Source: Methylophaga sp.
GTDB taxonomy: Bacteria > Pseudomonadota > Gammaproteobacteria > Nitrosococcales > Methylophagaceae
Reading direction: 5' to 3'
Assembly: GCA_002706095.1 (NCBI GenBank)
Contig: PAJP01000006.1
Coordinates: forward strand, 41,007-76,721
DNA: 35,715 nucleotides
Shown here: positions 1-35,715 of the stretch, one piece after another
Position numbering within the stretch: the stretch's first letter is position 1
Layout of the letters: each line of letters starts with the position of its first letter
The notes under the pieces: model-generated
The model's database searches: none
Seen by the model: only the letters and a program-made list of their open reading frames with translations
Told to the model about the DNA's origin: nothing
Position numbers and translations under genes: made by a program

Positions 1-312
1 GATCTCATAATCATTACCGCCGCCATCTCCTGGTGAGTAGTAGCCGAGAGTATAGCAGAACACCCCGAGCTGAATTTTGGTGCTGGTTTCCAAATAATCT
101 TCTGGATCAAACTCACCGCTGGTCGGTGCACGAAGTGCTGTGAAGCGAATTCCCCGACGATCCAGCGCCTCGGCCACCGTCTGCGTGCCGATCACAAGGC
201 CACCAGGATTTATTGACGAAGGGTTACCACTTTGATCGAACATCAATACTTCCGAAGCTCTATCAGTTTTATGGAGAACTTTCGTAAAATTTGTTAACTT
301 ATTTGCATTCAT
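1..312 (-). CDS. Tailspike / tail fibre, N-terminal part (partial)
   Basis: The first 104 codons are present and the reading frame runs out of the window. The start ATG is at 312, only 9 bases after the stop of the DUF2612-like gene. The last visible residues read LGYYSPGDGGGNDYEI. This resembles the short segment that opens the right-handed beta-helix of many phage tailspikes and capsule depolymerases (pectate-lyase-like families). The earlier part would attach to the baseplate. Position at the end of the baseplate genes fits a receptor-binding protein. Enzymatic activity is an inference, because no catalytic part is visible. An ordinary fibre sharing this N-terminal motif is the main alternative. 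Confidence 0.7.
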   Translation of the reverse strand, partial: MNANKLTNFTKVLHKTDRASEVLMFDQSGNPSSINPGGLVIGTQTVAEALDRRGIRFTALRAPTSGEFDPEDYLETSTKIQLGVFCYTLGYYSPGDGGGNDYEI

Positions 313-321
313 ATTGATACC

Positions 322-1557
322 TTACGTTATAATAGATGAATAATAGCCACCTGTTTCAGTAAGCTCTGTAGCATCGTTATCGAAGTATTCTAATTTCTTT
401 ATCGGGCCAGTATTGAGGATGTTATTAGCACCTTGCGGTTCACCTAATGACCTATACCGTGAACCTTTTTGAGGATCGTTCACATCACCGAAAGATGATT
501 CATACTGCCTCCTTGATAAAGTTGTCACAGCAGGGTCTTTGAACGTATAGTCAGTTGTAATCACTTCTTGACCAAACCTCTCAACTACTGTGATAGGGGT
601 TCCAGCAGTAAGCTCATAAGGGAATGTTACACGGTTCTTCGAAACAGTGTAAGAGTCTGTAAAAGCCCCATCTACATAAACCTCTTGGATGGTGTTACTG
701 ATAGGTATATCTACAGAATCCCCATCTCTGGATACTCCCCTAGTAGTGTGTCTTGAAGACATCGTATAGTTATAATAGATATTAACATCTGCTATATCTC
801 TTAAATCTCCATAGCCAAACATACCAAAGGATGTAAAGTAAGGTACATACTCACCAACCTCTAAAAGTGTCCCATAACCCTTAGCACCACTAACACCTTC
901 GAAACCAAAGAACTGTTCGGGGTTGTATTCAGAGAAATCACCGAAACCTACACCGGCAGGTTTTACAAGTAGGTTCCTTTTGACACCATCTTGGTACTCA
1001 TACCTTATTAGGTTCTTCTCTTGTTGTGAAAGAACCTTACCAATCGCAGCTCTATAAGAGGCTGGGCCTGTGTCTTCTAACAGATGCACACGTTCAGCTT
1101 GGAAAAGAAACTTAATAGATTCTATAACATCTTCAGTGGTGGCGACTGTCTTATTGCGAAGTATTTTAGCCCTTATGAACAACCTGTATTCAGGGTCATT
1201 TAATGTAATATTACCTGTTGAAGATTCTTCTAATGCTTTCCAACGACCACCTTTCGAAGCATCGTTTAAATCACCGTAAGACCGTGATATTGATAACCCT
1301 TGATAACCAAAGAAGGCTATCAAATCAGCGTCTATAAGAATACGTGGTTGTCCAACAATCTCACCAATATTGTCTAACTGGATTCCTGAAGCCTTGTCGA
1401 TGTATTTAATATCGTCCACATCAGATAAAACATCTTGGATTTCTTCAGAACCCGATAACCACGTTGCTACCAACCTATCAATGTTGGATTTCTCTTTGAA
1501 CTGTTGGGTGTATCTTTCACGGGCTATATCTAAATACTGTTGTTTATCAATAGCCAT
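322..1557 (-). CDS. Baseplate protein, DUF2612-like
   Basis: A 411-residue protein. The N-terminal 70 residues contain DKASGIQLDNIGEIVGQPR, the hallmark of the DUF2612 family of phage baseplate/tail-fibre connector proteins encoded just after the J protein. The remainder is rich in Gly, Tyr and Phe, with a duplicated element: SYGDLNDASKGGRWKAL at about 93-109 and SFGDVNDPQKGSRYRSL at about 355-371. A short module around residues 292-325 (EVYVDGAFTDSYTV onward) looks like the neighbouring 84-residue protein. It follows the J-like gene and precedes the tailspike, so it probably links the baseplate wedge to the receptor-binding protein. The start is preceded by AAAGAGG. Confidence 0.75.
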   Translation of the reverse strand: MAIDKQQYLDIARERYTQQFKEKSNIDRLVATWLSGSEEIQDVLSDVDDIKYIDKASGIQLDNIGEIVGQPRILIDADLIAFFGYQGLSISRSYGDLNDASKGGRWKALEESSTGNITLNDPEYRLFIRAKILRNKTVATTEDVIESIKFLFQAERVHLLEDTGPASYRAAIGKVLSQQEKNLIRYEYQDGVKRNLLVKPAGVGFGDFSEYNPEQFFGFEGVSGAKGYGTLLEVGEYVPYFTSFGMFGYGDLRDIADVNIYYNYTMSSRHTTRGVSRDGDSVDIPISNTIQEVYVDGAFTDSYTVSKNRVTFPYELTAGTPITVVERFGQEVITTDYTFKDPAVTTLSRRQYESSFGDVNDPQKGSRYRSLGEPQGANNILNTGPIKKLEYFDNDATELTETGGYYSSIIT

Positions 1558-1572
1558 ACGTTTGACACCTCT

Positions 1573-1827
1573 TTATGTTTGTTGCTGATCAAGTTGGTAC
1601 TGCAAGACATACACTTTGGTGCCTACGGGATACGCTTGGCCTAGCCTAACTGTTGTTTCAGACTCAACTGTAAAATCCCTTTCAAAAGAACCTTCGATAT
1701 AAACAGTGGGAACATTCTCTGAAGATAAGTCTAAGACAATATCCGTAAGCGTAATAAGTGTCTGTCCTGCATTGACAATTTCTTTTTGCTCAATGTTCTT
1801 GAACAGTGTAATGTTGTTGACTATCAT
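1573..1827 (-). CDS. Small baseplate/tail-fibre-associated protein
   Basis: An 84-residue protein counted from the ATG at 1827. The frame also opens at a TTG two codons upstream. It starts just past the stop of the J-like gene, so translation is probably coupled. Its second half, TVYIEGSFERDFTVESETTV and onward, matches in pattern the C-terminal beta module of the adjacent DUF2612-like protein (VYVDG...YTV...V.F...L..GT.I.V). Modules of this kind occur in tail fibre proteins. The exact role is unknown; placement suggests a structural baseplate or fibre adaptor. No membrane segment or cysteine motif is seen. Confidence 0.6.
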   Translation of the reverse strand: MIVNNITLFKNIEQKEIVNAGQTLITLTDIVLDLSSENVPTVYIEGSFERDFTVESETTVRLGQAYPVGTKVYVLQYQLDQQQT

Positions 1828-1829
1828 AA

Positions 1830-3251
1830 TCAATTCACCGTTATGTTTATGTACGTTGTACGTGATCTTGCAATACCATCAAAAGGTACTTCTATATTAG
1901 CTGTCGAGTAATTCACACCGTCTGTACCAATCTCTAATGATTCAATCTGATGATTAGGAACACTGTTGATAGGTGTGTATAATCTTGAGTAGATCACATT
2001 ATCACCAACACCATACTGTGAATCTAAGAAGTCGATAATCGCATTAGCAATCTTATCAGGCCCATCAGAATCAAAATTACCAAGCGCTGTAATCTCAAGG
2101 TTCACGTACACAGGAACTTCAACAGGTCTTATGAATTGTATGTCTTGGTTGAAACCTTGTGAATCAACAATCGTGACAGTGGTGTTACCAAACGTCTGTA
2201 TACCTGCTGGTTTATTCCTCCAAATGACATTGCCAATCTCTAATGAAGAACCGCCTTCAACAACTGCTACAACAGAGTGTGGGGGAAAACCTCTTGAGTC
2301 TTCTACATCAGTTACGTTTTCATAGGCAGTCACTTCTTCAACACCTAAAAGACCCAACAAGTCTGAATAGATAGCTTCAAGAGTATTAGATGCGCGCGTC
2401 TCTTTAGAGTTTGCAAAGCGTGTACGTAGCTCCGTATCAGTTTCTCTAAAAGCACCTGTCTCAGCATCTACAGGGTTGATTACAGATACCCAACCGTTAA
2501 TAGGTTCAGCAACCGTGTCTATAGTCCCTAAAGGTTGTTCTTCAGGGCCAGCTTCTAAGGCTTGTACAGAACCCAACTTAGTAACTTCCCTTGCGACAAG
2601 GTTAGCTGATAGTTGGTAATTGTGAGTACGGAAGTTATCTTCAGAGGATATGTAGAGAACCCTGTTATCGTCCTCGTCAACAGAACTTTCAAATGTAGGG
2701 ATCACATCAAACAGGAGCGAAAGTTCTCTAGCAATATCTTGTATAGTATCACCAGGAAGTGCTGTGTAAGCTACTACTGAGGAATCATAAGTAACTGTGT
2801 AAGTATTTCCTTCTACAGCATTTACAGGTTCTACTTGTAGAGCAACCACGTTATTCAGATTAAAGAATACAGGATTGCGAAGCTCAAAGATATTACCAGT
2901 GAATGATGAAGATGCTAAAGAACCTGCTGGTAACTCAGTATCTTTATTCGCCACTAATAACACTGGTGAAATAGTAGGCCGTGCTTCAAAACGTGTAAGT
3001 CCTGATAATTCTACAAGTGCATCTAAAGAAACACCAGAAGCCTTATTAGGGTTAAATGAATTATAGACTTCTTCAGCAGCTTCCCACAAGTCACTTAATG
3101 ATGGGGCATCTACACGCAATGCTCTACCAAGAACTGTGTTTACATCTGTTGATATATCATCGCCATACTGATTACGAGCTTCTGTTTCAAGGTCTGCTAT
3201 AATCTGCCTTAGACGTTTTATGCGGAACCCTTCGTTAGTTACGCCTGCCAT
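1830..3251 (-). CDS. Baseplate assembly protein J-like
   Basis: A 473-residue protein of the Baseplate_J family (Mu gp47 / P2 gpJ / T4 gp6 group), which forms the baseplate wedge ring. The N-terminus has the family arrangement of an ADLETEARNQYGDDI-type helix followed by SVGRAL-like and LWEAAEEVYNSFNPNKASG segments, then SLDALVELSGLTR. The middle contains ETDTELRTRFANSKETRASN, close to the family signature EsDeelR.R...... . The C-terminus has paired beta domains typical of J proteins. A strong Shine-Dalgarno (AGGAGG) lies 7 bases before the ATG. It sits between the gp25-like and DUF2612-like genes, the usual order. Confidence 0.9.
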   Translation of the reverse strand: MAGVTNEGFRIKRLRQIIADLETEARNQYGDDISTDVNTVLGRALRVDAPSLSDLWEAAEEVYNSFNPNKASGVSLDALVELSGLTRFEARPTISPVLLVANKDTELPAGSLASSSFTGNIFELRNPVFFNLNNVVALQVEPVNAVEGNTYTVTYDSSVVAYTALPGDTIQDIARELSLLFDVIPTFESSVDEDDNRVLYISSEDNFRTHNYQLSANLVAREVTKLGSVQALEAGPEEQPLGTIDTVAEPINGWVSVINPVDAETGAFRETDTELRTRFANSKETRASNTLEAIYSDLLGLLGVEEVTAYENVTDVEDSRGFPPHSVVAVVEGGSSLEIGNVIWRNKPAGIQTFGNTTVTIVDSQGFNQDIQFIRPVEVPVYVNLEITALGNFDSDGPDKIANAIIDFLDSQYGVGDNVIYSRLYTPINSVPNHQIESLEIGTDGVNYSTANIEVPFDGIARSRTTYINITVN

Positions 3252-3269
3252 CTGAATCCTCCTACCCTA

Positions 3270-3641
3270 TTAGTTGTTTATATTAAACCCTGACAGTTCG
3301 ATAGGCTCTAAGACAGTATCCTCTACAGTCCTAACAATGAACTGCATAACATATTCACGTTGCGGGGTAATATTTGAACGGAATGAAACAATCTCTAAAA
3401 CACCTTCTGTCGAAAGTATTGCTCTTTTGTAAATAGTGTCGATAGTTTCTTTAGAACGGTTCTTTCCAGCGATTGATTGGAAGAAAGGTATTCCTTCTTC
3501 ACTTGACAAGAACCATTCCCCTTGGAATGTCAAAAGCTTAATAATCAACTTCTGACGAATAGAAAGCTGCTCTGTCGGTGTAAGTCTAAAGTCACCATCA
3601 ACAATTTCAATATCGTGGTTTTCACCTAATTGTATATCCAT
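3270..3641 (-). CDS. Baseplate wedge protein, gp25/gpW-like
   Basis: A 123-residue protein. It begins with MDIQLGENHDIEIVDGDFRL and continues with QKLIIKLLTFQGEWFLSSEEGIPF. This pattern (a D..... G DF.L opening, then R..L...L.TF.GEWFL....G.P) is that of small wedge proteins of the gp25/Mu gp46 type. These sit next to the J protein and connect wedge and sheath-initiation layers. Length and position directly before the J-like gene agree. The C-terminal half is beta-rich and would supply contacts to the sheath. Function is assigned by family and gene order. Confidence 0.8.
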   Translation of the reverse strand: MDIQLGENHDIEIVDGDFRLTPTEQLSIRQKLIIKLLTFQGEWFLSSEEGIPFFQSIAGKNRSKETIDTIYKRAILSTEGVLEIVSFRSNITPQREYVMQFIVRTVEDTVLEPIELSGFNINN

Positions 3642-3700
3642 TTTGAAAACCCTTCTTTATGTAATTAAGTTTATATTGAGGTATAGTTATTAGCAATGCT

Positions 3701-4546
3701 TTAGTTAGGAACACCTGTATTACCAGGGCCAGTTTGAACACCACCATGAGTGTGTGATTTTAAAGACACGCCTCCTCCAACAACATCGTCAGTTACATCC
3801 ATAGAACCAGTGATAGACGCTGTAGCACCGCCTGCTGAACCGCTGCCAACCATCCCGCTAGTGAATGTGAAGGTTCCTTGAACAAGCATCTCGCCAGTAA
3901 CTGTTGTAGTAGGACTGTCTATAGTGACACTTGAGGAAGCGTTGATATTTGCTGTAGAGGTATTAACTGTTGTCGAGTTTTCAGCGTTAACTTCAGCCTC
4001 CTGGCAGTTGACCTGAACAGTCGTCGGAGAGTTGATTACAACATCACCAGAGGGTTTTAAACGTACCTCACACTCATTACCAGTACCTATGTTATGGGTA
4101 ACTACAGCATCCTCTGTAGAGTGTCCTAGTGACCTTTTACCAGGGTTATTGACCGCATCTTCAAAAGGGAACAGACCAGGAATTGCTACGGCATCGTTAC
4201 GGGACATCTTACGAAGATCAATAGGTCGATGAGGGTTCTTAGCGCCCAGTTTGAATCTATCTAAAGACCTTTGAGAGAATACGCATAAGACAGTATCACC
4301 AACATTAACAGGGAAGCTGAATTGAGACGTTGAAGACCCTGGGAATACCACTGGTACATTCTGAATAATAGTATGTTCAAGTTCTTCATCAGAGGTCTTT
4401 ACAATGTTGATGATTGGCTGAACATTAATCCTTTGTTGTCCCATGTTGTTTACTGAAGTTACTCGACAAGGGATTGCTGTAAAGGCTCTTTTAAGGTTAT
4501 TGTTAATGTACTGGTTAATAATGCTGTCAAGTCCTATCTGCCGCAT
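3701..4546 (-). CDS. Baseplate central spike, gp138-N type
   Basis: A 281-residue protein. Residues 30-110 look like a gp138 N-terminal OB-type domain: INVQPIINIV, then VPVVFPGSSTSQFSFPVNVG and DTVLCVFSQRSLDRFK. The middle (about 165-220) is a Thr/Ser/Asn/Val repeat region suited to a triple-stranded beta helix. The C-terminus ends with SLKSHTHGGVQTGPGNTGVP. A His-x-His followed by Gly-rich residues is what metal-binding tips of membrane-piercing spikes look like. It should form a trimer at the centre of the baseplate below the hub, and its neighbours (hub upstream, gp25-like downstream) support this. Iron binding at the tip is inferred. Confidence 0.85.
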   Translation of the reverse strand: MRQIGLDSIINQYINNNLKRAFTAIPCRVTSVNNMGQQRINVQPIINIVKTSDEELEHTIIQNVPVVFPGSSTSQFSFPVNVGDTVLCVFSQRSLDRFKLGAKNPHRPIDLRKMSRNDAVAIPGLFPFEDAVNNPGKRSLGHSTEDAVVTHNIGTGNECEVRLKPSGDVVINSPTTVQVNCQEAEVNAENSTTVNTSTANINASSSVTIDSPTTTVTGEMLVQGTFTFTSGMVGSGSAGGATASITGSMDVTDDVVGGGVSLKSHTHGGVQTGPGNTGVPN

Positions 4547-4553
4547 GGTATAA

Positions 4554-5465
4554 TCACCTTGTATTTAGTTTAGAACACGTATAAGTAGCCTCCCAAGAAT
4601 TGCCTCTCCAATCACCTCGATACTCTACAGAGTTTACTCGATAGACGCCCTCAAGAGCTGTGTCTTGTACTTTGACAGCGCTCCCAGGTCTTACTAAGGG
4701 GTTAATAAGGGATTTAAACTTTACACCTTTACGTCTATTCTCAGAATCCTCTACATCCCTACCATCACCTGTTACGAAGATAGGTCTACCAATCAGTCCT
4801 GTATTAGGTGTGAACAAGAAAGCCCTTTCAACAGAATTAGGCTTCTCGTATTTATCAGGATCACTAATGTAAAGTTTATCACTAGATATACGCCAATCAA
4901 ATTTAAAGTCCCTAGCAAGCTCTTTCAATACTTGTTGAGTAGAACCTTCAATAGAGTATCCAAAGGGGAATGGCACATCAATGTTATCACTATTAAAAGA
5001 AGCTCTTGAGAGGGATTGTGAATTACCTATTAAGTAATTGATGATCTGTCTTGGTGTGGTATTCTCAGGGAATGTTTTAGAAACGTTTGAATTATATATG
5101 AAGGCATCTGCTGGAACACATCTTAATGAGGTTACACGGTCAACATTACCTGTCCGGTCATCCGTCTCTAGTTCTTGGACAATGCCTTGGAAAAGTAATT
5201 TGTTATCACCGTTATAGCCTACTTTTAAAATCACTGCTGAAGATTTCTCTTTGATGTAATTGATAGAGTCTTCTGAAAGGTTTGTGATAGAGATTGAACA
5301 CCTATCATTATCTTTAGAGTTATCAATGTTCTTAGTGATTGAGAAGTTGATTGCTAAGCCTTCGTTATTTTCTTCGTCACCATTGATGAATACACCTTTA
5401 GCTTGTGGATCACCAATAGTAAGTTCATACGTTCTTCTGAATTGCTTATTGTTATCTGAAGCCAT
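4554..5465 (-). CDS. Baseplate hub protein, gpD-like
   Basis: A 303-residue protein that probably forms the baseplate hub joining tube, tape measure and spike. The beta-rich N-terminal part (ISITNLSEDSINYI, VGYNGDNKLLFQGIV) resembles tail hub proteins where a short-name quantity and a 'FxGxV' strand recur. The middle (VLKELARDFKFDWRISSDKL) resembles the late-control D / hub family where a helix packs on a LysM-like or OB-like domain. The C-terminus ends in VNSVEYRGDWRGNSWEATY, a common ending of hub proteins. It lies between the plug protein and the spike gene. Family assignment is by pattern only. Confidence 0.7.
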   Translation of the reverse strand: MASDNNKQFRRTYELTIGDPQAKGVFINGDEENNEGLAINFSITKNIDNSKDNDRCSISITNLSEDSINYIKEKSSAVILKVGYNGDNKLLFQGIVQELETDDRTGNVDRVTSLRCVPADAFIYNSNVSKTFPENTTPRQIINYLIGNSQSLSRASFNSDNIDVPFPFGYSIEGSTQQVLKELARDFKFDWRISSDKLYISDPDKYEKPNSVERAFLFTPNTGLIGRPIFVTGDGRDVEDSENRRKGVKFKSLINPLVRPGSAVKVQDTALEGVYRVNSVEYRGDWRGNSWEATYTCSKLNTR

Positions 5466-5467
5466 TG

Positions 5468-5815
5468 TCAGTCACCATTATCAGTAGGGCTTGGTACGTA
5501 ATATACCAAAGCATGTGTACGGTGAATGTTACGACCATCTTTCACATCCCATTCATATATCTCTTTTAGTTGTCTAGGTACTAATATGAATTGTCCTGTG
5601 AATTGTTCTAGTGCGTATTGACGTAACAAGGAAACACCTGTTAGAAGTTTTACACTTTCGATAACAGTCTGTCCTTGGGAATCTTCAATAGACATTAGGT
5701 AGGTCTTTGCACGATCTGAGTAGCGAAATGTGAAGTTGTAATCATCATCGTCAATGACGAAGTTGTATGAATAGAAGGGTTTGTTGAAAAGTGGTAAAGT
5801 TGCTTGGTATTCCAT
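5468..5815 (-). CDS. Baseplate plug-like protein
   Basis: A 115-residue protein. The frame stays open upstream, but the ATG at 5815 is chosen because AGGAGGTG stands 7 bases before it and the start overlaps the stop of the upstream Dit-like gene (TAATG). The sequence YSYNFVIDDDDYNFTFRYSD, then SIEDSQGQTVIESVKLLTG and LLRQYALEQF, fits a small beta-barrel protein family found between Dit-like and hub genes in contractile-tail phages (cyanophage baseplate plug, DUF6983-like). It would sit inside the baseplate around the spike. It is the second of two coupled cistrons. Confidence 0.65.
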   Translation of the reverse strand: MEYQATLPLFNKPFYSYNFVIDDDDYNFTFRYSDRAKTYLMSIEDSQGQTVIESVKLLTGVSLLRQYALEQFTGQFILVPRQLKEIYEWDVKDGRNIHRTHALVYYVPSPTDNGD

Positions 5816-6588
5816 TATAAAACACCTCCTAAAATAGCGTCTATAAGTTCCTGTGGAGGTGCAGTCTTCCAATAGGGTTGTTGACCTTCCCTCTCAAGAT
5901 CACCGTCTTCAACACCCTCTTGGTCGCCTTCATTAGATTCACCAGCAGCAGCATCAGAAACGCTTGGTGCAGGCTGTACATCTACATCAACTTCTTTAAC
6001 AAATGCAAAGCGTACTTTTTCAAATGTTAAGTTACACGATAATGAATCACCTGTATCAACATCTTCAATATCTTCAAAGTTACGGATTAAGCAATTCTCA
6101 ATCTGCTTTGTAGAGACTGACCTACCTATCTGGAAGTCATAGTCGTAATCAAGGATAGTTATAAGTTCTGAATTATCCCACGCATCTTGTAGACGTTCTC
6201 TAGCAATCTCATGTGAATACCCTCTGAACTCATCTACTTCAATGTTAGACTCTTGAGCATTTAGGAATTGTTGTACAGAACCAGGAAGAAGGTCTAGTAA
6301 GGATGATTGAGAGGGGATTACTGCGTCACTGACCGGAGTGTTGTAAACAGGATCAATATTCTGTTCTTCAATAAGTTCTGGTGAACGTGTTGAGGGGTTA
6401 TGGAAATCAGCACTGGAGATTATACCACGTATTGAGAATACAGGATTATCCTTAGCAACGTGGTCTGCAATAACTGCCGATTTATCTATGGGATGTTTTG
6501 AGATAGAACTGTTACGGGTTTTACTATATTGCGTGACAGCATCTAAAATGATGACTGAATCATCTTCAAAAAGAAGTGCTAAGGCCAT
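5815..6588 (-). CDS. Dit-like baseplate/tail protein
   Basis: A 257-residue protein from the ATG at 6588, which is preceded by AAGAGG at good spacing. An upstream in-frame ATG at 6630 would start inside the terminator-like hairpin and is unlikely. Residues 20-60 contain SKTRNSSISKHPIDKSAVIADHV-type text followed by a PVFSIRGIIS strand. The T..H P....a.I.DHV...P..l.l.G pattern is that of the Dit-like N-terminal domain found in phage tail proteins between tape measure and hub. The region from about residue 205 is acidic and Gly/Ser/Glu-rich, probably a flexible tail. Confidence 0.7.
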   Translation of the reverse strand: MALALLFEDDSVIILDAVTQYSKTRNSSISKHPIDKSAVIADHVAKDNPVFSIRGIISSADFHNPSTRSPELIEEQNIDPVYNTPVSDAVIPSQSSLLDLLPGSVQQFLNAQESNIEVDEFRGYSHEIARERLQDAWDNSELITILDYDYDFQIGRSVSTKQIENCLIRNFEDIEDVDTGDSLSCNLTFEKVRFAFVKEVDVDVQPAPSVSDAAAGESNEGDQEGVEDGDLEREGQQPYWKTAPPQELIDAILGGVL

Positions 6589-6610
6589 GTTGATACCTCT
6601 TATGAAAGAA

Positions 6611-6628
6611 GGGCGCTTGTACACGCCC
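6611..6628 (-). terminator. GC hairpin after tape-measure stop
   Basis: On the minus strand GGGCGTGTACAAGCGCCC forms a 5-6 bp GC-rich stem and is followed by TTCTTTC. It begins 8 bases after the tape-measure stop. An almost identical hairpin follows the sheath gene at 12496-12515, with the same stem and loop except for one base. The U-tract is interrupted, so a partial terminator or mRNA 3' stabiliser is also possible. Confidence 0.55.
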
Positions 6629-6635
6629 ATACTAT

Positions 6636-7808
6636 TTATTGCTCCGTTTCAGGCTCTAAGGAGGCTGTTTCTCGGAATACATTTTGAATTGTTCTTAGGA
6701 CTTCCTCTGAAACAACTTGCGGATCACCTGCGCCATCTACGTTTATTGTTATACCGCCTTGGACAAGATAGTTGCCAGCGCGTCTATTAGCCATCTCTTC
6801 AGGAGTCATTAGATTCATACCAGGGGGTATAAACCTTTGATCTGCGTTAGGGCCAAAAGATGATTGGTAATTACCTTCCATAAGTTCTTGCACAATCGGA
6901 GGGCCAATAACACTGGCTAAGAAGGCGTACATGTTCCCTCTTGAGGCCATGAACTTACGACCACCACTCATTAAAGTCCCTCGCCATCCACTTGAAGCAG
7001 TTGTTGTTGGAGGTCTTGTACTAGGCGACTGTGATGATGTACCACTTCTTTGATTAGTATTCCCAGGGCTTGATGTATTACTTCTTGATCCACCTCCAAA
7101 CAGTCGGCCCATACCTGTGCGAGCCGTACGAAGAAGCTTTAAAGCTCCGTATAAAGTCATTAGGGCAGCTACTACACGGGTAATAGTATCTACAAGGTCA
7201 TCTCCGAATTCACCTTTTAAGGTGTCTGCTGTTAAAGACAGCGCCCAAGGCAATAAGTAGACAAACATGAAGATTCTTCTAAACCACTTGCTGATTATTG
7301 CAAGCGTCCCTGAGAGAACCATGAATGCTACATTAACATTCAAACCTTTTTCTTCAAGGAATTCTAAAGCACTTCCTAGTTTTGTTGACCACACACCAAA
7401 GGTTTCTAAGACTTCAAATACTACGCCAAAACGTGACGCAACCTCTCCCGACAACATCCCAAAGAACTTGATTAATCCTTCGGAGTTTAGTAAGAAGTTT
7501 GAGATGGAGTTGGCGAGTCTGCGCATACCTTTGTCAAGACCCGCCTCATTGAAGGTCTTGTTAGCCATGAAAGTGTTTGTAGCAAGCCTTCCGTAAGCAG
7601 CGCTTGTAGAGTTTATGGCTTTTTGTAAAGCATCGCCACTGTTTGCAGAAATCATAAGCTCTTTGGAAAGTTCAGGCAAGAAGGTTTCTGCCATTAACTC
7701 ACCAGCTTCCATTGCTTTGAATAGAGCTTCTGTAGTGGCTTCTGTAGTGATACCGAGGTTATAGGCAGCTCTTGCAGCAGCCTTCATAGACCCTGGTAAT
7801 CTTTCTGC
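6636..7808 (-). CDS. Tape measure protein, exon 2
   Basis: The C-terminal about 390 residues of the tape measure protein. The sequence opens with AERLPGSMKAAARAAYNLGI, the second half of the conserved phage tape-measure motif whose first half ends exon 1 (AEELDSRLA). It continues with KAMEAGELMAETFLPELSKE, as in the TIGR02675-type tape-measure domain. A hydrophobic segment around residues 170-190 (FMFVYLLPWALSL) may be membrane-active during DNA ejection. A Ser/Thr/Gly-rich linker follows. An ATG at 7811 allows an independent reading frame, but the joined motif shows it is an exon. The 3' splice site is placed at 7809/7808 with a few bases of uncertainty. Confidence 0.85.
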   Translation of the reverse strand, partial: AERLPGSMKAAARAAYNLGITTEATTEALFKAMEAGELMAETFLPELSKELMISANSGDALQKAINSTSAAYGRLATNTFMANKTFNEAGLDKGMRRLANSISNFLLNSEGLIKFFGMLSGEVASRFGVVFEVLETFGVWSTKLGSALEFLEEKGLNVNVAFMVLSGTLAIISKWFRRIFMFVYLLPWALSLTADTLKGEFGDDLVDTITRVVAALMTLYGALKLLRTARTGMGRLFGGGSRSNTSSPGNTNQRSGTSSQSPSTRPPTTTASSGWRGTLMSGGRKFMASRGNMYAFLASVIGPPIVQELMEGNYQSSFGPNADQRFIPPGMNLMTPEEMANRRAGNYLVQGGITINVDGAGDPQVVSEEVLRTIQNVFRETASLEPETEQ

Positions 7809-8878
7809 CATCTGATTCTTACATTTATGTTCAGGAGAGATCGCTACACCTCTCCCCGCAACGTTACTTGCAGCTTATAGTCTCCTATAAGATCAGACCA
7901 TATCTTCATCCTTTTGGATGTCCACTGTTTCCCCTGTCAACCGCTTACAGGGTACGTGCGTAAGCACTGGTCGTTGAGCGTTAAATCTTAGAAATATTCC
8001 GATGAAATAGTTTTGTACCTAATCTTATAACGGATTCTCTTAACTTCAATAAAAGTGAGTTTCCGATTCTTACAGTTATCGGTTATCCACCTGTCAGAGT
8101 AACCTTCATTAATCTTGGTACAGACCCATCTTACTGTATCTTCAGAAAAGTCATTTTTATATTCGTGCTGGATGTTATACAAAACGCGGATATTAAAGTA
8201 CGTATCGCCTGCCTTTATTTTGCGTACAACATCCTTAGTTAGCCCATATTTATCTGCCACGTCCTTGACTCTAATACCTTCTTGTAATTCTTGACAGACT
8301 AGGTGTGCAATGTCATTGGTCATGCTGGAATTGTACAGGTCTTCACCAGACTGTTTTAATCCCATGTCGAGAGCGTGACGCTGGTTTTGAGACTTTGTGA
8401 CCCACTCAAGGTTTTCCGCATGATTGTTAAACTTGTTTCCATCTTTGTGATTGACATCTACCTGTCTTTCGTTCTCCTTTGGGGGTAGCCACGCTTTAGC
8501 AACAGCTATGTGCAATCTGTAGAAGCCTGTAACATTGCTGTGGGATGTGCGAAAATTGAGATATAGAGGCTTCCCCCTGGGAGTTCTTGTCATCTCTTTT
8601 TCTGTATCAATACGAAAGACCCTTCCACATTTTGACACCGCATAATTTGGAGCGTCTGGAACAGTTCGTACTAAAACACCGCTTATTTTAAATTCGTTCA
8701 TACTAATCTCCTACTGTAATTCAGAGCGATTTCTAAGATTTCTTCGCTGCTGATTGCCCATTGTAATATCTTGACAGTTTTCAAACCGTCACGCTTATGT
8801 TCACACATTACGTTGTGGTCTGTCAAGCTTTAGGGGTTTCCAGCATAAAAATGGATTATTGCCTGCACATTACTGTGC
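7809..8878 (-). ncRNA. Group I intron in the tape-measure gene
   Basis: The intron interrupts the tape-measure motif between AEELDSRLA and ERLPGSM. On the minus strand, exon 1 ends in GCT at 8879. The first intron bases (GCACA, loop GTAA, TGTGC, bulged A, GGC) form P1 with a U-G pair at the splice site. The conserved P4/J region TGGGCAATCAGCAGCGAAG is at 8742-8760. The R-type element CGCTCAACGACCAG is at 7967-7980. The S-type element GATGAAGATATGGTCTGATC is at 7891-7910. P7 is GACCA (7968-7972) with TGGTC (7896-7900), and P8 is CATCC-AAAA-GGATG (7907-7920). The HNH gene is inserted between P4 and the R element, that is in the P5-P6 region. The intron probably ends in G at 7809 or 7812. Length is about 1,070 bases. 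Confidence 0.9.
7988..8701 (-). CDS. HNH homing endonuclease (intron-encoded)
   Basis: A 237-residue protein inside the tape-measure group I intron. It contains the HNH core VDVNHKDGNKFNNHAENLEW (about residues 79-98), with His-Lys-Asp and the N..NLEWVT ending typical of phage HNH_3 homing enzymes. The N-terminus (APNYAVSKCGRVFRI) resembles the NUMOD4-type domain that usually precedes it. The C-terminal half has helix-turn-helix-like text (VKDVADKYGLTKDVVRKIKAG), which would read the target. It would cut the intronless tape-measure allele and spread the intron. AGGAG precedes the ATG, so it can be translated from the unspliced transcript. Confidence 0.92.
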   Translation of the reverse strand: MNEFKISGVLVRTVPDAPNYAVSKCGRVFRIDTEKEMTRTPRGKPLYLNFRTSHSNVTGFYRLHIAVAKAWLPPKENERQVDVNHKDGNKFNNHAENLEWVTKSQNQRHALDMGLKQSGEDLYNSSMTNDIAHLVCQELQEGIRVKDVADKYGLTKDVVRKIKAGDTYFNIRVLYNIQHEYKNDFSEDTVRWVCTKINEGYSDRWITDNCKNRKLTFIEVKRIRYKIRYKTISSEYF

Positions 8879-10147
8879 AGCGAGCCTAGAATCAAGCTCT
8901 TCGGCCATTATCTGGCCTTTGTTCGCCATCTGAATAACGCTTCGGAAAACTCCGTCCATGTCTGCTGCCGAGAGATTCAACACCCTCGCATACGAGACAA
9001 AACCTTCGAAGGTTTCTTGCATTTCGCCAGTCTGTAAATCAGACCCTTTCATAGCTGCTGCAAATTGTGTGTAGGCACTACCTAAACTAGTAATGTTCAC
9101 ACCAAGCTTGTCAGAAACGCTATGTAGATACTCGAATTGCTTGCCAGCTTCTTCGGCGCTTCCTGTTACAGCAACCAAACCCTGTTCCATTGCCACATAG
9201 TTTTGATAAGCTAAGGAAGACTGTACAGCACCAAAACCTGCAACCATTGTTCCTAAGCCAACGTCACTGTGCAGCGCACTTATCAAGCGGTGGTTTCCTA
9301 CTTGTCTAGGATCAGCACCACCTGCATAAATCCCACCAGCTCTTCCTACACGGCTTCCAGTAGCTCTTTGACGCCGCTCTATACGTTGTATATCACGATA
9401 GCGTCTATATTGATCTCCAAGTAATTCATTACGTCTTTCAAGAGATATATTACCACTTTTGTACTGAGTATTTACATAAGAGAAGTCTCTACGTATTTGT
9501 CTTAGTTGCTTACCATGCCTGTCATAACGCTTTTCAATTTGTTCTAATAAGTTTGCACGTTTATGCTCAGGTTTTATAAATTGTTGTTGTCTCCTATACT
9601 CTTGTCGAAGACCCCCAAGCAACTCAGCACGTCTTTCATAAGAAACATTACCACGTCTGTATTCACGGTTAATTTCTGAGTAGTCATTTCTTATTCTTTT
9701 TAAGCCTTGTTGTTCCTTGGAGATATTACCAAGGACTCTCTGAGTGCGTTTATTATCAGCTTGAACAAGTGTATCAATACGTTGTTGGATACGAGCCTGT
9801 GCAGAGGCTAATTGCGCTCTGTCAATATCTCCATCAGAAAACATACCTCTAACTGCTTGCATATCTTTTCTGGCACGGTCAAGTGATACAGGCACTTTGC
9901 CATAAGACCGTAAAATACCATCAAGTCTTGACTGAAGCTTCTCGGTATCTTTAGTTAGGTTTTGTGTAGCTCTAGCAGATTGATTAACACCTTTCGTATA
10001 CTGTTTAGACGTGGCAGCTTGCGCAGTGCCCATCTTGTTAATATCTCTGCGAAGGGTTTGCAAGTGACCTTCAAAAGCTTGCAAACCCTTCTTATCAACC
10101 TGAAAACCCAACCTTGCAAACAACGTTGCAATTGGTGATCCGGCCAT
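8879..10147 (-). CDS. Tape measure protein, exon 1
   Basis: The N-terminal 423 residues of the tape measure protein. After a short start (SPIATLFARLGFQVDKKGLQ) most of residues 20-260 are charged, helical and repetitive. Two similar units are visible, YRRGNVSYERRAELLGGLRQ and YKSGNISLERRNELLGDQYR, separated by about 65 residues, as expected for a coiled-coil ruler. Residues 300-423 form the conserved tape-measure domain ending GQIMAEELDSRLA. The frame runs three codons into the intron to a TAA at 8870. The joined product of exons 1 and 2 is about 813 residues. At roughly 1.5 angstrom per residue that predicts a tail near 120 nm. Confidence 0.88.
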
Positions 10148-10183
10148 ATTATAAACCCTCTTATATGTATTTAAAAGTTATAA

Positions 10184-10827
10184 TTAGCGGCCACCTCTAG
10201 GTTTTGCTCTCTCAGCATCCTTCTCAGCAGCCTGTTCAATGTCAGCCTCTAGATCAATTATCTCTAACAAGTCATAAACATCCGTTACTGAGTAATCTCT
10301 ATCTAACTCAACAACAGATGCCTTACCCTTAGAAACAATGAGGTAAACTTCAGGCTCCATATCGGAAGTCTCTGTAAAGTTCTTCCATACTCTATGAACA
10401 TTGCTTTGTTTAGATTGCTGCTGCCCATTGTTATCAGAAGATTGTTGTGACGCTTTTACTGCGGCATACCTTCTTGGGCCTCTTGCAAAAAATCTGCAAA
10501 GTTAAATGAAATCACCTCCCAAAGCAATGTTAAGAGTGTTCCATAATCACCTGCAAACTCATTGTCAAAGTCAATAGCAAACTTATTCTTGGTGGTTAAT
10601 GATAAGAGTTCTTCGATAGTCTTCTCATCAATATCATCAAGATGGCTTGCTGCTGCCTCAAGAAGATCACCTAACGAGGGTTCTGCTGAACCTTTTTTGT
10701 AAGCTGCTGCTAAAGCTGGTAACATCACCTTAGCAACTTTTTTTCCGAGGCGCAGCCCCTGACGACCGCCAAATTGTGTAATCTGATATTTATTATCTTT
10801 GATAGTAATTTCTTTTGTATCGCGCAT
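10184..10827 (-). CDS. Tail assembly chaperone, -1 frameshift fusion product
   Basis: A predicted 214-residue product. Translation starts at 10827, shifts to -1 at the T TTT TTG heptamer (10486-10492) and reads on to a TAA at 10184-10186. The extension reads FFARGPRRYAAVKASQQSSD, then a Gln/Asn-rich linker and VYLIVSKGKASVVELDRDYS, ending KPRGGR. The downstream frame has no start codon of its own, yet is open and has sensible protein composition. This arrangement, just before the tape-measure gene, is the classical one for tail chaperone pairs such as lambda G/GT. The fusion would be made in small amounts and bridge tape measure to tube subunits. Confidence 0.85.
10456..10827 (-). CDS. Tail assembly chaperone, short form
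   Basis: The unshifted 123-residue product. It is a small, helix-rich protein with a charged N-terminus (EITIKDNKYQITQFGGRQGL) and an acidic second half, resembling phage tail assembly chaperones of the TAC type. It would coat the tape measure during tail assembly and not be in the virion. It lies between the third tube-like protein and the tape measure, which is the standard location. The last codons overlap the extended -1 frame. Confidence 0.85.
   Translation of the reverse strand: MRDTKEITIKDNKYQITQFGGRQGLRLGKKVAKVMLPALAAAYKKGSAEPSLGDLLEAAASHLDDIDEKTIEELLSLTTKNKFAIDFDNEFAGDYGTLLTLLWEVISFNFADFLQEAQEGMPQ
10486..10492 (-). promoter_or_regulatory. Programmed -1 frameshift site (T TTT TTG)
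   Basis: The zero-frame codons GAT TTT TTG contain a canonical slippery heptamer T TTT TTG. Slipping one base back joins the chaperone to the open downstream frame. A 9-base match to the anti-Shine-Dalgarno, GGAGGTGAT (10511-10519), lies about 18 bases upstream. That kind of internal SD is known to stimulate -1 shifting, although the usual spacing is shorter. No strong downstream pseudoknot was seen by eye. Confidence 0.85.
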
Positions 10828-10852
10828 AGATTATTACCTCACAGTATTAAAT

Positions 10853-11317
10853 TTAAAATAGATTTGAAAGAAAGTCCAAAGGACTCTTCTGATTTCCACC
10901 AACATGATAACGACCAATCGCATCATAATTGATAACCCACTCATTAGCTGTTGTAGAAGAACCTTGGTATGATTTATTAGGTGGTCCATCTACATAAGCA
11001 TTGACAAGCTGTATTCCAGTAGTGCCTCCAACGTCTCTAAGTGTTACATTAAGCAATGCTGTCTGTGACTCCATATCAGCAGTCACAAGGTCACTTAGCA
11101 CATCATTTTGAGGTGAAGTTTGCATTAACTGGAAACGTAAAACTCCCGACTTATCACGATTAGCTACGCGGGTATGTTTACCACGTATACCTCTAACCTG
11201 TCTAAAGTATGGGGAGTTTTTAGTAAGTTCTAAGAAGGATTCAGAAGAGAAGTCACTAATAACATAATCGTTAATAGCTAAGACTATATCCGTAGGACTA
11301 AATGTGCCTAGCTTCAT
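10853..11317 (-). CDS. Tail tube-like protein 3 (DUF3277-like)
   Basis: A 154-residue protein with the pattern shared by the two genes before it: VLAINDYVISDF opening, FQLMQTSPQNDVLSDLVTAD in the middle, and a C-terminal strand pair (NAYVDGPPNKSYQG, then NEWVINYDAI). The 'L.QTSP.N..L..L...D' segment is typical of DUF3277-type tail tube proteins. Of the three it is the closest to the chaperone and tape measure. Which of the three forms the main tube cannot be told from sequence. The others may be tube initiator, terminator or decorating copies. Confidence 0.7.
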   Translation of the reverse strand: MKLGTFSPTDIVLAINDYVISDFSSESFLELTKNSPYFRQVRGIRGKHTRVANRDKSGVLRFQLMQTSPQNDVLSDLVTADMESQTALLNVTLRDVGGTTGIQLVNAYVDGPPNKSYQGSSTTANEWVINYDAIGRYHVGGNQKSPLDFLSNLF

Positions 11318-11338
11318 TGTATAAAGTCCTCTTTGTGT

Positions 11339-11839
11339 TTATAGAAGTCTTGAGAACTGTCCAGCAATGCTTGTGAGCCTTGCAATGTCTGTCGAAAGTT
11401 CCTCATCCTCACCATTACCAGCAAGGTTAAACACCATATCTGAACACTTGATTTCCCATACACGGTCTTCGTGATTAGCTGAATAACTTACTTCGGGAGG
11501 TCTTTCAATCCAACAGGACGTGGCGAGAAAGAGAGAGCGCCCTGATGAATCCTTTGCGAAGATTGGGAAAGCTGCTAATCGGGAAACATCGTCAAGTGTT
11601 GCTAACGCTGTCAAGATTGCATTGGAAGGGGAGGTTTGGGAGAGGCTTACTTCGAGAGTGTAGACATTAGAAGGGGTATGTGTTCTTTCAACACCTCCTG
11701 AAGCACCTACTGAAGTGTTGAAGTAATTGTCATCTTTGTTAATACGGATGATAGTGTCTGGTGAGAACCCTTGGACGCTGTATAGTAAAGCGACTGTTAA
11801 AGAGACTTCTTCAGGTGCGTATGTTCGTATGCAAGACAT
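11339..11839 (-). CDS. Tail tube-like protein 2 (DUF3277-like)
   Basis: A 166-residue protein starting MSCIRTYAPEEVSLTVA, very like MSCLTTYSPEFTDLIVS in the preceding paralog. It contains LEVSLSQTSPSNAILTALAT, DSSGRSLFLATSCWIERPPE and a VWEIKC strand, following the DUF3277 tube pattern. The C-terminus after about residue 140 is unique and probably helical. It is separated from paralog 1 by a long imperfect hairpin (11878-11923). Divergence is high, so this is an old duplication. Confidence 0.7.
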   Translation of the reverse strand: MSCIRTYAPEEVSLTVALLYSVQGFSPDTIIRINKDDNYFNTSVGASGGVERTHTPSNVYTLEVSLSQTSPSNAILTALATLDDVSRLAAFPIFAKDSSGRSLFLATSCWIERPPEVSYSANHEDRVWEIKCSDMVFNLAGNGEDEELSTDIARLTSIAGQFSRLL

Positions 11840-11877
11840 AATGGATACCTTCTTTTATAAAGATGCTAAGAAAGGTT

Positions 11878-11923
11878 TTCACAAAGATATGGGCAGCGAT
11901 TAAACTGCCCAAGGTATTGTGAA
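11878..11923 (-). repeat. Two-tier hairpin between tube paralogs
   Basis: The element has an outer stem TTCACAA/TTGTGAA (7 bp), a 5/5 internal loop, and an inner stem TGGGCAG/CTGCCCA (7 bp) around an 8-base loop. On the minus strand it follows the tube 1 stop (11932) by 9 bases and precedes the tube 2 start. Only a weak T-tract (CCTTTCTT) follows, so attenuation, mRNA processing or protection is as likely as termination. Confidence 0.65.
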
Positions 11924-11931
11924 GGTTTTTC

Positions 11932-12456
11932 TTAGTCTTGAGGTTGCCATTGTTCAGGAACAGTACCACCAAGTGCTTCTACAGCATCCCGTTGTTCAGG
12001 AGTGAATCGGCTATTGCCGCCAATCATATAACCTTCAGGGTTTGGTAAGTGAATCTGCCACTCTCTTCCTTCAATAGTACCACCACCTGAGAAGGCTTGG
12101 GTAGGTTCTGTACCAATATAAGCACAGCGGTCTGTGAAGATAGTAGTACCAGAAGAATCTTTGAGGGTTACGTTAAAAGTACCTTCGAGAGTGTCACGAT
12201 CATTACGGAGTAATAGTGTGAAAATATCGTTCCAACGTGATGTTTGTGAAAGTGTTACAGTAAGGTCGAAAGCCTTAACCGCTGACACAGCTCGGTAAGA
12301 TTCCCCTTTGGCCCCGTAAACAGCCGTCATACGATCTTCGAAAGGTTCTACTGAAAGAAACGTACCTTCAGCAAACCCTGTAACCACCCCTGAAAAGTTA
12401 TCATTACTGACAATCAAATCAGTAAATTCTGGTGAATAAGTTGTTAAGCAAGACAT
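11932..12456 (-). CDS. Tail tube protein 1 (DUF3277-like)
   Basis: A 174-residue protein directly after the sheath gene, the usual place of the tail tube. It matches the DUF3277 pattern best of the three: VTGFAEGTFLSVEPFEDRMT, YGAKGESYRAVS, FDLTVTLSQTSRWNDIFTLL, and TLKDSSGTTIF with a later GREWQIHLP strand. The C-terminus contains a Pro/Gln-rich tail ending PEQWQPQD. It would polymerise into the inner tube under the sheath. This is the preferred candidate for the major tube protein among the three tandem paralogs. Confidence 0.8.
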   Translation of the reverse strand: MSCLTTYSPEFTDLIVSNDNFSGVVTGFAEGTFLSVEPFEDRMTAVYGAKGESYRAVSAVKAFDLTVTLSQTSRWNDIFTLLLRNDRDTLEGTFNVTLKDSSGTTIFTDRCAYIGTEPTQAFSGGGTIEGREWQIHLPNPEGYMIGGNSRFTPEQRDAVEALGGTVPEQWQPQD

Positions 12457-12495
12457 ATAAAGTATCTCCTAAATCTTGTATTGGTGTTCATATAA

Positions 12496-12515
12496 AGGGC
12501 GCTTTTACACGCCCT
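12496..12515 (-). terminator. GC hairpin after sheath stop
   Basis: On the minus strand AGGGCGTGTAAAAGCGCCCT forms a 6 bp GC-rich stem followed by TTATATG. It starts 15 bases after the sheath stop. It repeats the hairpin after the tape-measure gene (6611-6628) in both stem and loop. The short T-tract suggests partial termination or transcript stabilisation, which would help set high sheath output. Confidence 0.55.
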
Positions 12516-12529
12516 ATTGATAATTATTC

Positions 12530-13831
12530 CTAAATCGTGAGTCGGCCTTGGATAGAAACTGCGTGCACCGCCCCTTGAAGAGTACCTTCAAAAGAGAAGC
12601 CTTCAGCAACACGATTTGCACGTAGGTTCGGATCAAGTGACCGAGGATTAGGAACATTCACTGTATAGCTTGCAAGACCACCTACAGCAACACCTTCGTT
12701 AAGAACTTCACGCATACGACCTTCAATGATTGCAAAGCCTGCTGAAGTGTAAGGAATCTTTTCAGAGTTTACTAAGGTTAGGTAGATACGCTCACGCATA
12801 CGTGCTTCTAACCAATCTGCGAACCTCAACACATCGACAAATTCACCGTTCACAACACGACCTTCTGCAAAGATATTACGACCACCAATATTTTCATAGG
12901 TGTTGTAACCTTTACCATAATCGAAACGTGTACCTTTCAAAGTAAGGCTTTCAGTAGTTGATAAACGACTTACAGTAACACCTGATACAGACTTAAACTT
13001 CCAAGTGGTTGAACCAGGGTCTTTAGGAGCTTGCAATCCTACAATGGCACACTCAGGGTATTCAGTATCATCCTCAGCAAAGATTACAACAGTACGTGCT
13101 AAGTCTTTTGCTTGCAATACAGAACCAATATCAGAAGTCACTAGGGAGTTCTTAGCCTGAGCAGCAGATGTAGAGGTCACGTAAATACGCTTCTCAGCTT
13201 CTACAATCTCTGCAAGGGCTTCTACATCAGCAGGCTCATGTGTCTCAGCATTAACGAAGTAGAAGTCATCATCTTGAGACTTGATATAACCATAAGCATC
13301 TGCGTAAGTCTCAATGTTTTCTGTCTCAGTCAACTCAGTAGTGGTGGTTGAATAAGTGAAGTTGTTAAAGTCTGCGGGAATCAGTGTAAAGGTTCCATCA
13401 GAATTATCTACAAAGCGACCATCAATAGCCGCATCTCGATAAGCCTGTTCAAGACCATCTACAATCTCTTGTACAGTTGCTCCAACTTCAGGAGTATAAC
13501 TTACTTCAGTCCCGTCTACAGTTACCGCATATTCAGTACCACCAGCAGTCACTTCATAAGTAACACTTGCAACAGCAGCAGTATCGTGATAACCAACCTT
13601 AACAAATGTTGGTGAAACTTGTTGACCAAAGTATCGACGCAATGCAACTAGCTCAGCATCGCCCTCTGCAAAGTCTTCTTCAGCTTGTGTAACACTGGAA
13701 TAAGTACGGACACGTTCATCAGTACCAAAACCTGTAGTACCAATAAATAGTGGTGTACCAAAACCCTGACGACTAACGCCACGAGTCTCCCTTGAAATAT
13801 TGATCGTTACGATCTCATTAACTCTCGCCAT
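12530..13831 (-). CDS. Tail sheath protein (DUF3383-like)
   Basis: A 433-residue protein that forms the contractile sheath. The opening NEIVTINISRETRGVSRQGF followed by TPLFIGTTG matches the DUF3383 sheath family. The central part has repeated beta-domain text (TYEVTAGGTEYAVTVDGTEV), and the C-terminal part has LRFADWLEARMRERIYLTLV, then a Gly-rich stretch, ending RVAEGFSFEGTLQGAVHAVS-type strands. Sheath proteins usually use such C-terminal strands to mesh subunits. It is followed by the tube gene and preceded by connector genes, as in other myoviruses. Confidence 0.9.
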   Translation of the reverse strand: MARVNEIVTINISRETRGVSRQGFGTPLFIGTTGFGTDERVRTYSSVTQAEEDFAEGDAELVALRRYFGQQVSPTFVKVGYHDTAAVASVTYEVTAGGTEYAVTVDGTEVSYTPEVGATVQEIVDGLEQAYRDAAIDGRFVDNSDGTFTLIPADFNNFTYSTTTTELTETENIETYADAYGYIKSQDDDFYFVNAETHEPADVEALAEIVEAEKRIYVTSTSAAQAKNSLVTSDIGSVLQAKDLARTVVIFAEDDTEYPECAIVGLQAPKDPGSTTWKFKSVSGVTVSRLSTTESLTLKGTRFDYGKGYNTYENIGGRNIFAEGRVVNGEFVDVLRFADWLEARMRERIYLTLVNSEKIPYTSAGFAIIEGRMREVLNEGVAVGGLASYTVNVPNPRSLDPNLRANRVAEGFSFEGTLQGAVHAVSIQGRLTI

Positions 13832-13854
13832 TTTACTCTCCCCTAATTTCTCGT

Positions 13855-14391
13855 TTAGGTAGGTTGATTAGGCACGTACTCATTGTACTGAATACCTGCA
13901 TCTGGATAATTCGCTTGATAACCAACAATGTTGAACCAATCAATATCAGAAAGGTTTTCGTAGGCTGTCAGTATTGTTAAATCAAATGTTGCTCTTTGGA
14001 TATACTTTGTATCCCTTAATTCTGGAATACGCCTCACATCAGTAGAATCAACAATGCTTAAACAGTTTTCGTTATAAAGTTTGTCAAGTGCCTCAGACAT
14101 TTTTATAATTGATTGCGCTTCAAACGCATTGTCGTAACAACTGTCTCCGTAGAAAGTAATCGTTACTAAGGCTCTGAAGTCTTGTTTGAAGGATTCCTCT
14201 AATGAGCCTGTACCTTTAGAAGATGTTGAGCGTGAACCCTTGTTAAGTTGATTCAAAACAGTAATACCAACAACCCCATAATCACCAACAGGCTCTGGCC
14301 CATTATCGTAATCAGGAATCATTGGTACGTTGTCAAAATGATTGTTATAAAACATCAGCAAGGAGTTTTCTATATTTGTTAGAAATGACAT
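13855..14391 (-). CDS. Neck / tail terminator-like protein
   Basis: A 178-residue protein immediately before the sheath gene. It contains ITVLNQLNKGSRSTSSKG, DFRALVTITFYGDSCYDNAF and NIVGYQANYPDAGIQY. The pattern, with a conserved central strand and a D-x-F-N-x-V-G ending, is like the phage neck terminator (gp12-like) family that closes the tail end at the head-tail joint. Its size and position between head closure proteins and sheath agree. Assignment is by pattern and synteny. Confidence 0.65.
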   Translation of the reverse strand: MSFLTNIENSLLMFYNNHFDNVPMIPDYDNGPEPVGDYGVVGITVLNQLNKGSRSTSSKGTGSLEESFKQDFRALVTITFYGDSCYDNAFEAQSIIKMSEALDKLYNENCLSIVDSTDVRRIPELRDTKYIQRATFDLTILTAYENLSDIDWFNIVGYQANYPDAGIQYNEYVPNQPT

Positions 14392-14396
14392 TCTTA

Positions 14397-14777
14397 TTAA
14401 CCCCCTGCTGATTGTTCAACACGTACAAGTTTATACTCATAGTGTTTACGGATACGCATTTGGAAAGACTCTCTAGCAAAGACCTGATACCGATAACCTT
14501 CAATAAGAAGTTCATCAGGTGATTGCCCATCTGCTTCGTCAAGCGTGTTTAGGAAAGTGCTTGATATAAAGAATCTTGTATCTCTTGTTCGGAAGGCGTC
14601 TGGCAACATTTGCTTTTCATACGAAGATAAAGGCTGTTCATTACCACGTACTTCTAAAGTCTCTTCAGCACCTTCGATCCATCTACCTGTATTTGGATCA
14701 CGATAACCAGGAACCTTTCGATATAATGGGAAGGTCTTAACGCCTACTTTACTAAGAACCATAGGTCTTGGTGACAT
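14397..14777 (-). CDS. Head closure / neck protein
   Basis: A 126-residue protein from the ATG at 14777, preceded by AAAGAGG. A GTG three codons upstream lies within the ribosome site and is less likely. It is beta-rich with RKVPGYRDPNTGRWIEGAEE and LLIEGYRYQVFARESFQMRI. The 'Y.P.TG.W..G' and later 'YRV' strands look like the stopper or head-closure proteins that sit between connector and tail completion proteins. Specific family is uncertain, and function is inferred from location. Confidence 0.55.
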   Translation of the reverse strand: MSPRPMVLSKVGVKTFPLYRKVPGYRDPNTGRWIEGAEETLEVRGNEQPLSSYEKQMLPDAFRTRDTRFFISSTFLNTLDEADGQSPDELLIEGYRYQVFARESFQMRIRKHYEYKLVRVEQSAGG

Positions 14778-14797
14778 AATTAACACCTCTTTATAAT

Positions 14798-15283
14798 TTA
14801 TCGGTTGATTGTATAATCGGTGTTGTTAATCAATTCACCAGAATCCTCGAAAGGTTTGTTGAACCCTTTGATGCCTATTGTTAAAGGTGCGTTATTCGTA
14901 GCAGTCGAGCCTGTCAATAACCAGTTGTCCATCTTCTCTTCGTAACGAGATGCTAAATGTGAACCTGCTGTATCCAGTATACTGTTCAAGGCTCCTGAGT
15001 TGCCGTACAAGAACATTGATACAGGCTGCTGAATAGATAGTTCAAAGCGCTTCTTAGAAGTTATTAAGGATTCGGTAGTATCTCTTAACGCGGGACGTGC
15101 TGGTATTTTACCTTTGATACCCCACTCAAGAATACTCGCAAGGTGCCCGTAAGTTAATCCAGAACCCTTGTGAATCTTTGGTTGTGTATAACCAAAATCA
15201 ACAGATGATGACGAGAGTTGTTTCAAGTCTTTTTCAAGTTTCTTAATGCCCCTTGTGTCGAGGATTGCTGTCATCCTAGTCAT
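14798..15283 (-). CDS. Tail completion protein, HK97 gp10 / Mu gpG-like
   Basis: A 161-residue protein. It has an N-terminal helix (GIKKLEKDLKQL) and YGHLASILEWGIKGKIPARP followed by LRDT. This 'A..lEfG....i.PARP.LR' signature marks virion morphogenesis / HK97 gp10-like tail completion proteins. The C-terminus has IKGFNKPFEDSGELINNTDY, typical of the same family, where a 'kPL.dTG.L..si.y' ending is common. It would act at the head-tail interface. The start is the first ATG; a second at codon 4 is possible. Confidence 0.75.
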   Translation of the reverse strand: MTRMTAILDTRGIKKLEKDLKQLSSSSVDFGYTQPKIHKGSGLTYGHLASILEWGIKGKIPARPALRDTTESLITSKKRFELSIQQPVSMFLYGNSGALNSILDTAGSHLASRYEEKMDNWLLTGSTATNNAPLTIGIKGFNKPFEDSGELINNTDYTINR

Positions 15284-15286
15284 ACA

Positions 15287-15742
15287 TTATACCCGCCAAC
15301 GTCTGGAGGGGTCTTCATAATGACCTGTTGTTAGGATACGACCATCAAAGAACTTATTAGGTTCTAATGATTCATCTTCACGAATAGATTCAACATCCTT
15401 CTTAGTAACACCGCCAAAGTAAGGCTTAGCGGGACTATTCAAACGAATCTGTTTCTCAAGTTCACTAATAGCAAGTTTCAAAGACTCTGAAGTTTGTGAA
15501 TACCATTCATACTTACCAGCACGTTCTCTCGAAGGCCCAAGTAAGATTTCATTAAGCATCTGACGAAGGAACTGTAAAGCAACCCTGTTCAGGTCTTGCT
15601 CAGTTGGATTGTTACCAAACTTGTTAATGAAGTATTGAATTTCCTCATCAGAAAACATTGCTACGTCTTCTTCTTTATCACCTATTTTAAAGCGGACATA
15701 GTCAATGCTTTGGTTTAGGTCGCCTGTGTATGTAAACGTCAT
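15287..15742 (-). CDS. Head-tail connector protein
   Basis: A 151-residue, mostly helical protein. It opens with DYVRFKIGDKEEDVAMFSDE and continues with IQYFINKFGN. Short helical proteins with 'd.vR..igD......f.D.ei' are head-tail adaptor (gp6/gp15-like) proteins bound to the portal ring. Downstream AISELEKQIR extends the helix, and the C-terminus is charged. Location directly before the tail completion protein agrees. Preceded by a terminator-like hairpin and a weak promoter-like sequence in the 200-base gap upstream. Confidence 0.7.
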   Translation of the reverse strand: MTFTYTGDLNQSIDYVRFKIGDKEEDVAMFSDEEIQYFINKFGNNPTEQDLNRVALQFLRQMLNEILLGPSRERAGKYEWYSQTSESLKLAISELEKQIRLNSPAKPYFGGVTKKDVESIREDESLEPNKFFDGRILTTGHYEDPSRRWRV

Positions 15743-15809
15743 AAGAATCCTCTAAGTGTTTATGTGTTGATTGAATCACTAATGCCAAGAGGATTGACAA
15801 CCCCTTCAT

Positions 15810-15838
15810 AGAATGTTATGTGAAGTAACAGTTTGCAA
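15810..15838 (-). promoter_or_regulatory. Weak promoter-like sequence with palindrome
   Basis: On the minus strand TTGCAA (15833-15838) and CATTCT (15810-15815) are spaced by 17 bases, upstream of the connector gene and downstream of a terminator-like hairpin. The -10 match is poor. The -35 is embedded in the perfect 10-base palindrome GTTTGCAAAC (15831-15840). It could allow restart after the upstream terminator. The remainder of the 200-base gap shows no gene. Confidence 0.25.
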
Positions 15839-15848
15839 ACCTCTCTAT

Positions 15849-15895
15849 GGTAATAAAATGGTGGGAAGGCTGTGAGGAAACCCTTTGAACCCACC
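15849..15895 (-). terminator. Terminator-like hairpin after the 110-residue head gene
   Basis: On the minus strand GGTGGG (15890-15895) pairs with CCCACC (15860-15865), with a second inner pairing AAGG/CCTT, and is followed by ATTTTATTACC. It sits about 50 bases after the stop of the 110-residue gene in the capsid transcript. It would separate the high-output head genes from the connector and tail genes. Confidence 0.6.
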
Positions 15896-15943
15896 GAAAA
15901 ACACAGGAGATTGACTAACACCTCACAATACTTTACATATCAA

Positions 15944-16276
15944 TTATACATCTTCTGTTGATTTCTTCCGGCGACCTCTAGTCTTACGAGGCTTCGGAGT
16001 TTCCTCAACAGGTGCTTCGCTTTCTTCTTGTACTTCTTTCTGAACAAACCCCTCATCAGGAGTATTGGTAGTTGCTTTCTCTACAGGCTGCTTCTTAGTT
16101 TCATCTTCAGCCAGCTTGATACGCTTAGCAATGAAATGTCGAAACAAGACTTTGGATTTACCAATCTTTGTTTTAGGTGCATACTTATCACCTGGACGGT
16201 AATTCTTACCACCTTCAAAGAAACCTTTAACAACTACATACTCTTTAGAGGGGTCAAAACCATTGACTAAAGCCAT
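15944..16276 (-). CDS. Small head-associated protein, unknown
   Basis: A 110-residue protein following the capsid gene. The N-terminal 60 residues (EYVVVKGFFEGGKNYRPGDK) look like a small folded domain, followed by a Glu/Thr/Pro-rich linker and a very basic end, PRKTRGRRKKSTEDV. I do not recognise the family. Many phages encode a short protein between capsid and connector genes that is a head-tail joining or head fibre protein. The basic C-terminus could touch DNA or the acidic capsid interior, but that is speculation. Confidence 0.5.
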   Translation of the reverse strand: MALVNGFDPSKEYVVVKGFFEGGKNYRPGDKYAPKTKIGKSKVLFRHFIAKRIKLAEDETKKQPVEKATTNTPDEGFVQKEVQEESEAPVEETPKPRKTRGRRKKSTEDV

Positions 16277-16301
16277 TTGGTAGACCCCTTATAAAGTTTG
16301 T

Positions 16302-17297
16302 TTAAACGATATTGTACATGTACACGCCGAGGTCTTTAGAAACTACTTTCATATCGTAAGACATAGCAGTCTCTAGGTAGATACCACCACCTTCACGCAT
16401 ATTACGTTCTTCACGACGCACAGCAGTACCACCAAGACCGGATAGGTAGTTCCAGCTAAAGATGTAACCAGCAGAAGCGGTCATCAGGCCAGGAGTATTC
16501 GGACGGTAGTACAAGAACGCTTCATTCTCAAAGATGAACGCAGGAGTAGCTTCCAGACCTTCACTAGCAGTGTTCTCTACAGCATCTAGTACAGTAATGT
16601 TCTGAACTTCAAACAAAGCTGCCAAGTGTTGTGTAGACAGACGCGCAGGCTCAGAACCAGCGATGTAGATGATACGTTCGATCAGTTGCGGATGCTCTAC
16701 AAGAGTATCATAAACGTCACGAGACATAGCAAGACCAGTGGGACGCTGACCATAGTTAGTGATAGCCATACGGGTAGAAGACTTGCGAATATCACCAATT
16801 GGATCAGAGTTTTCATAATCAGACCACTTAACAAATTGATCGCCAGAAACGGAACCTGAAGCAACACCTTCGCGGTCTGTACCCCAAACACCAGTCTTCA
16901 TGTAGTTCTGCTTGAATTGCTTCTCACGGTGAATTAGTGAGTGATGAGTAAGCATGGTGGTAGTATCACGAAGAAGATCAAAAGGAGCAGTAGCATTTTG
17001 AATAGCAGCAGGGCCGACAATCGCGCCTTCTTTATAGACTTCACAGAAGTAATTGTCTTCCCCACGACCCCAACCGGCGAGCGGTGCAGGTGCGCCATCA
17101 GCAGTAGCGCGCATTTCAGTCTTGTTGAAATCGCCGCTGTTATAAGTAACGTACTTACCAGCTTGCAGATTAACAGGTACAGTCGGGAATACTTGCTGCG
17201 CAACGAATACTGAAGGGTCATTCATCTGCGCAATAGAGATATTCGTTAGACGCTGATCCGCGTCAAGAATTTGATACTGAGTAGGTTGAAACGGCAT
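16302..17297 (-). CDS. Major capsid protein
   Basis: A 331-residue protein, the expected size and location for a HK97-fold capsid subunit. It follows protease, scaffold and decoration genes. The N-terminus (LTNISIAQMNDPSVFVAQQV, FPTVPVNLQAGKYVTY) and the C-terminal half (AHFEVQ-like helix, then VLDAVENTASEGLEATPAFI and SAGYIFSWNYLSGLGGTAVR) agree with phage capsid proteins that carry a shortened N-arm, E-loop (about residues 45-85) and A-domain. Codon choice is slightly more GC-rich than surrounding small genes, as often seen for highly expressed capsid genes. The precise subfamily cannot be named here. Confidence 0.85.
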   Translation of the reverse strand: MPFQPTQYQILDADQRLTNISIAQMNDPSVFVAQQVFPTVPVNLQAGKYVTYNSGDFNKTEMRATADGAPAPLAGWGRGEDNYFCEVYKEGAIVGPAAIQNATAPFDLLRDTTTMLTHHSLIHREKQFKQNYMKTGVWGTDREGVASGSVSGDQFVKWSDYENSDPIGDIRKSSTRMAITNYGQRPTGLAMSRDVYDTLVEHPQLIERIIYIAGSEPARLSTQHLAALFEVQNITVLDAVENTASEGLEATPAFIFENEAFLYYRPNTPGLMTASAGYIFSWNYLSGLGGTAVRREERNMREGGGIYLETAMSYDMKVVSKDLGVYMYNIV

Positions 17298-17348
17298 AAT
17301 CTATCTCCTAGATATTAAAATTTTATATGTGATTAAACTTAAAAGCTA

Positions 17349-17729
17349 TTAAGCAGCGGTACGACGACCATCACCAAAGAAATTGATAGTGATAACTTCG
17401 TTCTCTTCACCAGCAGCCGTAATAGCCTTACCAACTACGACATCACCAGTAGCAGCCGTAACAACTTTACCAGCAGCATCAGATGCAAGATCAGCATCAG
17501 CCGCGATAGCTGCACCTGCTACAGCCTTGGTAATACCTTTAAAGACAGTGCGTACAGCAATACCAGAAGGTGAATCGGTATGGATAACTACGTTTGCAGC
17601 ACCACCAGCAGTTGTATTAACACCTACTGTTTCACCAACTTGAGCACCTAGAAAGTAAAGCTTGCCAGTTAGGTCTTCAGATGCAATCGCTTGACCGAAG
17701 TCCATCTGTGAAATTGTGTTATAAGCCAT
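17349..17729 (-). CDS. Capsid decoration / stabilising protein (DUF2190-like)
   Basis: A 126-residue Ala/Gly/Val-rich beta protein. It has TKAVAGAAIAADADLASDAA and VVTAATGDVVVGKAITAAGE. Proteins with this 'G..v.aG..l...dG.v..a...G...G.Al....G..v.V' pattern just before the capsid gene are head decoration proteins (DUF2190-like, related in fold to lambda gpD type). It would bind the expanded capsid lattice. A good ribosome site (GGAGG) precedes the ATG. Confidence 0.75.
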   Translation of the reverse strand: MAYNTISQMDFGQAIASEDLTGKLYFLGAQVGETVGVNTTAGGAANVVIHTDSPSGIAVRTVFKGITKAVAGAAIAADADLASDAAGKVVTAATGDVVVGKAITAAGEENEVITINFFGDGRRTAA

Positions 17730-17776
17730 CTATAAATCCTCCAAAAATAATAAAGTTTGTTTACTCGAAGTTAAGA

Positions 17777-18304
17777 TTAAATCTTGTATTCTTCAGCAAA
17801 CAGTTCAGGTTGCTTCTTCTTAACAATATCCATTGCTTCAAGATAGCCAACAGAATGTTCTTGTTGAGCTTTCTCGATAGCAACATCAAGAGCAGAGCCA
17901 GAGGGTTGATCGTCAGTCTTAGACTTACCAATCTCTTCGAACATGCCTTGACTAGAAGCAAGCTGCTTATACGCATCAAGAGCTTTAACAATAACGTCAG
18001 CACCTTCGACATTTTCTACAGCACGTAGGGCTTTTGCGAAGTCTTCAGCAGGTAGTTCATCATTAACTACAGCGGTGTGTTCTTTAGCTTTCTCAAGATA
18101 CTCAGCTTCTTTACGCTTCTCTTCAGCGGCTTTCAGAACTTTAACAGTGTCATTAACTTCTGAGAAAGCCTTTTCAAGATTTGCTTTTTCTTCTTTAGCT
18201 TTTTCAAGGTCTTCTTTAGCCTTCTGAAGATCAGCAACTTGTGCTTTAGCCTTTTCAAGTTCAGTCTGTAGGTCTTGGGTGTTTTGTGCAGCTTCGGTTG
18301 TCAT
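17777..18304 (-). CDS. Nested scaffold (internal start)
   Basis: An in-frame ATG at 18304, preceded by GAGG with 8 bases spacing, would give a 175-residue protein made of the coiled-coil part only. It begins TTEAAQNTQDLQTELEKAKA and is strongly helical, rich in Lys/Glu/Ala, ending in FAEEYKI. This is what a phage capsid scaffold looks like. The lambda C/Nu3 and other protease-scaffold genes use the same nested design. Whether the short form is made is inferred from the start site only. Confidence 0.55.
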   Translation of the reverse strand: MTTEAAQNTQDLQTELEKAKAQVADLQKAKEDLEKAKEEKANLEKAFSEVNDTVKVLKAAEEKRKEAEYLEKAKEHTAVVNDELPAEDFAKALRAVENVEGADVIVKALDAYKQLASSQGMFEEIGKSKTDDQPSGSALDVAIEKAQQEHSVGYLEAMDIVKKKQPELFAEEYKI

Positions 18305-18727
18305 AGTGTTTTCCTCATTTGCTTGGGTTGCTTTGGTAAGGTATTTATTTTTAAAGTCCTGATAGGCTTTTAAGAAGTCCTCAGACTCTTTGGATTTTGA
18401 GATTGTCAAGGCTTGTAGATTATTCTCTACCATTTCTTGGAAGCCATTCATCCCATCTTCTTCATACAAGTCTTCGAATTTATAACCCATCAGACCTGCA
18501 ATTTTCTCAGCACCGTCAATATCAATATCCAAGAACCGTGTGAAGTAATGTAGTAACGGCATCTTGATATTAACTTCAACAGCTTTGCTGATTTCTTCTT
18601 CAGAGGCTTTTGCAGACTTCATCACAAGGACTTCTTGTTCGTTGGCCCCAGCGTCTACTAAACTTACATGAGCATCCTCCCCTGAAAAAATGAACTTTTT
18701 AACTTCGCGTTTAGCTTTTTTAGTCAT
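17777..18727 (-). CDS. Scaffold-type protein with XkdF-like N-terminus
   Basis: A 316-residue protein. Residues 15-40 contain HVSLVDAGANEQEVLVMKSA, close to the segment near the end of XkdF-type proteases ('v.lVd.GAN'). Residues 145-215 form a coiled coil (VADLQKAKEDLEKAKEEKAN), and the rest is helical and acidic. It probably builds the prohead core together with the protease encoded just upstream, overlapping it by 8 bases. The N-terminus could be a protease cofactor or a piece of an originally single protease-scaffold gene. An internal start could make a separate scaffold. Confidence 0.65.
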   Translation of the reverse strand: MTKKAKREVKKFIFSGEDAHVSLVDAGANEQEVLVMKSAKASEEEISKAVEVNIKMPLLHYFTRFLDIDIDGAEKIAGLMGYKFEDLYEEDGMNGFQEMVENNLQALTISKSKESEDFLKAYQDFKNKYLTKATQANEENTMTTEAAQNTQDLQTELEKAKAQVADLQKAKEDLEKAKEEKANLEKAFSEVNDTVKVLKAAEEKRKEAEYLEKAKEHTAVVNDELPAEDFAKALRAVENVEGADVIVKALDAYKQLASSQGMFEEIGKSKTDDQPSGSALDVAIEKAQQEHSVGYLEAMDIVKKKQPELFAEEYKI

Positions 18728-19205
18728 CTAACATCTCCACTTGGCCTTTACATCCTACGGAAAATGCAGTGAAAACACCGTCTTTACAACTTTTCCATAG
18801 CTCGTCATCTTTGATCTTCATGGACATTACCCAGTCACCTTTCTTAACCTCACCATTACCTAAAGTGAAATCAGCAGGTGCGATATAAGACTCAACGGGT
18901 TCTGCAAGGTCTGTTTTGACAAGATGTTGTAGATAAGCTTTGCGACAAATAGTGTTATATTCATGGCAAGCTTCTTCTACAACTTCAGCTTTATAAATAT
19001 CACCGTGGGCATCTACAACATTTGGTCGTAACACAACCGCTGTGAAGATTTGTTTGTCAATATCTACACTCTTAGCAATACCTTCATAGTTGTATTCATC
19101 TTTACTTGTATCTTCTTGAGAAGAACCTGCAAAGTGCTTCGTAACAAATTCGCTAAACATATTGATAAGTTTATTAGCGGATTCGTCTTTTTCAGTTGTA
19201 CTCAT
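18720..19205 (-). CDS. Prohead protease, XkdF-like
   Basis: A 161-residue protein. It contains AVVLRPNVVDAHGDIYKAEV, CRKAYLQHLVKTD, VESYIAPADF and VKKGDWVMSMKIKDDELWKS, ending with GVFTAFSVGCKGQVE. This series (P..vDahGD, a His, VESyi.p, kGdWv...ki.dd.lW, G..taFSvG) follows the XkdF / phage serine-type prohead protease family. It would cleave scaffold and capsid N-termini during maturation. The likely catalytic His and Ser are in the QHL and FSVG segments, judged by analogy. The start overlaps the stop of the LAGLIDADG gene (ATGA), so the protease may depend partly on translation through that insert. Confidence 0.75.
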   Translation of the reverse strand: MSTTEKDESANKLINMFSEFVTKHFAGSSQEDTSKDEYNYEGIAKSVDIDKQIFTAVVLRPNVVDAHGDIYKAEVVEEACHEYNTICRKAYLQHLVKTDLAEPVESYIAPADFTLGNGEVKKGDWVMSMKIKDDELWKSCKDGVFTAFSVGCKGQVEMLDD

Positions 19206-19966
19206 AGACTTCTCCGTATACTTTTAGATTGGACATCACCATTCCTCCGGTTTCTACTGAGTGACCTCACAGTGTCATAATCGATCTTCTTAAATTTCTC
19301 CCATTTTCGAGGAAGGCATAGTTGACTATTATAAAACAGTCTGTAGAACTGCTGACACTGAACCCTCCCATTTATGTGGAGTCGACTTGCATTCTTGTCT
19401 TTTATTGGTTTGACTCTGATAGTCCCGCAATACCCGCACTGAATTATGAGGTCTTTCAACCACTCCAAAGATTTATGTTCACCAGTTACATTTAAAGCAC
19501 ATCCAGAGAACGCTTGGTCTTCTTTACCGACATTTATGTAACCATCTCCGTCAAACCAACCTGCAATAAAGTCATTTACATAAATCGGTGGGGTATAATC
19601 TTCACAAAACTCTGAAGTTTTCCTTGGGATTATTCCGTACCTTTTCACCCTCTCCCTTAACCAAGTTCCTTGTACATTAACTTGATAACACTGGCTGTTA
19701 TGAGAGTGGTTAGCTACGATTGACCGATTAGAATCTCCAAGATAATCGCGGAACTTTTTCAAATGATGCAAGTCCTTCGATTGCCACGCAAGAGTAATTT
19801 TATAAGATTTATAATTAAAACCAGTTTTCTTCGTGTTACCATCAACCCTTATACACCCATCCGCCATAATAACGCCTAGCCAATAGGAGTCCTCGGGTGT
19901 TAATCCTTTAAAAAGGTCTTCTCTAATGAAATATTTAGAGTTCGGACTCGGTTTTATAAGTTCCAT
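19202..19966 (-). CDS. LAGLIDADG homing endonuclease (free-standing)
   Basis: A 254-residue protein with two LAGLIDADG-type motifs, DSYWLGVIMADGCIRVDG at about 26-43 and FIAGWFDGDGYINV at about 131-144. The first motif carries the acidic ADG and the second GDG, so both metal sites look intact. A two-motif enzyme works as a monomer on an asymmetric site. It lies between the complete F-like gene and the protease, with its stop overlapping the protease start, and no group I core was found around it. It is therefore free-standing. A good SD (GGAGG) is preceded by a structured leader at 19974-20047 that could mask it. Confidence 0.92.
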   Translation of the reverse strand: MELIKPSPNSKYFIREDLFKGLTPEDSYWLGVIMADGCIRVDGNTKKTGFNYKSYKITLAWQSKDLHHLKKFRDYLGDSNRSIVANHSHNSQCYQVNVQGTWLRERVKRYGIIPRKTSEFCEDYTPPIYVNDFIAGWFDGDGYINVGKEDQAFSGCALNVTGEHKSLEWLKDLIIQCGYCGTIRVKPIKDKNASRLHINGRVQCQQFYRLFYNSQLCLPRKWEKFKKIDYDTVRSLSRNRRNGDVQSKSIRRSL

Positions 19967-19973
19967 ACTACCT

Positions 19974-20047
19974 CCGTTCAGGTTTGAATAAATGAACCTA
20001 GCCTGTAGAACGGTACAGACAGGGGAGCTACCCTTTTCGGTTCAAAC
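19974..20047 (-). promoter_or_regulatory. Structured leader of the LAGLIDADG gene
   Basis: On the minus strand: GTTTGAA (20041-20047) can pair with TTCAAAC (19982-19988), or alternatively GAACC (20039-20043) with GGTTC (19994-19998). GGG/CCC forms a small hairpin (20023-20033). CCTGT (20019-20023) pairs with ACAGG (20002-20006). The loop of that last hairpin holds CCGTTC (20008-20013), complementary to GAACGG (19974-19979) directly at the SD. A pseudoknot of this kind would mask the ribosome site. Confidence 0.5.
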
Positions 20048-20049
20048 TT

Positions 20050-20880
20050 TTAAATACGTCTAATGATACGCATTGAAGAACGACACCTGTGGACAACATT
20101 GAGGTTTGGAGGACTTCGCATACCGTTCGAGAAGAATCCACCAATTTCAGCAGTTGTTAAATGGGAGTCTAAACACGTTTGGGTTGTTACCGAATCAATT
20201 GTTGAAACCCACTGTTTAATAAACTCCTGAGTATCCAACTGACCAGTTTCACCAAGGATTGTCCAAGTAAGTTCCTTAGAACCCTCAACAACCTCTGTAC
20301 CAATCAACTCAGAAGCTAAAGAGATACGAACCTCAATAAGATGGTCAATACGATCTTGTACACGCTTGTTCAACTTATTCTGCGCAGTACCTTCAACCCT
20401 TAAAGCATCTTCGAGAGATAGGACTGTTTGAATGTACTGCGGTGTTAAACCATAAAACTTCCTAAGGTACTCATTAAACCTTTCGTCAGACCACCCTCTT
20501 GATACTGCAATCTCTTGAAGTCGTATGAAGGCTTGTTCATTAGTGTCTAAAAGATACTGCATATTGTCATTGAAGATGTTACTTACCAGTTGTTGGTAAC
20601 GCTGGTCTGAGAAGTCTGTATCAAATGTATCAGCAGACAGAGGTGTACGTTGGAAAGCTAATTCAGCAGCTCGTTGGGATATGCTGGTAAGTTGTGGTAA
20701 AGCTTTAGCAGCCTCACTTCTGAACCTATCTTGAAGTGCTTGGAAGTCTGATCTGACAAAAGACTGAGTAACAATCTTCTGTGAAGCATTTAAAAAAGCT
20801 AATGCCAGCAACAGCAAAAGCTCTTCGCGTACTTCATCTTCTAAAGCATCTTCTTCAGGGAATGGTGAACGTTCTGCCAT
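20050..20880 (-). CDS. Minor head protein, Mu F / SPP1 gp7-like
   Basis: A 276-residue protein overlapping the portal stop by one base. Its C-terminal third holds the Mu F domain pattern: SVTTQTCLDSHLTTAEIGGF, then PPNLNVVHRCRSSMRIIRRI (compare C....H...G.......P..HpnCRC). It contains 'TWTILGETG', also common here. This protein binds the portal and is carried into the head to help DNA ejection or assembly. The N-terminal part is helical. The natural end of the domain is reached at the stop, which indicates that the downstream homing gene did not truncate it. Confidence 0.8.
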   Translation of the reverse strand: MAERSPFPEEDALEDEVREELLLLLALAFLNASQKIVTQSFVRSDFQALQDRFRSEAAKALPQLTSISQRAAELAFQRTPLSADTFDTDFSDQRYQQLVSNIFNDNMQYLLDTNEQAFIRLQEIAVSRGWSDERFNEYLRKFYGLTPQYIQTVLSLEDALRVEGTAQNKLNKRVQDRIDHLIEVRISLASELIGTEVVEGSKELTWTILGETGQLDTQEFIKQWVSTIDSVTTQTCLDSHLTTAEIGGFFSNGMRSPPNLNVVHRCRSSMRIIRRI

Positions 20881-22298
20881 TATGAGAAAGTAGGTGGTTC
20901 AGGAGGTTGCTCTCCATTCCCTTCGCCCATTCCCACATCTTGGAACATACTTTGACGTTTCTTAGCACGATCCATAAGACCTTCATGAGAAACATCGTTA
21001 TACTGAGGGAAACCTGCCATATCACGGAGTTCTGATTCAATACCAGCATCAGGTGTCAATGCACCCGCTTCAGTAGTGAACTTGACAAACTCAGCCATCT
21101 CTTTCAAGTTAGCTTTCTCAATACCATTGTGAACAAGCTTCGGACAACGAGAACCGTCTTTCCCATTTGCTTCCATAAGCATTGGGATAGCTTTCTCATT
21201 CATCTGATCTTTAATAGTATCCAAGTAACTAATAATTGCCGTTTGGAACATTCCAGCTTTTGTAGAGGCTAGTGAATAACTCCCTACACTGGCTCCGCCA
21301 ACAAGTAGCACGTCTGAACAGATACTTTGTAGAATCCTTCTATCCCAACGTTCTATAGCTCCGTTCGTATCTACTTGTCTAGCACCAGAAGAACTTACAA
21401 GTTCAAAGTCATAAATCTTATCACCATTACCTGTCTCACCGTATACCTCAGAAGGCAACATGATAAACGCTTGTTCATTACGCTTTAAAGAAGCACCCAT
21501 ACGTTCAAGATAAGATCGAATGGCTCTTTGATTATTATCAGCATCTTCAGAAAGAATATCTGAAGGGACACGTAGGACAGGTACACCACTTAGATCACGT
21601 TCAATACCAATCCCTTCAAACGTTTCAATGTTCTTGCGAAAGTAATATCCACGATAAGCGCTTCGCAGTATTGAAAGACCTCTTGGGTTATCTTTATAAG
21701 CAGTTGTACGGAATAGTAAGAAACGATGCTTAGGAATCCACACATCAATACCATTGTAAGAATCCCACTGTCGGACAGCTTCTAAACCACCTCTCGGTGT
21801 GATTTTCCAATCTTCGATAGTGTCTTGTGAACGGATTGGAAAACCTCTCCAACCAATCTTACCATCTTTGTATTTAGAATTATAACGCTCATCTTGTGAA
21901 CGCCCTTGACGCTTCTTATAAACAATTTCATGGATACTGAAACCGTATGTAAGGAATGACAAGATGTCTGTTAAAACTTCTGACCAAGGTTTGTCAAGGT
22001 CGTTAAGACAACTTTCAACAAACTTGGCATCTTCACCTGCTGACGCAGGTTTATCAGTGCCTTGGTATTCTTCTACATTCCACTTGGAAGATCGTATAAA
22101 TTGTCGGATAGCAAATAATGCACCAGCAATCAAAGGGTCTGTTTCCATTTCTTGGTAAACCTTAATACAGCGAGGCCATTTAAGGTCATTGATAATTTGT
22201 TCTTCATCAATACTACCAGCAGAATGTTTAAGACCTGTTCCACCAAGTTCTACTAAAGAATACGGGCTTTTTTGCTTTTTAACTTCTTGTTCAGCCAT
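20880..22298 (-). CDS. Portal protein, Mu gp29 (DUF935)-like
   Basis: A 472-residue protein of portal size. The first part has LKWPRCIKVYQEMETDPLIA followed by ALFAIRQFIRSSKWNVE. This pattern (e.m..D..i...l..ir..v....W.v) is that of Mu gp29/DUF935 and related portals. The middle has a stem and clip region with RRILQSICSDVLLVGGASVG and QIDTN-like text, and the C-terminus is rich in Glu/Gln/Pro. It forms the dodecameric vertex ring through which DNA passes. It lies after TerL and before the F-like protein, the standard order. Confidence 0.88.
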   Translation of the reverse strand: MAEQEVKKQKSPYSLVELGGTGLKHSAGSIDEEQIINDLKWPRCIKVYQEMETDPLIAGALFAIRQFIRSSKWNVEEYQGTDKPASAGEDAKFVESCLNDLDKPWSEVLTDILSFLTYGFSIHEIVYKKRQGRSQDERYNSKYKDGKIGWRGFPIRSQDTIEDWKITPRGGLEAVRQWDSYNGIDVWIPKHRFLLFRTTAYKDNPRGLSILRSAYRGYYFRKNIETFEGIGIERDLSGVPVLRVPSDILSEDADNNQRAIRSYLERMGASLKRNEQAFIMLPSEVYGETGNGDKIYDFELVSSSGARQVDTNGAIERWDRRILQSICSDVLLVGGASVGSYSLASTKAGMFQTAIISYLDTIKDQMNEKAIPMLMEANGKDGSRCPKLVHNGIEKANLKEMAEFVKFTTEAGALTPDAGIESELRDMAGFPQYNDVSHEGLMDRAKKRQSMFQDVGMGEGNGEQPPEPPTFS

Positions 22299-22333
22299 AT
22301 ATTAAGCACCCGTTTAAATGTTTGTGTGAATAA

Positions 22334-22397
22334 GTTGCCTTTAATAATGTTCTTTCGATTGATTTCAAGTGTATTGAAAGAATTTCATAAAGGCAAC
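22334..22397 (-). repeat. Long nested hairpin between terL and portal
   Basis: Outer arms GTTGCCTTTA (22334-22343) and TAAAGGCAAC (22388-22397) pair perfectly over 10 bp, and inner arms TTCTTTC (22350-22356) and GAAAGAA (22376-22382) pair over 7 bp. The structure fills most of the 132-base gap between the terL stop and the portal start. No clear T-tract follows on the minus strand. A processing site, an attenuator or a protein-binding site is possible. Confidence 0.65.
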
Positions 22398-22430
22398 AGT
22401 TAAAGTGAAAATAATTTATGTTGAAGAATG

Positions 22431-23876
22431 TTAGTTAATGTCCCAGACATTTCCTGAAGACATTGCGTTCATGTTTAGTGTGAAGGATGTTGGTACAGTA
22501 TGACCGCCCACAAGTTCCTTATGACCATCAGACACTGTATCGACAATATCATCTTTTCGTTTCCCATCTCCAATAAAACCTTCAAGTTCTTGGAAAAATG
22601 CAGTGTTCCAATCAGCGCGAACAACTTTAACAAGACCGTGTTCGGCCATTGAGGCAAAAGGAAGGAACCTTTCAAGTTTAGACTTCTCAGTTTTAGCCTT
22701 TTTAACAACAAACCCCGATAAGTTTTTAACATGGTCTTGGAAGGCATGTTTTCCGTGACCACCTGGATCCATTGGGATTGTCCAAGGAATACTTGTTCCA
22801 TTCTTCTGAGCGTACCTTAGCATTTCTTTTTTAACATTACCTATGGTATCCCTCATACGAATCATGTCTAAGATATATATGTAACCTTGGTCATCCATTC
22901 CCATTTTTAGAAAAACTGACCAGTCAGGATTCCTATTTGTCTGACTCGGCGGGCTGGCCGCTAAATCGACGCTAATGATTATCTTTTTAAACTTAATCAG
23001 AGGAGTTTGAGTAGGCTCAATAACATCTACCCAATCACGCTTAAAGTAGATGCCCCTAGAAGCATCAAAGTTCCAGCAACCATCCATAAGCTCTAAACGA
23101 TCTTTCTCAGGCATTGCCATAAGTTTAGATTTGTAATCAACACCTAGAGAGGGGTTCTGATCAAGAGAGCTTCGGATGAATGTAAAGCTAGTAGGCAGAA
23201 TGTCTTCTTCGTTAATATTGTGATCAATAGCGCCTTGTGTGATAGCCTCTTCACGAGTATCATACCAGTGCATATCGCCACCAACACGAATAAACCACTT
23301 AATCTTACCTGACATCTCAGGGATAGCGTAACCGTCGTCATCGAGCCAAAATTCCTTAATTAAGTCTTTGACCCAACCTTCGGACTCTGGGTTTGTTGAT
23401 GCCCTCACCCGACCTCTGATATTGTTGGTTGAACGGATACGCGAAAATAAGTACCAAAATTGCTCCTCGTGAAACGTGGTCAACTCATCCCACAGCACTT
23501 CGTTTACCTGTACCCCTTTAAATTGATACATATCGTCCATCAGCTCTAGGCCACGGAAAACAACTTTAGCTCCACTAGGAAATACCCACGTTTTAGTAGC
23601 TGAATAGTATTCTCCACCAAGAAGTGGGTAAAGTTTCTTAGATTCATCTGCCAAACCACCAGGAAGGGTGATTTCCGTCTGATGTCTTCTGAATATCAAG
23701 CAATAATAATCACTTACTCCGATGTACCTGAGAGGCTCCATAAGCAACGCCCAACTCTTCCCGCCGCCAGCGCTGCCACCGAAACATACCACATCTGCCC
23801 TACTGCTGAGGAAGGTTTCCTGAGGCCCTTTATGGGGCCTTATAACAATGTCTTGATCTTTAGTATTCATGGACAT
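22431..23876 (-). CDS. terL: Terminase large subunit
   Basis: A 481-residue packaging motor. The N-terminal ATPase has Walker A CFGGSAGGGKSW (about 31-42) and Walker B NEVLWDE (about 125-131) with the following catalytic Glu. An RRHQTE-type segment at 64-69 fits the Q-motif or R-containing strand. The C-terminal RNase H-like nuclease begins near KFKKIIISVDLAASPP (about 295-312, first Asp), with a later Asp cluster in KRKDDIVDTVSDG. All are expected for a phage terminase. The ATG at 23876 (or 23870) overlaps the end of the GIY-YIG gene by 11-17 bases, and the SD is weak, so coupling to that gene is likely. Confidence 0.93.
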   Translation of the reverse strand: MSMNTKDQDIVIRPHKGPQETFLSSRADVVCFGGSAGGGKSWALLMEPLRYIGVSDYYCLIFRRHQTEITLPGGLADESKKLYPLLGGEYYSATKTWVFPSGAKVVFRGLELMDDMYQFKGVQVNEVLWDELTTFHEEQFWYLFSRIRSTNNIRGRVRASTNPESEGWVKDLIKEFWLDDDGYAIPEMSGKIKWFIRVGGDMHWYDTREEAITQGAIDHNINEEDILPTSFTFIRSSLDQNPSLGVDYKSKLMAMPEKDRLELMDGCWNFDASRGIYFKRDWVDVIEPTQTPLIKFKKIIISVDLAASPPSQTNRNPDWSVFLKMGMDDQGYIYILDMIRMRDTIGNVKKEMLRYAQKNGTSIPWTIPMDPGGHGKHAFQDHVKNLSGFVVKKAKTEKSKLERFLPFASMAEHGLVKVVRADWNTAFFQELEGFIGDGKRKDDIVDTVSDGHKELVGGHTVPTSFTLNMNAMSSGNVWDIN

Positions 23877-24849
23877 ACCCTTTGAATTCTGTTAACCAAC
23901 GAAGGTCTTTGTAGGGGTTCCAACCATTTTTAAACCTCCTGTGTATTTTGTGGGCTTGGTGCCATGTCACGCCTGCTAGGTTTGCCAAGTCTTTTACACC
24001 ATAGGATTTATTGTGGAAGGCTTCATAAAGATCGTCTGCTACACGCCAAACGTCTGAAGAACCGCTCCGCTGCCACGATAGATGGTAATGGGACGGCTCT
24101 CCGTAGACCTCTATAATTTCCTCATAAGATGATGTTGGATAAAGAGACTGATAATCTTCATCTTCTAAGGGATTCCAACCATCTAAAAAGTAATCAAATA
24201 TTCGACAAAAGGAACCATTGTTAACCATCAAGTAGTTACAAATTTTACCTTTTCCCCAATTAAGGTTTTCTTTTAACACGTAGCAAGTCCCAGCAAGGCC
24301 CCATGCAAAGTGGTTTACGGATTCTCCGTCACGTCGCCAAGGGGGTGTTTCTTCGTAATAAGCTCGTCGAGAATCTAACATTTTCTTTGTGTATTCTTCA
24401 TCCTGCCAAGCGTTCAGCATGTAATCAGAACGTTGTTTTGCAAACTCAGGAGTGGAGGTTACTTCGATAAGTTTTCCAGGGTTTCCAGAGCCTCCTGTGG
24501 CAGTATTCCACCCAATAAAATCACGCGGTCGTAACTTATACTCTAATTCTTTTGCATAATGTTCATTAGAGATACAAATGGTGTCTACAATCATCTCGGA
24601 ATCTTGGTACTTCCGCAATGCTTTATGAAACATATAATCATAGTTCTTGTTTCTAGCGTCAGAAAGGTGTTTATAAAATCTAGTGCGAGAACCCTGGCAT
24701 GTAATTCCAACATACCCTTGTGTAGTAATATCAGTGTGTTCTTCAAGGTGAATCCAATACACTTCAAACACTGTTTCAGTAGCCTTGCTTTTTACTTTTT
24801 CAACGATCTCTTCACTCCTGATCGATGTCTGGTATTTCAATTTTCGCAT
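23860..24849 (-). CDS. GIY-YIG homing endonuclease between TerS-like and TerL
   Basis: A 329-residue protein from the ATG at 24849, which has GAGAGGG close before it; the frame also opens at 24861. The GIY-YIG domain is at about residues 28-125: VYWIHLEEH (GIY-like strand), TQGYVGITCQG (YIG-like YVG), SRTRFYKHL with the catalytic Arg, HYAKELEYKL with the catalytic Glu, and GWNTATGGSGNPG. The C-terminal half has repeated helix-turn-helix-like text, e.g. VKDLANLAGVTWHQAHKIHR, for target binding. It overlaps the TerS-like gene by 38 bases at its start and the TerL start at its end. No group I core was seen, so it is free-standing. Confidence 0.88.
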   Translation of the reverse strand: MRKLKYQTSIRSEEIVEKVKSKATETVFEVYWIHLEEHTDITTQGYVGITCQGSRTRFYKHLSDARNKNYDYMFHKALRKYQDSEMIVDTICISNEHYAKELEYKLRPRDFIGWNTATGGSGNPGKLIEVTSTPEFAKQRSDYMLNAWQDEEYTKKMLDSRRAYYEETPPWRRDGESVNHFAWGLAGTCYVLKENLNWGKGKICNYLMVNNGSFCRIFDYFLDGWNPLEDEDYQSLYPTSSYEEIIEVYGEPSHYHLSWQRSGSSDVWRVADDLYEAFHNKSYGVKDLANLAGVTWHQAHKIHRRFKNGWNPYKDLRWLTEFKGYVHEY

Positions 24850-25693
24850 AATCCCTCTCAAAGTATTCGTCCGTAGAATTTAGTTCGTCTTCAATTTCTT
24901 CATAAGCTCGCTGTGAGCCAGATTTCAGATACCTTTCCAAAGAAGCCTCGTCTTTATGTTGCAAAACAGTACCAGGAACTTCTTCTGCATTAGAGGGTAA
25001 GATAACATTCACACGGGGGCCACTATTGTCATTACGCAACTTCTCCATTTCTTGCGGAGAGTAAGGCTTTAGAACCTGATGTGAATATTTCAAATATGTC
25101 TCAAGGGCTTTCATTTGTATCGAGGGCTTTACCTCTTCTTTCAAACCAAGCTGTTCTTTATCACCCATTGCATATAGAGCCAGTCTTTTAAGTGGGTCAA
25201 AGTTGAGCTTCTTAGCAGTCTCTTGAGCATTGGCGAGTCGCTTCTTCCGTTCTGCCTTAGCCTTAGCAGCAGACGCTTGGGCATACTCTTTATTCTGCAT
25301 TTGAGGATTGCCCTGTCGCTGCCCTGTCAAACGACTTACACAAACAACGCTTTTAAACTTCCTCGACCAGAACGCTTTATAAGCCCTGATAACCTTACCA
25401 TCTTCATCCTTCTGACCAGTAGGTTTCTTCTCAACAGCTAACCAAGCATGTTCACTAGGATGCTTAAAAAGATTATGGCGTTCATAAGCAACACCCTTCT
25501 TCAACTTCCACTTTTCACCAATCTGTTTAAGTGTATCGTCAATCGTGTAAATAACTTCCAACTCAGCACCATCAACTATACAAGGATCATTAACATCACT
25601 TGTCCAAAAATGACCAGTATCAGGAGACAATGCAAAATACTTTAAAGTATCATCAGCAGGGTCTTTCCATTCAATCCAATATTCATCTGACAT
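24812..25693 (-). CDS. Probable terminase small subunit
   Basis: A 293-residue protein, first in the late cluster, located directly before terL (after the inserted GIY-YIG gene). The ATG at 25693 is preceded by AAAGG; a TTG two codons upstream is less likely. The first 125 residues look like a beta-rich domain (WIEWKDPADDTLKYFAL, VEKKPTGQKDEDGKVIR). The middle has a Lys/Ala-rich helical stretch (AQASAAKAKAERKKRLANAQ), and the end is acidic. TerS proteins usually bind pac/cos DNA and stimulate TerL. The position supports this, but no classic N-terminal HTH was recognised, so the assignment remains provisional. Confidence 0.5.
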   Translation of the reverse strand: MSDEYWIEWKDPADDTLKYFALSPDTGHFWTSDVNDPCIVDGAELEVIYTIDDTLKQIGEKWKLKKGVAYERHNLFKHPSEHAWLAVEKKPTGQKDEDGKVIRAYKAFWSRKFKSVVCVSRLTGQRQGNPQMQNKEYAQASAAKAKAERKKRLANAQETAKKLNFDPLKRLALYAMGDKEQLGLKEEVKPSIQMKALETYLKYSHQVLKPYSPQEMEKLRNDNSGPRVNVILPSNAEEVPGTVLQHKDEASLERYLKSGSQRAYEEIEDELNSTDEYFERDYAKIEIPDIDQE

Positions 25694-25722
25694 AATCAAA
25701 ACCTTTATATTTATAAATAATG

Positions 25723-25763
25723 AAAAACCCTGCGGACTATTGGGAATAATCCAGAAGACAGGG
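25723..25763 (-). terminator. Intrinsic terminator before the late cluster
   Basis: On the minus strand CCCTG (25759-25763) pairs with CAGGG (25728-25732) around an extended hairpin that holds a second weak stem (TGG/CCA). It is followed by a run of five T (25723-25727). It lies after the tRNA genes and 30 bases before the TerS-like gene, so it should separate the leftward early/tRNA transcript from the late operon. Confidence 0.6.
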
Positions 25764-25867
25764 CTATTAAGAGGCGGGTTGTAAATAACTTTAAAAGTAA
25801 CTCAAAAGTTCTTATATTTTAAACATACGTAAAGAACAGTTTAGAGTCTTGTTCAGGACTTCTTACG

Positions 25868-25908
25868 CTACACAATGTTTACCAGGAAAAGGAATAATCA
25901 CTGTGTAG
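25868..25908 (-). repeat. Hairpin just 3' of tRNA-Cys
   Basis: CTACACA (25902-25908 on the minus strand) pairs with TGTGTAG (25868-25874), 7 bp. It begins 5 bases after the encoded CCA of the tRNA. It has no T-run, so it could guide 3' processing or block exonucleases. The rest of the 200-base gap (25764-25867) is AT-rich with a TATAAG-type sequence, and no gene is seen. Confidence 0.5.
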
Positions 25909-25913
25909 GTGCT

Positions 25914-25990
25914 TGGAATCGGGTAAGGGATTCGAACCCTTGAACAAAGGATTTGCAGTCCTCGCTATTAGACCTCTCTAGCAACCCGAC
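25914..25990 (-). tRNA. tRNA-Cys (GCA)
   Basis: The cloverleaf can be drawn. The acceptor is GTCGGGT/ACCCGAT with one G-U pair, discriminator T, and an encoded CCA. The D arm starts CTAG. The anticodon stem is GAGGA/TCCTT with loop CTGCAAA, anticodon GCA. The T arm is AAGGG-TTCGAAT-CCCTT. Length is 77 bases. It lies 7 bases from the second tRNA-like gene and in the same orientation as the leftward early transcript. A phage tRNA-Cys would supplement host decoding of TGC and TGT in phage genes. Confidence 0.93.
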
Positions 25991-25997
25991 ATTAAAT

Positions 25998-26081
25998 TGG
26001 AATCCCGTGGGTGAATTGAACACCTACCTTCCATCCGACTTTTAAGGATTGGTTTAGAAGACCAATGTCGGGACACGGGAC
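25998..26081 (-). tRNA. tRNA-Arg (UCU)-like gene lacking a D arm
   Basis: The acceptor GTCCCGT/ACGGGAT, discriminator T, encoded CCA, and a T arm GGTG-TTCAATT-CACC are intact. The anticodon arm ATTGGT-CTTCTAA-ACCAAT is perfect, with anticodon TCT at 26056-26058. Only about 8 bases lie between acceptor and anticodon stem, instead of 17-19, so no D arm can form. About 22 bases lie between anticodon and T arm. CCGAC before the anticodon arm can pair with GTCGG after it. It is an aberrant, degenerate or unusual tRNA; Arg AGA decoding is predicted from the anticodon. Length is 84 bases. Confidence 0.55.
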
Positions 26082-26091
26082 ATAAACTTAC

Positions 26092-26325
26092 TCAAAGTCC
26101 ATCATTTTCATCAAACTTCTCAATAGGGTTCATAATCATCTCCTGTTGAATCTTACGAATATCTGCAACTTGTTGATCAGTACACTTACCAAGTGCTTCT
26201 AAAGATGCTCCGAACATCACTTGTTTATCTTTAACACTGTAATTGTTATTACGCAGTGCTTGATAAGCCTGATCAAAAGTTACAACGTGAATAGAAGCTG
26301 CTGTAGTGTCTTTTGGAATCTCCAT
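26092..26325 (-). CDS. Small leftward early protein, unknown
   Basis: A 77-residue protein, last of five leftward genes before the tRNAs. It is mostly helical with HVVTFDQAYQALRNNNYSVK and CTDQQVADIRKIQQEMIMNP, and an acidic end (DENDGL). No family is recognised. It follows the 79-residue gene with a one-base gap and so is in the same transcript. In phages, genes in such positions usually are accessory host-takeover proteins. Confidence 0.5.
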   Translation of the reverse strand: MEIPKDTTAASIHVVTFDQAYQALRNNNYSVKDKQVMFGASLEALGKCTDQQVADIRKIQQEMIMNPIEKFDENDGL

Positions 26326-26326
26326 G

Positions 26327-26566
26327 TCAAGCTCCCTTCAAACGGCCTTGCCCATCATACTTCGAACAATTCCCATAGAACTTATCATGTGCCTTATGAA
26401 TACCCTTAATCATATTGTCCATATCAATAAGTGGCATATTTGCATCACTACGCATACTGTTAATTGCTCGACAATACCCTGTAGCAATCTTTAGCTTCTC
26501 ATCAAGGTTGCCGAAATAAGACACTTGAATGTTCTTACCATTTGCATCGTTAAATGTTTTGGTCAT
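26327..26566 (-). CDS. Small leftward early protein, unknown
   Basis: A 79-residue protein that overlaps the stop of the preceding gene by 4 bases (ATGA). It contains NIQVSYFGNLDEKLKIATGY and YGNCSKYDGQGRLKGA. No motif or membrane segment is recognised. Tight overlap implies translational coupling in the small leftward operon. Confidence 0.5.
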   Translation of the reverse strand: MTKTFNDANGKNIQVSYFGNLDEKLKIATGYCRAINSMRSDANMPLIDMDNMIKGIHKAHDKFYGNCSKYDGQGRLKGA

Positions 26567-26832
26567 GTGTTCAACTCCGTATAACCTTCTTCAAATGCCT
26601 CGGAAGGACTCCAAGAAGCATAGCCATCTTTATAAACTACGTAATACCCTTTGTCACTGTCTTCAGGATTATACCTAGAAATCCAATCAGCACTTACTTC
26701 AAAAGGCGCAAAAGACGTATCGCAAGGTATCAGAATAAAATCTCCGTTTGTGGCGTACACATCTTTAATCTTTAAAGCCCAAACTTTCTTATGCGATTGG
26801 TAAACTGGCATTTCTTGTTGAGTATCACTCAT
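26563..26832 (-). CDS. Small leftward early protein, unknown
   Basis: An 89-residue protein overlapping its neighbours on both sides by 4 bases. It is Tyr/Trp/Asp-rich: VWALKIKDVYATNGDFILIP, CDTSFAPFEVSADWISRYNP and YVVYKDGYASWSPSEAF. The composition suggests a compact beta-rich domain. I do not recognise a family. Confidence 0.5.
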   Translation of the reverse strand: MSDTQQEMPVYQSHKKVWALKIKDVYATNGDFILIPCDTSFAPFEVSADWISRYNPEDSDKGYYVVYKDGYASWSPSEAFEEGYTELNT

Positions 26833-27104
26833 GCTACAAACTCCTTAACATCTGTCGTATCCGATTTAGCCTTTTCAACACTCTCAAGGTGTTTCAAATA
26901 CTTTCGAGAAATCTTACGAGTTTCTTTAGCAGCCTGTTTAACTTTCTTATACACGTCATCAATCTGTTTAATGTCTACATCTTCAGACCCAACCGTGTAA
27001 GCCTCGATAACATCCAAGAGTTGCATCGTGTGTTCCTCAAGAATCTTTAAAGCTTCATTTCCTAATTCGTTAAGCTCTTCACGTTGTTCGTCTGTAAGTT
27101 TCAT
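26829..27104 (-). CDS. Small leftward early helical protein
   Basis: A 91-residue, strongly helical, charged protein: EQREELNELGNEALKILEEH, KVKQAAKETRKISRKYLKHL. It probably forms a helical bundle or a dimer. It has its own sigma70-like promoter upstream (27151-27179). No family is recognised. It is the first gene of the four-gene overlapping group down to the tRNAs. Confidence 0.5.
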   Translation of the reverse strand: MKLTDEQREELNELGNEALKILEEHTMQLLDVIEAYTVGSEDVDIKQIDDVYKKVKQAAKETRKISRKYLKHLESVEKAKSDTTDVKEFVA

Positions 27105-27150
27105 AAGTAATCAATCCTTTTGGTGTTTGTGTAATCAACCCTATACCTAC

Positions 27151-27179
27151 AGGTTAATCTGTATTTAAGAGTATGTCAA
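27151..27179 (-). promoter_or_regulatory. Sigma70-like promoter for the small leftward operon
   Basis: On the minus strand TTGACA (27174-27179) is followed by a 17-base spacer and TAACCT (27151-27156). The -35 is perfect and the -10 is weak (TAnnnT). An ACCT..AGGT inverted repeat (27146-27155) overlaps the -10 and may be an operator. It stands 47 bases before the helical gene's ATG. Confidence 0.55.
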
Positions 27180-27210
27180 GTATGCTGACCATAGTTATTC
27201 ATACTTATTT

Positions 27211-27513
27211 TCAATATCCCTCAGAAGGCACACTGAACATATCATCAATCTCATTATAATCCATAGGGTTACGCCACATCGTATCAACATAATCATCATC
27301 AGCTTTCTTGAGCGCTGGGTAGTGAACCCTTACGACATCCGCCCAACAGCGCTGGCATACGCCACGTTCCTGTTGATTCGTTCGTAAGTTTGCATCACAA
27401 CAAACACACCGAATATAAAATCCTTGTGACTTGTGATGTTTCTTAGATTCACGTTCGGAAGGCTTCACAACGGTTAAAGAATTTGGATTGTACTTTTTCG
27501 TTTCACTGGTCAT
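27211..27513 (-). CDS. Zinc-ribbon-like leftward early protein
   Basis: A 100-residue protein with two CxxC pairs, C36/C39 and C53/C56 (CVCCDANL, then GVCQRC), separated by 13 residues, as in a small zinc ribbon. The N-terminus is basic (TKKYNPNSLTVVKPSERESKK) and the C-terminus acidic and aromatic. It is the first leftward gene after the divergent control region. A nucleic-acid or RNA-polymerase-binding role is possible given position and zinc ribbon, but is not shown. Confidence 0.6.
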   Translation of the reverse strand: MTSETKKYNPNSLTVVKPSERESKKHHKSQGFYIRCVCCDANLRTNQQERGVCQRCWADVVRVHYPALKKADDDYVDTMWRNPMDYNEIDDMFSVPSEGY

Positions 27514-27535
27514 TTTAAACTCCTTGGAAATTACA

Positions 27536-27656
27536 TTTATAAATCCTCTGTAAAAGACTTTATAAAGATTCTATACAATGAATATATTACTTAATATAAC
27601 ACCAATAATATCTTTAATACTTAGTATTTATAAAGTCTCTATAAAGAACTTATAAA
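27536..27656. promoter_or_regulatory. Two phased triplets of TTTATAAA boxes
   Basis: The left triplet is TTTATAAA at 27536, TCTGTAAA at 27547 and TTTATAAA at 27559. The right triplet is TTTATAAA at 27627, TCTATAAA at 27638 and CTTATAAA at 27649. Starts are spaced 11-12 bases, one helical turn. AGACTTTATAAA (27555-27566) and TTTATAAAGTCT (27627-27638) are a perfect inverted repeat. The set lies between the leftward promoter and its first gene, so could bind a cooperative repressor or initiator. The area is very AT-rich. Confidence 0.5.
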
Positions 27657-27677
27657 TATCTTATTAAGTATATAACT

Positions 27678-27707
27678 AAGATAGCAAACCTTGATACCCC
27701 TTGTCAA
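27678..27707 (-). promoter_or_regulatory. Leftward early promoter
   Basis: On the minus strand TTGACA (27702-27707), an 18-base spacer, and TATCTT (27678-27683). It would drive the zinc-ribbon gene and beyond, reading through the phased box array. It is arranged back to back with the rightward promoter at a distance of about 45 bases. Confidence 0.65.
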
Positions 27708-27752
27708 CCCCTATTTTGAAAATAAATCATATTATTTTATCGTAGAAAATCC

Positions 27753-27781
27753 TTGACTCACTCAGACAGCTTTGATAAGAT
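27753..27781 (+). promoter_or_regulatory. Rightward early promoter
   Basis: TTGACT (27753-27758), a 17-base spacer, and TAAGAT (27776-27781). It matches the sigma70 consensus well and lies 48 bases before the first rightward ATG, which has AAAGGA as its ribosome site. It should be served by host RNA polymerase directly after infection. Confidence 0.75.
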
Positions 27782-27829
27782 TGTAGGTAGAGTTTTGAAG
27801 CAACCAATCACCTTTCAAAGGACTTACCT

Positions 27830-28135
27830 ATGACTTATCAAAAACCTAAGCAAGAGAATCAATCTAACACAGGACACACTGAAATCAAATTGTATTCTCA
27901 GAATGAACTTGATACGATGCTGTACAAGCAATTCCAAGACCTCTCAAAATCTTTCTTGGAAGCGGTTGTACAAGACAATATCAATCTGTATCATAAATTT
28001 CTCCATGACCAATTAACAACAGATGATTTCATTGATTGTTGTGCTAAATACGGTGTAAATTTAGAAGACCGCTACCAAAGTCTTTTAAAGATTATCCAAG
28101 ATAATGAATCTGATTTAGAGGAATACGATGTATGA
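27830..28135 (+). CDS. First rightward early protein, unknown
   Basis: A 101-residue protein, first behind the rightward promoter. It is acidic and helical: NELDTMLYKQFQDLSKSFLE, AVVQDNINLYHKFLHDQLTT and DRYQSLLKIIQDNESDLEEY. No family is recognised. First early genes often act on the host, but nothing in the sequence shows how. Its stop overlaps the next gene's ATG by 4 bases. Confidence 0.55.
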   Translation: MTYQKPKQENQSNTGHTEIKLYSQNELDTMLYKQFQDLSKSFLEAVVQDNINLYHKFLHDQLTTDDFIDCCAKYGVNLEDRYQSLLKIIQDNESDLEEYDV

Positions 28136-28683
28136 CTACAGTTATTGTTGATTTTAAAAATAAGAAAGTCTATGCTGACAAAACACGTACCTCTTTAAGA
28201 GACTGTACAAATTCTTTTCTAGTCAGAGCTTTTATCGGAGAGTCTGCGATAGACGAATACAGTCACTTTGACGATGGAGTATGTAAATTACGAACTACTT
28301 CGGATGGGTGCATACTGACGGGTGCAGGGAATGCTGATGTAATAAGTGCTTTTGGAAAATACCCTAGTTGTATCCCAGACACACCAAAGTCCTCGACAGA
28401 TGTAGTGATACTGAGATCAAAAGAAAACGCTGTACGTGTCATTCGGTACTCGTGTTCTGATAGGAACAAAATTTTTGGTAAGAAAAAGTGGATAGAGACT
28501 GTAAATATGAAAAGTGAGGGGTACCTTGTGCTGGGTAGTGGTAAGAACTTTGCATTAGGGGCTTTATACTCTGGTGTAAGTCCTGCGGAAGCGATTCTAG
28601 CAGCTTCTAAACTAGACCCTTTCACAAGTTCTTCTTATGATGTTCAAGATATTCCTAATTGTGAGGGTGACAGTAATGTATGA
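28132..28683 (+). CDS. Proteasome/HslV-like Ntn hydrolase
   Basis: A 183-residue protein with the layout of HslV and proteasome beta subunits. After Met removal it would begin with Thr (MTTVIVDFKNKKVYADKTRT), as in HslV TTIV... . Asp16 in VYADKT fits HslV Asp17. Lys52 in VCKLRTTSDGCILTGAGNAD fits HslV Lys33 before the VIAGFAG-type strand. Residues 134-145, LGSGKNFALGAL, match the GSGG.yA..A. loop, and 'SPAEAILAASKLDPFTSS' the following helix. It would be a self-compartmentalising protease or a related amidohydrolase. No unfoldase partner is visible here. It overlaps genes on both sides by 4-8 bases. Specific substrate unknown. Confidence 0.7.
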   Translation: MTTVIVDFKNKKVYADKTRTSLRDCTNSFLVRAFIGESAIDEYSHFDDGVCKLRTTSDGCILTGAGNADVISAFGKYPSCIPDTPKSSTDVVILRSKENAVRVIRYSCSDRNKIFGKKKWIETVNMKSEGYLVLGSGKNFALGALYSGVSPAEAILAASKLDPFTSSSYDVQDIPNCEGDSNV

Positions 28684-28765
28684 CGTGTTAGGATTATTTA
28701 TCTTTGTATCCATCGTAATATCTATGTTAGGCTTTGCGATGTATCTTAACAGACATCATTACTAG
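28676..28765 (+). CDS. 29-residue single-pass membrane protein
   Basis: A short frame starting inside the end of the Ntn hydrolase gene, with GAGGG upstream. The product, MYDVLGLFIFVSIVISMLGF and ending AMYLNRHHY, is one hydrophobic helix followed by a positive end, so N-out/C-in insertion is likely. Too short for family assignment. The 150-base gap that follows has a palindrome over an extended -10 and no other gene. Confidence 0.6.
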   Translation: MYDVLGLFIFVSIVISMLGFAMYLNRHHY

Positions 28766-28857
28766 CAAACTATCCAGGAACCCATATAAAACAAACAAGA
28801 GTGTGTGAACCTATGGGGTTGTTGGTACTACTTAACCCTAATAGGTCATTTTAAGAC

Positions 28858-28874
28858 ATGCTAACATAATGTTA
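28858..28874 (+). promoter_or_regulatory. Possible extended -10 promoter with palindromic operator
   Basis: TGCTAACAT carries an extended -10 (TG, one base, TAACAT). The -10 forms the left arm of the perfect inverted repeat TAACAT-A-ATGTTA (28862-28874). No good -35 is seen. It stands 43-55 bases before the ATG of the next gene. A repressor bound to the palindrome would cover the -10. Confidence 0.35.
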
Positions 28875-28916
28875 AACGGCTTTAAAATTGATTCTTAAAC
28901 CTACAGAGAGGTGTTT

Positions 28917-29168
28917 ATGAAAGTAACTGGTGAAATCCATAAATCAACATCTGTATTTGATGGGCGTATCTATGGTAAGATTGATTCTGATGAAGTCTTC
29001 AACAAGAAGTTGCAAAGGCTCAACAAGATTAAATCGAAAGGCTATCCTGTTCAGACATTTCGCAATTCCTTTAACGTTTGGATGGTGAAGCATAATGCCC
29101 AATGGTGGGATATGGATTCACTTGGGAAGCACTTACCAGAATTTGATATTGATAAGGAGTATGTGTGA
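28917..29168 (+). CDS. Rightward early protein, unknown
   Basis: An 83-residue protein from the ATG at 28917, preceded by GAGAGG; the GTG two codons upstream lies inside this ribosome site. It has a basic, beta/alpha-like sequence: STSVFDGRIYGKIDSDEVFN, KKLQRLNKIKSKGYPVQTFR, and NAQWWDMDSLGKHLPEFD. No known family was recognised. It is the first gene after a 150-base gap, so may begin a new transcript. Confidence 0.5.
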   Translation: MKVTGEIHKSTSVFDGRIYGKIDSDEVFNKKLQRLNKIKSKGYPVQTFRNSFNVWMVKHNAQWWDMDSLGKHLPEFDIDKEYV

Positions 29169-29169
29169 G

Positions 29170-29352
29170 ATGTGTAACGCTAAAACAAACATCCGTATCT
29201 ACATCCAAGGTATTACACAAGACGGTTCTAAAGAATTTCTCGTAACAACACTTGACAGACGTGATGCAGAGGTGTATGTTAAAGACCATCAAAAGATATT
29301 CCCAGGACGGTATGCTGAATACAAGATTGGGACAGCTTCAGAATTATTTTAA
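29170..29352 (+). CDS. Rightward early protein, unknown
   Basis: A 60-residue protein from the ATG at 29170, with AAGGAG 10 bases before it. An in-frame ATG at 29161 would add MCE and is nearly on top of the SD. It reads as a small alpha/beta domain: TNIRIYIQGITQDGSKEFLV and YVKDHQKIFPGRYAEYKIG. No family is recognised. Confidence 0.5.
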   Translation: MCNAKTNIRIYIQGITQDGSKEFLVTTLDRRDAEVYVKDHQKIFPGRYAEYKIGTASELF

Positions 29353-29367
29353 CCAAGGGGTATTAAA

Positions 29368-29604
29368 ATGACGCCAACACAATACATGAAAACACAAGAC
29401 GCAATACGAATCTTCAACAACATGGGAATGGCTGTTAAAACCACAAGTAAGTATTGGGAAATCAAAGAAAGAAGTGGTGCAATGTTAGGCGTGTTTGAGT
29501 CTTCAAACGAGCTTTATACAGCGGCGGTAGCTTATCAGCAAGGTTACTTTGCAGGTCTTATCGGAGAGATTGAACGACTTGAAGATTCCATAGGAGATGT
29601 GTGA
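29368..29604 (+). CDS. Rightward early protein, unknown
   Basis: A 78-residue protein with AAGGGG upstream. It has RIFNNMGMAVKTTSKYWEIK and VAYQQGYFAGLIGEIERLED, suggesting a small mixed fold with a C-terminal helix. Function unknown. It overlaps the region of the next gene's ribosome site. Confidence 0.5.
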   Translation: MTPTQYMKTQDAIRIFNNMGMAVKTTSKYWEIKERSGAMLGVFESSNELYTAAVAYQQGYFAGLIGEIERLEDSIGDV

Positions 29605-29605
29605 T

Positions 29606-29848
29606 ATGTCGGGAGGAAGATATGATTACAAACAGTATAATATCCAAGATATTGTCGAGATTATGGAAGAAGACTTGCAAAACCCTGATGTTGAGATGCA
29701 CACCAAGACCCACATAGCCTTGTGCAAACACCAATTAGAACTTGCACAGACCTATGTACATCGTTTAGATTGGTTGTTATCTGGTGACGATGGTTGGGAA
29801 TCTTTTAACAAACGTCTTCAAGAGGAGCTTGCTATAAATGACACATAA
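29606..29848 (+). CDS. Conserved phage protein, SGGxxDYK type
   Basis: An 80-residue protein from the ATG at 29606, which has GGAG 9 bases upstream; the frame also opens at 29597. The start, MSGGRYDYKQYNIQDIVEIM, is like a widespread phage protein of unknown function ('MSGG.fdYKqY.i.dia..i'). The rest is helical (CKHQLELAQTYVHRLDWLL). It overlaps the next gene by 11 bases. Confidence 0.6.
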   Translation: MSGGRYDYKQYNIQDIVEIMEEDLQNPDVEMHTKTHIALCKHQLELAQTYVHRLDWLLSGDDGWESFNKRLQEELAINDT

Positions 29849-30248
29849 ACTAACAACCTCCGTAATCCCTTGGATAGAAATTACAGGAGATGGTGGTGCC
29901 TCTGTAGACCTTATCCAACTCTACGGACGCGACTATTTAGACACTCTCGATGATGACATCCTCCAACAACTTGCTGACGATACTCTCGCAGAAAATAACG
30001 ACATCATCACAAATTATATAGACACTGTGCAAAATATGCTGTATGGTACTCCAAAGCTCTTTCACACAGTCGCTATTATGAAGGATGGATCATCAAGATG
30101 TTACACATTCCAAGATGATGAGGAGCGTGATGAATATGTTGAGTGCCTTGCGAATGGTGCTGTGAAGAATGTTGACAAGATCATCATTGTGGATAGCAAT
30201 TTGGATTGGACTGAAGTAGAGTATGAAAGTTTTTATAGAATGCACTGA
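29838..30248 (+). CDS. Acidic early protein, unknown
   Basis: A 136-residue, very acidic protein: LYGRDYLDTLDDDILQQLAD and DDEERDEYVECLANGAVK. Its start, LTTSVIPWIEITGDGGA, could form strands. It could mimic DNA because of its charge, but no motif proves it. Function is unknown. Confidence 0.5.
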   Translation: MTHKLTTSVIPWIEITGDGGASVDLIQLYGRDYLDTLDDDILQQLADDTLAENNDIITNYIDTVQNMLYGTPKLFHTVAIMKDGSSRCYTFQDDEERDEYVECLANGAVKNVDKIIIVDSNLDWTEVEYESFYRMH

Positions 30249-30263
30249 GAACGGAGGTGTAAA

Positions 30264-30437
30264 ATGCTTGAAGATACAGGACGCTTGGTAGTAACCTTTG
30301 AAAATGCTTCACAAGAGTTTGCTGATAAGGTCGTGAAGAACACTGGTGAGACACTAGAGCAGGTGATTGAAAAGCTGATCGGTGAGAAGGTTTATGTTGA
30401 CTTTCTGAAAGATCATTGCGATATTGAGGAGAACTGA
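30264..30437 (+). CDS. 57-residue early protein, unknown
   Basis: A short frame with GGAGG 7 bases before the ATG, ending 2 bases before the next start. It reads MLEDTGRLVVTFENASQEFA, then KVVKNTGETLEQVIEKLIGE. It is likely a small alpha/beta protein. Good ribosome site, tight packing and codon use like its neighbours support it. Confidence 0.6.
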   Translation: MLEDTGRLVVTFENASQEFADKVVKNTGETLEQVIEKLIGEKVYVDFLKDHCDIEEN

Positions 30438-30439
30438 AT

Positions 30440-30655
30440 ATGGGTAGCACAGCTATTGTAAAATACAAAATGCCCAAGTATGTTCCACAAGTCTGGGCAT
30501 TAGCCTTCACAGCAAAAGTATGTTCTGTGAGAACTGATATTGATTGGTGTGAAGTTTACCAGCTTTCTTATGGATACTGTGAAGCACTCCCAAATCTTCT
30601 TTATGAAGACCCTTGTGAAGTTGCTTTGTTATACCTTGAAGGTCAGTGGTTTTAA
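30440..30655 (+). CDS. 71-residue early protein, unknown
   Basis: A 71-residue protein with GAGGAG upstream. It is rich in aromatic residues and has four Cys: VPQVWALAFTAKVCSVRTDI, and LSYGYCEALPNLLYEDPCEV. No zinc motif spacing is evident. It lies directly before thyX. Function unknown. Confidence 0.55.
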   Translation: MGSTAIVKYKMPKYVPQVWALAFTAKVCSVRTDIDWCEVYQLSYGYCEALPNLLYEDPCEVALLYLEGQWF

Positions 30656-30680
30656 TAGATAATTTTGGAGGAGAATGTTA

Positions 30681-31415
30681 ATGGAAGCTGTGTATATCGA
30701 CCATATGGGTAACGACCTTCGTGTAGCTAACGTTGCACGTGTAAGCTTTAACAACTGGAAAGAAGAATTTGACAGTGGTGATGAGGGGCTTATCAAGTTC
30801 CTTGCGAGCGGTTGGTCATCTAAAGATTGGGATAAGGCCGCTGAGTTTTTACAAGGAACATCCGACAAAGAAGGTATCCGTAATCTTCTTAACGAAGTGA
30901 AAAACATTCCTACACATTGGACACCCTTTGCACATTGTCAGATTTCACTACGTATGACAGCACCCGTACCAATTCGTACACAATGTTTTAAGCATAAGCA
31001 GGGGTTTGTCGAGAATGAGCAGTCAAAAAGATACTTGAGCAGTACACCATCACTTTTCATCCCAGATTTTCGTAGTAAGCCTGAGGGAAGCATTAAACAA
31101 GGATCAGGAGGTATTCATCCTTTAAATGGGGAATGGCAAAACCAGTACATTGCTCACTGTAATCAAGCTATCTCAACCTACGAAAACATGATTGCTGGTG
31201 ACGTAGCCCCTGAACAAGCACGCTTTGTATTACCCCAAGGTGTAGAAGTGACATGGATTTGGACAGGTTCTTTAGCAGCCTATGCACGATTTGCTATCCA
31301 ACGTTCTGATAGCCATGCACAAGGTGAGATCAATGAGCTTGAGAAGCTGGTGAGTAACATTATCGAACCCTTATTCCCCGTATCTTGGAAAGCCCTTAAA
31401 AATAATTCTGAGTAA
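30681..31415 (+). CDS. thyX: FAD-dependent thymidylate synthase
   Basis: A 244-residue protein from the ATG at 30681, 7 bases after GGAGGAG; an ATG at 30675 is too close to that site. It makes dTMP from dUMP with methylene-tetrahydrofolate, NADPH and FAD. Family marks: HWTPFAHCQISLRM, then PIRTQCFKHKQGFVENEQSK followed by RY, which is a variant of the RHRxxSxNExSxRY motif with KHK in place of RHR and keeps the E..S.RY end. Later PEQARFVLPQGVEVTWIWTG and ARFAIQRSD hold the usual Arg and substrate residues. It supports phage DNA synthesis independently of host ThyA. The hairpin after it would end this transcript. Confidence 0.9.
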   Translation: MEAVYIDHMGNDLRVANVARVSFNNWKEEFDSGDEGLIKFLASGWSSKDWDKAAEFLQGTSDKEGIRNLLNEVKNIPTHWTPFAHCQISLRMTAPVPIRTQCFKHKQGFVENEQSKRYLSSTPSLFIPDFRSKPEGSIKQGSGGIHPLNGEWQNQYIAHCNQAISTYENMIAGDVAPEQARFVLPQGVEVTWIWTGSLAAYARFAIQRSDSHAQGEINELEKLVSNIIEPLFPVSWKALKNNSE

Positions 31416-31419
31416 CCTA

Positions 31420-31448
31420 TTGACAGCCTGCGTAGATGTGTTTATCAT
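31420..31448 (+). promoter_or_regulatory. Sigma70-like promoter of the membrane cassette
   Basis: TTGACA (31420-31425), a 17-base spacer, and TATCAT (31443-31448). It has a perfect -35 and a good -10, placed 48 bases before the ATG of the first small membrane gene. Most of it lies inside the terminator hairpin at 31425-31461. Confidence 0.7.
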
Positions 31449-31470
31449 ATCTTCACAGGCTTTATTTTAT
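31425..31470 (+). terminator. Terminator after thyX, overlapping a promoter
   Basis: AGCCTG...CAGGCT arms extend to a 16-bp hairpin (31425-31440 with 31446-31461) with two mismatches and a TTTAT loop, followed by TTTATTTTAT. It is the strongest rightward terminator in the window. It ends the early transcript that includes thyX, while a promoter within it starts the next. Confidence 0.7.
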
Positions 31471-31495
31471 TAGCACATTTTGGAGAAGCAACCTC

Positions 31496-31603
31496 ATGAA
31501 TATTATCATCCTTAGCACTATTTTCGCAGGCATTTTACTAACCCTCAACCATGTTGGTGTATTTGAAAAGCAGCTTAAAGAACAGGAGCAGAATAATGGA
31601 TAA
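31496..31603 (+). CDS. 35-residue membrane protein
   Basis: A short frame with TGGAGAAG upstream. The product MNIIILSTIFAGILLTLNHV continues with GVFEKQLKEQEQNNG. It is one hydrophobic segment and a charged, helical cytoplasmic or periplasmic end. Its stop overlaps the ATG of the next gene (ATGGATAA). It may pair with the neighbours as a small membrane complex. Function unknown. Confidence 0.6.
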   Translation: MNIIILSTIFAGILLTLNHVGVFEKQLKEQEQNNG

Positions 31604-31784
31604 GTTAGACAACCTAATGAAGATCGCCTTCGCATGTACATTAGTTTGGCATACAATGTTTGAAAGTGCTTTTGGAGAAGTGCATTTTTGGGATAACTTA
31701 ACACCACTCGCAATGATGGTTTTTGCAGGGTGGGTTGTTTCAGATTCTTTGGAAGGTTTGTTTAAAGGTAAGAAAGGGGAATAA
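31596..31784 (+). CDS. Small membrane protein, possibly two-pass
   Basis: A 62-residue protein from the ATG at 31596 with AGGAG before it. It has MKIAFACTLVWHTMFESAFG followed by LTPLAMMVFAGWVVSDSLEG and a basic end (FKGKKGE), so one or two short membrane helices are likely. It overlaps the preceding frame. Holin-like size but no proof. It belongs to the cassette behind the promoter at 31420. Confidence 0.6.
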   Translation: MDKLDNLMKIAFACTLVWHTMFESAFGEVHFWDNLTPLAMMVFAGWVVSDSLEGLFKGKKGE

Positions 31785-31787
31785 ACC

Positions 31788-32021
31788 ATGAAAATTATTG
31801 TTGCACTAACTATGGTACTGATTCTAACAGCTTGTGGTGGTTATGACGCAGGTGCTTGTTACAATTCCGCAAAAGAATTTATGGATAGTAAAAACGGTGA
31901 AGTTCATTTAATTCCTGGTAAGAACTGGCGGTACATTGGAACTACAGAAGACTCAGTATTTTATATGGAAGCACTGGCACATAGTCATTGTGGTCTTACA
32001 CAAACATATAAGGTGAAGTAG
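31788..32021 (+). CDS. Predicted lipoprotein
   Basis: A 77-residue protein with a typical signal: positive start (MK), hydrophobic core IIVALTMVLI, and lipobox LTAC with Cys16. The mature part is about 62 residues with two further Cys (Cys24 and Cys64), perhaps a disulfide. Small phage lipoproteins of this type in the Gram-negative envelope often block superinfection, which is a possible but unproved role. It sits between small membrane protein genes. Confidence 0.75.
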   Translation: MKIIVALTMVLILTACGGYDAGACYNSAKEFMDSKNGEVHLIPGKNWRYIGTTEDSVFYMEALAHSHCGLTQTYKVK

Positions 32022-32023
32022 AT

Positions 32024-32182
32024 ATGACAGACATTGTAAAGAACGCTACACAAAACCCTGTAACAGGTGATCGACTTGTTTCAAAAGCATCTAATCAGAA
32101 GTATCGTGATAATTGGGATGCTATCTTTAAAAAGAAACCTGAGAAAGGCTCTATCCAAGAGGACTCTAAGAATGACCTTTGA
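32024..32182 (+). CDS. 52-residue soluble protein, unknown
   Basis: A short, basic frame: MTDIVKNATQNPVTGDRLVS, NQKYRDNWDAIFKKKPEKGS, ending QEDSKNDL. AAGGTGAAG stands upstream. It overlaps the next gene by 11 bases. No membrane segment. Function unknown. Confidence 0.55.
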   Translation: MTDIVKNATQNPVTGDRLVSKASNQKYRDNWDAIFKKKPEKGSIQEDSKNDL

Positions 32183-32378
32183 CCTACCTACAATCGTTAT
32201 CCTAGTGTACACATTCATTGGCGGTGTTATTGCAACGTTATTCCAAAAGTGGGATCAAGAAGAATCTTTAGCAGCAAATGTTAAAAGTGACTTCACAGTG
32301 ATTGACTTTATTACACTGTGTATCTTCTGGATGCCTTTGATGGCCTTTGCAATTATTGCGAAAGGGTTCCAGAAATGA
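32172..32378 (+). CDS. 68-residue two-pass membrane protein
   Basis: Starts at the ATG in the end of the previous frame, with AGAGGA before it. A longer frame with a non-ATG start upstream overlaps the previous gene and is not used. It has FDLPTIVILVYTFIGGVIAT and then FITLCIFWMPLMAFAIIAKG, two hydrophobic segments separated by about 25 polar residues. It could be holin-like, but no lysis enzyme is next to it in this window. Confidence 0.6.
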   Translation: MTFDLPTIVILVYTFIGGVIATLFQKWDQEESLAANVKSDFTVIDFITLCIFWMPLMAFAIIAKGFQK

Positions 32379-32404
32379 ATAAACAAAAGGAGGAGGTTTT
32401 ATAG

Positions 32405-32683
32405 GTGCTCATCAGTGAACTAACACCAAAACAATGTTTACAAGCCTACTTGTGTTGCAGCTATATGTATTACATACAATTTGAAAGTCTTGTCGAAGAC
32501 CATGAGTACGATGCACTTTCTAAGAAGCTTTTGGATAATTACGAAGATTGGAAAGACCACCAGCATGCCTATTTAGTTTCTAAAGAAGATTTACAAGCTG
32601 GTACACTGTTCACAAAGAAAGATTCAGATTATCCAGAGATGGTTAAACAAGCTGCAACAATTTGGATGCGGGGTACTACTTAG
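32405..32683 (+). CDS. Rightward early protein, GTG start, unknown
   Basis: A 92-residue protein starting at a GTG, preceded by the strong site AGGAGGAGG. It has LTPKQCLQAYLCCSYMYYIQ, EDHEYDALSKKLLDNYEDWK. It is probably helical. No family recognised, but a start with helix 'LT..q.l.ayl..s.mYY' is often seen among small phage proteins. Confidence 0.55.
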   Translation: MLISELTPKQCLQAYLCCSYMYYIQFESLVEDHEYDALSKKLLDNYEDWKDHQHAYLVSKEDLQAGTLFTKKDSDYPEMVKQAATIWMRGTT

Positions 32684-32695
32684 AAGGAGATTTAA

Positions 32696-33118
32696 ATGTC
32701 CTACTGCCGATGGTCTGATGATAATATGCAATCTGACGTGTATGTTTATGAAGCATGTGTTGATGATGGTGACGAAGATTCATCAATACGTCATTTCATA
32801 ATCCATGTGAAAGCTAATCACCCAACAAATACCGAAATCCTTGGTGAAGATGTTGAAACCCTTGCAAAGCGCTTTCTTATTGACACATACGACCCAACAA
32901 CCTATTCATTAGCTCTTGAAAAGCGTCATTGGCTAATGAAGAATCTAAAGTACGTACCAATCAATCCAAAACACGCTGATAAGACGTATTGGGCAGATTC
33001 TCTCGAAGAGCTTTACGAGAAACTTGAGAGTCTTCATAATGATGGGTTGCATATTCCGAAGAATGTGTTTAGAATGATTGATGAAGAACTTATTGCGGAG
33101 GTGATATATGATAAATGA
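32696..33118 (+). CDS. Conserved phage protein, MSYCRWS type
   Basis: A 140-residue protein. The start MSYCRWSDDNMQSDVYVYEA resembles a widely distributed phage protein of unknown function ('MSYCRfS..d..cDvYvy'). The rest is acidic with LAKRFLIDTYDPTTYSLALE and YWADSLEELYEKLESLHNDG. It overlaps the next gene by 11 bases. Role unknown. Confidence 0.6.
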   Translation: MSYCRWSDDNMQSDVYVYEACVDDGDEDSSIRHFIIHVKANHPTNTEILGEDVETLAKRFLIDTYDPTTYSLALEKRHWLMKNLKYVPINPKHADKTYWADSLEELYEKLESLHNDGLHIPKNVFRMIDEELIAEVIYDK

Positions 33119-33311
33119 AACTACAGGAAAACCTTTAACAGTTCGTGAATTGATTGGACAACTTATGCACCAAGACCCTGATGCAGAGGTTGTGTTATTT
33201 GCTGATGGTGACGTGTATCCAGCGCTTGTTGTACAAAAATTAGATGAGTACGCTGAAGTAGAAATTGGAGGTGGGTGGGTGCCCTACCAGGAGACTGGTG
33301 ACGGTCTATGA
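33108..33311 (+). CDS. Small conserved phage protein, unknown
   Basis: A 67-residue protein with GGAGGTG upstream. It has LTVRELIGQLMHQDPDAEVV followed by LFADGDVYP. Small proteins with 'tv.eLi..L...p.da.V.....g' are common in phages and have no known function. It overlaps the following gene by 4 bases. Confidence 0.6.
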   Translation: MINETTGKPLTVRELIGQLMHQDPDAEVVLFADGDVYPALVVQKLDEYAEVEIGGGWVPYQETGDGL

Positions 33312-33514
33312 AGATCGTTTACAAAACCTCAACAGGCAAGTCTCTAAACTTTGGGTCAATATCCATACCTAGCGAATGTGCAAAAGATGTTGCACAAGGT
33401 ATTTCAAAAGGCGTTGACCCGTTTGTTTTGAGGTTTGATGGAAATAAGGTTGTGGTGATTGCTTTAAAGTGGCATATTGGTGATGAGATTTATTTAGCAA
33501 CTTTGGAGGGGTGA
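33308..33514 (+). CDS. 68-residue early protein, unknown
   Basis: A 68-residue, beta-rich protein: MKIVYKTSTGKSLNFGSISI, and FDGNKVVVIALKWHIGDEIY. Coupled to the preceding gene by an ATGA overlap. No family recognised. Confidence 0.5.
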   Translation: MKIVYKTSTGKSLNFGSISIPSECAKDVAQGISKGVDPFVLRFDGNKVVVIALKWHIGDEIYLATLEG

Positions 33515-33519
33515 TTACA

Positions 33520-33558
33520 ATGAATAAAATCTATATGCTTGAATTGGAGAATCAGTGA
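33520..33558 (+). CDS. 12-residue frame before the coiled-coil gene
   Basis: The tiny frame MNKIYMLELENQ has a strong site (GGAGGGG) 6-7 bases upstream, and its stop overlaps the ATG of the next gene (TGATG). It may be a translated leader that couples or tunes the next gene, or a chance frame. Confidence 0.3.
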   Translation: MNKIYMLELENQ

Positions 33559-33734
33559 TGCCAACATATTTTGAAGAGCTTGTTGCCGAACGAGAACGTA
33601 ACGAAGTCCTTACAGAGAACGTTGGTAACTGTATGGACACTATTGCACAACAAGATAAAGAGATTGAAAGGCTTGAAGATGTGATTAAGGTATTGTCAAG
33701 GTTGCTTGCTGAGGAGAATGGAGATACTTTATGA
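33558..33734 (+). CDS. 58-residue coiled-coil protein
   Basis: MPTYFEELVAERERNEVLTE continues with IAQQDKEIERLEDVIKVLSR, a clear heptad-rich helix, so it probably dimerises. TTGGAG lies upstream. It overlaps the next gene by 4 bases. Similar short coiled coils occur in phage early regions. Function unknown. Confidence 0.6.
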   Translation: MPTYFEELVAERERNEVLTENVGNCMDTIAQQDKEIERLEDVIKVLSRLLAEENGDTL

Positions 33735-34066
33735 CTAAAAGAAAAACATATTACTTCAACAACGATTCTTGGTACGATGTATCGCCATGTGATTGCTGTG
33801 ATTACGAAGACCTTATGGAAGTCTTTAACATTGACCTTGACGAACATCCAGACTTCGATCAAAATGGCTCTGCACACTCTATCGAAGATTGTTTCGCAGA
33901 TGTGCTAGTGTTTGAAGGCGTCATAGGAAGTGATTGGCAGAGTGATTACTATGATTTAGATGACGAAGAACAGTACCTATTCTTTATGACACTGCTTGAG
34001 AAACACAATTTGCAAGTTCGTATTGAAAAGTTGGGCAATCCTGATGAATACGATGTTTACCCATAG
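33731..34066 (+). CDS. Acidic early protein, unknown
   Basis: A 111-residue, strongly acidic protein. It has SWYDVSPCDCCDYEDLMEVF with Cys-x-Cys-Cys, then DLDEHPDFDQNG and SDYYDLDDEEQYLFFM. The Cys cluster may bind metal. Acidic, DNA-mimic-like character is noted but no family fits. Start overlaps the coiled-coil gene. Confidence 0.55.
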   Translation: MTKRKTYYFNNDSWYDVSPCDCCDYEDLMEVFNIDLDEHPDFDQNGSAHSIEDCFADVLVFEGVIGSDWQSDYYDLDDEEQYLFFMTLLEKHNLQVRIEKLGNPDEYDVYP

Positions 34067-34083
34067 GAAAGGAGGTTTATAAT

Positions 34084-34317
34084 ATGAAACAAACGTATAA
34101 ATACAACCTTGTGAAAGGTTCTTCACCATCCTTCACATTTCAATCAGATGATTCTCAGAAGATTATTGATGTGCTTGAGACATTCTTTTGTGAAGATTGT
34201 TTGCAGGAGGGTTTTAATAATGCTCTTGATAACAGCAGGGATTTGAAAGATAATGATGAATATATTGACTATCTGTTAAGTACACGGTGTGGTGCAGAAT
34301 ATCTTTTAGAGGAGTAG
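34084..34317 (+). CDS. 77-residue early protein, unknown
   Basis: A 77-residue protein with AAAGGAGG upstream. It has YKYNLVKGSSPSFTFQSDDS followed by an acidic helix with two Cys (DVLETFFCEDCLQEGFNNAL). No family recognised. Confidence 0.5.
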   Translation: MKQTYKYNLVKGSSPSFTFQSDDSQKIIDVLETFFCEDCLQEGFNNALDNSRDLKDNDEYIDYLLSTRCGAEYLLEE

Positions 34318-34324
34318 TGAGATT

Positions 34325-34495
34325 ATGAACATTGAAAATCGCCTAGACAAAACACATTGGGAGCTTACCGAAGAAGATTGGGAGTTTTTTAAGAAGGTTG
34401 TAGAGACACCTGTAGAAACAGAGTTTAAGAAAGCTGGTGAGAAAGCTCTTGAGAGATATGAAGGTGCTTATCGAAAACTTGGAGGCATGTCGTGA
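34325..34495 (+). CDS. 56-residue early protein with weak antitoxin-like pattern
   Basis: A short frame: MNIENRLDKTHWELTEEDWE, FFKKVVETPVETEFKKAGEK, ending LGGMS. The 'L....W..F...ve.P.e....ag..al..y' pattern slightly resembles the C-terminal arm of DUF1778-type antitoxins, but no ribbon-helix-helix is seen, so no function is claimed. It has a GTGA overlap with the next gene. Confidence 0.5.
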   Translation: MNIENRLDKTHWELTEEDWEFFKKVVETPVETEFKKAGEKALERYEGAYRKLGGMS

Positions 34496-34641
34496 GAAAT
34501 CTTGTGATTAGCATGATCCGTTCAAGTAGAAAATGGCAAGCGTGTATTGATAACGGTATGGAGGATGAGTTGCCATTACTTGAGAATGTAAGTGATGAAG
34601 AGCTTTTGGAAATGTATGATTATTATGTGGGTGGGTTATGA
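34492..34641 (+). CDS. 49-residue protein with GTG start
   Basis: Starts at a GTG 6 bases after GGAGG, overlapping the previous stop. It reads MRNLVISMIRSSRKWQACID, then an acidic half with NVSDEELLEMYDYYVGGL. Basic N-terminus and acidic C-terminus. Function unknown. Its position as a possible partner of the 56-residue frame is noted but not proven. Confidence 0.5.
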   Translation: MRNLVISMIRSSRKWQACIDNGMEDELPLLENVSDEELLEMYDYYVGGL

Positions 34642-34664
34642 ATAGTACAACACAGGAGAAGATC

Positions 34665-35192
34665 ATGTATAAAGACAGTGTAGAGTTCAGTATTTATGGG
34701 CCAACAATTTCTGGACAAGGTGAAGCACAATCAAAAGTATTTCGTAAGGTGGTTGGAAAGCGAGGTACTTGGTACGTTGCTATTCAAGAAAACTCCGAAG
34801 ATAACATCTATGTTGTAACCAATAACAAGAACGGTATGGCAGGGGCCACGTTGAAGTTTACTCTTGAAGATGGTTCGGTGGAAGATGTACATGCACCTTG
34901 GCACAGTAATGGTGAAGATTTGTTCAAAGACACAGGTATTGACGTGAGAGGACACTCTTATCACACTTATGTTATTTCACTTGGTAGACATCGTTCTGAA
35001 GGAACCTCTTGGTCACGTCCCGATGTGCATACGGAGGTTTTAGAATGTGCTTCAGAACCTATCCTGATTGGTCACGAAGAGATTAAGGAACGTGCTAAGA
35101 AGTTTGCTCAACAGTTTAAGCAGAAGGTTTGGGTGAGTTATAAAGGTCTTGGTGGTGGATGCGCAGGTTGGGAAGATTATAAGGAGGGATGA
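34665..35192 (+). CDS. Rightward early protein, unknown
   Basis: A 175-residue protein from the ATG at 34665, with AGGAG 6 bases upstream. A further ATG at 34638 overlaps the previous stop and lacks a good ribosome site. It is beta-rich: FRKVVGKRGTWYVAIQENSE, GATLKFTLEDGSVEDVHAPW and TYVISLGRHRSEGTSW, with a C-terminal helix. I do not recognise the family. Confidence 0.5.
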   Translation: MYKDSVEFSIYGPTISGQGEAQSKVFRKVVGKRGTWYVAIQENSEDNIYVVTNNKNGMAGATLKFTLEDGSVEDVHAPWHSNGEDLFKDTGIDVRGHSYHTYVISLGRHRSEGTSWSRPDVHTEVLECASEPILIGHEEIKERAKKFAQQFKQKVWVSYKGLGGGCAGWEDYKEG

Positions 35193-35196
35193 GAGG

Positions 35197-35715
35197 ATGT
35201 TTAGAGCTGAGAAAACGTTTATAGCAACGGGTGAGAAAACACGTATGTATACCCTGCGAAAGTGGGGTACATTCAACAATGGGTATAAAGACTTTAAAGG
35301 GAGTCTTTATGTTCAGAACCTCTCTATCGACAAGGAAAAAGCTGTAGAGAAGGGAGAGAAGATTAGCAAGGAACTAGGTTTACCTTTTGACTCTGAAATT
35401 GATTTTGAACTTAATGAGATTGAACGTAGGAAGCGTCTTGGTGAGCTTTACGAAACAATGCCTTCTGACGTAGTAGACCATTTGGACAGTCTCGGTGTTA
35501 TTGACGACACACCGGAGGAGTTTAAGCACATTCTGGAATCTGATCCTAATGATCTAAAAGGGCAAGAGTTAGCAATATACAAAATCCTTAACGGTGAAAA
35601 TGTTTTCGTAACAGGTGGTGGAGGTTGTGGTAAAAGCTGGATTATTCGTAAAGTCACAGATTCCAATACAATCTTATGTGCGCCTTCCGGTATTGCAGCA
35701 CTTAACATCGGCGGG
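35197..35715 (+). CDS. PIF1/RecD-like helicase, N-terminal part (partial)
   Basis: An open frame of 173 codons that runs out of the window; the ATG has AAGGAGGGATGAGAGG before it. The first 125 residues are an extra domain with a helical charged region. From about residue 126 the SF1B helicase core begins: LKGQELAIYKILNGENVFVT, then GGGGCGKS as Walker A (about residues 139-147), and the Ia-type ILCAPSGIAALNIGG. This sequence is as in PIF1, Dda and RecD2. It should unwind DNA in phage replication or recombination. The remaining motifs lie beyond the edge. Confidence 0.85.
   Translation, partial: MFRAEKTFIATGEKTRMYTLRKWGTFNNGYKDFKGSLYVQNLSIDKEKAVEKGEKISKELGLPFDSEIDFELNEIERRKRLGELYETMPSDVVDHLDSLGVIDDTPEEFKHILESDPNDLKGQELAIYKILNGENVFVTGGGGCGKSWIIRKVTDSNTILCAPSGIAALNIGG

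What the first reader, a model, noticed from the sequence alone, without database searches (positions are those of the whole stretch)
7809..8878. Group I intron with HNH gene inside the conserved motif of the tape-measure gene
The reading frame stops and restarts in the middle of the family's conserved AEEL...ERLPG motif. Between the parts are P1 with a U-G splice pair, P4, R-, S-, P7 and P8 elements, and an HNH gene placed between P4 and the R element. Introns in phages are usually in replication or packaging genes. A tape-measure host gene is less common, and ordinary annotation would record two truncated proteins. The exact 3' end (G at 7809 or 7812) would give one amino acid more or less.
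Basis: partly seen in the sequence, partly recalled or inferred. Interest (0 to 1): 0.8.

Follow-up and report, generated by a model that had tools for sequence, protein, structure and literature searches.

The report
Mobile group I intron, tape-measure gene
A phage gene that sets tail length is interrupted by a self-splicing intron carrying its own DNA-cutting enzyme gene; the same arrangement is already known in the cholera phage ICP1, and several different introns sit in this one short stretch of the gene in distantly related phages.

Summary
Real, and of a known kind. The minus strand carries a group I intron with an HNH homing-endonuclease gene inside the tape-measure (TMP) gene of a myovirus-like phage. 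Rfam Intron_gpI gives 37.5 bits, E 1.2e-7 on the region, below the curated cut-off of 50.

Homologous introns, P1 and P10 pairing, and uninterrupted TMPs put the intron at 8894-7822, not 8878-7809. The hairpin read as P1 is a peripheral P2. Splicing gives MAEEL|KNQMAERLPG, with no insertion against any of 7 uninterrupted relatives.

Vibrio phage ICP1 has the homologous intron at the same position. Its HNH protein is 58% identical, and ICP1 TMP splicing was shown by RNA-seq and RT-PCR (PMC10448857), which calls TMP a frequently interrupted gene.

Beyond what I saw in print: in the phages read here, introns occupy four sites within 24 nt of this motif, leaving exons as short as 8 nt. HNH lineages follow the site: 6 of 6 at this site form one clade, and 4 of 4 (two nearly identical) at the site 8 nt upstream form another.

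The parts
8895..10147 (-). TMP exon 1 (1253 nt, ends GAA GAG CT^)
   Evidence: Pfam TMP_3 PF20155 on the 425-aa frame; junction set by P1, P10 and alignment to 7 uninterrupted relatives
7822..8894 (-). group I intron, 1073 nt, last base G7822
   Evidence: Rfam RF00028 37.5 bits; compared with 7 homologous introns at the same site
6636..7821 (-). TMP exon 2 (starts T AAG AAT CAG ATG; stop included)
   Evidence: PHROG tape-measure families on the frame from 7811; 72% identical to L003 over 243 aa
7988..8701 (-). HNH homing-endonuclease gene, 237 aa, between the two strands of P6
   Evidence: PF13392 and phrog_59; 58% to ICP1 hdgA/ORF80
8708..8713 (-). TAGGAG, probable ribosome-binding site of the HNH gene
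   Evidence: found before the HNH start in 6 of 6 ORF-bearing site-c introns and not found in the 2 ORF-less ones
8895..8899 (-). P1 5' strand GAGCU (exon), splice U at 8895
   Evidence: pairs with 8882-8886; GAG/GAA change in the exon followed by GGC/GGU in the intron
8882..8886 (-). P1 3' strand / internal guide GGCUC
8863..8880 (-).
   Evidence: absent from L031_i1; stop position
8850..8855 (-). P3 5' strand UCCAUU
7921..7926 (-). P3 3' strand AGUGGA
   Evidence: 47 of 48 cells paired over 8 introns, all 6 pairs with two-sided changes
8841..8845 (-). P4 5' strand UGCUG
8748..8752 (-). P4 3' strand CAGCA
8745..8747 (-). P6 5' strand GCG (by eye)
   Evidence: read from the sequence, not tested
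7978..7980 (-). P6 3' strand CGC (by eye)
   Evidence: read from the sequence, not tested
7968..7972 (-). P7 5' strand GACCA
7896..7900 (-). P7 3' strand UGGUC
7907..7920 (-). P8 hairpin CAUCC/GGAUG
7875..7890 (-). P9 hairpin UUAUAG/CUAUAA
   Evidence: 48 of 48 cells paired over 8 introns

Best explanation
A mobile group I intron sits in the Leu codon of the MAEEL motif of the phage tape-measure gene. The RNA folds around P3-P8, attacks after U8895, which is held in a U.G pair by its guide GGCUC, joins exon 1 to exon 2 after G7822, and so restores an 812-residue TMP. The HNH protein, made from its own ribosome-binding site inside P6, most likely cuts intron-lacking TMP genes at this conserved motif and so copies intron and gene into them. 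Shown here: homology, structure with covariation, same-site relatives, restored frame. Shown by others for the ICP1 relative: splicing. Inferred: splicing in this phage, translation of the HNH gene, cleavage and homing.
For: Rfam Intron_gpI 37.5 bits, E 1.2e-7. Eight introns at the identical codon position: the window, ICP1, ICP1 M4, Aeromonas phage PhAER-4 and four IMG/VR phages. P3 pairs in 47 of 48 cells and P9 in 48 of 48 over 8 introns, P8 in 35 of 35 over 7 (L026 left out); shuffles of the 3' strands reach this in 0, 1 and 0 of 2000. The P1 exon wobble base goes with the guide: GAGCU/GGCUC in four, GAACU/GGUUC in three (two of them ICP1 isolates), GAGCU/GGUUC in one. The join has no insertion against 7 uninterrupted TMPs and the best TMP_3 score of three joins over the 107-109 aa around it, 39.2 against 34.2 and 33.1 bits. 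HNH 58% identical to ICP1 hdgA over 99% of its length, sisters in the tree at 97/91. ICP1 TMP splicing by RNA-seq, RT-PCR and Sanger sequencing (PMC10448857, section 21 read).
Against: The Rfam score is below the curated cut-off (37.5 against 50). P10 in the window has one mismatch in its first five pairs, and only 2 of 5 form in L031_i1. P1, P4 and P7 vary too little to be tested alone: shuffles reach the observed pairing in 134, 102 and 71 of 2000. Helix strands were picked by eye, which favours pairing. By eye, a P9.0-like UGA/UCA pairing ends just before G7812, which would favour that 3' end (note). No RNA data exist for this phage here, and HNH cleavage is untested.
Confidence: 0.95

Rival explanations
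1. Same intron, but spliced at the first reader's sites (after 8879; before 7808 or 7811), with the GCACA/UGUGC hairpin as P1.
For: Both joins keep the frame. G7809 and G7812 are possible last bases, a U.G pair can be drawn with a bulged A, and in that register the 7809 end can form a 3-bp P10 (GCA/UGC) and the 7812 end follows a P9.0-like UGA/UCA (by eye, note).
Against: Inserts 1 or 2 residues where none of 7 uninterrupted relatives has one; TMP_3 scores 5-6 bits lower; the hairpin is missing in L031_i1; with the guide GGCUC only 2 of the first 5 P10 pairs form, against 4 of 5.
Confidence: 0.05
2. The insertion does not splice: TMP is made as two separate proteins, or the gene is dead.
For: Exon 2 has its own ATG at 7811; PMC7344957 reports one phage CB7 HNH intron for which no splicing was seen (passages).
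Against: The RNA core is intact and covaries; the ICP1 homologue splices; both exons are conserved up to the precise junction; identical DNA is in another public contig, whose independence I did not check.
Confidence: 0.03
3. A free-standing HNH gene or an intein interrupts TMP, without a ribozyme.
For: Most HNH genes surveyed in phages appear free-standing (PMC10448857).
Against: An in-frame stop 23 nt into the insert speaks against an intein; a group I core is present.
Confidence: 0.01

Closest known systems
Vibrio phage ICP1 tape-measure middle intron with hdgA (ORF80)
   Same: Same codon position, homologous HNH (58% identity), same guide logic (GAACU/GGUUC), same TMP motif; ICP1 TMP splicing shown experimentally (PMC10448857)
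   Different: ICP1 has two further introns in the same motif, giving exons of 8 and 16 nt; the window has one. The exact ICP1 junctions are my reading of the sequence; the paper's figure is not held.
Aeromonas phage PhAER-4 tape-measure introns
   Same: First intron at the same site with HNH 59% identical
   Different: A second intron without an HNH gene 11 nt downstream; flanking genes annotated only as hypothetical proteins
Pakpunavirus PseuPha1 tape-measure intron
   Same: HNH-bearing group I intron in the same motif
   Different: Site 8 nt upstream with a different HNH clade; congener PaoP5 lacks it, 886 of 1000 aligned flanking columns identical
T4 td-type phage introns (recalled, no call)
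   Same: Reading frame looped out of P6, extra hairpins between P7 and P3, intron ending in AUG
   Different: Host gene and endonuclease family

Membership tests
Group I intron (Rfam RF00028) | significant match to the group I covariance model | tested here: met
   37.5 bits, E 1.2e-7 region / 3.1e-6 window; below Rfam's gathering score of 50. ORF-less same-site homologues reach 84.5 (M4_i2) and 60.9 (L031_i1)
Group I intron (Rfam RF00028) | P1 with U.G at the 5' splice site and a guide sequence | tested here: met
   GAGCU^/GGCUC, 40 of 40 cells paired over 8 introns; one pair has two-sided changes; not above shuffles on its own (134 of 2000)
Group I intron (Rfam RF00028) | P3, P4, P7, P8 core | tested here: met
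   L031_i1 left out for P4 and L026 for P8
Group I intron (Rfam RF00028) | terminal G at the 3' splice site and P10 | tested here: met
   G7822; P10 4 of the first 5 pairs
Group I intron (Rfam RF00028) | guanosine-initiated self-splicing | not testable with these tools
   needs an in-vitro transcript or RT-PCR
HNH homing endonuclease (HNH_3, PF13392) | HNH_3 domain above curated cut-off | tested here: met
   35 bits, cut-off 24.8
HNH homing endonuclease (HNH_3, PF13392) | cuts the intron-lacking allele near the insertion site | not testable with these tools
   needs purified protein
Tape-measure protein (TMP_3, PF20155) | TMP_3 domain above cut-off, among tail genes | tested here: met
   exon 1 55.1 bits, cut-off 41; TAC_15 upstream and Dit_like downstream; exon 2 alone has no Pfam match but PHROG tape-measure matches
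ICP1-type TMP site-c intron lineage | same insertion codon and HNH in the same clade | tested here: met
   8 introns at the site; 6 HNH proteins one clade, 100/99

The most novel reading that the evidence does not exclude
The conserved TMP motif (QVMAEELKGQLGERLPG) is a landing strip for group I introns. Four distinct sites within 24 nt, and two more just upstream, are occupied in phages of Vibrio, Enterovibrio, Aeromonas, Pseudomonas and unidentified hosts, with up to three introns at once and exons of 8-33 nt between them. Each site is served by its own HNH lineage that moves between distantly related phages, so that HNH phylogeny predicts the site.
Probability: 0.75. Interest if true: 0.5.

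Novelty: new member of a known kind. Interest (0 to 1): 0.4.

Why it matters
It corrects the annotation (one 812-residue TMP instead of two fragments) and adds a member to the ICP1 TMP intron lineage. The crowding of different introns, with HNH lineages that go with the site, into one 24-nt motif makes a general question testable: why homing endonucleases settle in particular codons, and how exons as short as 8 nt are joined accurately between two group I introns.

Tried and rejected
Rfam with default cut-offs on the window: only a tRNA. Pfam on exon 2 alone: nothing. Other introns in the window: no further Rfam hit at E up to 0.1 apart from the tRNA. HNH relatives in bacterial genomes: 48 loci, best segments 29-57% identity over parts of the protein, none full length. 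In 57 genomes of the host family, the window's own included, 3 have a match: the own genome (this gene and one weak one), G066 and G010 (weak). Site e as a single HNH clade: not recovered, but not rejected (AU p 0.414). The MAFFT alignment of whole introns misplaces the last exon base in some rows, so helices were counted from strands picked by hand. Homing as the cause of the diverged exon flanks between window and L004: not established, because identity is also low (40-59%) at nt 1921-2339, far from the intron. No structure prediction was run because the families are clear. Literature searches over the open-access library: for TMP introns I found ICP1 (PMC10448857, PMC9040626); in what I saw of the 8 papers opened (passages, and one section of PMC10448857) nothing describes several insertion sites across phages. 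The other listed papers were seen only as listing and start of abstract, so this is no proof of absence.

Full report
WHERE IT IS. The window lies at 41007-76721 of a 114,763-base contig of a 3.57 Mb bacterial assembly. The genes around the finding are those of a myovirus-like tail: sheath (12530-13831), tail assembly chaperone TAC_15 (10456-10827), tape measure, Dit-like protein (5815-6630). Identical DNA is in the IMG/VR contig 3300020369_000001 (72,839 bases): the three stretches held of it (two overlapping) match the window at 100% over 5935, 3489 and 3299 bases. One genome of the same species has no match to the HNH protein.

OBSERVATION. Exon 1 (425-aa frame ending at 8870) matches Pfam TMP_3, and the frame from 7811 matches tape-measure PHROGs though no Pfam family. 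The HNH gene at 7988-8701 matches PF13392 above its cut-off. Rfam Intron_gpI matches 7874-8063(-) with 37.5 bits (E 1.2e-7 for the region, 3.1e-6 for the window), and weakly the P4-P6 part at 8713-8845(-) (15.4 bits, E 0.55). The score is below the gathering score of 50, so the default search missed it.

SPLICE SITES. Related introns show otherwise. ICP1, ICP1 M4, PhAER-4, L024, L025, L026 and L031 carry an intron at the same place of the TMP motif (L027 and L028 are the same as L026 over the intron and 300 bases on each side). In all eight, counting the window, five exon bases ending in U pair with a guide beginning with G: GAGCU/GGCUC in four, GAACU/GGUUC in three (two of them ICP1 isolates), GAGCU/GGUUC in one. 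The changing exon base is the silent third base of a Glu codon. The hairpin taken as P1 is absent from L031_i1, so it is P2. The 3' end is the G of ACATAAATG (7822).

PROTEIN TEST OF THE JUNCTION. The join 8895/7821 reads QIMAEELKNQMAERLPGS. Pfam TMP_3 bits over the 107-109 aa around the junction are 39.2, 34.2 and 33.1 (the cut-off of 41 is for whole proteins). A 191-aa stretch with this join matches 1123 phage records, of which 648 cover at least 80% of it in one place; of the 60 listed, 59 run in one piece at least 42 residues past the junction, and the last, Vibrio phage IBT_VpB-34, stops 4 residues past it. So most listed TMPs are uninterrupted at this point.

RNA STRUCTURE. Over the eight introns, P3 pairs in 47 of 48 cells and P9 in 48 of 48, with two-sided changes in all 6 pairs of each. 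P8 pairs in 35 of 35 over seven (L026 left out), with two-sided changes in 4 of 5 pairs. P4 pairs in 35 of 35 over seven (L031_i1 left out), and P7 and P1 in 40 of 40. Shuffling the 3' strands among sequences reaches the observed count in 0 (P3), 1 (P9), 0 (P8), 102 (P4), 71 (P7) and 134 (P1) of 2000. Strands were picked by eye, so P1, P4 and P7 carry little weight on their own while P3, P8 and P9 carry much. By eye the HNH gene lies between the two strands of P6. TAGGAG stands just before the HNH start in 6 of 6 ORF-bearing introns and is not found in the two ORF-less ones. The first in-frame stop after exon 1 lies 8-26 nt into the intron in 8 of 8, before P3 in 7 of 8. It may keep ribosomes out of the ribozyme core; that is inference.

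WHAT IS KNOWN. The HNH protein is 58% identical over 99% of its length to ICP1 ORF80/hdgA and 59% to a PhAER-4 protein. In the best tree window and ICP1 are sisters (97/91). Barth et al. 2023 (PMC10448857; section 21 read, other passages) showed by RNA-seq, RT-PCR and Sanger sequencing that ICP1 TMP has four exons and three introns, typically with an HNH-3 gene in the middle one, and wrote that TMP is frequently interrupted by homing genes. The ICP1 review had hypothesised the splicing (PMC9040626, passages). A group I intron in another phage tail gene is published (PMC3706429, passages), while a paper on Bastillevirinae reports introns only in nucleotide and DNA metabolism and terminase genes there (PMC11878797, passages). 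The finding is therefore a new member of a known kind.

WHAT MAY BE NEW. Reading the junctions of the other TMP introns met here gives these sites. Site b, after the Ala or Ser before EEL: ICP1 and M4 intron 1, L003, L004, PseuPha1, L078 and V1.084.O. Site c, in the Leu codon of EEL: window and the seven above. Site d, in the Leu of QL: PhAER-4 intron 2 and L035. Site e, after the next Gly or Ala: ICP1 and M4 intron 3, L031, L078 and V1.084.O. Two further sites lie just upstream (L025 intron 1, V1.084.O intron 1). Sites b to e span 24 nt, and the exons between introns are 8, 11, 16, 18, 24 and 33 nt. Only ICP1 and M4 have RNA evidence, in the paper; the other junctions rest on pairing and frame. 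In a tree of 30 HNH proteins, the six at site c form one clade (100/99) and the four at site b another (100/100; L003 and L004 are nearly identical). Site e (four rows) is not recovered as one clade because L035 (site d) falls inside it; one clade is not rejected (AU p 0.414). The bootstrap had not settled and one row was a fragment. Of seven phage loci fetched with site-b and site-e HNH queries, four lie in TMP (of one, only the 5' junction was read) and three, at 35-37% identity, show no TMP by annotation or by eye. The loci were found by HNH similarity, so the clustering of near relatives is partly by construction; that near relatives sit at the same codon in every case read here is not.

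MOBILITY. PaoP5 and PseuPha1 are of one genus; PaoP5 lacks the site-b intron, and 886 of 1000 aligned flanking columns agree. Window and L004 TMP genes are 90-100% identical in nt 1-840, 50-53% in nt 961-1320 around the intron sites, and 98% at the 3' end, which would fit homing or module exchange; but identity is also only 40-59% in nt 1921-2339, far from the introns, so this is weak. Homing itself is untested.

VERDICT. Real, correctly recognised in kind, wrong in its ends, ordinary as a class; the crowded insertion sites are the part worth following.

Noticed in passing
window 6636-10147 against L004: TMP identity is 90-100% in nt 1-840 of the coding sequence, 50-53% in nt 961-1320 around the intron sites, also low (40-59%) in nt 1921-2339, and 98% at the 3' end; the two phages carry different introns 8 nt apart.
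   Followed up: partly
L020, L102, L021, L031, L078, L104: Exons of 8, 11, 16, 18 and 24 nt lie between neighbouring group I introns in TMP genes of ICP1, M4, PhAER-4, two IMG/VR phages and Vibrio phage 1.084.O.
   Followed up: partly
L165 about 2690-3000: In Vibrio phage IBT_VpB-34 the TMP is annotated as two overlapping genes; the reading frame changes inside the same MAEEL motif, with no long insert between the parts.
   Followed up: no
L005/L006 (IMG/VR 3300020369_000001): Both ends of the 72,839-base viral contig fall inside the HNH gene and overlap (residues 139-163), as in a circular or terminally redundant genome, while the host assembly has the phage on a 114,763-base contig.
   Followed up: partly
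window 8903-8905: At the neighbouring site b the window has codon GCC, where the 6 site-b exons checked end in U (GCT or TCT).
   Followed up: no
window 25917-25990 (-): A tRNA gene, the only Rfam hit in the window at gathering scores.
   Followed up: no
window 30675-31415 (+) and 28132-28683 (+): Phage-type thymidylate synthase and a match to a peptidase HslV family PHROG on the opposite strand.
   Followed up: no
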